Shown here: piece after piece, positions 1 to 43,208 of the stretch
How positions within the stretch are numbered: position 1 is the first letter of the stretch
Layout of the letters: each line of letters begins with the position of its first letter
Source: Archaeoglobaceae archaeon
Lineage (GTDB): Archaea > Halobacteriota > Archaeoglobi > Archaeoglobales > Archaeoglobaceae
Assembly (NCBI GenBank): GCA_026986375.1
Contig: JALSOQ010000012.1
Location: 1-43,208 of the forward strand
Length of the DNA stretch: 43,208 nt
Direction: 5' to 3'
The notes under the pieces: model-generated
The model's input: only the letters and a program-made list of their open reading frames with translations
Database searches by the model: none
Told to the model about the DNA's origin: nothing
Made by a program: the position numbers and the translations under genes

Positions 1-11
1 GAGAACCCTCA

Positions 12-1316
12 TCAGAACCCTAACTTCGGCAACTTGAAGGGCAACCTTCCCTTCTCAAGCTTCTTCATCTTCTTCATCACGTTCTTCATCGTCTTGTAAT
101 ACTTCAGTAACTCCTTAACGTCCTGCAGAGTCGTTCCGCTACCTATCGCTATCCTCCTTATTCGCGAGGAGTCTATTATCTTCGGATTCAGAAGCTCCTC
201 CTCCGTCATCGAATCCATTATAACCTTGAACTTCTTCATCTTCTCCTGAGTCATCTCCATTACGTTCTCGTCCACCTTAAATGCTCCGAAGGGTAGGAGC
301 TCGAATATCTTGCTTATCGGCCCCATCTTCTGCATAGCCTCTATCTGCTTGTATATGTCCTTGAGCGTGAAAGTTCCCTTCAGGAACTTCTCGGGATCCA
401 GCTCCTCCTCCTTCGTAACCCTCTCTATCTTCTCTATCAGAGCCCTTATATCCCCCATTCCGAGCAGACGGGAAACGAATCCAGCCGGATCGAACCTCTC
501 GAAATCTTCGACCTTCTCTCCCGTTCCTATGAAAGCTATCGGAATACCTATCTCCCTCGCGGCCGAAAGAGCACCTCCTCCCTTGGCCGTTCCGTCGAAC
601 TTCGTTATTATTATGCCGTCGATTCCTATGGCCTCGTGGAAAGCCTTCGCCTGCTTGCTCGCGAGCTGACCTATTGCAGCGTCGAGCACGAGCAACTTGT
701 AATCCGGATTGGCAACTTTCGCTATCTCTATCATCTCGTCTATGAGCTCCCTCTCCAAAGCGTGCCTTCCGGCGGTATCTATTATTATCATGTCGTAATC
801 CCTGAGCTTCTTCAAAGCATTCTCTACAATCTTTACCGCATCCTTGTTGTCCTTCTCTCCGTAAAACGCTATCTTGTAGGATTCCGCCAACTGCTTAAGC
901 TGTTCGTAGGCTGCCGGCCTCCAAGTGTCCGCACACACAACAGCGGTCCTAAGACCCTTGTCCTTGAAGAACTTCGCGAGCTTAGCTGCGGTAGTAGTCT
1001 TACCGCTCCCCTGCAAACCGACGAGCATTATCTTCGATTTTTTCAGAGGTATTTCGAGCCCCTCTCCAACACCCCTGAGGAGTTCCTCGTAAACTATCTT
1101 TATGACGTGCTCTTTGGGATTCATTCCCTCCAAAACCTCCTCTCTCAAAGCCCTCTTCTTTATCGCATCCGTGATTTCCTTAACGTGCCTAACGTTAACG
1201 TCAGCCTTAATAAGAGCCCTCTGAATGTCCCTAACTATCTCTTCCACGAGCTTTCTATCTATCGAAGATGAGCGCGTGATCTTCCTAACTACGTCCTTGA
1301 GAGCCTCCAAAGACAT
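12..1316 (-). CDS. srp54: Signal recognition particle 54 kDa protein (SRP54)
   Basis: This is the GTPase of the signal recognition particle. It binds signal sequences and 7S RNA and delivers ribosomes to the FtsY receptor at the membrane. The 434-residue protein has the helical N domain (about 1-90), the G domain with Walker A GLQGSGKTT (100-108), DTAGR (180-184) and TKFDG (238-242), and a methionine-rich M domain from about residue 300. The length is close to the usual 430-450, so it looks complete. A TATA-like box (gttatatc on the coding strand, near 1338-1347) lies about 25 bases upstream of the ATG and no Shine-Dalgarno is visible, so the transcript is probably leaderless. The family assignment is secure from the motifs. 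Confidence 0.97.
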   Translation of the reverse strand: MSLEALKDVVRKITRSSSIDRKLVEEIVRDIQRALIKADVNVRHVKEITDAIKKRALREEVLEGMNPKEHVIKIVYEELLRGVGEGLEIPLKKSKIMLVGLQGSGKTTTAAKLAKFFKDKGLRTAVVCADTWRPAAYEQLKQLAESYKIAFYGEKDNKDAVKIVENALKKLRDYDMIIIDTAGRHALERELIDEMIEIAKVANPDYKLLVLDAAIGQLASKQAKAFHEAIGIDGIIITKFDGTAKGGGALSAAREIGIPIAFIGTGEKVEDFERFDPAGFVSRLLGMGDIRALIEKIERVTKEEELDPEKFLKGTFTLKDIYKQIEAMQKMGPISKIFELLPFGAFKVDENVMEMTQEKMKKFKVIMDSMTEEELLNPKIIDSSRIRRIAIGSGTTLQDVKELLKYYKTMKNVMKKMKKLEKGRLPFKLPKLGF

Positions 1317-1380
1317 ACGGATCTATCCCATTCGAAAAGATATAACGGTTGCGGAAATTAATAAACAAGTAAAGGATCGC

Positions 1381-1819
1381 ATGTAGTATAGAATCCTGTG
1401 TAGGCCGAGCTACAGTCTCCTCGAACTTAAGCTGGAGGACGGTGAGGAAGTTCTGGCAGAAGCTGGAGCGATGGTGTATATGAGAAACGTCGAACTGAAA
1501 GATGAGGGGAGGGATTTTCGGGGGTCTCAAAAGGGCTTTGCTGGGCGGGAAAACGTTCTTCGTCAACAGATACGTTGCGAGGGGTGTGGGTTTGCTCGGT
1601 TTGGCTCCGAAGTTCAACGGCGACATAGTTCACATACCCCTCGAAGGCAGGTTATTCGCCCAAAGCGGAGCGTTCTTAGCTTCCACACCGGATGTGGAAA
1701 TAGACACGAAGTGGGGTGGAACGAAGACTTTTTTGCCGGAGAAGGACTGTTTCTGCTGAAAGACGAGATCCGTGGGAGAATACGTGGGCTGGATAGCCTC
1801 GCTCATGCCGAAGAGTTAA
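1381..1819 (+). pseudogene. Decayed AIM24/TIGR00266-family protein gene
   Basis: Read across frames, this stretch spells an AIM24-like (DUF124/TIGR00266) protein, but it cannot be translated as one. The ATG at 1381 is followed at once by TAG. In that frame the segment up to about 1500 encodes LEDGEEVLAEAGAMVYM. The reading then moves one frame to GGIFGGLKRALLGG and AQSGAFLASTPDVEIDTK. At the T6 run at 1729-1734 it returns to the first frame for FFAGEGLFLLK. The C-terminal piece YVGWIASLMPKS ends at the TAA at 1817-1819, in the second frame again, and the stretch between GLFLLK and this piece is much shorter than in intact relatives. A TATA-like attaataaac lies about 25 bases before the ATG. 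There are at least four lesions, so this is decay and not one sequencing error. The function of the family is poorly known. Confidence 0.85.
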
Positions 1820-2280
1820 AGCTCCCTAACCATCCTCAGCCACCTTCCCCAGATTCCGGCCTCCTTAAATCCGAACCTCTCGTAGAACTTTTTCGCCCTG
1901 ACGTTGCCGACGCCAACCCACAGTCCGGCCATTCTCCTTCCCCTTCTTTTCGCGTAATCCAAGGCCTTCGATAAAAGGGCGGAACCTACTCCCTTCCCCT
2001 GCCACTCCGGATGGACGAAGATCTCGTGGATCTCCCCCATCTCCTCGTTTTCGTAAAAGCTGACCCAGTTGGTATCGCATGCCACGAAACCCACCGGCTT
2101 TCCATCGATTTCCGCGACGAAAAAGCCATCCCTATCTCTGTTCATCAACCACCTGAAGTAGTGCTTTATGTCCCTCGTGCTCGTGTAGGCGTATTCCTCC
2201 AATCCCCTATACGCCAGCCTGTATATATCGACGAACGATTTTAAATCGTCGTTAGTAACGTTCCTGATCTTAAGTCGCAC
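1816..2280 (-). CDS. GNAT-family N-acetyltransferase
   Basis: This 154-residue protein is a GCN5-related N-acetyltransferase, which transfers the acetyl group of acetyl-CoA to an amine. The acetyl-CoA pyrophosphate loop (motif A, QGKGVGS at 94-100) follows a strand reading IHEIFVHPEW, and the C-terminal FYERFGF motif is typical of RimI-like members. The length is normal for a single-domain GNAT. The substrate cannot be told from sequence; protein N-termini or small amines are both possible. Its stop overlaps by a few bases the last codons of the convergent AIM24-family pseudogene. It is divergent from the M20 deacylase across a T-rich gap of about 40 bases. Confidence 0.88.
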   Translation of the reverse strand: MRLKIRNVTNDDLKSFVDIYRLAYRGLEEYAYTSTRDIKHYFRWLMNRDRDGFFVAEIDGKPVGFVACDTNWVSFYENEEMGEIHEIFVHPEWQGKGVGSALLSKALDYAKRRGRRMAGLWVGVGNVRAKKFYERFGFKEAGIWGRWLRMVREL

Positions 2281-2321
2281 ACGGATAATTTTTTATTGTT
2301 TGTTTTTAAAATTTAGCGCTG

Positions 2322-3308
2322 ATGGAAGTTCTCGAACTTCTGAGGGATTTGGTAGAAATCCCATCTCCTTCCGGTAAAGAGGGTAAATTGGTCGAATACT
2401 TGATAAATCTGCTCGAAGAGGTAGGATATTCCCCAATTCTGCTCGAAAAGGAAGGAATAAAGGATATTATCGTTAATCCTTCGGACATCTGGATAGTAAC
2501 CCACCTCGACACAGTTCCGGTCAAAAGAAAATTCGAGTTCGACGGAACCTACGCTTACGGAACAGGAGTCTGCGACACGAAGGGTAGCATTACGGCTATC
2601 CTTTTGGCGCTGGAAGAGATAGACGAACTGAAGTTCGGAGTGGCTTTGCTTTCCGATGAGGAGGAAGGAGGTATGGGTTCGAGGATTTTCGTCGAGGAAT
2701 TCGGAAAGGCTAAGGCGATAGTCATGGAGCCCACTTCTCTTAGAATAGCGAACGTCCACTACGGATCCCTCGAAATCCTCGCGAAGTTTAAGGGAATTCC
2801 CGCACATGGCGCCATGGTGGAATACGGAAAGAACGCCATAGATCTCGCAATAAATTCGATTTTTAGGGTTAGAGAGAACTTGAAAGGCGTGAAGTTCCTC
2901 GTTCAGGAGATTAGAGGTGGGGGAGAAGAATACGTCGTTCCGGAGGAGTGCACAGTTAGGATGGACTTCGTTTTTCCTCCCGAGACAACCCTTTCCGAAG
3001 TGAAGTCAAAAGTCCTCGGAATTCTGAAGGATGCCGAGGTTGAAATTTTGGAGGAGAGCGAGGGGTTCGTCAGCGGGGAAATCGCAAGCTTGCTCGAAGA
3101 TGCAGTCAGAACGGCCGGGTTGAAAGTGGAGCACGCGGAGATGCACTCTTGGACGGATGCGGTAAATTTGAAGAACGCTGGATGGGATGTAGTCGTTTTT
3201 GGCCCGGGAGAACTGCAGTTCTGCCATACGGAAATGGAAAGGATAGATCCAAAAGAAATATTTAAGGCTAAGGATGTTCTCGTCTCTCTCAACGACTTAA
3301 TCACTTAG
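2322..3308 (+). CDS. M20-family deacylase (ArgE/LysK/DapE type)
   Basis: This 328-residue protein is a two-zinc amidohydrolase of peptidase family M20. All expected metal ligands are visible: THLDTVP (H61, D63), GVCDTKG (D85), the EE pair in SDEEEGG (E113/E114), MEPT (E136) and the C-terminal FCHTEMERI (H302). The dimerisation domain insert with [14 protein letters not shown] is also present. Members of this size remove acetyl groups from acetyl-ornithine or acetyl-lysine, or succinyl groups from succinyl-diaminopimelate. The substrate is undecided because no arginine or lysine pathway gene is adjacent. An AT-rich tract (tttttaaaattt) just upstream is the likely promoter. The end overlaps the convergent adenylate kinase gene by 8 bases. 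Confidence 0.85.
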
Positions 3309-3954
3309 CGAACTTCTGCAGAATCGCGTCGATTTGCTCCCAGACCTCGTCTATGCTCTTCGTCCCGTCCACTCTGTATAATATACCCTTCTTTTCGTAG
3401 TATTCTATGAGAGGTGCGGTGTTCTCCATGTATACCTTATATCTCTGCCTAACCGTCTCCTCCTTATCGTCGTCCCTCTGGTAGAGCTCTCCTCCACATT
3501 TATCGCACTTGTTCGGCTCCTTTGGAGGGGCATATATTAGGTGATACACCGCTCCACACTTCCTGCACGTCCTCCTGTTCACTATTCTCTTCACTATTTC
3601 CTCTTCTGGGACATCAATGTATATCACCGCATCCAAGTTCTTTCCGAGCTCCTTAAGCATCTCGTCCAAAGCTTCTGCCTGCTTCAAAGTCCTCGGAAAT
3701 CCGTCCAGAAGAAATCCATTTTCGCAATCCGGCTGTTGCAACCTCTCCTTTACTATCCCTATAACTATTTCGTCTGGAACGAGCTCACCTCTGTCCATAT
3801 ACTCCTTCGCCTTCTTTCCGAGTTCCGTTCCCTTAGCGACAGCTTCTCTTAGGATATCTCCCGTAGCTATGTGGGGAATTCCGTATTTTTCCACTATCCT
3901 CTTCGCCTGAGTTCCCTTTCCCGCTCCGGGTGGACCCAACAGAACTATGTTCAT
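3301..3954 (-). CDS. adk: Adenylate kinase with zinc-binding lid
   Basis: Catalyses ATP + AMP = 2 ADP in the cytoplasm. The 217-residue reading has the P-loop GPPGAGKGT (7-15), the AMP-binding region [22 protein letters not shown], and a LID domain with four cysteines (C130, C133, C150, C153) that should hold zinc. The frame stays open for 26 more codons upstream, but [10 protein letters not shown] is the expected N-terminus. A TATA-like tract (tttaaaac on the coding strand) lies about 25 bases before this ATG, which supports a leaderless start here. The gene is divergent from the DUF483-type gene across a symmetrical promoter. Confidence 0.96.
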
Positions 3955-4006
3955 GATTCGGATTTTCGATAAAAAAGTTTTAAACCTTTTGATTTTATTC
4001 CGAATC
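3955..4006. promoter_or_regulatory. Divergent promoter with mirrored TCCGAATC elements
   Basis: The 52 bases between the adenylate kinase ATG (3954) and the GTG at 4007 begin with GATTCGGA (3955-3962) and end with TCCGAATC (3999-4006). These are perfect 8-base inverted arms. Read in either direction, TCCGAATC directly abuts a start codon. The AT-rich centre (aaaaaagttttaaacctttt) can supply a TATA box for both genes. The arrangement supports leaderless transcripts and GTG 4007 as the start of the rightward gene. A regulator binding the arms is possible but not shown. Confidence 0.5.
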
Positions 4007-4909
4007 GTGCTCGTAAATCCCTCCTTTCGCATAGAACTCGAAAGGATAAAGACGGGTGTAACGGAGTGTGCGATGCCGTCTCACGACTTCGGATTTCTTT
4101 CCGAATACACGGATCTAACTCTAACGAACCCCTTACTCGCTAAAAAGCTTGCAGAATCCGATTTAAAGAAAACAAAGGAATATATTTTCGCGAAAAAGCT
4201 CGATCTCGAATTGGTTGTAGCCCCGACGCTTTCCGGCAGAGTGGTTCCTCTTCATTTATCTCCCGATATTATCGTTTACGTTTGCAGATCGGACAGGAAG
4301 AAGGTAGTGGAGAAAAAAGCCGAAAAGATGTTCAGACTTGAGTTGAGGGCTTTGAGGAAAGAATCGTTGAAGGACTGGCTAAAAATTTTTGAAATTGAGG
4401 GTAGAATGCTCGGTTATCCCGAATGTTGCATCGAAAAGTTCGTTAAGTTAAAGGAAAAGAGCTTTTACGGCGAATCCGTCCCTCCAGAAACCGCAGTTAT
4501 AATCCAATGTTTGGAACAAGACTTTTTCGAAGTCCTGAGGTTTTTCAGGAATCCTTCCGAAATACCTGAGCAGTATTTCGCCTTCTTTACCTCCAACTTC
4601 TATCCTTGCGATGTAAACTGCCGAAGGGCGATTTCAATTGGAATTACCGTTAAAGAGCATTTGGATGAAAGATTGGGAAGAATTTACGAACGTAAGCTCG
4701 TTTTAAACGTCTTGAATCTCCTCGTTTCGGCATACAACGCATACCTGCTCGTTAAAGAAAGAGGAGCAAGGACGGAGTTCGGAAAGATGGTTAGTGGATA
4801 TTTCGAAAGTTTGCCGTCTGAAGATTTGAAGATGATCTCCTACTTGGCCAGAAGGCTGAGTTCCGACGGAATAAAATTCGAAAACGAATACCTACTTCGT
4901 TTTGATTAG
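4007..4909 (+). CDS. DUF483-type conserved archaeal protein
   Basis: This 300-residue protein is of unknown function. It is soluble and rich in charged residues. A central motif, [17 protein letters not shown], with adjacent cysteines in PECC, resembles the archaeal DUF483 family as I remember it. Two further cysteines occur in the [12 protein letters not shown] segment, so metal or Fe-S binding is possible. The frame is open to an ATG at 3947, but that would overlap the divergent adenylate kinase start. The GTG at 4007 sits about 25 bases after the shared TATA tract and is preceded by the same eight bases as the adk ATG. A later ATG at 4073 is another candidate. The stop overlaps the convergent glycosyltransferase gene by 18 bases. 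Confidence 0.6.
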
Positions 4910-6292
4910 AACCATGTAGTAGAACGGTCTTATCTCGTATCTTCCGAGCACCTTTCCATTCACAAGACCGATCGACCTCTCCGAAGTCACGACGTATTCG
5001 AAACCGTTCACGTTGCCTTTACTCATGAATGGGATTGGGTAGTGCCTTAGATACCATGGTAAAGGCCAGTAATCGTTGCTCGGTTCGAAAACGACGATGC
5101 TGTGGTTGTGCTTGTAAAGGTATATTATCCTTTTCGCGAGCTCGACCGCGGAGGGCTGAACCTGTATGTATATCAGCATCTGATTGACCGCATCGTTGTA
5201 ATCTATGTATGTGACGTAGAAAGACGTGTATATCGTTGCTATAGCGAGAATCGCCAGAATAACCCTGAAGACCCTGAAGTTCTTAAATCTGATCCTTTCG
5301 TCGAGCTCTTCGACGTAGAGACTTCCAAAGAGCGCAATAGGGGTTACGATATGAACAATCAGCCAAGGAACTTTGTGGGACAGAACGTGATAAGCTATCA
5401 GCGTCATAACTGTCCAATATGCAACGAATTTCTCGAAATCGCTTGCCTTGCCACTTCTAATCCTCTCTACGAATTCGGGAACGGAAACTATGGCCAGAAA
5501 GAGTGGAAGGAACTCGTATGAGATTAGCATGAGCGAGTAGTAGTATATCGGTTTCCAGTGATCTCTGATTTCGTGCATCTTTATCCAGTATTCGACCGCT
5601 CCTACCGTTGCCCTTTCGAGACCGCTCCAATCGGAGAATCCAGCGGTGTATAGGAAGGTGAAAATCGTTACGAAAATCAACGTGGATACACAGACGATTC
5701 TGAGGTTTTTTAGATCAAACCCCTTGAAACCGAACCCCTTAAAGAAACGTTTCAACAATACGTAGCTCAGAAATATTGCTAAATATATGTATGCGTTCTC
5801 CTTCGAGCACAGCATTATCGTGAATGCGAGGACGCCCAGATACACGAACCTCTCCTTCTTGCATTCCAGATACCTGAAGTATGAGTATATCACGACGAGA
5901 AAGCACGCCAGAACGATTATGTCGTTTCGAAGGTAACGTGAGTAGTAGAGGATCGACGGAGAAAACAGCATTATGAATGTGAAAAGCAGAGCTCCCTTTC
6001 CTATCCACCTCCTAAACTCGAAAGCCACTATTATCGCTATTAGACTGAATATCACGGGTAGGAGTCTCGCGGTGAATTCTGAATCGCCGAATACCGCAAA
6101 AAGTCCTGCCGTAGCGAAATACAGAAACGGGCCGTGGAAAGCTGGATCGTATCTGTATGAGTGATCTTTGAGAAGAACGTAGCTCAGATAAGCGTGGATT
6201 GACTCGTCATGATCCATTGGTCTCGCGGTGAGCATGAAGAAGCGCGTCGCAATGGCTATTATAAGTATGACCAGCAGTAACTTCCTCGACAT
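4892..6292 (-). CDS. Agl23/TIGR03663-type multispanning membrane glycosyltransferase-like protein
   Basis: This 466-residue integral membrane protein matches the TIGR03663 family (flippase-associated Agl23 group, related to GT-C mannosyltransferases). After a short N-terminal anchor it has the acidic luminal motif PMDHDESIHAYL (about 25-36), expected for the GT-C catalytic loop. About ten hydrophobic helices and a small hydrophilic C-terminal domain follow. Such proteins are thought to act in assembling lipid-linked or protein-linked glycans of archaeal surface proteins. The TATA-like tctaaatatatc about 27 bases before the ATG suggests a leaderless transcript. No other glycosylation gene is adjacent, so the exact step is unknown. 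Confidence 0.75.
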   Translation of the reverse strand: MSRKLLLVILIIAIATRFFMLTARPMDHDESIHAYLSYVLLKDHSYRYDPAFHGPFLYFATAGLFAVFGDSEFTARLLPVIFSLIAIIVAFEFRRWIGKGALLFTFIMLFSPSILYYSRYLRNDIIVLACFLVVIYSYFRYLECKKERFVYLGVLAFTIMLCSKENAYIYLAIFLSYVLLKRFFKGFGFKGFDLKNLRIVCVSTLIFVTIFTFLYTAGFSDWSGLERATVGAVEYWIKMHEIRDHWKPIYYYSLMLISYEFLPLFLAIVSVPEFVERIRSGKASDFEKFVAYWTVMTLIAYHVLSHKVPWLIVHIVTPIALFGSLYVEELDERIRFKNFRVFRVILAILAIATIYTSFYVTYIDYNDAVNQMLIYIQVQPSAVELAKRIIYLYKHNHSIVVFEPSNDYWPLPWYLRHYPIPFMSKGNVNGFEYVVTSERSIGLVNGKVLGRYEIRPFYYMVLIKTK

Positions 6293-6330
6293 CCCGGCAG
6301 AATAAGTTCGCGGGATATATTTAGATACCG

Positions 6331-6391
6331 GTATCAGCTACCCCAGGCCTCGTCATCGCGAACGCTCCGCTATCCCCAGCTTCATCATTTA
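6331..6391 (-). ncRNA. Putative C/D box guide RNA 1
   Basis: On the minus strand the order is: C box ATGATGA (6388-6382), 12-base guide AGCTGGGGATAG (6381-6370), D' box CGGA (6369-6366, imperfect), 7-base spacer, C' box GCGATGA (6359-6353, one mismatch), guide region of 15 bases ending GGCCTGGGGTAG (6352-6338), D box CTGA (6337-6334). The 55 bases from C to D fit archaeal sRNAs that guide 2'-O-methylation with fibrillarin, Nop5 and L7Ae. A TATA-like element (TTTTATTTCG, within 6405-6418) is placed to start transcription near 6390. Targets were not identified. Confidence 0.72.
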
Positions 6392-6404
6392 GTAACTTCG
6401 ATGT

Positions 6405-6418
6405 TATTCGAAATAAAA
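6405..6418 (-). promoter_or_regulatory. Promoter element of guide RNA 1
   Basis: The coding-strand sequence TTTTATTTCGAATA is centred about 25 bases upstream of the C box of guide RNA 1, as expected for an archaeal TATA box. The identical 14 bases recur at 17495-17508 before the TPR membrane protein gene, at the matching distance from its ATG. Confidence 0.5.
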
Positions 6419-6423
6419 GTTTA

Positions 6424-6478
6424 GGGTCAGACCTGCCCAGTTTCATCACTTTTCAGTTCCCGTAAGGGTCATCATCCT
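6424..6478 (-). ncRNA. Canonical C/D box guide RNA 2
   Basis: On the minus strand every box is perfect: C box ATGATGA (6475-6469), 12-base guide CCCTTACGGGAA (6468-6457), D' box CTGA (6456-6453), spacer AAA, C' box GTGATGA (6449-6443), 12-base guide AACTGGGCAGGT (6442-6431), D box CTGA (6430-6427). The 49-base C-to-D span and two 12-base guides are exactly the archaeal dual-guide sRNA format. A TATA-like ttttatcc (near 6500-6507) is correctly spaced upstream. By the D-plus-five rule the D guide would direct methylation of the G in a target reading ACCUG. The complement ACCUGCCCAGU resembles a domain IV region of 23S rRNA as I remember it, which was not checked. Confidence 0.87.
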
Positions 6479-6516
6479 ATCAAAAATTGATGTTTTGAGG
6501 ATAAAAGGGTAGTGCT

Positions 6517-7257
6517 CTAAGACCTCAACGCCGAAGCTATCACCACACCAACTGCAAGGAAGCATAAAACAACCACGAATTCGCCCGAAATAAAGCCTAC
6601 GTTGTAGAACAGAACGGATACGAAAACTAAGAAAAGCATAGCCTGTGTAATCATTAAAATCTTCCGCGAACGGACGGAGGGAAACCTAAGAAGCAAAGGC
6701 TCCTTTTCGGCCAAAAACGTCAGAAGTAGTATTAACGACATCAAAGATACAGGAACTGCTATGGATCCCAAGGGCTTGGAAACGAAATTGTCCGGTTTTC
6801 CGTATAGATCGAAGTGTATGGCCATTTTCTCCGGAAGCTCCTTCCATAGAATAGCCACCAACGCTAAGTAAAGTAGGATTAGGGCGATTTCAACTATAAG
6901 AACTCTATTCGAACCGAACTCCATCGGCTCCGCTCTTCCGACGGGAGTTGAGAGATCTTCGATCTCGTATTCCCTTTTGGCAATCCTATACGTCAGAACG
7001 GCCATCGTCGCAACGCAACACAGAAATACGGCCAAAATTACCGACTTCGGAAAGTCGAGAAGGTAGAGCGTCAGCATGAGAAGTCCTGAAATTAGGCTGA
7101 AAGCTCCGGCGAACGTGTTCGCCCTCTTCCAAGCCCTTTTTGACAGATAGGTGTATCCGAACCTGACCCCGACGAATGGGTTAGGTCTGTTCCTTACGGC
7201 GAGGGTCATCAGCCCCGTCAACAGCATGAGGACGGAAAGAAACAACCTCTCATCCAT
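6517..7257 (-). CDS. SdpI-like / DUF1648 membrane protein
   Basis: This 246-residue protein has about eight membrane helices. Near the N-terminus NPFVGVRFGYTYLSKRAWKR matches the SdpI signature loop, and a later loop, LPEKMAIHFDLYGKPDNF, matches DUF1648. In Bacillus, SdpI gives immunity to the toxic peptide SdpC and sequesters its repressor. The archaeal relatives have no known role. An upstream GTG is possible, but GGAGGTG (7264-7270) ends six bases before the ATG at 7257, and this ATG overlaps the padR stop as ATGGATGA. The gene is therefore translationally coupled to the regulator. Confidence 0.8.
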   Translation of the reverse strand: MDERLFLSVLMLLTGLMTLAVRNRPNPFVGVRFGYTYLSKRAWKRANTFAGAFSLISGLLMLTLYLLDFPKSVILAVFLCCVATMAVLTYRIAKREYEIEDLSTPVGRAEPMEFGSNRVLIVEIALILLYLALVAILWKELPEKMAIHFDLYGKPDNFVSKPLGSIAVPVSLMSLILLLTFLAEKEPLLLRFPSVRSRKILMITQAMLFLVFVSVLFYNVGFISGEFVVVLCFLAVGVVIASALRS

Positions 7258-7585
7258 TCCCGACACCTCCCAAAACCCTCAAAATTCTATCCACTTCCGC
7301 TTTAAGCTCCTTCAAAACTTCTCTACCCAAGTCGGTCAGCCTGTAACACTTCCTTGGCCTCCTCTCCATCACCCAGAAGCTCTCTATTAACCCGAGTCTC
7401 TCAAGACTCTTGAGCATGTCATACAGCGCCCCCTCGCTCGGAGCGAAATCCAACCTCTCCAGCTTCTTCCTTATGATATACCCATGCATTTCCCCACTTT
7501 CGAGCATTGAAAGTATCAGATACGAGTAAATTCCCGACCTCATCTCCTTCCTCAGCTTGTTCAAAGCCCTCTCAACATCGACCAT
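7250..7585 (-). CDS. PadR-family transcriptional regulator
   Basis: This 111-residue winged-helix protein has the PadR fold: an N-terminal helix pair with YLILSMLESGEMHGYIIRKK (about 21-40), the recognition helix region EGALYDMLKSLERLGLIES, and the wing MERRPRKCYRLTDLGREVL. PadR proteins usually repress genes for membrane or detoxification proteins and often their own gene, and are released by a ligand or signal. It is the first gene of a two-gene unit with the SdpI-like membrane protein. A 7-base inverted repeat overlaps its start codon, which suggests autorepression. The TATA-like cttaaatacc on the coding strand (7614-7623) precedes it. Confidence 0.9.
   Translation of the reverse strand: MVDVERALNKLRKEMRSGIYSYLILSMLESGEMHGYIIRKKLERLDFAPSEGALYDMLKSLERLGLIESFWVMERRPRKCYRLTDLGREVLKELKAEVDRILRVLGGVGNG
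7264..7270 (-). promoter_or_regulatory. Ribosome binding site fixing the SdpI-like start
   Basis: GGAGGTG on the minus strand lies six bases before the ATG at 7257. It lies inside the end of the padR gene and excludes the upstream GTG, which is part of the site itself. Confidence 0.7.
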
Positions 7586-7604
7586 ACATCGGACTGAGAT
7601 GTAT
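7584..7604. promoter_or_regulatory. Palindromic putative PadR operator
   Basis: The arms ATACATC (7584-7590) and GATGTAT (7598-7604) form a perfect inverted repeat with a seven-base spacer. The repeat begins at the padR start codon and covers the expected transcription start, about 25 bases from the TATA-like tract at 7614-7623. Known PadR boxes have the same ATGT/ACAT core. A repressor bound here would block padR-sdpI transcription. It could also affect the divergent rhomboid operon, whose own promoter lies about 40 bases away. Confidence 0.6.
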
Positions 7605-7667
7605 CGAAGTGAAAGGTATTTAAGTTTAACGCAAACAAATAAATATTTCGAATTGAAATCTATCTTG

Positions 7668-8492
7668 GTGGCGAAATGCGACGTGTGTGGTAAGGAGGAG
7701 TATCTGCCTTACAAGTGTAAATACTGCGGAGGAACTTTCTGCGTTGAGCACAGGTTGCCAGAGAAGCACAACTGCCCCGGGATAAGGAAGGACGAGGACT
7801 GGAACGTTCCAGTTAAGGTCAAAAGGGAAAGGCCCGTAGAGGTTACGGTTCCGGTAAGGAGGACCGTTAGGAAGGTCGGAGCTTACGGATGGAACAACCT
7901 GATAATAGCGATATGCACCGTCATCTTATTCCTAAAACTCCTTTTCGGAAGCGTAATAGATTACTACTTGGCTTTGACTCCCGCATTGCTTCCGAAAATG
8001 CCTTGGCAGATCGTAACGGCCATATTCGATCACGCCGGATTCTGGCACTACTTCGTAAACATGTTCGTCCTCTTCTTCTTCGGAGCTGAGTTGGAGAGGA
8101 GGGTAGGCAACGACTACTTGAAGGTGTTCTTCACATCGGGAATAGCCGGAAACCTCGCCTACATCGCTTACGCCCTACTGGAAGCTTATGCACTTAAGTC
8201 TCCTGTCGCACTCGAAATTCCAGCTTTAGGCGCATCTGCCGCTATATTCGGGGTGATGGGCGCTCTGGCCATGATAGCTCCATACATAAACGTCGTGATA
8301 TTTCCGATACCCATCCCGATAAACATAAGGTGGGCGATACTCCTGTTCGCCCTCTACGACATAATATTCCTGCCGTTCACTATGCAGACGGGCGTAGCAC
8401 ACATTTCGCATCTTGCGGGACTTTTGGTAGGACTTTACATGGGCAAGATGCTGAGGATGAAGAGGAGATCGGAATGGTATTTAGGCCTGTAG
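7668..8492 (+). CDS. Rhomboid-family intramembrane protease with N-terminal AN1-type zinc finger
   Basis: This 274-residue protein (GTG start) begins with a textbook AN1 zinc finger: C4, C7, C17, C20, C25, H28, H34, C36. A charged linker (about 38-68) leads to a rhomboid domain with six or so helices. Rhomboid hallmarks are FWHYFVNMF (H127, N131), the serine in LGASAAIFG (S190) and the histidine in AHISHLAGLLVG (H248). It should cleave membrane proteins within the bilayer, with the finger in the cytoplasm. The TATA-like aaataaatattt about 25 bases upstream supports a leaderless GTG start at 7668; in-frame codons before it are an unlikely extension. First gene of the operon with RaSEA, DUF89 and the cysteine-rich protein. 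Confidence 0.85.
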   Translation: MAKCDVCGKEEYLPYKCKYCGGTFCVEHRLPEKHNCPGIRKDEDWNVPVKVKRERPVEVTVPVRRTVRKVGAYGWNNLIIAICTVILFLKLLFGSVIDYYLALTPALLPKMPWQIVTAIFDHAGFWHYFVNMFVLFFFGAELERRVGNDYLKVFFTSGIAGNLAYIAYALLEAYALKSPVALEIPALGASAAIFGVMGALAMIAPYINVVIFPIPIPINIRWAILLFALYDIIFLPFTMQTGVAHISHLAGLLVGLYMGKMLRMKRRSEWYLGL

Positions 8493-9418
8493 CTGTGTGG
8501 AGGGAAAAGGAAAGGCTCGACGGAGAGATAGTGGATTGCCTGACGGTAATCCTGCGCTCTAAGGGATGTCGGTGGAAGAGGTGTCTGATGTGCGGATACA
8601 AGAAGGACACTTCTGAGGATGTGACGTTCGAAGACCTCAAGAGGCAGTTCGAGTTCTCCCTGAAGAAGTTGGGCGACGCCAGAGTTGTCAAGATATTCAC
8701 ATCTGGAAGCTTTTTGGATTCGAACGAGATACCCCCGGAATTCAGGAGGTTCGTTTACGAAAAACTGATGGGAAGAATAGATAAGCTAATAGTCGAGAGT
8801 AGGCCTGAGTTCGTTAGCGACGAGACTGCGAAGGAGTTGTCGGAGCAGGATTTCATCGTGGAGGTCGGAATAGGGCTCGAAACTGCAGACGACTTCGTGA
8901 GGGAGGTTTGCATAACCAAGGGATTCAGGTTTGAAGATTTCGTGAGGGCCGCGAAAGTCCTTAAATCTCACGGGATAAGGGTTAAGGCATACCTCCTCCT
9001 CAAGCCTCCTTTTCTCTCGGAGGGGGAGGCGATAAGGGACGTTCTGAATTCCATTAAAGCCGTAAGGGGTTTGGCGGATGTCGTATCGATAAATCCCACG
9101 AACGTTCAGTCGGGAACGTATCTGGAAAGGCTCTGGTTGAGAGGCCTTTACAGACCGCCGTGGCTTTGGAGTGCGGTGGAGGTTCTGAAAAAAGCGAAGA
9201 TGGAGGCTATATGCGATCCCGTCGCTTACGGGAAAAGCAGAGGGCCTCACAACTGCGGAAGGTGCGATAGGGAGGTGGCCAAGGCGATAAAGGAGTTCTC
9301 CTTAACCCAAGATGAATCATCTTTCGAAGGTCTGAACTGCAGATGCATGAAGATTTGGGAGAGGGTCGTTGAGTTGGAGGATTATTCGAGGATTCCGTTA
9401 GCTTTAATACACGTTTGA
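8474..9418 (+). CDS. raSEA: Archaeosine biosynthesis radical SAM enzyme RaSEA
   Basis: This 314-residue radical SAM protein carries the unusual cluster motif C-x4-C-x2-C in GCRWKRCLMCGY (C32, C37, C40), typical of TIGR01210, now known as RaSEA. RaSEA works with ArcS to turn preQ0-lysine at tRNA position 15 into archaeosine, the positively charged base that stabilises archaeal tRNA. More cysteines cluster near the C-terminus (HNCGRCDRE and LNCRCMK). The start is the ATG at 8474, which follows gaggagatcgga and overlaps the rhomboid gene end by 19 bases. The other two archaeosine genes of the window (tgtA and arcS) lie 14 kb further on, on the same strand. Confidence 0.88.
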   Translation: MVFRPVAVWREKERLDGEIVDCLTVILRSKGCRWKRCLMCGYKKDTSEDVTFEDLKRQFEFSLKKLGDARVVKIFTSGSFLDSNEIPPEFRRFVYEKLMGRIDKLIVESRPEFVSDETAKELSEQDFIVEVGIGLETADDFVREVCITKGFRFEDFVRAAKVLKSHGIRVKAYLLLKPPFLSEGEAIRDVLNSIKAVRGLADVVSINPTNVQSGTYLERLWLRGLYRPPWLWSAVEVLKKAKMEAICDPVAYGKSRGPHNCGRCDREVAKAIKEFSLTQDESSFEGLNCRCMKIWERVVELEDYSRIPLALIHV

Positions 9419-9431
9419 TCGAGGCTCTGGC

Positions 9432-10295
9432 ATGAAAATACATCCGAAATGTCCTTCCTGCCTTCTCAACAGAGCTTACATGGAATGCAGAATGGTAACG
9501 GAAGATAGGGAAAGGATATTTAAGGCTGTAGAAGAGGCTCTCAGGATTTTGGCTGAGAGGTATCCGAAGAAGGAAGTAAACGCCCACATAGCCACGCACA
9601 TGCACAGAAGGGTTTACGAAATTTTGGGAGTTGAGGATCCCTACAAGGAGTTCAAGGAGAGGGCAAACGAAATAGCGATGAAATTCTTGCCTAAGGTGAA
9701 GGAGTTCGTGGAAAGGCGTGAGGACAGATTTAAAGCTTCGGCGATAGCTTCGATAATAGCCAACACGTTCGATTACGGGGTCATGGGGCATAGAGTTGCG
9801 GAGGACGACTTCATGGAATACTTCAACTCTCAGTTCTCTAAAGGGTTGGTTATAGATCACCTTGAGGAGATAGGGAGGCTTTGTGGTGGGAAGGTAGTCT
9901 ATCTGACGGACAACTGCGGGGAGATAGTGATAGACACCCTCTTCATGAAGGAGATAAAGAAGACGTGCGAGAGGCTTACCGTAGTTGTTAGGGGTAGGCC
10001 GATACTCAACGATGCTACCTTGGATGATGCCGTTAAGGCGGGGGTGGACAGGATAGCGGACGAGATACTGACAAACGGGAAGGGGGCGATAGGCATAATG
10101 GAGGAAGAACTGCCGGAGGAAACCCTCGAAAGACTCGAAAGTGCAGACGTCATAATAGCAAAGGGGATGGCGAACTACGAAAGCCTTTCCGAATCCCGTT
10201 TCAAACCGATAGCCTTCCTCCTAACCGCCAAGTGCGAGCCCGTGGCCGAAGATATAGGCGTAAAAGTGGGAGATATGGTGGCGATGCTGAGGTGA
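9432..10295 (+). CDS. DUF89 family (damage-control phosphatase-like) protein
   Basis: This 287-residue protein belongs to the DUF89/ARMT1 family of metal-dependent phosphatases that hydrolyse damaged or surplus sugar and cofactor phosphates. The N-terminal pair KCPSC (C7, C10) marks the archaeal/bacterial subgroup. The metal site is in YLTDNCGEIV (D160, N161, E164), followed by VVRGRPILNDAT and a C-terminal KGMANYESL loop. The length is normal for the stand-alone subgroup. It follows RaSEA by 13 bases in the same operon, with gaggc as a weak ribosome site. The physiological substrate is unknown, and co-transcription with an archaeosine gene does not settle it. Confidence 0.85.
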   Translation: MKIHPKCPSCLLNRAYMECRMVTEDRERIFKAVEEALRILAERYPKKEVNAHIATHMHRRVYEILGVEDPYKEFKERANEIAMKFLPKVKEFVERREDRFKASAIASIIANTFDYGVMGHRVAEDDFMEYFNSQFSKGLVIDHLEEIGRLCGGKVVYLTDNCGEIVIDTLFMKEIKKTCERLTVVVRGRPILNDATLDDAVKAGVDRIADEILTNGKGAIGIMEEELPEETLERLESADVIIAKGMANYESLSESRFKPIAFLLTAKCEPVAEDIGVKVGDMVAMLR

Positions 10296-10301
10296 TATTG
10301 A

Positions 10302-10889
10302 ATGAACGAGATGCGAGAGAGAACGCTTATAGATCTCTTCAAGGCTTTGGACGGGATATACGGAGCAAACTACGAGTGCAAGCACTATCCATGCCACTTC
10401 TCAGGGCAGGACTGCACGTTCTGCTACTGTCCCTTCTACCCGTGCCTACTCTACGACTTGGGAGGGGAGATAGTTCTCTCCTCTCAAGGAGAATACGTCT
10501 GGAGTTGCAAGGGTTGCACGTGGATTCACGAGAAGGAGAACGTCGAAAACGTGATATTCGTTTTGGGGAGGTATCCCAAGCAGAGACTCGTTGAGGAGGA
10601 CTGGTGGTTCTTCAACAGAATTCTGCAGGAATTGTTTTACGGGGAAGTTTACGGGGAGGAGCTCGAAAACGGATACAACCTAATGCCGGCAGTTCTTAGA
10701 AACAAGGAGTGCGAGGAAATGGACAGGGTGGAGTTTCTGGCCGTCAGGATTTACGACTTCGAGATTCTCGAAGTTAGGAGAATCTCTTCGCTCGAAGAGA
10801 TGGACGGAGAAGTTGCGATTCCTCTCAAGGAGGGCAGGGAGATATACGGGATAGATCGGAACGGTAGGAAAGTTATGTGCAAGCTATAA
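10302..10889 (+). CDS. Cysteine-rich small domain protein
   Basis: This 195-residue protein opens with a dense metal-binding region: C26, C31, H32, C38, C41, C43, C48, then C69, C72 and H76. It resembles the cysteine-rich small domain PF04071, known mostly from cobalamin-related and archaeal proteins. The remaining 110 residues are hydrophilic, start with a helix rich in tryptophan and acidic residues (EEDWWFFNRILQELFYGE), and match nothing I recognise. The ribosome site gaggtgat lies just before the ATG, six bases after the DUF89 stop. It is the last gene of the operon and overlaps the next, convergent gene by six bases. The metal and role are unknown. Confidence 0.65.
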   Translation: MNEMRERTLIDLFKALDGIYGANYECKHYPCHFSGQDCTFCYCPFYPCLLYDLGGEIVLSSQGEYVWSCKGCTWIHEKENVENVIFVLGRYPKQRLVEEDWWFFNRILQELFYGEVYGEELENGYNLMPAVLRNKECEEMDRVEFLAVRIYDFEILEVRRISSLEEMDGEVAIPLKEGREIYGIDRNGRKVMCKL

Positions 10890-11579
10890 TTTCGAAAGCC
10901 TACCGTCGGGCAGTATCTTGAACCTCTCGAATCCCGGTTTTATCTCCCTCGTAACGCTTTCCTCGACGCCTATTATGTATATGTCCTGACCGAAGTCCAA
11001 GGGCTCTTCCTCCTTAACTATTCTGATCACGACGTCGAAAAACTTGTCTATAGTTCTCGATGTGCTGTAGTCGTGCAGACCGTATGGACTTATGGAGATG
11101 AGAGTTATCCTTTCGGGGAGTAGATCGAATATCCTGATTATCTTTCTGAATATCCACCTACCGTAGATCGCAAACATTAAGTGAAAGCCGAATACGAAGA
11201 CTATGTCTTCTTCCCTCAGCTTACAGGCGGATATTTCGAGCCTCTCAAATTCTTTGCTTATCGTATCTTCGGGAATGAATTCGTATATCCTTCCGAAAGG
11301 AACGCTGTCTTTCCTGCCGACCTTTACGAAATAAGCTTTGTCGAGGATTTTCGCTATATTCGGGGAGTGCTTTGATATGAAGTCATAGTGTTCCCTCAGC
11401 TTTCTGCACATCGAATCGGAGTAAACGGCTATTATAAGCCTCTTATTTTTGAATTCCGGCAGTATGTGATGGAATGCCAGACTTATCGCCGGATGGGTTT
11501 GATCGTAAACTATCCTTACCCTCCTTCCTTCGAACTTCGGGATGAATTCAAGCACCATTAATTGAAATAAAATTTCCAA
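10884..11579 (-). CDS. Hypothetical protein, possible degenerate KaiC/RecA-like fold
   Basis: This 231-residue soluble protein has no recognised family. Its layout hints at a RecA/KaiC-like ATPase that has lost its P-loop: an alternating strand-helix core (VRIVYDQTHPAISLAFHHIL, then RLIIAVYSDSMCRKLREHY), a hydrophobic strand EDIVFVFGF, and an ending FERFKILPDGRLSKL. RAD55/KaiC-like proteins often close with a similar F-x-I-x-x-D-G strand. No GxxxxGKT motif is present, so ATP hydrolysis is unlikely. A second ATG seven codons in (11558) fits the TATA-like tttatct spacing better and may be the true start. It is divergent from rtcA. Confidence 0.6.
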   Translation of the reverse strand: MEILFQLMVLEFIPKFEGRRVRIVYDQTHPAISLAFHHILPEFKNKRLIIAVYSDSMCRKLREHYDFISKHSPNIAKILDKAYFVKVGRKDSVPFGRIYEFIPEDTISKEFERLEISACKLREEDIVFVFGFHLMFAIYGRWIFRKIIRIFDLLPERITLISISPYGLHDYSTSRTIDKFFDVVIRIVKEEEPLDFGQDIYIIGVEESVTREIKPGFERFKILPDGRLSKL

Positions 11580-11633
11580 TAGATAAAGGTTTGGATGAAA
11601 AGATCTAAGAACTCATCACCTCAAGAAATTCGG

Positions 11634-12638
11634 ATGATAAGGATCGACGGAAGCTATGGAGAGGGAGGGGGGCAGATTCTCAGAACTTCGGTAACTCTAT
11701 CGTGCGTGACGGGGAAGGAGGTCGAGGTTTTCAACATAAGGGCAAACAGGCCCAAGCCGGGTCTGGCGATGCAACACTTGAAGGGAATTGAGGCGGCAAA
11801 GCTGATAAGCGAGGCCGAGGTGGAAGGATTGAAGCTCGGTTCTACGAGGATAGTTTTCAAACCCAAGAGCCTTAAGGGTGGAAAATTCAGGATAGACATC
11901 GGAACAGCCGGGAGCGTCACGCTCATACTTCAAACGATCCTCCTACCTCTATTAGCTTCGGAAAAGGAGAGCGTCGTCGAGATCAGAGGGGGAACCGATG
12001 TCAAGTGGTCTCCCCCCGTGGATTACGTGAAAAACGTCACGTTTAAGGCTTTGAAGGAGCTCGGAGCGGAAGTCGAACTGGAGCTCGTTTCGAGGGGTTA
12101 CTACCCGAAGGGAGGCGGTGTGGTTAGGGTTTACGTCACCCCGTCGAAGCTTGAGGGGAAGGTGTTCGAAAGGGAGGATTGCGACGTCGTTATGGGAATA
12201 AGCCACTGCCAGAACCTGCCGAAGAACGTTGCGGAGAGGCAGGCGAAGTCGGCGAAGAAGATCCTTGAACTTGAAGGGTTTAAGGCGGAGATAGAAGTTG
12301 AGGTGAGGAAGGGAATTTCGACGGGAAGCGGGATAACGCTGTGGTGCGGATACAAGGGAGGGAGCTCTTTAGGAGAGAAGGGGAAGAGGGCGGAGAAAGT
12401 AGGGGAGGAGTGCGCCCAAGAAATTCTGAAGGAGTTGAAGTGTGATGCCGCTTTCGACAGACATCTTGCAGATCAGATCATGCCCTTCTCAGCCGTCGCG
12501 AGCGGAGAAACGTTTTACACGACTTCCGAAGTTACCCTTCATCAGAAGAGCAACGCATACGTCATAAACAAGTTTTTGGGGGATGTCGTAAGCTTTGAAG
12601 GGAACGGAGTCAGGATTAGGGGGGTGGGATTGCTGTAA
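11634..12638 (+). CDS. rtcA: RNA 3'-terminal phosphate cyclase
   Basis: Converts a 3'-phosphate end of RNA into a 2',3'-cyclic phosphate using ATP through an enzyme-AMP intermediate. The 334-residue reading begins MIRIDGSYGEGGGQILR, the standard RtcA N-terminus. It contains NIRANRPKPGLAMQHL, a glycine-rich stretch YYPKGGGVV, and the AMP-accepting histidine in FDRHLADQ (about H277). The frame is open for 13 more codons upstream, but those are not conserved-looking. The cyclic ends it makes can be substrates for RtcB ligase, which is not in this window; ThpR, a cyclic phosphodiesterase, is encoded 16 kb away. Confidence 0.95.
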   Translation: MIRIDGSYGEGGGQILRTSVTLSCVTGKEVEVFNIRANRPKPGLAMQHLKGIEAAKLISEAEVEGLKLGSTRIVFKPKSLKGGKFRIDIGTAGSVTLILQTILLPLLASEKESVVEIRGGTDVKWSPPVDYVKNVTFKALKELGAEVELELVSRGYYPKGGGVVRVYVTPSKLEGKVFEREDCDVVMGISHCQNLPKNVAERQAKSAKKILELEGFKAEIEVEVRKGISTGSGITLWCGYKGGSSLGEKGKRAEKVGEECAQEILKELKCDAAFDRHLADQIMPFSAVASGETFYTTSEVTLHQKSNAYVINKFLGDVVSFEGNGVRIRGVGLL

Positions 12639-12655
12639 TCGAACACGTGTTCGAT
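12638..12655. promoter_or_regulatory. 18-bp perfect palindrome before the nicotinamidase promoter
   Basis: ATCGAACACGTGTTCGAT is identical to its reverse complement. It starts on the last base of the rtcA stop codon and ends just before the TATA-like ttatatatgc (12658-12667) that serves the nicotinamidase gene. With no loop, it looks like a dimer-binding operator more than a terminator hairpin. No regulator gene is adjacent. Confidence 0.5.
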
Positions 12656-12687
12656 GATTATATATGCAGAGACGTCCGAATATTACC

Positions 12688-13227
12688 ATGGACGCGTTGG
12701 TAGTTGTGGACATGCAGAAGGACTTCTGCTACGAGGACGGAGCACTTTTCGTCGGAAAGCACGTGAGGGATATATTCGAGCCCTTGAGGAAGGCGATAGA
12801 GTGGGCGAGGGGAAAGGGGATTCCCGTAATATTTACGCAGGACTGGCACCTCGAAAACGATTCGGAATTCGATATGTGGCCGAAGCACTGCGTTGCGGGA
12901 AGTGAAGGAGCCGAAATTATAGAAGAGCTCGATCCCAAGCCGGAGGATTACTACGTAAGGAAGAGGAGGTATTCCGCCTTCTTAGCGACTGACATGGATC
13001 TCCTGCTGAAGGAACTCGGAGTTGAGAGGCTTATAGTGGGCGGGATAGTTACGAACATCTGCGTTCTTCACACCGTAGTGGACGCATTGATGAGGGGATA
13101 CGATGTAGTGGTGCTTAAGGACTGCACCACGGCTTTGGACGACTACGGTTACGAATACGGTTTGAAGCACATGGAAACGCTTGGAGCTAAGGTCGTCCTA
13201 TCCGAGGAACTTTTGAGCGAAGGGTGA
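12688..13227 (+). CDS. pncA: Nicotinamidase (isochorismatase family)
   Basis: Hydrolyses nicotinamide to nicotinate in NAD salvage. The 179-residue reading begins MDALVVVDMQKDF, with catalytic D8, lysine in RKRRYSAF (K92) and the nucleophilic cysteine in VTNICVLHT (C125). The metal site is in FTQDWH (D52, H54) and PKHC (H67). The presence of the metal ligands favours nicotinamidase over isochorismatase. The frame opens at 12664, but a TATA box (12659-12665) lies about 25 bases before the ATG at 12688, so a leaderless start there is preferred. An 18-base palindrome sits directly upstream of the TATA box. The gene end overlaps a convergent small membrane protein gene by 41 bases. Confidence 0.9.
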   Translation: MDALVVVDMQKDFCYEDGALFVGKHVRDIFEPLRKAIEWARGKGIPVIFTQDWHLENDSEFDMWPKHCVAGSEGAEIIEELDPKPEDYYVRKRRYSAFLATDMDLLLKELGVERLIVGGIVTNICVLHTVVDALMRGYDVVVLKDCTTALDDYGYEYGLKHMETLGAKVVLSEELLSEG

Positions 13228-13384
13228 TCGGAATGGCCAAAGCGAGTCCGACCAAAATCGAAAGGACTACGTTCTTCAGAACCAAGTAGCTCGCTATCGC
13301 CGTTACGGTTAGACTGCTTAGAAATATCGCCGGGGGATACATTCGGGCTATGGCTTCACCTATACATTCTTCTTTTGATCTCAT
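13187..13384 (-). CDS. Small membrane protein (65 aa), unknown
   Basis: This short protein has a hydrophilic N-terminus and two hydrophobic segments (about PPAIFLSSLTVTAIASYLVL and VVLSILVGLALAIPITL) with a basic tail, so a two-helix membrane hairpin is likely. GAGGAGA lies about six bases before its ATG, inside the end of the upstream 106-residue gene, which it overlaps by 29 bases; this supports translation as the second gene of a pair. It overlaps the convergent nicotinamidase gene by 41 bases. No family is recognised. Confidence 0.6.
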   Translation of the reverse strand: MRSKEECIGEAIARMYPPAIFLSSLTVTAIASYLVLKNVVLSILVGLALAIPITLRSKVPRIGRP

Positions 13385-13676
13385 CTATCTTCTCCTCCAT
13401 CTCTCTCATATAAGTCGCGAGCTTGGCTTCGAACCTCTTCTCCAACTCATCCGCGTTGACCGCTATCATCCTCTTCGTGCTTTCGAGCTCTTCTACGGTC
13501 TTCCTCATCCTGAACATCATGCTGAGCAGAAGGGCTCCGAGAGAGAACGTTAGGAGGAAGGCGAAGAACACGACCACGAAATCGACTCCGTTGTGAACGA
13601 GGGAGAGCCATCTGTATGTGAGAATTACGGCCGATAGCATCATCAGAACGCAGAGGATTACCTCCCTCGTTTCCAT
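13356..13676 (-). CDS. Small membrane protein with C-terminal coiled coil (106 aa), unknown
   Basis: Two N-terminal membrane helices (VILCVLMMLSAVILTYRWL and FVVVFFAFLLTFSLGALLLS) are followed by a basic stretch and a long amphipathic helix (about residues 57-104) of charged heptads such as VEELESTKRM and MREMEEKIDEIKRRM. This suggests a membrane-anchored coiled coil facing the cytoplasm. It is the upstream partner of the 65-residue membrane protein. No family or function is recognised, but the organised domain pattern and translational coupling make it a credible gene. Confidence 0.65.
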   Translation of the reverse strand: METREVILCVLMMLSAVILTYRWLSLVHNGVDFVVVFFAFLLTFSLGALLLSMMFRMRKTVEELESTKRMIAVNADELEKRFEAKLATYMREMEEKIDEIKRRMYR

Positions 13677-13697
13677 CGGGTTAGAGTTGAAAGGAAA

Positions 13698-15266
13698 TTA
13701 TATAACCTTGTCGATCTTTACTATCTCACCCATTCCCTTGCTTCTCCCCTCTCTGAATATGAACTTCTGCCCCTCGTAAACGAACTGCGGATGGTATTTG
13801 AATCGAATCCTAACCCTTCCCCTGTCCCCGGCCTTCATGTATTCCCTGTCCATCTCCTCGAACACCACCGCTTCGGATATCGTTTCTATGTGAATCACCG
13901 GCTCGTAGCCTCTCTTTATCCTCGTCGGATGGCTGAAGACGTAAACGTCCGCCTCGAACTCCCAGACCGCGTAAGGCTCCTTCTTCATCAGAACCATTCC
14001 CCTCCTCAACTCGTCGAACCTCACACCCTTCAGAGCTATTCCGACTATGTCTCCCGCTTCCGCCTTGCTGACCCTGTAATAATGCATCTCCATGCTTAGA
14101 ACTCTCACTTTCCTAAAGCTACCGTCCCTGAAAGGCCCGATGAATACTTCGTCACCCTCCTCTATCTCCCCCGACTTTACGCTACCGCTTACGACCGTTC
14201 CTACTCCCGTTATCTTGTATATCCGATCTATATACATCAGGAAGTCGTTGCCCTTCCCTCCTCTCTTTGGAAGTCTGAAGAGGAGCTCTTCGAGCAGATC
14301 GTATCCTTCAAGCGTTATCGAGGACGTCTTAAGAATGGGGACGATCAAACCCCTTCCGATGATCTTGGAAACCTTCTTAACGTCTTCCAAATCCCTTACG
14401 ACGAAGGGGATTCTGCCGACGGATTTAAGCAACTTCGAAATCTGCCCTATTACCTCTTCAACCCTCTCCTCGGAAACCATGTCTATCTTAGTTATCACGA
14501 TTATGACGGGAAGATCCATAGCCAGAAGTATTCCCAGGTGCTCCCTCGTAGTCCTCATAACCCCGTCGTTGGCTGCTACGACCAAAAGCCCGTAGTCTAT
14601 CTTCTGCCCCAAGAGTCCCCTTATCGTCGTTCTTAACCAAGGTTCGTGCCCGACCGTATCGACGAAAGATATAAGTTTGTCCGCGTTTTCAACGACCCAA
14701 GCCCTCTCGCTCTTGCTTAGGGGATTCTTGAGCCTTATGGGCTTTCCGTCCTTGAACCCGAAGACCGCAAAGCTCAAATCCGCACTAAGCCCCCTCTCTA
14801 TCTCGTGCTTTAAAACGTCCAAATAGATTCGAGTCGCTCCATCTCCATCGTCGGGCTTTCCGGTGATCAAACACCCGACGAGCGTCGATTTGCCGTGATC
14901 CACGTGGCCGGCAGTTCCTATCATCACGTGCTCCTTCGCCTTGCTCTTAACTATCTCCACCAGACCCACGTATCCAGAGCCGACCTCGTATCTCTCCACG
15001 GACTTTATTTCGGCCCCTATCTCTTTCGCTATCTCTTTTAAAATCCTCAGAGTCTCCTCGAACCTTTCCCCGCTTATTCCCTTTAACTCTCCAGAGTCGG
15101 AAACGCCTATCACGTATAGGGCCTTACCCCTTCCCATAATGATTCTGTGATTCATCTGACATGCGAGCTCCTGAAATCTGCTTTCCTTAAGGTGGTAGGA
15201 GGTCAGATATTCCTTAAATTCGACGTTCTCCCTCTCACCCTCCTTAACTATGCTGAGTATGTCCAT
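13698..15266 (-). CDS. GTPBP1-like translational GTPase
   Basis: This 522-residue protein is an EF-Tu-like GTPase of the archaeal/eukaryotic GTPBP1 group. Residues 1-110 form an N-terminal domain with no clear motif. The G domain follows with AGHVDHGKST (119-128), FVDTVGHEPW (about 202-210) and VITKID. It continues with beta-barrel domains II and III containing GTVVSGSVKSG and GMVLMKKEPYA. Eukaryotic GTPBP1 relatives act in mRNA turnover and ribosome rescue; the archaeal role is unsettled. A TATA-like gttatatt lies about 28 bases before the ATG, so it is probably leaderless and monocistronic. Confidence 0.88.
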   Translation of the reverse strand: MDILSIVKEGERENVEFKEYLTSYHLKESRFQELACQMNHRIIMGRGKALYVIGVSDSGELKGISGERFEETLRILKEIAKEIGAEIKSVERYEVGSGYVGLVEIVKSKAKEHVMIGTAGHVDHGKSTLVGCLITGKPDDGDGATRIYLDVLKHEIERGLSADLSFAVFGFKDGKPIRLKNPLSKSERAWVVENADKLISFVDTVGHEPWLRTTIRGLLGQKIDYGLLVVAANDGVMRTTREHLGILLAMDLPVIIVITKIDMVSEERVEEVIGQISKLLKSVGRIPFVVRDLEDVKKVSKIIGRGLIVPILKTSSITLEGYDLLEELLFRLPKRGGKGNDFLMYIDRIYKITGVGTVVSGSVKSGEIEEGDEVFIGPFRDGSFRKVRVLSMEMHYYRVSKAEAGDIVGIALKGVRFDELRRGMVLMKKEPYAVWEFEADVYVFSHPTRIKRGYEPVIHIETISEAVVFEEMDREYMKAGDRGRVRIRFKYHPQFVYEGQKFIFREGRSKGMGEIVKIDKVI

Positions 15267-15329
15267 TTATTGTGGAAACGACCGCGACAAATATAACGGT
15301 TACTGCAATGTTATCTCCTTAAAACATTC

Positions 15330-16478
15330 TCAAGTCCCATTTAATCGAACATCTTTGAGGTCAAACTCCTCGGCGAACTTCACGATTATCCCCTTACCCT
15401 TCAAATGATTCTTAGCTCCTTCCCCTATCCTCTTAACGACTATCAAATCTACCCCGTTTTTGCTCAGCAGTTCCGCTATGAGGTAACCTTTCATCTTCTG
15501 AGCGTTCCAGAACTCGTTTCGAATTTTCCAGCACTTCCCACTCTTTACGTCTATTACTTTGAAGAATTTTGCATTCAGATCTCCGACGTAGTTGTCGTTT
15601 TCATCCACTGGGACGGCAATTCTCCTTATTTCTCTTGAAACTCTTACCACGGGTATAATTCTGATGATTTCGGGAAAGCTGTCCTTCAACCTTTCGATCT
15701 TCTCCATTATCTCGTTTATCCTCTCCGTTCCGACTTCCGAGCTGACAGTTATGTGGACTTCAACTATCCTGCTCCTCCATGTCCCTCTCACCGCGACGAA
15801 GTCGACCGACTTTATACCCTCTATTCCCTCTATAATCCTCCTAATTCTCATCGAAAATTCCTCGTCCACCCTATCCATCAAAACGTCTATCGCGTTCTTG
15901 ATAATCTCTCCACCCATCTGGAGGATTATCACGGATATGGCGATCGCCACTACCGCATCCGCCCACCAGTATCCGAAATAAACCAAAATCAACCCTAAAA
16001 CAACAGAAAGACTCGAAATTACGTCCGTTCTCGAATGTTTACCTTCCGCTATTAGTGAGGAGGACTTCGTTCTCATTCCGACCGCTATCTTGTATCTCGC
16101 GAGAACTTCGTTGGACAGAGCCGAAATTATAGCCACTGCCAGAGCGTATAGCTCGAACTTGGGCTTTTCTCCGGATATTAGACTGTTGACGGCATCTACG
16201 ACAATCGAAATCGAAGTCAGAATTATTATCAAACCCACTCCCAACTCTGCAAGGCTTTCCGCTTTGAAATGCCCATAGGGATGTGCCTCGTCCGGGGGCT
16301 TCTGGGCTATCCTTATTCCTATCCAAACGAGAGCGGAACCCAAAACATCCACAAGAGAGTGCAGAGCGTCCGCGATAAGAGCGGTGCTTCCGGCAGAAAT
16401 CCCAGTTATTCCTTTAATCAGGGTGAGAAATACATTCGCAGTTACTGAAACCCTCCCCACCCTTTCCGCTTCGTCCAC
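15330..16478 (-). CDS. Cation diffusion facilitator fused to a NifX-like domain
   Basis: This 382-residue protein pumps divalent metal out of the cytoplasm. The N-terminal 200 residues are a six-helix CDF domain with metal-site helices ADALHSLVDVLGSALVW and GKHSRTDVISS. The cytoplasmic CDF C-domain follows (about 205-285, VEVHITVSSEVGTERI). The last 95 residues (from RRIAVPVDENDNYVGDL to the VRLNGT end) look like the dinitrogenase iron-molybdenum cofactor (NifX/NafY) domain, with the usual ELLSKNGVDLIVVKRIGEG stretch. That domain may sense or carry a metal or cluster. The cation is not predictable. Confidence 0.85.
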   Translation of the reverse strand: MDEAERVGRVSVTANVFLTLIKGITGISAGSTALIADALHSLVDVLGSALVWIGIRIAQKPPDEAHPYGHFKAESLAELGVGLIIILTSISIVVDAVNSLISGEKPKFELYALAVAIISALSNEVLARYKIAVGMRTKSSSLIAEGKHSRTDVISSLSVVLGLILVYFGYWWADAVVAIAISVIILQMGGEIIKNAIDVLMDRVDEEFSMRIRRIIEGIEGIKSVDFVAVRGTWRSRIVEVHITVSSEVGTERINEIMEKIERLKDSFPEIIRIIPVVRVSREIRRIAVPVDENDNYVGDLNAKFFKVIDVKSGKCWKIRNEFWNAQKMKGYLIAELLSKNGVDLIVVKRIGEGAKNHLKGKGIIVKFAEEFDLKDVRLNGT

Positions 16479-16508
16479 AAATAGATTCGGAAGCCCAAAA
16501 GATAAATG

Positions 16509-17480
16509 TTACTTGCGTTCCTCATACTTCCTTCTGGCCTCTTCTGCCTTGTTTGTATCGCCCAATCTTTCGTAAGCCTCCGCCACGTGCTTCCACCATG
16601 CGGGATCCTTTTCAGCTTCTTTCTCGCAGTATTCCGCAAACTTCCTCCAGGCATCCTTCGCCCTCTCCTTATCACCGAGCTTCTCGTATATCTTCGCGAC
16701 GTCCTTCCAGAAAACTCCCTCCTCCTTCGCCTCCTTTACGTAATATTCCAGAGCCTTCCTCCAAGCTCTCTCAGCTTCCTCCATCATCCCGATTTCCTCG
16801 TAAAGCTTTGCTACGTCCTCCCAGAACCATGGCTCCTCTTTGGCGTATTCCTCCAAGCACTTCGCAGCCTTAACCTTGTCTCCGGCCTTCTTGTAGAACT
16901 CGTATGCCTTCTTCCAATAGTAGCTCTCGCCCTTCTCCCTCGCCAATTTCTCGTAAAGTTCCGCAGCTTTTTCGAATTTTTCGGCCTTTTCGTAGCACCA
17001 TGCCGCGGATTCGAGCATTCCCACCTTAACGTAGCATTCAGCGGCTTTAACGTAATCCCCCTTCTTCTCGAACTTCCTCGCAGCCGCTCTGTAGTTTCCA
17101 GATTTCATCAGCGATGTAGCACTCCTCAGTCTCTCAGAAACGCTCAAATCCGGCTCCGAAATCCACCAGACTCCTAAGACTAAGGCTAAGAGATACGCGA
17201 CGATTATGTAAAGGACGTGCATCGGATTCTGCCACGTGTAGCACTGGTATAACGCGTAAACGGAAGATACGAGTCCTAAGGAAGAAAGCAGAGCGTATTT
17301 GAAAGATTTCGCGTAAATCAGAATTCCGAACATTACTCCGAAGACCAGCGTCAGTCCTAAGAAGCAAAAGCCGAGTATCAGCCTTATCAGAAACCAAATT
17401 CCGAAGAAGTGGACTATCGCCACCGCAACTGCCAAAACGCCGGCTATTACCGCTAAGAGAACCGCAGTAAGCCTATCCAT
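16509..17480 (-). CDS. Membrane-anchored TPR protein
   Basis: This 323-residue protein has four closely spaced membrane helices in the first 115 residues, then about 200 residues of tetratricopeptide repeats. Each repeat of roughly 33-40 residues carries the A-x-x-Y-E-K-L-G-D-x-x-K-A pattern (for example AKIYEKLGDKERAKDAWRKF and AEAYERLGDTNKAEEARRKY). It probably scaffolds protein contacts on the cytoplasmic face of the membrane. The TATA-like TTTTATTTCG lies about 25 bases before the ATG with no Shine-Dalgarno. No partner is evident. The repeats give little specificity, so only the architecture is claimed. Confidence 0.82.
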   Translation of the reverse strand: MDRLTAVLLAVIAGVLAVAVAIVHFFGIWFLIRLILGFCFLGLTLVFGVMFGILIYAKSFKYALLSSLGLVSSVYALYQCYTWQNPMHVLYIIVAYLLALVLGVWWISEPDLSVSERLRSATSLMKSGNYRAAARKFEKKGDYVKAAECYVKVGMLESAAWCYEKAEKFEKAAELYEKLAREKGESYYWKKAYEFYKKAGDKVKAAKCLEEYAKEEPWFWEDVAKLYEEIGMMEEAERAWRKALEYYVKEAKEEGVFWKDVAKIYEKLGDKERAKDAWRKFAEYCEKEAEKDPAWWKHVAEAYERLGDTNKAEEARRKYEERK

Positions 17481-17494
17481 AAATCGAAATATAA

Positions 17495-17508
17495 TATTCG
17501 AAATAAAA
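17495..17508 (-). promoter_or_regulatory. Promoter element of the TPR protein gene
   Basis: TTTTATTTCGAATA on the coding strand is centred about 22-25 bases before the ATG at 17480, the distance expected for a leaderless archaeal promoter. It is identical over 14 bases to the element in front of C/D guide RNA 1. Confidence 0.5.
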
Positions 17509-17510
17509 AT

Positions 17511-17786
17511 TTATCTAAGATTGAGCAGAATCGTCCATACTATATACCAGCTCGCGAAGGCCATGAAAGTTATCCCCGCCCAATCCTTAGCTTCCAAGTT
17601 CGCTCCCAATTTCGGCAGTATGAACTTATTTGCGTATATGCAGAACACCAGAACTATTATTCCCAGGGGATCCCTCGCCCTTATTCCGTCGGTGATCAAA
17701 AAGGATAATATTCCCGCGATGCAACCGAGCAGAGCTGGAACGAAGGTTTTCATCAAACCGGCTTTGTATTCGTCCATTTCCATCAC
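17511..17786 (-). CDS. EMC6-like small membrane protein
   Basis: This 91-residue protein has about three membrane helices and the ending [20 protein letters not shown] followed by LLNLR. That ending is what I remember of archaeal EMC6-like (TMEM93-type) proteins, relatives of a subunit of the eukaryotic ER membrane protein complex. A role in membrane protein insertion is an inference by homology. Its start overlaps the thrS stop by four bases, so it is translationally coupled to threonyl-tRNA synthetase. The first two methionines are close (M1, M2, M4); the exact start is uncertain by a few residues. Confidence 0.75.
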
Positions 17787-19645
17787 CCGAACGACGGTCT
17801 TCTGCTGACCAACATCGGGAGTGGGAGAGGTTTAAACGGTTTTCCTTCGCACTCCTTCCTCACCCTTTCCGCCAACTCGTCGACGGTCATCTTAACCCTC
17901 TTCTGATCCTTCAAAGTAGATTCCGCCCTTATCGTTACCGTCAAATAACCCCCCTTCACCTCTTCCTCCCCAATAACCGCCACGTATGGAATCCACTCCC
18001 TTCCTGCATCCCTTATCTTCTTCGCCAGCGTTTCCTCCCTGTCGTCCACGTCCACCCTAATTCTCCTTCTCCTCAACTCCTCTGCCACTTCTATAGCTTT
18101 CTCGACGTATTTCTCGGAAACGGGAATAATCCTAACCTGCGTCGGAGAAAGCCAGACTGGAAGCATCGGCAGAATTCCTTTCTCAGCTTGCATGTGTGCC
18201 TTCTCAAGTAGGGCGTAAATGCACCTCTCTATCGCTCCGCTTGCGGAGCAGTGCAAAATTAGAGGACGTCTCTTTTCCCCCTTTTCGTCCACGTAGCTTA
18301 TGTCGTATCTTTCTGCATTCTCAACGTCTATCTGAACGGTCGATAGGGCTGAAGCTTTGTCCAGAGCGTCGATGAAGTTGAACTCGAACTTCAGAACGAA
18401 GTAGAAGAACCTCTGATCCCACATCTCCACGAGTATGGGTTTTTTGAGAATATCCACCAAAGAGTGAACGAACTCCTTGTGCTCCTCGTAGAAGTCCCTC
18501 GTGACCCTTATCGCCACCTCGTAGTCTTCCGGTTCGAGTCCGATCTCCTTCAAAACTTCAACGGCCAACTCGTATTGTCTGAAGAACTCCTCCTTAGCCT
18601 GCTCTATATCCCTAACTATCGTGTGCATGTCCGGCATCGTAAATGCCCTCAACCTCCTCAAACCAACGAGTTCTCCCCTCTGCTCCTTCCTGAAGGAATA
18701 CCTCGTCAGTTCATACATTCTAAGAGGGAGATGTCTGTAGGTTATCACGGAATCGTGTGCTATAAGGAATTGACCGAAGCACGCCGCAAAACGCAGGAAG
18801 AACTCCCTCTTGTCCCCCTTCAGTATATACTGCCTCGCCGGGAACCTCTCCAAATACCTCCTCAGCGTTGGATGCTCCCTGTCGAACATTATGGGCGTTT
18901 CTACTTCCATCGCTCCGTATTCTATGCACTTGAGCGTGACGAATTCCTCAAGCAGGCTCTTTATCAGCCTTCCCTTGGGATAATACCTCAAATGCCCTGA
19001 ATCCGAAGCTGGCTCATAATCGGCAATCTGCAACCTCTTCATAAGCTCAACGTGGGGTGGAATCCTATCCACCGCCCTCCTCTTCTCCATCTCGTATTTC
19101 GCGAACTTTCTTAGATTTTCGTAGCCGGTGAAGTCGAACTTCTCCACTTCTATTAGCTCCTTTTCTGGAGTTAGGACGAACCAGTAGCTCTTAACCTTCT
19201 CCTCCGCCTTTAGAGCTTCGGTAACTTCCTTCTCCTCTTCAACCGCCTTGATCTCCCTCGAAAGCTCGCTCAAAGGATGTCCCTTGCACGATATCTTGAA
19301 GGACTTATACCACCCAAAGGGAGCTCTGTGGACTTCGAAGAACTCCGACAGCTTTTCCGCAAATATCTTGAGTACTTCTTTGGCCTTTTCGGGTGGCGCG
19401 AGGTTCGATGATAGATGAGCGTAAGGATAAACGACAACTCTATTCGCTCCAACCTTCTTGGCCACGTCCTTTACTTCCTCAATGGCCCTATCGACTACTC
19501 TATCGTCGTCTCCTTCCTCGACAGCTGTGAATACTACGAGACATTCTTCGATTCTTTTCCCCTTTCCGTCGTATGGTTCGGCTATCCGCGTTTTCTTCTT
19601 CGCTTCGAACTCTATGAAGTCCGCGTGAATCAAAAGGAGCTTCAT
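17783..19645 (-). CDS. thrS: Threonyl-tRNA synthetase, archaeal type
   Basis: Charges tRNA(Thr) with threonine. The 620-residue protein has the archaeal N-terminal editing domain (D-aminoacyl deacylase-like, [16 protein letters not shown]; residues about 1-145), which removes mischarged serine. The class II catalytic core contains motif 2 ([19 protein letters not shown]) and motif 3 ([12 protein letters not shown]), and the C-terminal anticodon-binding domain includes [10 protein letters not shown]. Length and domains match the archaeal standard, so it is complete in one chain. A TATA-like tract lies about 27 bases before the ATG. The EMC6-like gene follows with a four-base overlap. Confidence 0.96.
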
Positions 19646-19710
19646 GGGTTTAGGCGAATCGTCCGACCTTTAAACTTTACCTCTTTAAACCGAGAGGTGT
19701 TCCGAACTTC

Positions 19711-20238
19711 ATGGCATACGAAAATTGCTTGGAGGCAATATTTACGAGGGTTTCGGTTAGGAGGTTCAAACCGAATCCCATCCCTGATGAAATTCTTCTG
19801 ACGATTTTGAAGGCAGGAAACGCCGCACCTTCCGCCGGAAACCTGCAGGCAAGGGATTTCGTGGTGGTAAAGAATCCCGTCACCAAGCTGAAACTCGCAA
19901 AAGCATCCCTAAACCAGATGTTTATAGCCGAAGCTCCGGTTGTTGTAGTGGTGTGTGCGAACTACCCCCGTTCAATGAGAGTCTACGGGGACAGAGGCAA
20001 GCTTTATGCCGAGCAGGATGCGACGGCTGCCGTTGAAAACATACTTCTTGCTACGCACATGCTCGGATTGGGTGCAGTATGGATAGGAGCGTTCGACGAG
20101 GCTGAAGTCTCAGAAATATTGGACATTCCCGCCTACGCGAGGCCCATAGCGATAATTCCGATCGGTTATCCGGACGAGTTCCCCAAGCCGAGGCAGAGGT
20201 ATCCCATAGAATACCTGACTCATTGGGAGAAGTGGTAG
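19711..20238 (+). CDS. Nitroreductase-family flavoprotein
   Basis: This 175-residue protein is an FMN-dependent nitroreductase/NADH oxidase fold. It shows the FMN phosphate-binding start [14 protein letters not shown], the [19 protein letters not shown] loop and the later [20 protein letters not shown] helix with IPIGYPDE. Such proteins reduce quinones, nitro compounds or flavins. The natural substrate is not predictable. It heads a plus-strand unit with the ABC transporter, tgtA and arcS; the gap to the next gene is one base. A tttaaacc tract about 25 bases upstream may be the promoter. Confidence 0.88.
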
Positions 20239-20239
20239 C

Positions 20240-20956
20240 ATGCTTGAGGTTAGGGACTTGAGGATAAGATACGGGGAGTTCGAGGCCGTTAAGGGTGTGA
20301 GTTTCGAAGTAAAAGCTGGAGAGATATTCGGAATACTGGGGCCGAACGGAGCGGGAAAGAGCTCGATTCTGAAGGCCGTAATAGGTCTCGTCGAATACGA
20401 GGGGGAAGTTAGGCTGATGGGGAAAGAGATCACTCCGGAAATGAAGAACGACATAGGATTCGTGCCCGAAGAGCCTATACTTATAGAGAGCCTTACTCCG
20501 GCGGAATTCTTCGAGTTCATAGCATCCATAAGGGGAAAGGGGGAAAGAAAGGCCGAAGTTCTCGCCCGTGCCTTCGGACTCGAAGAATACATGAGCAGAC
20601 CAATAGCGACACTTTCTATGGGGAACAGGAGGAAGGTGTCGATCGTATCCGCGTTGATGCACGATCCGAAATTCTTGATAATGGACGAACCCCTTAACGG
20701 GCTTGACGCTAAATCGGCGAGAATTCTGAAAGATTTCATGAGAAAGCACGTCGAAAGTGGAGGAGCAATACTCTTCTCCACGCACATAATGGAGATAGCG
20801 GAGAAAATGTGCGATAGAATAGCGGTAATAAACGAGGGCAGGATAATAGCTATGGGTAGGATAGACGAACTCGTTAAGGACGAAACGCTCGAGGATTTCT
20901 TCCTAAAGCTCGTAGGTGGGGAGGATTTGGGGGGTATCGTGGATGCGATTTCTTGA
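20240..20956 (+). CDS. ABC transporter ATP-binding protein
   Basis: This 238-residue ATPase has Walker A GPNGAGKSS (about 35-43), the Q-loop region GFVPEEPILIESLTP, the signature LSMGNRRKVSIVSAL and Walker B LIMDEPLNGLD with the following H-loop STHIMEIAEK. The short size and the DEPLNGLD form place it with ABC-2 type exporters or drug/lipid efflux systems. It overlaps its membrane partner by 14 bases. The cargo is unknown. It sits between a nitroreductase and the archaeosine genes, which does not reveal a substrate. Confidence 0.92.
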   Translation: MLEVRDLRIRYGEFEAVKGVSFEVKAGEIFGILGPNGAGKSSILKAVIGLVEYEGEVRLMGKEITPEMKNDIGFVPEEPILIESLTPAEFFEFIASIRGKGERKAEVLARAFGLEEYMSRPIATLSMGNRRKVSIVSALMHDPKFLIMDEPLNGLDAKSARILKDFMRKHVESGGAILFSTHIMEIAEKMCDRIAVINEGRIIAMGRIDELVKDETLEDFFLKLVGGEDLGGIVDAIS

Positions 20957-22364
20957 GCTCTGGAGGATATCCAAACCTCTTTACTACGATCTCATCCTTT
21001 CGGAGTTCGTTCAGAGGAGGAGGGGTAATGTAGAGGAAGTCGTAAGGTCCGTCAGGATCAACGCAATCTCTTCGAAAATAATTCTGACGATTTTCATGGT
21101 TTTGATCGGTGTCTACTCCGCTCGATCCCTAATAGATGTCTCCGCCTTCTTTTTGATGATGCTGTTCGTAGTTTCCTTCTTCTTCCTTCACACTATGACG
21201 ACCTTCGTATCTAAGGGGTTCGAAATCCTGAAAACTCTTCCGCTGAGCGAAGACGATATAGCGAAGATCAGGCTGATGACGCTCTTTAGAGTTTTCGATT
21301 TACCGTTGGTATCCGTAACCGTATCCTTTCCCATTGCAATGGTTTGGTATCACGGTGCCAAGGCGTTTCTGCCATCTATGATATGCATTTTGAGCGTTGA
21401 AATAATTTCAATTTTCTTGTCCATAAGGTTTGCGAAGTTCTTCTACGAAAAGGTTGCGTATTCCACTGGCTCCGCTCTATCGATCATTTTGAGAACAATA
21501 ACTTACATAGCATGGAGCATTGCGTTTGTGGGAATTTACGCAATCTCGTCGATTTTTTCATTTCTTTCGAAAATAAGCGGGTTCGAAAAGATGGTTTACG
21601 AATTTAGATTCGTCTATCCCTTCAACTACTCCCTACTCTCTTCCGGAGTTATGGATCCCGTTGCCCTTCTGACATCACTTCCAATCTTCGCCCTCAGCTT
21701 TTACGCGTTTAGGCTGTCCATCAGGGAAGCTCTGGTGGAGTCGAGGATAAGTTTCAGAGCGGTGAGGTTCAAAATAAGGAGAACAAATCCTATAACCGCA
21801 TTCCTTAAGAAGGACTTCAGGCTCGTTACGAGGAATCCGGGGTTTTTCGTAATAGTTGCGATACCCGTCGTTGAAGCTTTTCTCTTCGGCAGGATAATAA
21901 AGCCGAATACGACGTTCGACACCCTTTTAGCCACATCCATCATCTTGGGTTTCCTTCCCATGATACCCTTCATACTCATCGGTTTGGAATCTTGGGACTT
22001 GCTGGCAACACTTCCGTTCAAAAGGAGACACCTGAGGTTGTCCAAAACCATATTCGGATGCTTCGTATACGGAATCTCTGCACTGGTCATGCTTCCGAAC
22101 TTTGTTCCCTTCCTAATATACCCGGCCGTTTTCGCCACCTTTCTAATCGGATTGTCTATTGCGGAAAGTTTGGGAGCTACGAGAAACGTTTACGTAGGAC
22201 TCTGGAAGGCTCTGGCGGTTATAGTATTATGCTACACCATAACTTTCATTCCAATAGTTTCTGGAATCGTAGCATTGATGATAGGAGGAAACGTTTACCT
22301 CGCCCTCCTAACGCCTGCTCTTTTAGAATTCTTCGTTAGTTTAATGTTCCTAGCGGAGGGATGA
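20943..22364 (+). CDS. ABC transporter permease
   Basis: This 473-residue protein has about twelve hydrophobic helices split by a basic central loop (residues about 270-300, with several arginines). It looks like a tandem ABC-2 type permease that can form the channel by itself. It follows the ATPase gene with a 14-base overlap. The ATG at 20943 is chosen over one nine codons upstream because the extra residues repeat no family feature. Its stop overlaps the tgtA start as ATGA. The exported molecule is unknown. Confidence 0.8.
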   Translation: MRFLELWRISKPLYYDLILSEFVQRRRGNVEEVVRSVRINAISSKIILTIFMVLIGVYSARSLIDVSAFFLMMLFVVSFFFLHTMTTFVSKGFEILKTLPLSEDDIAKIRLMTLFRVFDLPLVSVTVSFPIAMVWYHGAKAFLPSMICILSVEIISIFLSIRFAKFFYEKVAYSTGSALSIILRTITYIAWSIAFVGIYAISSIFSFLSKISGFEKMVYEFRFVYPFNYSLLSSGVMDPVALLTSLPIFALSFYAFRLSIREALVESRISFRAVRFKIRRTNPITAFLKKDFRLVTRNPGFFVIVAIPVVEAFLFGRIIKPNTTFDTLLATSIILGFLPMIPFILIGLESWDLLATLPFKRRHLRLSKTIFGCFVYGISALVMLPNFVPFLIYPAVFATFLIGLSIAESLGATRNVYVGLWKALAVIVLCYTITFIPIVSGIVALMIGGNVYLALLTPALLEFFVSLMFLAEG

Positions 22365-23851
22365 AGATGTTTGAGATAGTCGCCAAGGATGTTATGGGAA
22401 GAATAGCAAAGCTCGAAACACCTCACGGAAAAGTGGAGACTCCCGCTTTAATGCCGGTCGTAAATCCCAACATCGAAATAATTCCCGCAAGAGAGTTGAA
22501 GAGGTTCGGTGCGCAGATAGTTATAACGAACTCCTACATAATATATAGGACTCCTGAGTTGAGAGAAGAGGCGTTGAAGAGAGGAGTTCACGGACTTTTG
22601 GGCGTGGATATTCCTGTTATGACGGACAGCGGAAGTTATCAGCTGATGGTTTACGGGGATGTGGAGGTTTCGAACGAGGAGATCTTAAGGTTTCAGATAG
22701 ACATAGGATCGGACATAATAGTTCCCTTGGACGTTCCAACTCCTCCCGACGCGGATTACGATACCGCTAAATCGGATTTAGAGGTTACCTTGGAGAGGGA
22801 GAGGGAGGCTGTCAAAATGGATAGGGGTAAAAGGTTGCTCGCCCTTCCGATTCAGGGTTCTACCCACGCGGATTTGAGGAGGAAGAGTGCAGAGGAAGTA
22901 GTTAAGCTCGGTGCGGACCTGTATCCCATAGGTGGAGTTGTTCCCCTTATGGACACCTACCGCTTTTACGATTTGGTCAGAATAGTTCTTGAAGTCAAAT
23001 CCGTTCTACCTTCCAACGCTCCCGTTCATCTCTTCGGTGCCGGACATCCTATGGTATTCGCTTTGGCGGTAGCTCTGGGTTGCGATTTGTTCGATTCAGC
23101 CGCATACGCTTTATACGCTAAGGACGGAAGGTATCTGACACCATATGGAACGAAGAAGCTCGAAGAACTTCAATACTTCCCCTGCTCCTGTCCCGTCTGC
23201 TTGGAACATACTCCGGAAGAGATTAGGAGGATGGATGAAGAGGATAGAACGAGACTTCTGGCCGAACACAATCTATGGATAAGCTTCGAGGAGTTGAAGA
23301 GGATAAAACAGGCTATAAAGGAGAACAACCTCTTCGAATTCGTCGAATGCAGGATAAGGAGTCACCCCAACCTACTGTTCGCTTGGAGGCAGATAAGGGA
23401 ATACAGAACTCTGCTCGAGCTTTTCGACCCCTCCATGAAGCATTCCTTTCTATATACAGGAATAGAAAGCTGTTACAGGCCGGCAGTTTTGAGGCATCAC
23501 GAGAGAGTGCTCAACGTTGAACTGCCGGATAAGGAAGAAATAGTAATATCATCCGATGAGGGACACCCGGCGGACTTCTACCTGAGACCGTGCTTCGGAG
23601 TCGTGCCGGTTGAAATGCTGGAATCTTATCCGGCCGGACACGCCGAAATTCCCCCGTCGGAGCTTTTGGAGGACGAAGCTTTGAAGATTGCGGTGGAGGG
23701 GTTAAAGAAGTTTCTGAAGCATCATTCGGAAAGGAAGTTCGTCGTAATCGTTAATGGTAAGTGGAAGAAGTTCGTTAAGGATCTTCCAGAAAACGCGGTG
23801 ATAAGAAATGCTGGAGAAGAGGGATGGGGTAGCGAGAATTTGCAGAACTGA
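22361..23851 (+). CDS. tgtA: Archaeosine tRNA-guanine transglycosylase
   Basis: Exchanges guanine-15 of archaeal tRNAs for preQ0, the first tRNA-bound step of archaeosine synthesis. The 496-residue protein has MTDSGSYQLMVYGD with general acid D89, VPLDVPTPPDADYD, LYPIGGVVPLMDTY, the nucleophile in LGCDLFDSAAYALY (D245), and the zinc site PCSCPVC (C275, C277, C280) with a histidine about 25 residues later. The C-terminal half carries RPCFGVVPVEMLESYPAGHA. It ends near residue 496 and I see no C-terminal PUA domain, which the 582-residue Pyrococcus enzyme has; the adjacent ArcS has one. It starts in an ATGA overlap with the permease and overlaps arcS by 44 bases. Confidence 0.95.
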   Translation: MKMFEIVAKDVMGRIAKLETPHGKVETPALMPVVNPNIEIIPARELKRFGAQIVITNSYIIYRTPELREEALKRGVHGLLGVDIPVMTDSGSYQLMVYGDVEVSNEEILRFQIDIGSDIIVPLDVPTPPDADYDTAKSDLEVTLEREREAVKMDRGKRLLALPIQGSTHADLRRKSAEEVVKLGADLYPIGGVVPLMDTYRFYDLVRIVLEVKSVLPSNAPVHLFGAGHPMVFALAVALGCDLFDSAAYALYAKDGRYLTPYGTKKLEELQYFPCSCPVCLEHTPEEIRRMDEEDRTRLLAEHNLWISFEELKRIKQAIKENNLFEFVECRIRSHPNLLFAWRQIREYRTLLELFDPSMKHSFLYTGIESCYRPAVLRHHERVLNVELPDKEEIVISSDEGHPADFYLRPCFGVVPVEMLESYPAGHAEIPPSELLEDEALKIAVEGLKKFLKHHSERKFVVIVNGKWKKFVKDLPENAVIRNAGEEGWGSENLQN

Positions 23852-25382
23852 ATTCGGAGAAACTCCGCTAATGATCGACTTCACAGAAAAACCCGAAATC
23901 CCGATAGACTTTGGAAAGGCACCCTATCCTCTGAAGGAAATCGATCCGAAAAGGTTCGAGATTTTAAAAAGTAAGGATGAGAGGATTAACGTAGCTACTG
24001 GTCTCGCGGTTTTGAGTCATAGGAAACTCGTGGAAACGCTAATCGAACTTAGGAGGGATGGAAGGCTCCTATACACTCCAGCATTGGCCACGCCGAAGAA
24101 CGTTCCTATTCTCATCTATCTGGGTGTGGACATCGTGGACAACATAGTTCCAATCATAAAGGCTTACGAAGGTATATACATGCTTGAAAACGCGGAGTTC
24201 GAAATAGACTCCCTCAGAGCTTTACCTTGCAACTGCGAGGTGTGCAGGAATTCGAGTCCTAAAGACATGGATGAGGAAAAAGTAGCAAAGCACAACACCC
24301 TCATTCTTAAAAGACAAATCGGGTTGGTTAAGGAGCATATAAGAATGGAAAACCTGAGAAATTTCGTAGAAGCTCACGCAAAGTTCGATCCCGCCCTTAC
24401 AGCTATGCTCAGAATTGCAGACGAGAACTACGAATTTTTCGAGAGGTATTATCCTGTTTTCAAGAAATCGAAGCTAACTCCGACGAGTGAGGACTCTTTC
24501 GAAAGACCTGAGATAAGGACGTTCTTTAAAAGGGCCTTGGAGTGCTATTATCCAAAAGGAAAGACGCTTTTAATCCTACCGTGCTCCGCGAGAAAACCTT
24601 ACTCTCTCTCCAAATCTCACAGGAGGATAAGGTCGTATCTGGGGGATCTGCTCAAGGGTGTCGAGGAAATAATAGTTTCATCTCCTTTAGTAGTTCCGAG
24701 GGTTTTTGAAATGGTTTACCCGGCGATGAACTACGACGTTCCGGTCACTGGGAAATGGAGTGGGGATGAAGTCGAGTTCGTTGCGGAAAAGCTGAAGGCT
24801 TTCGTGGAGAAGGGGGATTTTAATAAGGTGATTGCCCACGTAACGGGTGGATATAGAAGAGTTGTGGAGAGAGCGGGAATAGATGCAGTTTTTACGGCTG
24901 AAGATGACATTACTTCCTCCGAATCTCTGAGAAAATTGAAAAAAGCCTTGGAAGATGTAGAAAGGGTAGATTTCGATCTGTTCGTTTCGATGTTCGAGCA
25001 CATGTTCAGGTATCAGTTCGGGGTCGAGATGCCTTCCGTCGATTGCCTTGTTAGGGGGAGGTATCCGAACTTGGAACTCAAAGCTGAGAATAGGCTCGCG
25101 AGAATAGATGTAAGGTATGGGATGCTCGACATATACGAAGAATTCGCAAGATATCTTCTCAAAAAGGAAGTTTATACTATCAGAATAGACGAATTCGAGC
25201 CTAAAGGGACGATATTTGCCGTAGGTGTTAGGGAAGCCTACCACGGAATAAGGCCGAACGATCTCGTCGTCTTCCATAACGATAGCATTTTTGGAGTAGG
25301 AATCGCGTGCATGCCGGGATGGGAGATGGAAGAAGCTGATGGGGGAAGGGCGGTGGAGGTAAAAAGGTATTGGAAACTATAG
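23808..25382 (+). CDS. arcS: Archaeosine synthase ArcS (TgtA2)
   Basis: Acts on preQ0 at tRNA position 15. Current knowledge is that ArcS attaches lysine and RaSEA then cleaves it to archaeosine. The 524-residue protein is a decayed TGT-like domain (about 1-230) that keeps the zinc site PCNCEVC (C141, C143, C146) plus H162 but not the DSGSYQ and DLFDS catalytic motifs. Next comes the ArcS core with LPCSARKPYSLSKSHRR (K263 in the catalytic motif). A C-terminal PUA RNA-binding domain (about 445-524) includes YTIRIDEFEPKGTIFAVGV. It overlaps tgtA by 44 bases, so the two are coupled, and converges with the LeuC-like gene. Confidence 0.93.
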   Translation: MLEKRDGVARICRTEFGETPLMIDFTEKPEIPIDFGKAPYPLKEIDPKRFEILKSKDERINVATGLAVLSHRKLVETLIELRRDGRLLYTPALATPKNVPILIYLGVDIVDNIVPIIKAYEGIYMLENAEFEIDSLRALPCNCEVCRNSSPKDMDEEKVAKHNTLILKRQIGLVKEHIRMENLRNFVEAHAKFDPALTAMLRIADENYEFFERYYPVFKKSKLTPTSEDSFERPEIRTFFKRALECYYPKGKTLLILPCSARKPYSLSKSHRRIRSYLGDLLKGVEEIIVSSPLVVPRVFEMVYPAMNYDVPVTGKWSGDEVEFVAEKLKAFVEKGDFNKVIAHVTGGYRRVVERAGIDAVFTAEDDITSSESLRKLKKALEDVERVDFDLFVSMFEHMFRYQFGVEMPSVDCLVRGRYPNLELKAENRLARIDVRYGMLDIYEEFARYLLKKEVYTIRIDEFEPKGTIFAVGVREAYHGIRPNDLVVFHNDSIFGVGIACMPGWEMEEADGGRAVEVKRYWKL

Positions 25383-26624
25383 GAATTCTCTCGGATCCGT
25401 TATCTTCCCCTTTATCGCCGATGCTGCTGCCGTCGCTGGGGAGGAGAGGTATATGAACGCGTTCGGATTTCCCATCCTCCCCTTGAAGTTCCTGTTCTGA
25501 GTCGAAACGCAGACCTCCCCGTCCGCGAGAACTCCCATGTGAATGCCAACGCAAGGCCCGCAACCCGGAGGAACGACTATTCCGCCGGCTTCCACTATTA
25601 CTTTCAGATATCCGAGCTCCATAGCCTTGAGGTATATCTCCCTGCTCGCCGGAGCGACTATGAGCCTGACGCCCCTCCTAACTCTTCTTCCCTTCAGAAT
25701 TCTCGCCACCACTTCCAGATCCGAAAGCCTCCCGTTCGTGCAAGTGCCGACGAAAACCTGATCCACTTCTACTCCCTCAACTTCGCTAACCGGACAAACG
25801 TTATCTACATTGTGGGGCTTCGCAACCATCGGCTCTATGTCTGCATCGAAGTGAAGTTCTTTCTCGTATTCCGCATCCTCGTCCGGCTTTACCTCCCTGA
25901 AAAACTTCTCCCTACCCCTCTCGGCCAAGAACCTCCTCGTTACCTCGTCGCTCTTGAACAATCCCACCTTGGCTCCGCATTCGACAACCATGTTTGCCAT
26001 CGTCAGCCGGGAGTCCATGTCCATATTATCGACGGTCTCCCCGTGAAACTCCAATGCCTTGTATGTAGCTCCATCGACTCCAAGCTCGCCTATGATGTGA
26101 AGTATGAGATCCTTCGCGAACACCCCCTTTGGCAGGTTTCCCGATATCTCTATTCTGAAAGTTTCGGGAACTCTGAACCAATTCTTTCCCAAAACTACCG
26201 CTATTGCAACGTCCGTAGATCCCATTCCCGTCGCGAAGCATCCAAGAGCTCCGTAAGTGCACGTGTGGCTGTCCGCTCCTACTGCGAGGTCTCCGGGATT
26301 GACGAACCTCTCCACCATGAGCTGGTGTATGATCCCCTCTCCCGGTGGGTTGACGTCCGCCCCTATCTCCTCCGCGAACTCCTTTATGAGCTTCTGATCG
26401 TTGCTCAACTCCTTCCTCGGCGAAGGAGCGGCGTGGTCTATGAAGAAATGCGTTCTATCTGCGGCCTCTATCGGCCTGCTCAACTCCCTAATCCTCCTTA
26501 TCGCGAGTGGAGCGGTTCCATCTTGCAAGGCTATCTGATCAATCTTCGCGACGACTATGTCTCCGGCGTAGCAGTCCTTCCCGCTCTTTTCACTCAGAAT
26601 TTTCTCTGCAATAGTCTTGCCCAT
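25377..26624 (-). CDS. leuC: 3-isopropylmalate dehydratase / homoaconitase large subunit
   Basis: This 415-residue aconitase-family protein isomerises 2- to 3-isopropylmalate in leucine synthesis or homocitrate in a related chain-elongation path. Motifs are FIDHAAPSPRKELSNDQ, ADSHTCTYGALG, GTCTNGRLSD and GCGPCVGIHMG; the cysteines in the first and last groups hold the [4Fe-4S] cluster. The protein is the length of archaeal LeuC/HacA large subunits. The small subunit is not in this window. Leucine versus homoaconitate function cannot be decided from the large subunit alone. The TATA-like ttttatac (26645-26652) is about 25 bases before the ATG. Confidence 0.9.
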   Translation of the reverse strand: MGKTIAEKILSEKSGKDCYAGDIVVAKIDQIALQDGTAPLAIRRIRELSRPIEAADRTHFFIDHAAPSPRKELSNDQKLIKEFAEEIGADVNPPGEGIIHQLMVERFVNPGDLAVGADSHTCTYGALGCFATGMGSTDVAIAVVLGKNWFRVPETFRIEISGNLPKGVFAKDLILHIIGELGVDGATYKALEFHGETVDNMDMDSRLTMANMVVECGAKVGLFKSDEVTRRFLAERGREKFFREVKPDEDAEYEKELHFDADIEPMVAKPHNVDNVCPVSEVEGVEVDQVFVGTCTNGRLSDLEVVARILKGRRVRRGVRLIVAPASREIYLKAMELGYLKVIVEAGGIVVPPGCGPCVGIHMGVLADGEVCVSTQNRNFKGRMGNPNAFIYLSSPATAAASAIKGKITDPREFL

Positions 26625-26679
26625 GCTCGAAGCTTTGAGACATGTATAAAATTGATTTCGAAAAACTAATTAACGGGAT

Positions 26680-27336
26680 GTGGTCATTGACAGTATGGAG
26701 ATACCACACGTAATTGTAATGATAATTTGTGGAATTGGCTTTCTGCTCGCCCTTTCGAACTTCGCGATAATAAACAGGCAGGAGATACCAACGCTGAACT
26801 GGAAGGTAAAAGAGACGTTCTACGCTTTATCTTCTCTCGCCGCGATTTTGGTAGTCAAGTCGGTAACTATGATTTGGCTGAAAGAATTCGACAGATACAT
26901 AGACCTTCTGATCGTCTGCTACATACTCGTATTCAATGCAGTGCTCTTGAAGAACGTGCTTATGGCGGTGGACAGACTTAAATTTTGCAAGGACTGCGTT
27001 AACGTTCCCTTCTACATAGCAGTCCTTTGGTTGATTTTCGAAGAGAAGGTCTCAATACCAACTCTGGTAATAGACATCTCACTGGCAGTTTCGGCATTGG
27101 CAATATCCGCTGTTCTGATAAAACTGCTACAATACATAAAGCTCCTCAACATGATAGTCGTTCCGGTAAACATGCGTCCTTCTCTTCTAACTTATCTCGT
27201 GTTCATGATGTTTTACTTGGCATCCGTAATGGCATACGGGACGAGGGTTTACGGTTGCATGCTCGCGGTCTCTATGGGTATAGCCGTAGCTTCGATGATC
27301 CTGCTCGAACTCGAACTTAGGAAGATCAAAGGTTGA
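26680..27336 (+). CDS. Hypothetical seven-helix membrane protein
   Basis: This 218-residue protein is almost entirely membrane-embedded, with about seven hydrophobic helices (for example VIVMIICGIGFLLALSNFA and LIVCYILVFNAVLLKNVL). It has short loops; one contains a cysteine pair (FCKDCVN), and no enzymatic motif is seen. The start is the GTG at 26680 or the ATG five codons later (26695). A TATA-like tataaaat at 26645-26652 fits the GTG as a leaderless start, though it also serves the divergent leuC gene. The end overlaps the convergent PHP gene by 11 bases. I do not recognise the family. Confidence 0.65.
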   Translation: MVIDSMEIPHVIVMIICGIGFLLALSNFAIINRQEIPTLNWKVKETFYALSSLAAILVVKSVTMIWLKEFDRYIDLLIVCYILVFNAVLLKNVLMAVDRLKFCKDCVNVPFYIAVLWLIFEEKVSIPTLVIDISLAVSALAISAVLIKLLQYIKLLNMIVVPVNMRPSLLTYLVFMMFYLASVMAYGTRVYGCMLAVSMGIAVASMILLELELRKIKG

Positions 27337-27970
27337 TAATCGGTTTACCCCTTTTAAAATACCTCTTGGCCATTTCGAATCCCCATCTGACATCACCAAC
27401 TCTGTCCAACGTGTGGGCGTCGCTACCGATGGAATACTTTAGGGGTTTTCCCGAACACATCTCCAAGAAGTCTATGGGGGGAGACATGTGGGAGGTATTT
27501 ATCTCTACGGCGGTATCGGTTTCGAGCATGAGATCTATTAACTCAACATCGAGAACGTAGTCCCTTCCGGCGGAACCGAACCTTTCGGAATGTAAGTGAC
27601 CCAAAACGTCTACGACATCTCCGAACTTCTCCAAGCAACGCGTGATTCTCGAATAGTACTCGTCTATCGACAGGAAGTCGTGAATCGACGCTATAATTAT
27701 GTCGAAATCGAAGTCGGGAAGCTGAATCTCACCATCGGGCAAAATTCCGCATTCTATACCGCTCAGAATCTTTATGTCGTATCTATCCATGGCCTCCTCT
27801 ATCTCCTCCTGTCTCCTCTTCGCCTTGCTTTCGTCCATACCCAGCCTGTGCTCGACGGAATGGTCAACTATCGCTATAACCTTTAAACCCATCTCCTTTG
27901 CCCTTCTGGCTATCTCGTCCACCTTAGCGCTACCGTCTGAATAAATTGAATGGATGTGAAGATCGAACAT
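27326..27970 (-). CDS. PHP-domain phosphoesterase
   Basis: This 214-residue protein has the polymerase-and-histidinol-phosphatase fold: LHIHSIYSDGSAKVDE near the N-terminus, VIAIVDHSVEHRLG, ILSGIECGILPDGE, IIASIHDFLS, VLGHLHSERF and the C-terminal GSDAHTLDRVGDV. The many histidines and acidic residues form the trinuclear metal site. It resembles small archaeal PHP phosphatases of the histidinol-phosphatase/TrpH type. The substrate is unknown. AAGGAGGT lies just before its ATG, one base after the mrp stop, so the two genes form an operon. Confidence 0.88.
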   Translation of the reverse strand: MFDLHIHSIYSDGSAKVDEIARRAKEMGLKVIAIVDHSVEHRLGMDESKAKRRQEEIEEAMDRYDIKILSGIECGILPDGEIQLPDFDFDIIIASIHDFLSIDEYYSRITRCLEKFGDVVDVLGHLHSERFGSAGRDYVLDVELIDLMLETDTAVEINTSHMSPPIDFLEMCSGKPLKYSIGSDAHTLDRVGDVRWGFEMAKRYFKRGKPIINL

Positions 27971-27971
27971 T

Positions 27972-28709
27972 TCAAACCTCCTTCACTAGGGTATCGACGA
28001 TATCCCTAAAGACCTTAGCCGAATCGAAGTCGAACTTTACGAACGGTTTTCCGTTCTCGCAACTCTTCATTATCTCCGGATCGAGCGGAATCTCCCCCAA
28101 GAACTTAACACCCATCTCTTCCGCGAGCTTCTTTCCTCCTCCAACTCCGAAAACGTCAATTCTCTTTCCGCAGTGGGGACATATGAGTCCGCTCATGTTC
28201 TCAATAAGGTATATCTTTCCAACAGCCTTTTTTGCGAAGTTTATGGCTTTTCGGACGTCCTCTATTGCGACGCTTTGTGGAGTTGTAACTATTACTGCGG
28301 CATCTGGATTGGCAAGCTGGAATATGCTTATTATTTCATCTCCCGTTCCGGGCGGACAATCTATTATGAGGTAATCCAGATCACCCCAATCGACGTCCTT
28401 AAATATCTGCTCCAGAAACTTGTGCTTCATCGGCCCTCTCCAGACTACTGGGGAGTCCTTAGATGGTAGAAGGAACTGAATGGATACGACTTTGAGCCCG
28501 TCGACTTCGGCAGGCTTTAGTTTTCCTTCGGAAACCTCCAAACCCTTCAGATCTTCGAGTCCGAGTATTTTTGGAATGCTCGGGCCGTGAAGATCGCTGT
28601 CGAGCAGTCCGACCTTGTAACCCTTCATGGTTAGAGCGAAGGCTATGTTCGCAGCAACCGTGCTCTTTCCGACCCCTCCTTTCCCGCTCATAACGACGAT
28701 CTTCTTCAT
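27972..28709 (-). CDS. Mrp/NBP35-family Fe-S cluster carrier ATPase
   Basis: This 245-residue P-loop ATPase starts MKKIVVMSGKGGVGKSTVAA with the deviant Walker A GKGGVGKST. It continues with LLDSDLHGPSIPKILG, DYLIIDCPPGTGDE and the C-terminal ENMSGLICPHCGKRIDVFG. The CPHC cysteines bridge a [4Fe-4S] cluster across the dimer. Such ApbC/NBP35 proteins carry clusters to target enzymes; the neighbouring block is rich in Fe-S enzymes, but no specific partner is indicated. It is the first gene of a pair with the PHP protein. AT-rich promoter sequence lies in the 88-base gap to thpR. Confidence 0.93.
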   Translation of the reverse strand: MKKIVVMSGKGGVGKSTVAANIAFALTMKGYKVGLLDSDLHGPSIPKILGLEDLKGLEVSEGKLKPAEVDGLKVVSIQFLLPSKDSPVVWRGPMKHKFLEQIFKDVDWGDLDYLIIDCPPGTGDEIISIFQLANPDAAVIVTTPQSVAIEDVRKAINFAKKAVGKIYLIENMSGLICPHCGKRIDVFGVGGGKKLAEEMGVKFLGEIPLDPEIMKSCENGKPFVKFDFDSAKVFRDIVDTLVKEV

Positions 28710-28797
28710 GTTGCCAAGATCGACGGTTTGCTTAAGAAATTATTCTTTTATTCGACGATACCAAAAAGCAAATTAAATCTTCCGAGAACCGGGAAAC

Positions 28798-29349
28798 ATG
28801 AGGCTGTTCGTGGCCGTAGACATGAGCGAGGAAATAAGGGAAAGGATCAGCGAGTTGTGCGAATTGGTCGGGAAGTTTAGGGGAGTTAAACCAGTGGAAA
28901 AGGAGAACATCCACATAACACTGATGTTTTTGGGTGAAGTTCCCGAGAGGAGGGTGGAGGTTGTTAAGGAAATGCTGAAAGAGGTTAGGGCTGAGACCTT
29001 TAGACTGCACTTGAAGGGATTAGGATTCTTTCCGTCGATGAATCAGATGAGGGTCATTTGGGTGGGAGTGGAGGAGGGGAAGGAGGAGATATCAAATCTT
29101 GCAGAATTGGTAGGAGCTTCCATGAGGAGACTGGGTTTCAGGAGGGATAAGGAGTTCATTGCCCATGCTACGATTGCGAGGATTAAGAGGATTACCGCCG
29201 AAGATAGGAGGAAACTTCTGCAGGTTTTGGAGCCGTACATGGACGAAGACTTCGGTTGGATGGAGGTGAGGGACTTCAGGCTGAAGAAGAGCACTCTGAC
29301 TTCGAAAGGTCCGATATACGAGGATCTGGAGGTTTACAAATTGGATTAA
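28798..29349 (+). CDS. thpR: RNA 2',3'-cyclic phosphodiesterase (LigT family)
   Basis: This 183-residue protein is a 2H phosphoesterase that opens 2',3'-cyclic phosphates at RNA ends. The paired catalytic motifs are IHITLMF (H39, T41) and AHATIARI (H123, T125), the spacing expected for the family. Length is normal. It sits between divergent mrp and the convergent cdhE gene, whose stop overlaps its own by four bases. RtcA, which makes such cyclic ends, is encoded elsewhere in this window. An aaattaaatc tract about 27 bases before the ATG is a possible TATA box. Confidence 0.93.
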   Translation: MRLFVAVDMSEEIRERISELCELVGKFRGVKPVEKENIHITLMFLGEVPERRVEVVKEMLKEVRAETFRLHLKGLGFFPSMNQMRVIWVGVEEGKEEISNLAELVGASMRRLGFRRDKEFIAHATIARIKRITAEDRRKLLQVLEPYMDEDFGWMEVRDFRLKKSTLTSKGPIYEDLEVYKLD

Positions 29350-30764
29350 GACTGCCCGTTCTTAGGAGGCCAGTTCTGTTCCAACCAGCCCTTTATCCTT
29401 CCCGAATCTATAGGGCCGACGAGGACCTTCCACCCCGTTTCATCCTCTATCGCACCCTTAAGCCTCGCCGCAAGTCCGGGTATGACCAGGTAGCGGTGCC
29501 TGACCTTTTCCGCTATTCCAGTTTCCTCCATCAGCCTTTTTACCGCGGAAGCGTTGAACTGACCCCCCGCTACTGCGGCTTCAACGCATATTCCTCCCGT
29601 ATCGAGCACCAAGAGCCAGCAGTCTATCTTAGCGCTCGTAAGATCGCTCTCGACCGTGTAGTAAGTTAAAGCGAAGTTCGTGGTTATCATTACTGGAGAA
29701 TTCTCGTCTGGATTTCCTATCTTCCTCAAACCCGGTTCGACCTGCACGGGCACCCTCGGATCGGTGTATATGTTCTCCCTTAGAACTACGAGAGGCATCA
29801 CCGCCCAAGGTTCGAGGGTCTTGAATATCATCACGTCCGCATACTTAACGATGAAAATTCCGGCTATGACCGTTTCCCAGTATGCTTTGGTTACCTCATC
29901 ACCTTCTATCGCCCAAGCGGAGATCGGCGTGATCATTATAGGATAGGCGACGTCTTTATCCCCCTTTATCGCGGTGCATCTGAGCCGAATTACTCTGTCG
30001 AAGGTTCCCTTAAGCCCTTCTCCAACGGGTTCCGTAACCGGATCGAGGACTATGTCCCTAACACCGTGCTTCTTGAACGTGACGGCCAAGCTCTTGAGCT
30101 CGTTCAGATCCTTGGATCTCAGCACTACGGGAACTCCGAACTCCTTAGCGAGTTTCAGAAATTCCCTCCAGTTTTCCTTCGTGACCGCGTATATCAGAGG
30201 CCTCTTATCGGCCACCACCTCCAGAGCGGATCTCATGCAGTTCGCATCGAGGGAAACCAATATCATAGGTCTCCCGTATTCGGAAACTCTCCTGACGACA
30301 TCCCTGAACCTCTTCGCATCCCCCGAAACGCATCTTACCGCCATTCCCTCTATCGTTAGATACTTTCCAACGTAGAACTTCTTGAACTCCACTACCTTCC
30401 CGCACCTCTCGTCTATTTCCCTATCTTCGAGGGAATCGGGAACGTCGTAGAAGAAGGCGGTGGGATTGAAGAACGTGAGCTCGTGCCTATGCAGAACGTC
30501 CTCACCGCCTATCCTGACGGCGTTTTCTCCAACTCCTATTACCACTTCCGCTATCTCCGGAGCTATGAGCTCTTCTATCTGCTGAAGCTTCTTCTTCGCC
30601 TTTTCATCCTTCTCCGCAGCCTCGACGAGAGGTTTGCATTGTGAAGGTTTTGCGGATCTGTCCAAAAGGTGGGCGGCAAAGCTCATGCACGTTTCGAATC
30701 CGCACTCCCCACAGTTCTTCTGGGGGAGGAGCCTGTATATGTCGAGCGGACTCTTCGCCTTCAT
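29346..30764 (-). CDS. cdhE: Corrinoid iron-sulfur protein large subunit (CdhE, ACDS gamma)
   Basis: Methyl carrier that, with CdhD, brings the methyl group from tetrahydromethanopterin to the acetyl-CoA synthase. The 472-residue protein has an N-terminal Fe-S domain with C18, C21, C26 and C43 (NCGECGFETC) that binds a [4Fe-4S] cluster. A TIM-barrel methyl-binding domain and a C-terminal cobamide-binding domain follow. The frame extends four codons upstream, but ATGA joins the cdhD stop to the ATG at 30764, which fixes the start. It is the last gene of the cdh operon and its end overlaps the convergent thpR gene. Confidence 0.95.
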   Translation of the reverse strand: MKAKSPLDIYRLLPQKNCGECGFETCMSFAAHLLDRSAKPSQCKPLVEAAEKDEKAKKKLQQIEELIAPEIAEVVIGVGENAVRIGGEDVLHRHELTFFNPTAFFYDVPDSLEDREIDERCGKVVEFKKFYVGKYLTIEGMAVRCVSGDAKRFRDVVRRVSEYGRPMILVSLDANCMRSALEVVADKRPLIYAVTKENWREFLKLAKEFGVPVVLRSKDLNELKSLAVTFKKHGVRDIVLDPVTEPVGEGLKGTFDRVIRLRCTAIKGDKDVAYPIMITPISAWAIEGDEVTKAYWETVIAGIFIVKYADVMIFKTLEPWAVMPLVVLRENIYTDPRVPVQVEPGLRKIGNPDENSPVMITTNFALTYYTVESDLTSAKIDCWLLVLDTGGICVEAAVAGGQFNASAVKRLMEETGIAEKVRHRYLVIPGLAARLKGAIEDETGWKVLVGPIDSGRIKGWLEQNWPPKNGQS

Positions 30765-32032
30765 AATCCCACCCAATCCCTATCCACGCTCTCCTTGGAC
30801 TTTCCGCCGAGCATCTCAATTACTTCCTTCAGAACGGAAACGCTCGCTGGGTGTAGCATCATGAATATGTCGGCTCCGGCTAAGGCGAGCGTTAAGCCGG
30901 TCAGAATCTCCCATATCGGCCCTCTGAGCTCTCTCGGCCCCCAAGGAGTATCTTCGGAAATCGGAGACTCCTTCATCCAAGCCTCTCTCGCACCCCACGC
31001 GTTCGTCGTTCCGCTCGAAATCGGGAAGGCCAAATCTCCGTCACCCTTCAAAGCCGCTATTCTTATCTTTTCCATGTTAGAGAAAGCGTAATCCAGTCCG
31101 TAACCTAAGGGGGCGGTGGTTGGATCCATTATTATGCTTTCCGGCGGTAACCCTGCCTTCTTCATGAGGTATCTGTTCAGAGTTCTTTGAGCGTTTATAT
31201 CGAGTTGGGTCCAAGCCAAGACGACGTGGCCGTGCTTCTTTGCCGCACTGGCAATCCTCTCCCAGTCGTTATCAAGAGTCGCGCTCGCGAGCAGAACTCT
31301 CTCTCCCTCGGCAACTTCCGCAACCTTCTCCAACAGCGGCGGATCCTTTTCCTTGTTACCGCTACCTCCAACCACTATCGGGCATTTAACCGCCTGCAAA
31401 ACGTCCTCAACCACCTTAACCGCCTCATGTATTGGAGTGTCGTCGAGCAAGGGATCGGTGCTTATGAGGTGGACGGTAACCATGTCCGCCCCGAAATCCT
31501 TAACGGCCTTTTTGGCCCATTCAGCAGGATTTTCCATTACGTCTTCATAATGCTCCCTAACGGCCTTAGGGAAGGGAACGGGCCTGTCGAAAACGTCTAT
31601 CGTAATCACGGGAAGATGAGGTTGCTCCTCGTAAAAGGGTAAATTCTTCTGCCCGCCGACGGTAATCGTATATTTTCTCGTTCCCCCCTCCTTAGGAGTT
31701 GCACCCAAAGTTACCTCCCTTATCCTTCCGGGGAATTCCTCCATCTGAGGCTTGAATCTCGCTTCGATGAGTTCGACTTTCTCTTCGACTTCCGTCTTGG
31801 GCTTCAATTCAACGCCGAACAACTGCTCCACCGGGAATCCCAAAACCTTAGCCGCTCTCGCCAGATGGTAGGCCGCCATTCCCAATTCGTATGCCAGAGC
31901 CTGAATGATCGGGAGAATGTTAGGAGCTTCTATCTCTATTTCTATATCCCCCTCTATCCTGACGCCTTCGAGCTCATCGACCTTGTAACTCTTCAACATC
32001 TTGATCAGATCTTCTAACTTCACTCCCCCCAC
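30761..32032 (-). CDS. cdhD: Corrinoid protein small subunit (CdhD, ACDS delta)
   Basis: The 423-residue delta subunit pairs with CdhE and helps take the methyl group from methyltetrahydromethanopterin. It has the TIM-barrel fold with VTLGATPKEGGTRKYTI and TIDVFDRPVP near the start, IVVGGSGNKEKDPPLLEKV, and the conserved GLPPESIIMDPTTAPLGYGL and AFPISSGTTNAWG stretches. GTG is the start: at 32032, or at 32023 where it would form a GTGA overlap with the cooC stop. Position in the operon (cooC before, cdhE after) is the standard archaeal order. Confidence 0.95.
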   Translation of the reverse strand: MGGVKLEDLIKMLKSYKVDELEGVRIEGDIEIEIEAPNILPIIQALAYELGMAAYHLARAAKVLGFPVEQLFGVELKPKTEVEEKVELIEARFKPQMEEFPGRIREVTLGATPKEGGTRKYTITVGGQKNLPFYEEQPHLPVITIDVFDRPVPFPKAVREHYEDVMENPAEWAKKAVKDFGADMVTVHLISTDPLLDDTPIHEAVKVVEDVLQAVKCPIVVGGSGNKEKDPPLLEKVAEVAEGERVLLASATLDNDWERIASAAKKHGHVVLAWTQLDINAQRTLNRYLMKKAGLPPESIIMDPTTAPLGYGLDYAFSNMEKIRIAALKGDGDLAFPISSGTTNAWGAREAWMKESPISEDTPWGPRELRGPIWEILTGLTLALAGADIFMMLHPASVSVLKEVIEMLGGKSKESVDRDWVGL

Positions 32033-32772
32033 CCCGTCAGAACTTCTGCAATGAACCTAACCCTTCTTGCGAATTCCGAGGTTTCGGGTAGATTGACTAT
32101 CGGCTCTCCTTTAAGGTCGAGTTCGACCACCCTCTCGTCGTATGGAAGGAGTTCGAGCAGGACGAAGTTCTCCTTTTTCGCGAAATCCTTTATGACCCTT
32201 TTGGCCTCATCTCCAGCAACCTTGTTCCCCACCAGAAATATCTCTCTGAAGTTCAGTTCAAGCTCCTTTGCAAGCTCTTTAATCTTCCTTGCCGTCTTTA
32301 ATCCCTTTCTCGACGTGTCCGTAACTACGATGATGTAGTCCGCACTCTCTATCGTTTTCCTGCTGAAGTGTTCGAGTCCCGCCTCGCAATCGACTATCAC
32401 GTAATCGTAATGCCTCATGAACTTCTTCAGAATTCCTCTCAGCAGGTTGTTCACGAAGCAGTAGCACCCCTCCCCCTCCGGCCTACCCATCACGAGCAGA
32501 TCGAAGTTTTCGAACTCGTGTATTGTTTCGAATATCTTTCCTTCGAGCCATGAGGATTTGTCGTGCAAAGAATCCCTGCTAACTTGAAACAGTTCCCTAA
32601 CGTCTCCCAAAGTTCTCTCGACCTCAACACCCAAAGCGTCCGGGAGATTGGAATCAGGATCCGCATCGACCGCAAGAACTTTCGAAGTCTTTTCAGAGAT
32701 ATACCTGACTAACAAAGCTGCAACGGCCGTTTTTCCCGTTCCCCCCTTCCCCGTCACCGCTATCACGACCAT
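32020..32772 (-). CDS. cooC: CO dehydrogenase nickel-insertion ATPase CooC
   Basis: This 250-residue P-loop ATPase of the MinD/ArsA class inserts or stores nickel for the CODH C-cluster. It has the deviant Walker A GKGGTGKT (8-15), AVDADPDSNLPDALGV, the CooC hallmark MGRPEGEGCYCFVNNLLR with the nickel-binding CxC pair, and DYVIVDCEAGLEHFSR. The ATG at 32770-32772 is one base after the stop of the 28-codon gene, and the end overlaps the cdhD start. It maps between cdhC and cdhD, as in methanogen cdh operons. Confidence 0.95.
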   Translation of the reverse strand: MVVIAVTGKGGTGKTAVAALLVRYISEKTSKVLAVDADPDSNLPDALGVEVERTLGDVRELFQVSRDSLHDKSSWLEGKIFETIHEFENFDLLVMGRPEGEGCYCFVNNLLRGILKKFMRHYDYVIVDCEAGLEHFSRKTIESADYIIVVTDTSRKGLKTARKIKELAKELELNFREIFLVGNKVAGDEAKRVIKDFAKKENFVLLELLPYDERVVELDLKGEPIVNLPETSEFARRVRFIAEVLTGWGE

Positions 32773-32773
32773 A

Positions 32774-32860
32774 CTACTCCTCTTCGAACCTCACCCTCTC
32801 GATGTATATCTTGGAGTTTTTCAAAATTATTTTGAGCTTTTGAGCGTTCTCTTCATCCAT
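32774..32860 (-). CDS. 28-codon gene repeating the CdhC C-terminal tail
   Basis: Between cdhC and cooC an ATG opens a 28-codon frame ending in TAG one base before the cooC ATG. AAGGAGTGA (containing the cdhC stop) lies about nine bases before this ATG as a ribosome site. The peptide begins MDEENAQK, continues LKIILKNSKIYIERVRF and ends EEE. Its core matches the last part of CdhC, IRLVIKNAKIYIDKVVI, at nine identical positions of 17 with the others mostly similar, and a 16-base DNA stretch is shared exactly. Function is unknown; a docking or competitor peptide for the CODH/ACS complex is possible. Too short for routine gene callers. Confidence 0.6.
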   Translation of the reverse strand: MDEENAQKLKIILKNSKIYIERVRFEEE

Positions 32861-32925
32861 AATTACGATTCACTCCTTCTTATCTTCAACCTTTCGAATT
32901 ACGACCTTATCGATGTATATCTTGG
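32799..32925. repeat. 16-bp direct repeat in the CdhC tail and the 28-codon gene
   Basis: TCGATGTATATCTTGG occurs at 32799-32814 and again at 32910-32925, 111 bases apart. It encodes the shared KIYI segment in the 28-codon gene and in the cdhC C-terminus. It may be the remnant of a tandem duplication or reflect selection on the peptide. Confidence 0.7.
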
Positions 32926-34366
32926 CGTTCTTTATCACCAGCCTTATCGTGGGTGCGGAAATTTGAGGAACTTGGGTCGGAATTTGAGTCGGAAAAGTCG
33001 CCGGAACCTCCGGACCCTTCTCTACCTCCTCCCTCTCCTCCTTCTCCTCTTCCTCCTTTTCCTCAAGCCAGCCGTCCGTTATCTTTTTCCCATCGACGGG
33101 CCTGACCACACCTTTAACGACCGGATGATCGACCCTCTTAAGGAATTCCTTCAGCTCCTCCATAGTTTTGGCGTCCTCTTCTGTTGCTATCTTATCTCTC
33201 ATATCTTTTGGAATGTATTTCAGAACCTTCTCCTTCAACTCCTTCGGCATCCAGACTACCCTATACCATCCTCCGTCAGCCTGCAGGAACTTCTTGCTTC
33301 TGAAGTATGCCATTCCAACCCCCAAAAATCCGACCGTCTGCTTCCCTCCTCCCGCTTGACCGGCCATAGTTGAGAAAGCCAGTCCGTTCGGAGCGGTATC
33401 CGGATAACCTCTGTGAACGAACCCTATCCCGTCGACTTCCGGCATGTAGAATCCTATCACCTCGAAACAACCGCACGACGTATGTGGGGCGTCGAAGAAG
33501 CTGTGAAGCTTTACTTTCTCAACGCTCCCACCGCTCTCCTGCTTTACGAACTCGTTAACTCCCGAATATTCTCCAGCTATCGGATCCAAGCATTCTCCCT
33601 TCGGTATGGCTCTGTTCGGTCCCTCTGGATCGATCTTACAAGCGGCCCTCGCGTCGAACCAAGTTATCGCTCCACACAAAGCGGGTCTGTCCGGACTTAT
33701 AACGCAAACGTGACTCGGGGCAAAGCTCTGACAGAGTGAACAGGAGTAGAACTCATCAACATCCTCATCGTGCAGTTTCTCCACCCTTGCATCTCTCTCC
33801 TCGTAAATCGGCCTCGCCATCTCTTCGAGCAACTTCTCCACGAGTTCTCTGTCGGTTATGTAAAGCGCTTCAATCTTCTCTATGAAAGGCATCTCGTTCT
33901 TGAAGAGCAACATGGTGGCCTTCGCTATCTGCAAAAGGCTCTTCAGACCCTTTTTAATCATGTTCTTTCCAATTCTGCACCATATAGTGTCTCTCGAATT
34001 TATATGCATGAATCCCTCTATGTAATTCTGGAACTCGTGGTTCCTCCTTTCCACAATAGGCTCTATATCCGGATCTATCTTCTCTCCAGCTATGTAGTAT
34101 ATCATAGCGAAAGGATAACGTCCTCCTTCCTCCATCTCGTCGACATCAACACCGACGAGGGTCGCCTTCAGATCCTCAACCTGATCCGACGGAAGGGATA
34201 TGACGAGCTCGAAACCCGGTTGCTTTGGCCCGGCCAATTCCACGAACATGTCTCCCTTCCTTATCCTCTCCCCTTCGAACATCGGAGATATTTCGAACGG
34301 AAATTCCTCCTCTCCGACGCTTACCTTCACTTTTTTTCCTTCGGGGATCTCCACTTTTTTTCTCAA
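32870..34366 (-). CDS. cdhC: Acetyl-CoA synthase catalytic subunit (CdhC, ACDS beta)
   Basis: Condenses CO, methyl and CoA to acetyl-CoA on the nickel-iron A-cluster. The 498-residue protein has the A-cluster cysteines in FYSCSLCQSFAPSHVCVIS, RPALCGAITWF and TSCGCFEVIGF. After residue 405 comes a charged, proline-rich linker (long EEE and KEE runs, then PTQIPTQVP) and a terminal strand-like tail IRLVIKNAKIYIDKVVI. The start is TTG: GGAGGTG stands six bases before it and the cdhB stop is directly adjacent. The short form without the bacterial N-terminal domains is normal for archaea. Confidence 0.95.
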   Translation of the reverse strand: MRKKVEIPEGKKVKVSVGEEEFPFEISPMFEGERIRKGDMFVELAGPKQPGFELVISLPSDQVEDLKATLVGVDVDEMEEGGRYPFAMIYYIAGEKIDPDIEPIVERRNHEFQNYIEGFMHINSRDTIWCRIGKNMIKKGLKSLLQIAKATMLLFKNEMPFIEKIEALYITDRELVEKLLEEMARPIYEERDARVEKLHDEDVDEFYSCSLCQSFAPSHVCVISPDRPALCGAITWFDARAACKIDPEGPNRAIPKGECLDPIAGEYSGVNEFVKQESGGSVEKVKLHSFFDAPHTSCGCFEVIGFYMPEVDGIGFVHRGYPDTAPNGLAFSTMAGQAGGGKQTVGFLGVGMAYFRSKKFLQADGGWYRVVWMPKELKEKVLKYIPKDMRDKIATEEDAKTMEELKEFLKRVDHPVVKGVVRPVDGKKITDGWLEEKEEEEKEEREEVEKGPEVPATFPTQIPTQVPQISAPTIRLVIKNAKIYIDKVVIRKVEDKKE

Positions 34367-34852
34367 CTACAACACCTCCAGAATCTCCTCAAGTGCCTTG
34401 TAGTATTCCTCCTTCTTCCTAAAGTCCGGAAAGCTGAACTTCGCGTGAGGCTGATACCACTCGCATATCGAAATGGTGTTGATGTTCGAGAAGTGCTTCA
34501 AAGCTGAGAGCATCCTCGACAAGTAGTATGGAGCCCTGAATCCCAAGAACAAAGACAGATCGTATTCCTGCAAGTCCGTGAGGAACTGGGTAACGTAGTG
34601 CAGGGTGAAAACAGCCATCCTGACATTCACGTCTCTCTCTATAAGAGCTCTGCTCGAACCTCCCGTCGCTATGACTTCCAGTCCCGCTCTCTTCTGAAGT
34701 TCGTAAACGAATTCGACGAGCCTTTCGTCGTTCAAAAGTCCCCCTCCGGTTATTAAAACCGGTCTCTTCGCTCTGTTCAGCATGTTCACAACGATCTTTG
34801 GCTTTATCGTCGTGGCGCTCCTGCTAACCTGAACGTCCGCGATCACGCCCAT
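34367..34852 (-). CDS. cdhB: CODH/ACS epsilon subunit (CdhB)
   Basis: This subunit of about 161 residues binds the CdhA CODH and is found only in archaeal complexes. It has a Rossmann-like, DHS-type fold with [34 protein letters not shown] and YDLSLFLGFRAPYYLSRML. It may influence electron transfer to acceptors. The ATG at 34852 forms a TGATG overlap with the cdhA stop; a GTG one codon earlier is also in frame. It ends directly against the TTG start of cdhC, so the three genes are tightly coupled. Confidence 0.95.
   Translation of the reverse strand: MGVIADVQVSRSATTIKPKIVVNMLNRAKRPVLITGGGLLNDERLVEFVYELQKRAGLEVIATGGSSRALIERDVNVRMAVFTLHYVTQFLTDLQEYDLSLFLGFRAPYYLSRMLSALKHFSNINTISICEWYQPHAKFSFPDFRKKEEYYKALEEILEVL
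34373..34379 (-). promoter_or_regulatory. Ribosome binding site for the TTG start of cdhC
   Basis: GGAGGTG on the minus strand ends six bases before TTG 34366 and lies within the cdhB end. Its strength and spacing make the rare UUG start credible and may set the CdhC:CdhB ratio. Confidence 0.75.
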
Positions 34853-37212
34853 CACCTCAGTAACTTTTCACCCGTATACTTCTCGTAAACGTGCTCGACT
34901 ATCGTGGGGTTGAATCCGGGATCGTATTGTCTTATAGGCCCTTCTACTATCTTCTTACTTTTCCAATCAATCTTCCAGCCGTGTTCGTCTTCCAAAATCT
35001 TAAGCAATCTGTCCTTCATCTTTACGGGTAAATCCGCCTCGCTTCTAACGAAAAGGTGCCAGTCGTCCGGCAGACATCCCAAATACTTTTCGCTAAGCTC
35101 TATGTAGTGCGTTAGCTTTATCTGCCTGCCCTGCGGAGTATCTCCCGGTCTTATGCAGAGTCTCGCAAGCTGAACTATCGCCTCCTCTTTCGTTTCGGCG
35201 CACACCAGAAGAGCGTCCGGAGCGGGTTCGACTCTCATCCTCTTCCTCGATCTTATGTCGTAAACCCACCAGACGTCCTTCCAAAACTTCCCTATGTATG
35301 CCCTCCTGTATTTGGAGGCGTGGGGACCCACCACTACGGGAATGCCCAGCCTGTTGAATCCAGTTGCTATGCTCGCGGCCTTCTGACTGTAAGCACCCCA
35401 AGCGAGGCCGACCGCTCCAACTCTGTTCAGTATGTAATCCGCTATTTCGGCGTAGTTTCCCCTGAGAGGTCTTTTCGCGAATATGGCCGCTATCTTTATC
35501 ACCGCACCGCTGATGTGCGAGTTTGCGACGCAACTTCCGACGTTGACCAATCCTCCTCCGTCGAAAACTCCGGGATACTTCTCGTATAGACTCTTCCCCT
35601 CCTCGTCGAAGTATAGACCCAAATCCATCGCGTGACATCCAGAAGTGACTACGATGAACCTCCTCCTCAAGAACTCCTCAATTATGCTACCGAGCTCTTC
35701 CCTCGCTCCGGGATAGTTGGGACAACCGACAGCCGCTATTACTCCCGGAATCGTTCCCATGACTATCGGCTGACCGACCTTCCTGATTTCGGTGTCCGTT
35801 ATCGGCCCCCTTCCCGCCCTGCTCCTACCCTTAACCTTTATATCCATCCCAACGCTCATTATTATATCCACTATCCTAATCCCCTTAGGACACGCCTGCT
35901 CGCACTTACCGCACGCTATGCAACTTCTGTCTATCTCCTTGAACATTGAGAAGTCCCCTTTCTTAGCAAGTCCCATAGCTACATCTATCCTAAGACAGTG
36001 CGGACAGGAAAAGACGCATCTACCACATCCAGTGCATTTCCGAACTTCGTTTTCTACCTCCTCCCTGCTCATCAATACCTTCTTCTTTCCCTTTCTCTTC
36101 CTCACAGCCAATGCAGTTTTAACGGCTATTTCTCCGACTTTGTCTGGATCCCTAATAAGAACGCCCTTCAACCTACCGCTCGCGAGATCTTCAACTATAA
36201 CGTCTATGTTTTCGTTCGTTTTATCCGGCAAGCCTCTCGCGGAGGCCTCCGAAGTGGCTATTACAGGAATTCCAACCTTCGAACATTCCTTTAGAGTGTC
36301 CGCCCTTATGCACTGCTCATCCGTTACGACGACATCTGGAATCCCTGACCTTATTGCCCTAAGCTCAAAGCTCAGCGTTCCAACGATCTTAGCCTTAGGA
36401 TCGTATCTCGATGTGTCTATGGCGGTGCAACAGAGACCGGCCACCTCAACATCGTTTTCCATCCCGTGCTCTTCAAGGTAGTCCATGATGTTTCTTGCAG
36501 GAAGGACGTTGTGTCCTATTATCAGTATAACGGGCTTTTCAGCATCTAAAACACCGAACCCCGTCTCTATTAGTGGAGAATCGGGATCTCCTTTTGGATA
36601 GTTAAACGCGACTATCTGAGCTATGTCCGCGACTTCCATCGCCACGTGATCGAGCATTCCAACGTGAAGAGCTTTGGACTCGTAGTCCAAGTAGCTCTCC
36701 TCCTGTCCCGTGTGAGTAGAGTGTAGGATCCTTACGAGTTGCTCCTCGACGTAATCCAAGACAGCCTCCAGATCTCCTACCGTCTTTGGCCTTATACCGA
36801 AAACGAGCCTTATGTTCGGTGCTTCTATCTCGACATCCTTTCCCAAATCTATGGGATAGTCCCTACCGAACTTCTCAACTACGTATTCGACGAGATGCCT
36901 CGCGTGAGAGCAGTGAGCGGAAGCACCGATAAGACAGGCCAAAACAACTATCCTCGCCTTCTGAGTTTTAAGGTCGATACCGCACGCCCCCTTCTTGTTG
37001 CGGGAGAGCTCACAGGGTCCCATGGTGCACAGGTTGCAGAAATCCTGCATAGGCGCGTAGAAGGGTTCGTATCTCTCTAAAAGCTTTTGATCCCAATATC
37101 GAAGGTCTAAGACGTCTGGTTTCGGTGTTGGTCCCATGGGTTCCCATTCGTCTTCTTCTACGATCCTTCCGATGTGTATTCTAACGTTGTTAAGGTGAAT
37201 GTCCATGACCAT
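34852..37212 (-). CDS. cdhA: CO dehydrogenase catalytic subunit (CdhA, ACDS alpha)
   Basis: Interconverts CO and CO2 at the nickel C-cluster and passes electrons through Fe-S clusters. About 786 residues from this start. Near the N-terminus FCNLCTMGPCELSRNKKGAC supplies the B- and D-cluster type cysteines. In the middle two ferredoxin motifs, CTGCGRCVFSCPHC and CIACGKCEQACPKG, form the archaeal-specific clusters. The C-cluster ligands lie in later stretches such as VTSGCHAMDLG and NVGSCVANSHI. The ATG at 37230 is in frame but only nine bases past the TATA-like ttttataatc; the ATGs at 37212 and 37206 fit transcription better. The N-terminal IHLNNVRIHIGRIV resembles the CdhC tail. Confidence 0.94.
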   Translation of the reverse strand: MVMDIHLNNVRIHIGRIVEEDEWEPMGPTPKPDVLDLRYWDQKLLERYEPFYAPMQDFCNLCTMGPCELSRNKKGACGIDLKTQKARIVVLACLIGASAHCSHARHLVEYVVEKFGRDYPIDLGKDVEIEAPNIRLVFGIRPKTVGDLEAVLDYVEEQLVRILHSTHTGQEESYLDYESKALHVGMLDHVAMEVADIAQIVAFNYPKGDPDSPLIETGFGVLDAEKPVILIIGHNVLPARNIMDYLEEHGMENDVEVAGLCCTAIDTSRYDPKAKIVGTLSFELRAIRSGIPDVVVTDEQCIRADTLKECSKVGIPVIATSEASARGLPDKTNENIDVIVEDLASGRLKGVLIRDPDKVGEIAVKTALAVRKRKGKKKVLMSREEVENEVRKCTGCGRCVFSCPHCLRIDVAMGLAKKGDFSMFKEIDRSCIACGKCEQACPKGIRIVDIIMSVGMDIKVKGRSRAGRGPITDTEIRKVGQPIVMGTIPGVIAAVGCPNYPGAREELGSIIEEFLRRRFIVVTSGCHAMDLGLYFDEEGKSLYEKYPGVFDGGGLVNVGSCVANSHISGAVIKIAAIFAKRPLRGNYAEIADYILNRVGAVGLAWGAYSQKAASIATGFNRLGIPVVVGPHASKYRRAYIGKFWKDVWWVYDIRSRKRMRVEPAPDALLVCAETKEEAIVQLARLCIRPGDTPQGRQIKLTHYIELSEKYLGCLPDDWHLFVRSEADLPVKMKDRLLKILEDEHGWKIDWKSKKIVEGPIRQYDPGFNPTIVEHVYEKYTGEKLLR

Positions 37213-37230
37213 CCTGCCCGAATTTAACAT

Positions 37231-37328
37231 TATAGATTATAAAATTTACTGACCTTTTGTATTCAGAAATTTTAAATCATTAACTTTTTGATGCTATTTT
37301 TTATTCAATTTGTAACACTAAATAATAA
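37231..37328. promoter_or_regulatory. cdh operon promoter region
   Basis: This AT-rich gap separates the fwdD-like stop from cdhA. On the minus strand AAATTTTATAATC (about 37236-37249) is a good archaeal TATA element and would start transcription near 37212. No clear poly-T terminator for the upstream gene and no perfect palindrome were seen, so read-through from the fwd-like genes is possible. Confidence 0.55.
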
Positions 37329-37694
37329 TTAGCGATAACGTTCGAGCAGTTCGTCTTGCGTCGTAACCCCGTCATCCGTCGGTTCGATAGTGACCTTATC
37401 GGAATCCAAGTAGCTCGAATAAATACTTTTAGGCATTAAAGCTTTGTTTTCCGGAGCCATTTCGTCCACCTTGATTCTCAAATTCAAAGATCTCTCTCCA
37501 GCCGAAACCTTAACCATCTGTCCGTCCTTGAGTCCGAAAGCTTTTGCCGTATTCGGATGAATTATTATCAGAGCAGATCTTTCGACGAAATCTTTATCAA
37601 ATTTATCCCTTTCAGAAACTGAAGCTTGAAAACCGTCCCTGTAAGTCGTAAGTTCGATTTCCAATTTCCTGAGAAATTTTGCGAACCTTAACAT
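37329..37694 (-). CDS. Formylmethanofuran dehydrogenase subunit D-like protein
   Basis: This 121-residue protein resembles FwdD/FmdD, the molybdopterin-dinucleotide binding beta-barrel subunit of formylmethanofuran dehydrogenase. The typical stretch IHPNTAKAFGLKDGQMVKVS is followed by VDEMAPENKALMPKSIY. In the usual enzyme it holds one pyranopterin guanine dinucleotide beside the tungsten or molybdenum in FwdB. GGAGG lies eight bases before the ATG, and the ATG follows the FwdB-like stop by one base, so the two are an operon. Because the paired FwdB-like protein lacks the metal-ligand cysteine, the role of this copy is open. Confidence 0.8.
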   Translation of the reverse strand: MLRFAKFLRKLEIELTTYRDGFQASVSERDKFDKDFVERSALIIIHPNTAKAFGLKDGQMVKVSAGERSLNLRIKVDEMAPENKALMPKSIYSSYLDSDKVTIEPTDDGVTTQDELLERYR

Positions 37695-37695
37695 T

Positions 37696-38793
37696 TCACA
37701 AACCTCCGTTAATACTCTTTAATATCTTCTCCTCGCTAAATCCCTCCTTAAACGGAGGTTTCAGTTCGACTTCCTTGAAGTCGCACCTTAGCATTTTTCC
37801 TCCACATTCCAACCCCGAAATAGCAGAAGGAATTACGACGTCGGCGAACTTCGAAATAAAACTAATTTTAGGAGTGATCACTATTATCTTCAGCTTGAGA
37901 ATACTCTTCATAACATCGAATCCGACATCGTCCATCGGATCGTCTCCAACGACTATCAACGTATCGATATCTTCGACGATTTTTTCCAACTCGTCTCTCC
38001 TTCCGAATGTCTTGAAGAATCCCATCGAGTTCGTCCTGTAATCTAACGGAACGAAGTATCCTACTTCTTTAACGAACTCCTCAATCAATTTCATCGGAGC
38101 ATCGATCTGCCCTCCTAAGATTACGTTGAATTCGGACTTTTTAACCTCTCTAACCACTCTCATAACGTCTCCACTGGCCACTCCCCCCCTTATAGCTTTA
38201 ATGAACTCACCGATCAATTCGGCGTCATTTTCCGTTTTAAAGAATGATGCGTTCTTCTTCGCAAGCATGGCGGTATGACTCTTCCTAACATCCACCACTA
38301 CCAGATACCTGTCCTCTTCGTATCCCCTCTGCCTTTTCTTTCCTCTCGCGTAATATGTCCGTGCCATTAACCTCGGCATCGAGTTGTGAACATCGCACCT
38401 CCAGTAGAACTGAACGTAAGCGTAGTCTCTAACGTCCTCGATAGTCGTGATTGGAATCAGCCCTTCGAATATCGCTTCGACAATTCTTCCGAATTCGGAT
38501 CCGTTGTCCACAAAAGCCGAAAGCTTCTCCGCAAGCTTTAAGGCCTCTCTCTGAGCCTCAAGGGTCGATCTGTTTAGGCCGTATATCGCTACCCCCTTAG
38601 ATTCCTTAAGTATCTCCACCGCTTTATCGATGGCCGAATCGATGTCCGTCCTTTTTCCTTCCACGAGCGGTTCCGCCCTCGATATCGAACGTCCCCTAAA
38701 TAGCTCGGCACCTATTCTACACGCATGCCTCACCGTATTCTCGTCGATTTCCACATCCTCGCACAGGCAGGAACATCCCGTGCACGTCCACAT
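37696..38793 (-). CDS. FwdB-like protein lacking the metal-ligand cysteine
   Basis: This 365-residue protein is like the catalytic subunit FwdB/FmdB, which reduces CO2 to formate for methanofuran. The N-terminal [4Fe-4S] site is present (C4, C7, C11 with extra C9, and C25), and the region WRCDVHNSMPRLMARTYYAR corresponds to the FwdB stretch around HPRHMSRY. FwdB carries its tungsten/molybdenum-binding Cys (or Sec) between these two features. Here the interval from residue 26 to 132 has no cysteine, and the aligned segment reads NGSEFGRIVEA. GGAG precedes ATG 38793, which overlaps the ferredoxin stop as TGATG, so the open frame further upstream is not used. It is somewhat shorter than typical FwdB (about 430). 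Confidence 0.8.
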   Translation of the reverse strand: MWTCTGCSCLCEDVEIDENTVRHACRIGAELFRGRSISRAEPLVEGKRTDIDSAIDKAVEILKESKGVAIYGLNRSTLEAQREALKLAEKLSAFVDNGSEFGRIVEAIFEGLIPITTIEDVRDYAYVQFYWRCDVHNSMPRLMARTYYARGKKRQRGYEEDRYLVVVDVRKSHTAMLAKKNASFFKTENDAELIGEFIKAIRGGVASGDVMRVVREVKKSEFNVILGGQIDAPMKLIEEFVKEVGYFVPLDYRTNSMGFFKTFGRRDELEKIVEDIDTLIVVGDDPMDDVGFDVMKSILKLKIIVITPKISFISKFADVVIPSAISGLECGGKMLRCDFKEVELKPPFKEGFSEEKILKSINGGL

Positions 38794-39257
38794 CACAACT
38801 CCTCCAGAAATGCTATCGCCGAAGTTGGACAACACTCCCTGCAGGCCACACAGATCATTTTATCCCTATATCTCCTGCACAGACCGACATCCACGACTCT
38901 AACCCTACCGTTTTCCACTCTAAGTATTGGCCTTTCGAGCTTGACCCCATATCCCGATCCCGCTCCCTTTGGATCCTCGTAAACGTGAACGGGACAAACG
39001 ACTACGCAGTTTCCACATCCGATGCAGAGCTCTTCGTTAACTACGAGTCCAGTTTCAGTTGCCTTCTCAATTACCGCGAGGATCTCTTCAAGTTTTCTTC
39101 TGTTTTCTTCGAACTCTTTTTCGAAAAGGGGTTTACAATCGTTCAAGCTTTTCTCCCCCTTTAACAGCTTAAAAGCGAAGCTCATGCACGTTTGCTCGCC
39201 ACAGAGCTTGCAGTTCGTCTTGGGAAGGAATTTGTATATATCCATCGGTGAAGGCAT
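38793..39257 (-). CDS. Fe-S protein with CdhE-type domain and ferredoxin domain
   Basis: This 154-residue electron carrier combines two modules. Residues 1-45 repeat the N-terminal [4Fe-4S] domain of CdhE: C16, C19, C24, C41, with 21 of 39 positions identical to CdhE from this window (DIYKFLPKTNC, TCMSFA and CKPL are shared or nearly so). The second half is ferredoxin-like with CIGCGNCVVVCP and MICVACRECCPTSAI. It heads the unit with the FwdB-like and FwdD-like genes and probably passes electrons to them. The frame starts with TTG at 39278, but the ATG at 39257 has a better TATA spacing (ctttaatta near 39282-39290). Confidence 0.8.
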   Translation of the reverse strand: MPSPMDIYKFLPKTNCKLCGEQTCMSFAFKLLKGEKSLNDCKPLFEKEFEENRRKLEEILAVIEKATETGLVVNEELCIGCGNCVVVCPVHVYEDPKGAGSGYGVKLERPILRVENGRVRVVDVGLCRRYRDKMICVACRECCPTSAIAFLEEL

Positions 39258-39332
39258 AACCCAATTCCACGCAATCAATAATTAAAGATTGCGCGCGTGA
39301 TAATAGTAATTACCATTTACAAAATTATATTC

Positions 39333-39356
39333 AGTAAAAAATATATACTTTTTACT
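39333..39356. promoter_or_regulatory. Inverted repeat around the TATA box of the cytochrome gene
   Basis: AGTAAAAA (39333-39340) and TTTTTACT (39349-39356) are perfect inverted arms. The eight-base spacer ATATATAC is itself the best TATA candidate, about 43 bases before the ATG at 39384. A protein bound here would compete with TBP. Confidence 0.45.
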
Positions 39357-39383
39357 CAAACTACATTTTGGGAGGCATCGATC

Positions 39384-40214
39384 ATGAACATATCAAAAAT
39401 CGTTCTCATAGTGATCATCTTCACCGCTACAGGTTTAGTCGTTCTACCTAACACTGTTTCCCTCTTTGCCGGGCAACACTACTGGTACAATCTGAGCGGA
39501 ACGGGAAACGATATTCCGTGTAAGAAGTGCCACGCGGATATATACGAGGAGATGCACGCTCACATCGGCCCTCACACTGGAGAAACAGGCTACGTCTTCA
39601 AGTGCGAGCTCTGTCACAGAGCTGGTGGATTCAACGGGCTTAAGTTCGCGACCGTTAACGGTAGCTACACATCCTACTCCCCCGGAGTTCAGGCCCACGC
39701 GGCGAGCGTGGTGAGGTGTATGGACTGCCACGGTGCCTACAACAACATTAATCATGTCATATATTATTACAATATAAATCCCAAGACTTGTGTTATATGT
39801 CACGGAAACACGCTTAATAAAGCTGCTATTAACGCCTCCTATGTGATCGCCGGAGGTTTCGGCCTAACTTCTATGCCGGAAGACACCGGGATCTATGCAG
39901 CCCACAAGGCGTTCGTCTTGGAGGCCAACAACAGTTCCATGCTGAGGAGTGAAAACGAGGCATGCATCGCCTGTCATACTGCCGTTCCGGTTAAGATCAC
40001 TTGGAAGCACAAGAGAAGCATAGAGTTTTCTGTGACCATATCCAACCCCGTTACGGTTAGTTACGGCGTTCACAACTGGAATGTGAGCGATTGGAGTGTT
40101 AACGGAACCGCACTCGTTACGGTCTACGGTAACACCACCGGATTCGGAGCTACGAGCTCTGCAAACATAACTTGGCCCGGCGTAATTCCGAACACGAGCT
40201 ACGTGTATTCGTAA
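39384..40214 (+). CDS. Secreted five-haem c-type cytochrome
   Basis: This 276-residue protein starts with a hydrophobic signal or anchor (about 5-27). It carries five CxxCH haem sites: CKKCH, CELCH, CMDCH, CVICH and CIACH. Nine further histidines could serve as second axial ligands. After the last haem about 65 residues of Ser/Thr/Asn-rich, probably beta-structured sequence follow. The mature part holds ten N-x-S/T sequons (such as NLS, NGS, NAS, NVS, NTT, NIT), five of them in the last 45 residues, so surface exposure and N-glycosylation are likely. GGGAGG lies nine bases before the ATG. A role in extracellular electron transfer, such as metal reduction, is inferred. Confidence 0.85.
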   Translation: MNISKIVLIVIIFTATGLVVLPNTVSLFAGQHYWYNLSGTGNDIPCKKCHADIYEEMHAHIGPHTGETGYVFKCELCHRAGGFNGLKFATVNGSYTSYSPGVQAHAASVVRCMDCHGAYNNINHVIYYYNINPKTCVICHGNTLNKAAINASYVIAGGFGLTSMPEDTGIYAAHKAFVLEANNSSMLRSENEACIACHTAVPVKITWKHKRSIEFSVTISNPVTVSYGVHNWNVSDWSVNGTALVTVYGNTTGFGATSSANITWPGVIPNTSYVYS

Positions 40215-40215
40215 T

Positions 40216-40611
40216 TCAACGAGCGTCGAAGTAGCTTATCTCCACGACATCCGCTTCAGTCGTGTCGAGAATTCCGGTATTGTGCACTTTTACTATCCTT
40301 CCCACACCCCTGACGTTCAGCCTCAGCCTTACTACGGTCATTTCGCTTTCTTGAATGATGCTTTCGGACGCGAAGATAAGAGAATGAGTGTGCACGTCCT
40401 TTCCTACGACTTCAGCTATTATTCCCGTAGTCCCCCTGTCTATGTCGTGGAGTCTTGTGGGAGTTAGAAACACCAAATCTCCAACATCCACTTTCAAAGC
40501 GGTAGTGACGTTATGGGCGCTTCTTAGCTCTATAGTCTTGACCACCCTCTTCATGAGTTCCTCTATCGTCCTCTTAGAAACGCCCGTAATTACGAAACAC
40601 CTCATGGCCAT
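40216..40611 (-). CDS. DUF473 family protein
   Basis: This 131-residue protein matches the archaeal DUF473 family as I remember it: FVITGVSKRTIEELM, IELRSAHNVTTALKVDVGDL and VFLTPTRLHDIDRGTTGIIA. It is a small, soluble, probably beta-rich protein with no known function and a taxon range centred on methanogens and Archaeoglobales. The ATG at 40611 forms a TGATG overlap with the PAC2-family gene; a GTG one codon upstream is also in frame. It converges with the cytochrome gene, one base apart. Confidence 0.85.
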   Translation of the reverse strand: MAMRCFVITGVSKRTIEELMKRVVKTIELRSAHNVTTALKVDVGDLVFLTPTRLHDIDRGTTGIIAEVVGKDVHTHSLIFASESIIQESEMTVVRLRLNVRGVGRIVKVHNTGILDTTEADVVEISYFDAR

Positions 40612-41348
40612 CACCCATACATCGGAAGCTCTTCCCTTCTAACCGCTCTCTCCTCATGCATCCTCGCCTGTTCGGCAAGCTTCTGCATCTGTGCCTCTAT
40701 CATCTCCGCCTCCTTTATCAGCTTTTCAACGCTTACGTTCCAGTCGAACATCTTGTTTAGAACGTTTATTACTTCCGCCGCAGCCCTCGGATCGGGATTG
40801 AAACCGAGAGTCTCTCCGAGTAAAGCCAAGCCGGGGAACTTCTTAGCCACGCACTCCGTCAAGATGCTTCCTGCGATTCCAGAAATAGTTCCGCTCTTGA
40901 ATATTTCGACGTAGTTCTTTATCTCTTCAAGAAGTTCCTTAGTGGTCGCAGCCCCAAAGACTCTCTTCTTGTCCTCGAAAGTCGCTACTCCTGCTAAGGA
41001 GAATATCCTTTTTGCGTTTATCTTCATTGCCCAGTCAACAATCCTCTGACTCATTTCATGAACGGCATACGGAACTATCGGAACGTCCGAATGGATCAGA
41101 ACGAAACCCAAATCCACGGACTGGTATATCCTAACGGGGGGAAGGATTATTCCGTCCATGAGCGAGGCGATTGGCGGGAGACTTTTTGACTCTATTATTC
41201 CTATCTGCTCCAAGTTGAGCTCCATTATGAAGTGGGACGAAACTATCGTCCCCACGAGTCCGATTCCGGGAAAGCTCGTAATCAGAATAGGATTTCTAAC
41301 GTCCACCTTCTCGACTATTATCTTCGTCTCAAAATCGTTCATGATCAT
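40611..41348 (-). CDS. PAC2-family (proteasome assembly chaperone-like) protein
   Basis: This 245-residue protein is an archaeal PAC2/DUF75 protein. It has NPILITSFPGIGLVGTIVSSH at the start, the central VPYAVHEMSQRIVDWAMK, SLAGVATFEDKKRVFGAATT and SGIAGSILTECVAKKFPGLA, and a C-terminal helical tail rich in Glu/Arg. Archaeal members such as PbaB bind proteasome subunits or related ATPases. Which partner this one has is not known. It is the first gene of a pair with DUF473. An ATG two codons downstream of the given start is an alternative. Confidence 0.88.
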   Translation of the reverse strand: MIMNDFETKIIVEKVDVRNPILITSFPGIGLVGTIVSSHFIMELNLEQIGIIESKSLPPIASLMDGIILPPVRIYQSVDLGFVLIHSDVPIVPYAVHEMSQRIVDWAMKINAKRIFSLAGVATFEDKKRVFGAATTKELLEEIKNYVEIFKSGTISGIAGSILTECVAKKFPGLALLGETLGFNPDPRAAAEVINVLNKMFDWNVSVEKLIKEAEMIEAQMQKLAEQARMHEERAVRREELPMYG

Positions 41349-41390
41349 CGGTCGATAAAAGCTTATTTATCGTTTTCCATACTCTCCGCC

Positions 41391-41696
41391 ATGAGAGAAT
41401 ACAGGTTCAAAAGAGGATACAAGCCCACTCAGGAGAGATTGGAAGAGCTAATAGTGAAGCACTTCGGAGGATTCGAGAAGGATGGAGAGGTTTACATCGT
41501 AAAGTTCGGAGCCATAGAGGAACTGAGGTTGTGGATAAAGGACAAGAAGCTTTACGCCGAATCGAAGACCAACCCCAACGTGCCAGAAGATGTGGCCGTT
41601 CAAACCATAAAGACTTATAACAGATTTTTGGAGGAGTTGACAGGATATACCGCAAAAGAAAGGCAGAAGATGCTAAAAAAGGAGGTCGAAAGCTAA
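41391..41696 (+). CDS. DUF5611-type small archaeal protein
   Basis: This 101-residue protein begins [20 protein letters not shown] and contains [19 protein letters not shown] and [17 protein letters not shown], features of the archaeal DUF5611 family as I remember it. The function is unknown. A TATA-like cttatttatcg about 25 bases before the ATG supports a leaderless start at 41391, although the frame is open further upstream. It converges with purM with a four-base overlap and is divergent from the PAC2-family gene. Confidence 0.8.
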
Positions 41697-42691
41697 TCAA
41701 TTCTCAAATCCTTGACGAAGACCCCTTCTCCCTCTTCAACGTATCCAACTATCCTTCCGTCCGTTATTCCTGCCCTCTCCAACCTTTTAGCCCCGTCCTT
41801 CGGCATTACGATTGCGAATCCCATACCCATGTTGAACGTCCTGAACATCTCCACGTCATCTACGTTCCCGAGCTCCTGTATGAATTTGAAAATCCTGTGC
41901 GGTTTCAGCGGTTTGTCTATTACGAATCTGACGTTCTTCAACCTCTTCAGATTCAGCAGACCACCTCCGGTTATGTGAGCCATTCCGTGGACTTCGTAAT
42001 TTCTGACGATCTCTAAAACTTCCCTAACGTATATTCTCGTCGGAGTCAGGAGTTCCTCCCCTATACTCTTCCCGTCTTCGAATTCGTCGGTGTAGCTGTA
42101 ACCGGCACTTTCTATAACCTTTCTTGCAAGAGTCAATCCGTTGCTGTGAATTCCGCTACTCGGTATTCCGAATATCACGTCTCCGGGCTTGATGTCTTCT
42201 CCCGTGATGATCCTGTCCTTATCCACCACACCTACTGCGGTTCCGACGAGATCCCATCCCTTTATGAGATCGGGGAGGGTTGCGGTTTCTCCGCCGACCA
42301 AAGTTATGTCCGCCATTTCGCATCCTCTCTCCAAACCCTTCGCAATCTCCTCCATAACGCTCTCATCAGGCTTGAAAGTCGCTATATAATCCACCATAGC
42401 GATCGGTTCCGCCCCTACAGCTATAAGATCGTTCACGTTCATAGCGACACAATCTATGCCGATCGTGTCGAACTTCCCGAGTTTTTCGGCGACAATTATC
42501 TTAGTCCCGACTCCGTCCGTAGTTATCGCCAGTCCAAATTCTCCGAAGTCCAAAACACTCGCATAGTGCCTTAAAAGTATAGGCCTACCGAATCCTTTTC
42601 TCACGTGCTTTATCTGTCCCAAAAGAGCTTTTACCGCCCTCTCTTCCTGAAATATGTCGACTCCCGCCTTAGCGTAGCTGAACTTCTCCAT
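41693..42691 (-). CDS. purM: Phosphoribosylformylglycinamidine cyclo-ligase
   Basis: Makes aminoimidazole ribotide from FGAM with ATP in purine synthesis. The 332-residue protein has the N-terminal [16 protein letters not shown], the ATP-binding [33 protein letters not shown] and [11 protein letters not shown], and the C-terminal [16 protein letters not shown]. Length is normal. A TTG start at 42709 is possible in frame; the ATG at 42691 is preferred because it matches the conserved N-terminus. The TATA-like gttataaatc (42736-42745) serves this gene and, in the other direction, the KaiC-like gene. Confidence 0.95.
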
Positions 42692-42735
42692 GAACAGAGT
42701 GCTTTGCAAAGCCTTATTACCGATGCGGTCGAAAG

Positions 42736-42745
42736 ATTTATAACG
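42736..42745. promoter_or_regulatory. Shared TATA region of purM and the KaiC-like gene
   Basis: GATTTATAAC on the plus strand is 24 bases before ATG 42764 and, read on the other strand as GTTATAAATC, about 27 bases before the likely purM transcription start. One AT-rich core appears to drive both divergent genes. Confidence 0.5.
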
Positions 42746-42763
42746 TTTGAATCCATATCGATT

Positions 42764-43208
42764 ATGGTGAGTATAATTATGATCAAGATTTCGACTGGTA
42801 TAGAGGGTTTGGATAGAATGCTGAAAGGCGGTCTTATAAGGGGAAGGACGTATCTCGTGAAGGGAAGACCCGGTGCAGGAAAAACCATTCTGTCGATTCA
42901 GTTTCTCTTGGAGGGCTTGAGGAAAGGAGAAGAAGTTATGTTCGTGTCTCTTACCGAAGATGTCGCCGAAATCAGGGAGAACATGGAAGAGTTGGGTTTG
43001 GACGTTTCCGGAATAGAGTTCGTGGACGCATCTCCGACGGGAGATAGGACTATATTCGGAGACCTCTTCTTTACGAGCTTCGAGGTGGATACTCAGGGTT
43101 TTAAGTCCATGCTCGAAGCTAAGTTCGATAAATCCGTTCCGAACAGACTCGTAATAGATCCGATATCCATGCTCAGGGCATCGGCGAAGAGTGACGTCGA
43201 ATACAAGA
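42764..43208 (+). CDS. KaiC/RAD55-like ATPase, partial
   Basis: The window ends inside this gene after 148 codons. The visible part is a RecA-superfamily domain: [16 protein letters not shown], Walker A GRPGAGKT (34-41), [17 protein letters not shown], and a Walker B-like strand [12 protein letters not shown]. This is the standard start of an archaeal KaiC-like or RAD55-like ATPase, often involved in signalling or gene regulation. The ATG at 42764 follows a TATA box by 24 bases, so the start is probably leaderless. Whether a second KaiC domain follows cannot be seen. Confidence 0.85.

Follow-up and report, generated by a model that had tools for sequence, protein, structure and literature searches.

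A small conserved gene between cdhC and cooC of Archaeoglobaceae encodes a probable free-standing relative of the CdhC tail

Among the enzyme complexes that fix CO2, CODH/ACS is central and very ancient, and CdhC is its acetyl-CoA synthase subunit. By cryo-EM, the contacts with CODH are made by the ACS domains A2 and A3, while the M. thermophila structures do not resolve a C-terminal extension of CdhC of ~75 residues, described as 'of unknown function' (PMC11474084). The authors of that study regarded the extension as likely flexible, and as likely to matter when ACS moves between CODH and CFeSP (PMC11474084). The first-pass annotation of the DNA studied here had started from the view that archaeal CdhC joins CdhA through its flexible C-terminal part. 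This premise is not established, since the ACS-CODH contacts seen run through A2 and A3. A groove of CdhA as the known docking site is not supported either.

The closest functional precedents for the gene described below are MtrI (PMC12774963) and MtrR (PMC13370731), two small proteins that bind the Mtr complex of Methanosarcina mazei. Like our peptide, both are overlooked small proteins proposed for a large C1 complex. They differ from it in having experimental binding data, and neither is reported to copy the tail of a subunit.

A 28-codon gene in the cdh operon

The window, meaning the whole stretch of 43,208 nucleotides that was analysed, carries a cdh operon on its minus strand with the following features around the small gene.

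32870-34366, minus strand: cdhC, ACS beta subunit, 498 residues (Pfam PF03598/PF19436, TIGR00316)
32897-32947, minus strand: C-terminal tail motif of CdhC, IRLVIKNAKIYIDKVVI, probably homologous to the small peptide (own-genome search, profile-profile comparison)
32871-32876, minus strand: GGAGTG across the end of cdhC and its stop, a candidate ribosome-binding site for the small gene (sequence)
32774-32860, minus strand: stand-alone gene for a CdhC-tail-like peptide of 28 residues (ORF, relatives, pN/pS)
32786-32836, minus strand: conserved 17-residue core of the small peptide, LKIILKNSKIYIERVRF (alignment, position table)
32777-32784, minus strand: purine run in the acidic-tail codons, GAAGAGGAG, a possible ribosome-binding site of cooC (read from the sequence)
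32020-32772, minus strand: cooC-like nickel-insertion ATPase (Pfam CbiA/AAA_31/Fer4_NifH)

The first-pass annotation had placed an ATG frame of 28 codons between cdhC and cooC, with a ribosome site and a stop one base ahead of the cooC ATG, and its layout is confirmed. The frame, for which the first-pass annotation had named no strand, runs on the minus strand from an ATG at 32860, 9 nt beyond the cdhC stop, to a stop at 32774 (MDEENAQKLKIILKNSKIYIERVRFEEE), with cdhC upstream and cooC downstream, and a single base (32773) separates it from the cooC ATG at 32772. The candidate ribosome site is a GGAG at 32873-32876, within the final cdhC codons and 12 nt from the small-gene ATG. The plus-strand reading of 32774-32860 is meaningless, and no structured RNA or terminator was found in the cdhC-cooC gap. 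Directly upstream of the cdh operon, the ORF list shows by eye genes for a formylmethanofuran-dehydrogenase-like and an Fe-S protein (37329-39278), and a frame on the strand opposite the operon (39297-40214, plus) has several CxxCH motifs and is likely a multiheme cytochrome.

Relatives were gathered from the cdh regions of related genomes and from 80 named contigs. A whole-genome alignment-based search returned a strong free-standing match at E <= 6e-9 in 36 of 55 Archaeoglobaceae genomes and 9 of 13 genera; here and elsewhere, several counts rest on metagenome-assembled genomes. The remaining family genomes gave no match or a weaker one, which as a rule was the tail of CdhC itself. Frames with this core sit in the cdhC-cooC gap throughout the window's genus, and the majority of the other family genera have them too. 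The peptides are 22-43 residues long, and examples include MKDERQNAGKFKIILKDAKIYIEKVRFEEE (locus L031), MTDKKDEPKFIKITLKGAEIKISEMIIEE (L035), MKIELKGAKIYVEKIVFKKKKR (L039) and MEEEVKKVKLILKGAQIHIPELIIEEEE, which recurs in L037, L047 and L160. The L160 genome is presumably that of A. fulgidus; its frame shares bases with the cdhC stop at one end and with the cooC start at the other. In a transcriptome paper the A. fulgidus operon is given as AF0376-AF0379; these would be cdhE, cdhD, cooC and cdhC, and if so no number is left for the small gene. No Pfam or NCBIfam model matched the peptide, and no earlier description of the gene was found in the literature searchable without subscription. That the gene lies below gene-calling size and is apparently unannotated stands.

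The start codon of the small gene and the cdhC stop share bases in most genomes (offset -1 or -4). The distance from the end of the small gene to the start of cooC ranges from -7 to +31 bases and is mostly -4 to +2; the gene is directly upstream of cooC in all loci examined. The gene is probably translationally coupled, and its acidic end codons may provide the ribosome-binding site of cooC. The stop codon between cdhC and the small frame is kept in all genomes examined, and a read-through product was rejected because TGA and TAA are both used and the frames are mostly offset. An AF2 prediction of the in-frame read-through tandem of CdhC tail and peptide (stop as W) was of low confidence (pLDDT 52, pTM 0.22) and carries no weight here.

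Over 31 distinct cores, pN/pS was 0.00 among pairs with differences at <12% of bases, 0.06 at <20% and 0.13 at <30%, compared with 1.3 or more for the control frames +1 and +2 on the identical bases. The pair L087/L090 differs by 9 synonymous and no non-synonymous changes, and L077/L078 by 10 and 2. The core is consequently under strong purifying selection, seen in the frame of the small gene only. Since relatives share the gap in 36 of the 55 genomes and selection is confined to one frame, the frame is beyond chance, and it is almost certainly a real gene.

Relationship to the CdhC tail

We translated 35 loci in six frames and searched the resulting 19,226 reading frames with an HMM made from CdhC tails alone. 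The CdhC tails, two split tail genes (see below) and the small frames outranked every unrelated frame, with the small frames reaching down to E of about 3.5. Profile-profile comparison of the small peptide with the CdhC tail gave p=0.0002 by column shuffling and an hhalign E of 2.6e-6, and the window's genome holds two convincing motif sites only, the CdhC tail (2e-12) and the small frame (4e-4). These comparisons argue strongly that the small peptide is a paralog of the CdhC tail, corresponding to the final ~20 residues of CdhC, and support the proposal of a stand-alone relative of the CdhC C-terminus. The 16 identical bases that had first drawn attention to the pair (CCAAGATATACATCGA) are present, but are weak evidence (P = 0.007 versus codon-resampled copies). 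In the remaining 30 distinct loci the small gene and its own CdhC tail have only 5-10 bases in common, and recent gene conversion was rejected because the 16-base identity is absent from them.

Compared with the CdhC C-terminal extension (TIGR00316; M. thermophila residues 398-472, PDB 9c0s/9c0t), the peptide shares an apparently homologous core of 17 residues, which in the extension has the pattern I-K-L-x-[LI]-K-[ND]-A-x-I-x-[IV]-x-x-[IV]-[IV]-[IV]. Unlike the extension, it stands on a separate frame, free of the Pro/Gln-rich linker and of the enzyme, and at 28 residues it has none of the A2/A3 domains with the A-cluster that mark CdhC/ACS beta (TIGR00316, PF03598, PF19436). The two also differ within the core: position 7 is G in 94% of small peptides and N/D in 100% of CdhC tails, position 13 is P/S/E versus mostly D/G, and position 14 is mostly E versus K/R, while the end of the small peptide is usually acidic rather than basic. 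Because these paralog signatures (LKGA and E/P/S-E in the small peptide, K[ND]A and DK in CdhC) differ, the peptide is specialised and not a spare copy; the window's genus and genus g7 come nearest to the CdhC state (KIYIEKV, KIYVEKI). A search with the CdhC tail gave no further PDB match.

A further motif of interest lies at the start of CdhA.

37153-37203, minus strand: N-terminal motif of CdhA, DIHLNNVRIHIGRIVEE, possibly related (conservation, profile-profile comparison, AF2)

This near-invariant motif, L-x-N-V-x-I-x-I-G-x-[IV], is found at the CdhA N-termini of all loci (N15 and I20 near-invariant, G21 invariant). Its conserved pattern is similar to that of the small peptide, and AF2 left residues 1-28 of the CdhA monomer unfolded (pLDDT < 50). 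Profile comparison is no more than suggestive of homology to the CdhC tail (p=0.008, hhalign E=0.016), the match to the small peptide being weak (p=0.075), and a profile of the CdhA N-terminus did not retrieve the tails among the 19,226 frames of the 35 loci. We therefore treat the CdhA N-terminus as a suggestive and not a sure relative. The CdhD N-terminus (VEELEGVxIEGDxEIE), similar by eye, was rejected after column shuffles (p 0.29-0.90). As a separate observation, locus L060 (genome G032) has a stand-alone frame of 39 residues, MTTEKEPYISGIHGILKEYSIELVGVTIEGDIEIEIEEI, at oriented +188..308 past the cdhC stop and directly ahead of cooC; it resembles the CdhD N-terminal segment, and the CdhD N-terminus of G032 is different.

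Gain, loss and separate tail genes

The history of the small gene was read on a tree of the CdhC body (86 rows, quick search), the 17 residues of the core being too few for a tree. The best reading has five changes, one gain and four losses. The gain falls at the base of Archaeoglobaceae, where 34 of the 45 sampled family rows carry the gene, and both the sister family and the sampled Methanosarcinales-type relatives are without it. In the lineages that lost the gene, the cdhC-cooC gap is just 0-20 nt. The gene is accessory, given one gain and four losses, and non-essential, given that it was cleanly lost in four lineages; it is thus useful yet dispensable. Its most likely origin is a duplication of the cdhC 3' end. 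The suggestion that such a gene might be present, and unannotated, across the whole order is not upheld, as it is the trait of one family, lost four times and lacking in the sister family.

The family commonly has a short CdhC-like protein as a second copy (identity about 33-45%, without a match to the tail; examples are G005:C1:1423693, G014:C1:810849, G017:C1:775401 and G016:C10:12564, among others), and none was found in the window's genome. These tail-less paralogs were rejected as the peptide's client because, by inspection, their presence does not track the small gene.

A tail-motif search of 295 genomes of one archaeal phylum identified some that carry the motif on a short frame and not on the CdhC frame of 470-540 residues. 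In three families (f8, f9 and f21) the tail is its own gene of 61-94 residues between cdhC and cooC, and the CdhC of these families, being without the tail, ends in a short helical-looking segment, '...KEKVIAFIEKYGGEIDTDNVKNELLMSEGQFMQVVEALQADGVLE', which we read as possibly winged-helix-like. The split tail proteins (for example MAKLVLKKKEAAAP...GGAGIKLVLKDAKITIDKVVLAK) have a K-rich N-terminus and an Ala/Pro linker, and NCBIfam matched such a protein only as a piece of cdhC, far below cut-off. On the CdhC tree the split state takes three changes. The genes lie at these positions in their loci.

L149:7985-8188, plus strand: split tail gene
L150:7936-8136, minus strand: split tail gene
L152:8116-8301, plus strand: split tail gene
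L153:7928-8113, minus strand: split tail gene
L154:4662-4865, minus strand: split tail gene
L155:7592-7870, plus strand: split tail gene
L158:5620-5832, minus strand: split tail gene
L176, L177 and L178: further split tail genes

These genes show that the CdhC tail can be separated from the enzyme and produced alone. Because it is encoded by a separate gene beside a tail-less CdhC, the tail can apparently work in trans, which makes a trans role for the window peptide reasonable. Both kinds of gene place the tail motif on its own frame between cdhC and cooC; in contrast to the split tail genes, the small gene accompanies a CdhC that retains its tail, and it is without the K-rich N-terminus and the Ala/Pro linker.

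Possible roles in the ACDS assembly

The peptide probably acts by binding within ACDS (CODH/ACS-corrinoid protein), and it may well be a supernumerary structural or tuning subunit rather than a competitor, a reading that we prefer with confidence evenly balanced. The micro-protein carries the tail motif alone, and the motif would need an ACDS partner to take up its fold, a beta strand or strand-turn-strand; folding on a partner, the partner's identity and the effect are what we infer. CdhC tails would dock in the same assembly, and the micro-protein would be a non-covalent, supernumerary copy at an equivalent but not identical site, where it would stabilise or tune the holding of CdhC. A docking site common to the peptide and the CdhC tail is plausible.

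A wider version, possible but doubtful, is a motif-based assembly hub in which the beta motifs of the CdhC C-terminus, the CdhA N-terminus and the micro-proteins fold together only in the assembly, with Archaeoglobaceae having added a micro-subunit and other archaea having split the tail off as an adaptor subunit. In such a hub, a plausible picture, the motifs would fold on one another or on a partner in common, and the micro-protein would be one more member. The common hub is a guess, because the resemblance of the CdhA N-terminus is weak and its profile misses the tails. If it were true, the accepted five-subunit composition would be incomplete.

It is less likely that the peptide is a competitor or regulator that takes the socket of the CdhC tail, releases or blocks CdhC and so tunes the number of ACS attached. 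Such a role would suit a motif that is the same as that of the CdhC tail and comes without linker or enzyme, and small unannotated binders of a central methanogen complex are known in MtrI (PMC12774963) and MtrR (PMC13370731). However, the gene lies between cdhC and cooC, and in most genomes its start and the cdhC stop overlap, so the peptide should be made together with CdhC, which would be strange for an inhibitor. The consistent differences at several core positions point to a non-identical site.

As to origin, we consider it quite unlikely that the small gene and the split CdhC tail genes elsewhere are one gene by descent, so that an old separate tail gene would have survived here in place of a duplicate of the fused tail. 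The slot between cdhC and cooC is identical, but the absence of the gene from the sister family and from the Methanosarcinales-type relatives on the CdhC tree makes a new gain cheaper, and the K-rich N-terminus and Ala/Pro linker are missing. The same slot bears on the suggestion that the peptide uses the tail motif to hold CooC at the complex, which is improbable and unsupported. The constant position directly ahead of cooC would fit such an adaptor, but since split tail genes occupy this slot too, position alone is no pointer to CooC; moreover, the peptide has little besides the motif (its variable N-terminal part shrinks to 0-2 residues), and lineages that have lost the small gene keep a cooC that carries no extension. 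Least probable of all is a functionless peptide, translated as a coupler for cooC or left over from duplication: the end of the small gene touches or overlaps the start of cooC, whose ribosome-binding site can be supplied by the acidic codons, but amino acids are conserved in frame 0 only, and the core is conserved while N-terminal length, cdhC offset and frame relative to cooC vary, so coupling may come in addition to a peptide function.

According to the cryo-EM authors (PMC11474084), the CdhC extension is missing information on ACS movement between CODH and the corrinoid protein. With a free, evolved copy of this tail and with lineages in which the tail is split off, the tail's binding partner and its action in trans become testable questions. 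Annotated ACDS operons may omit a subunit, those of cultured Archaeoglobus included.
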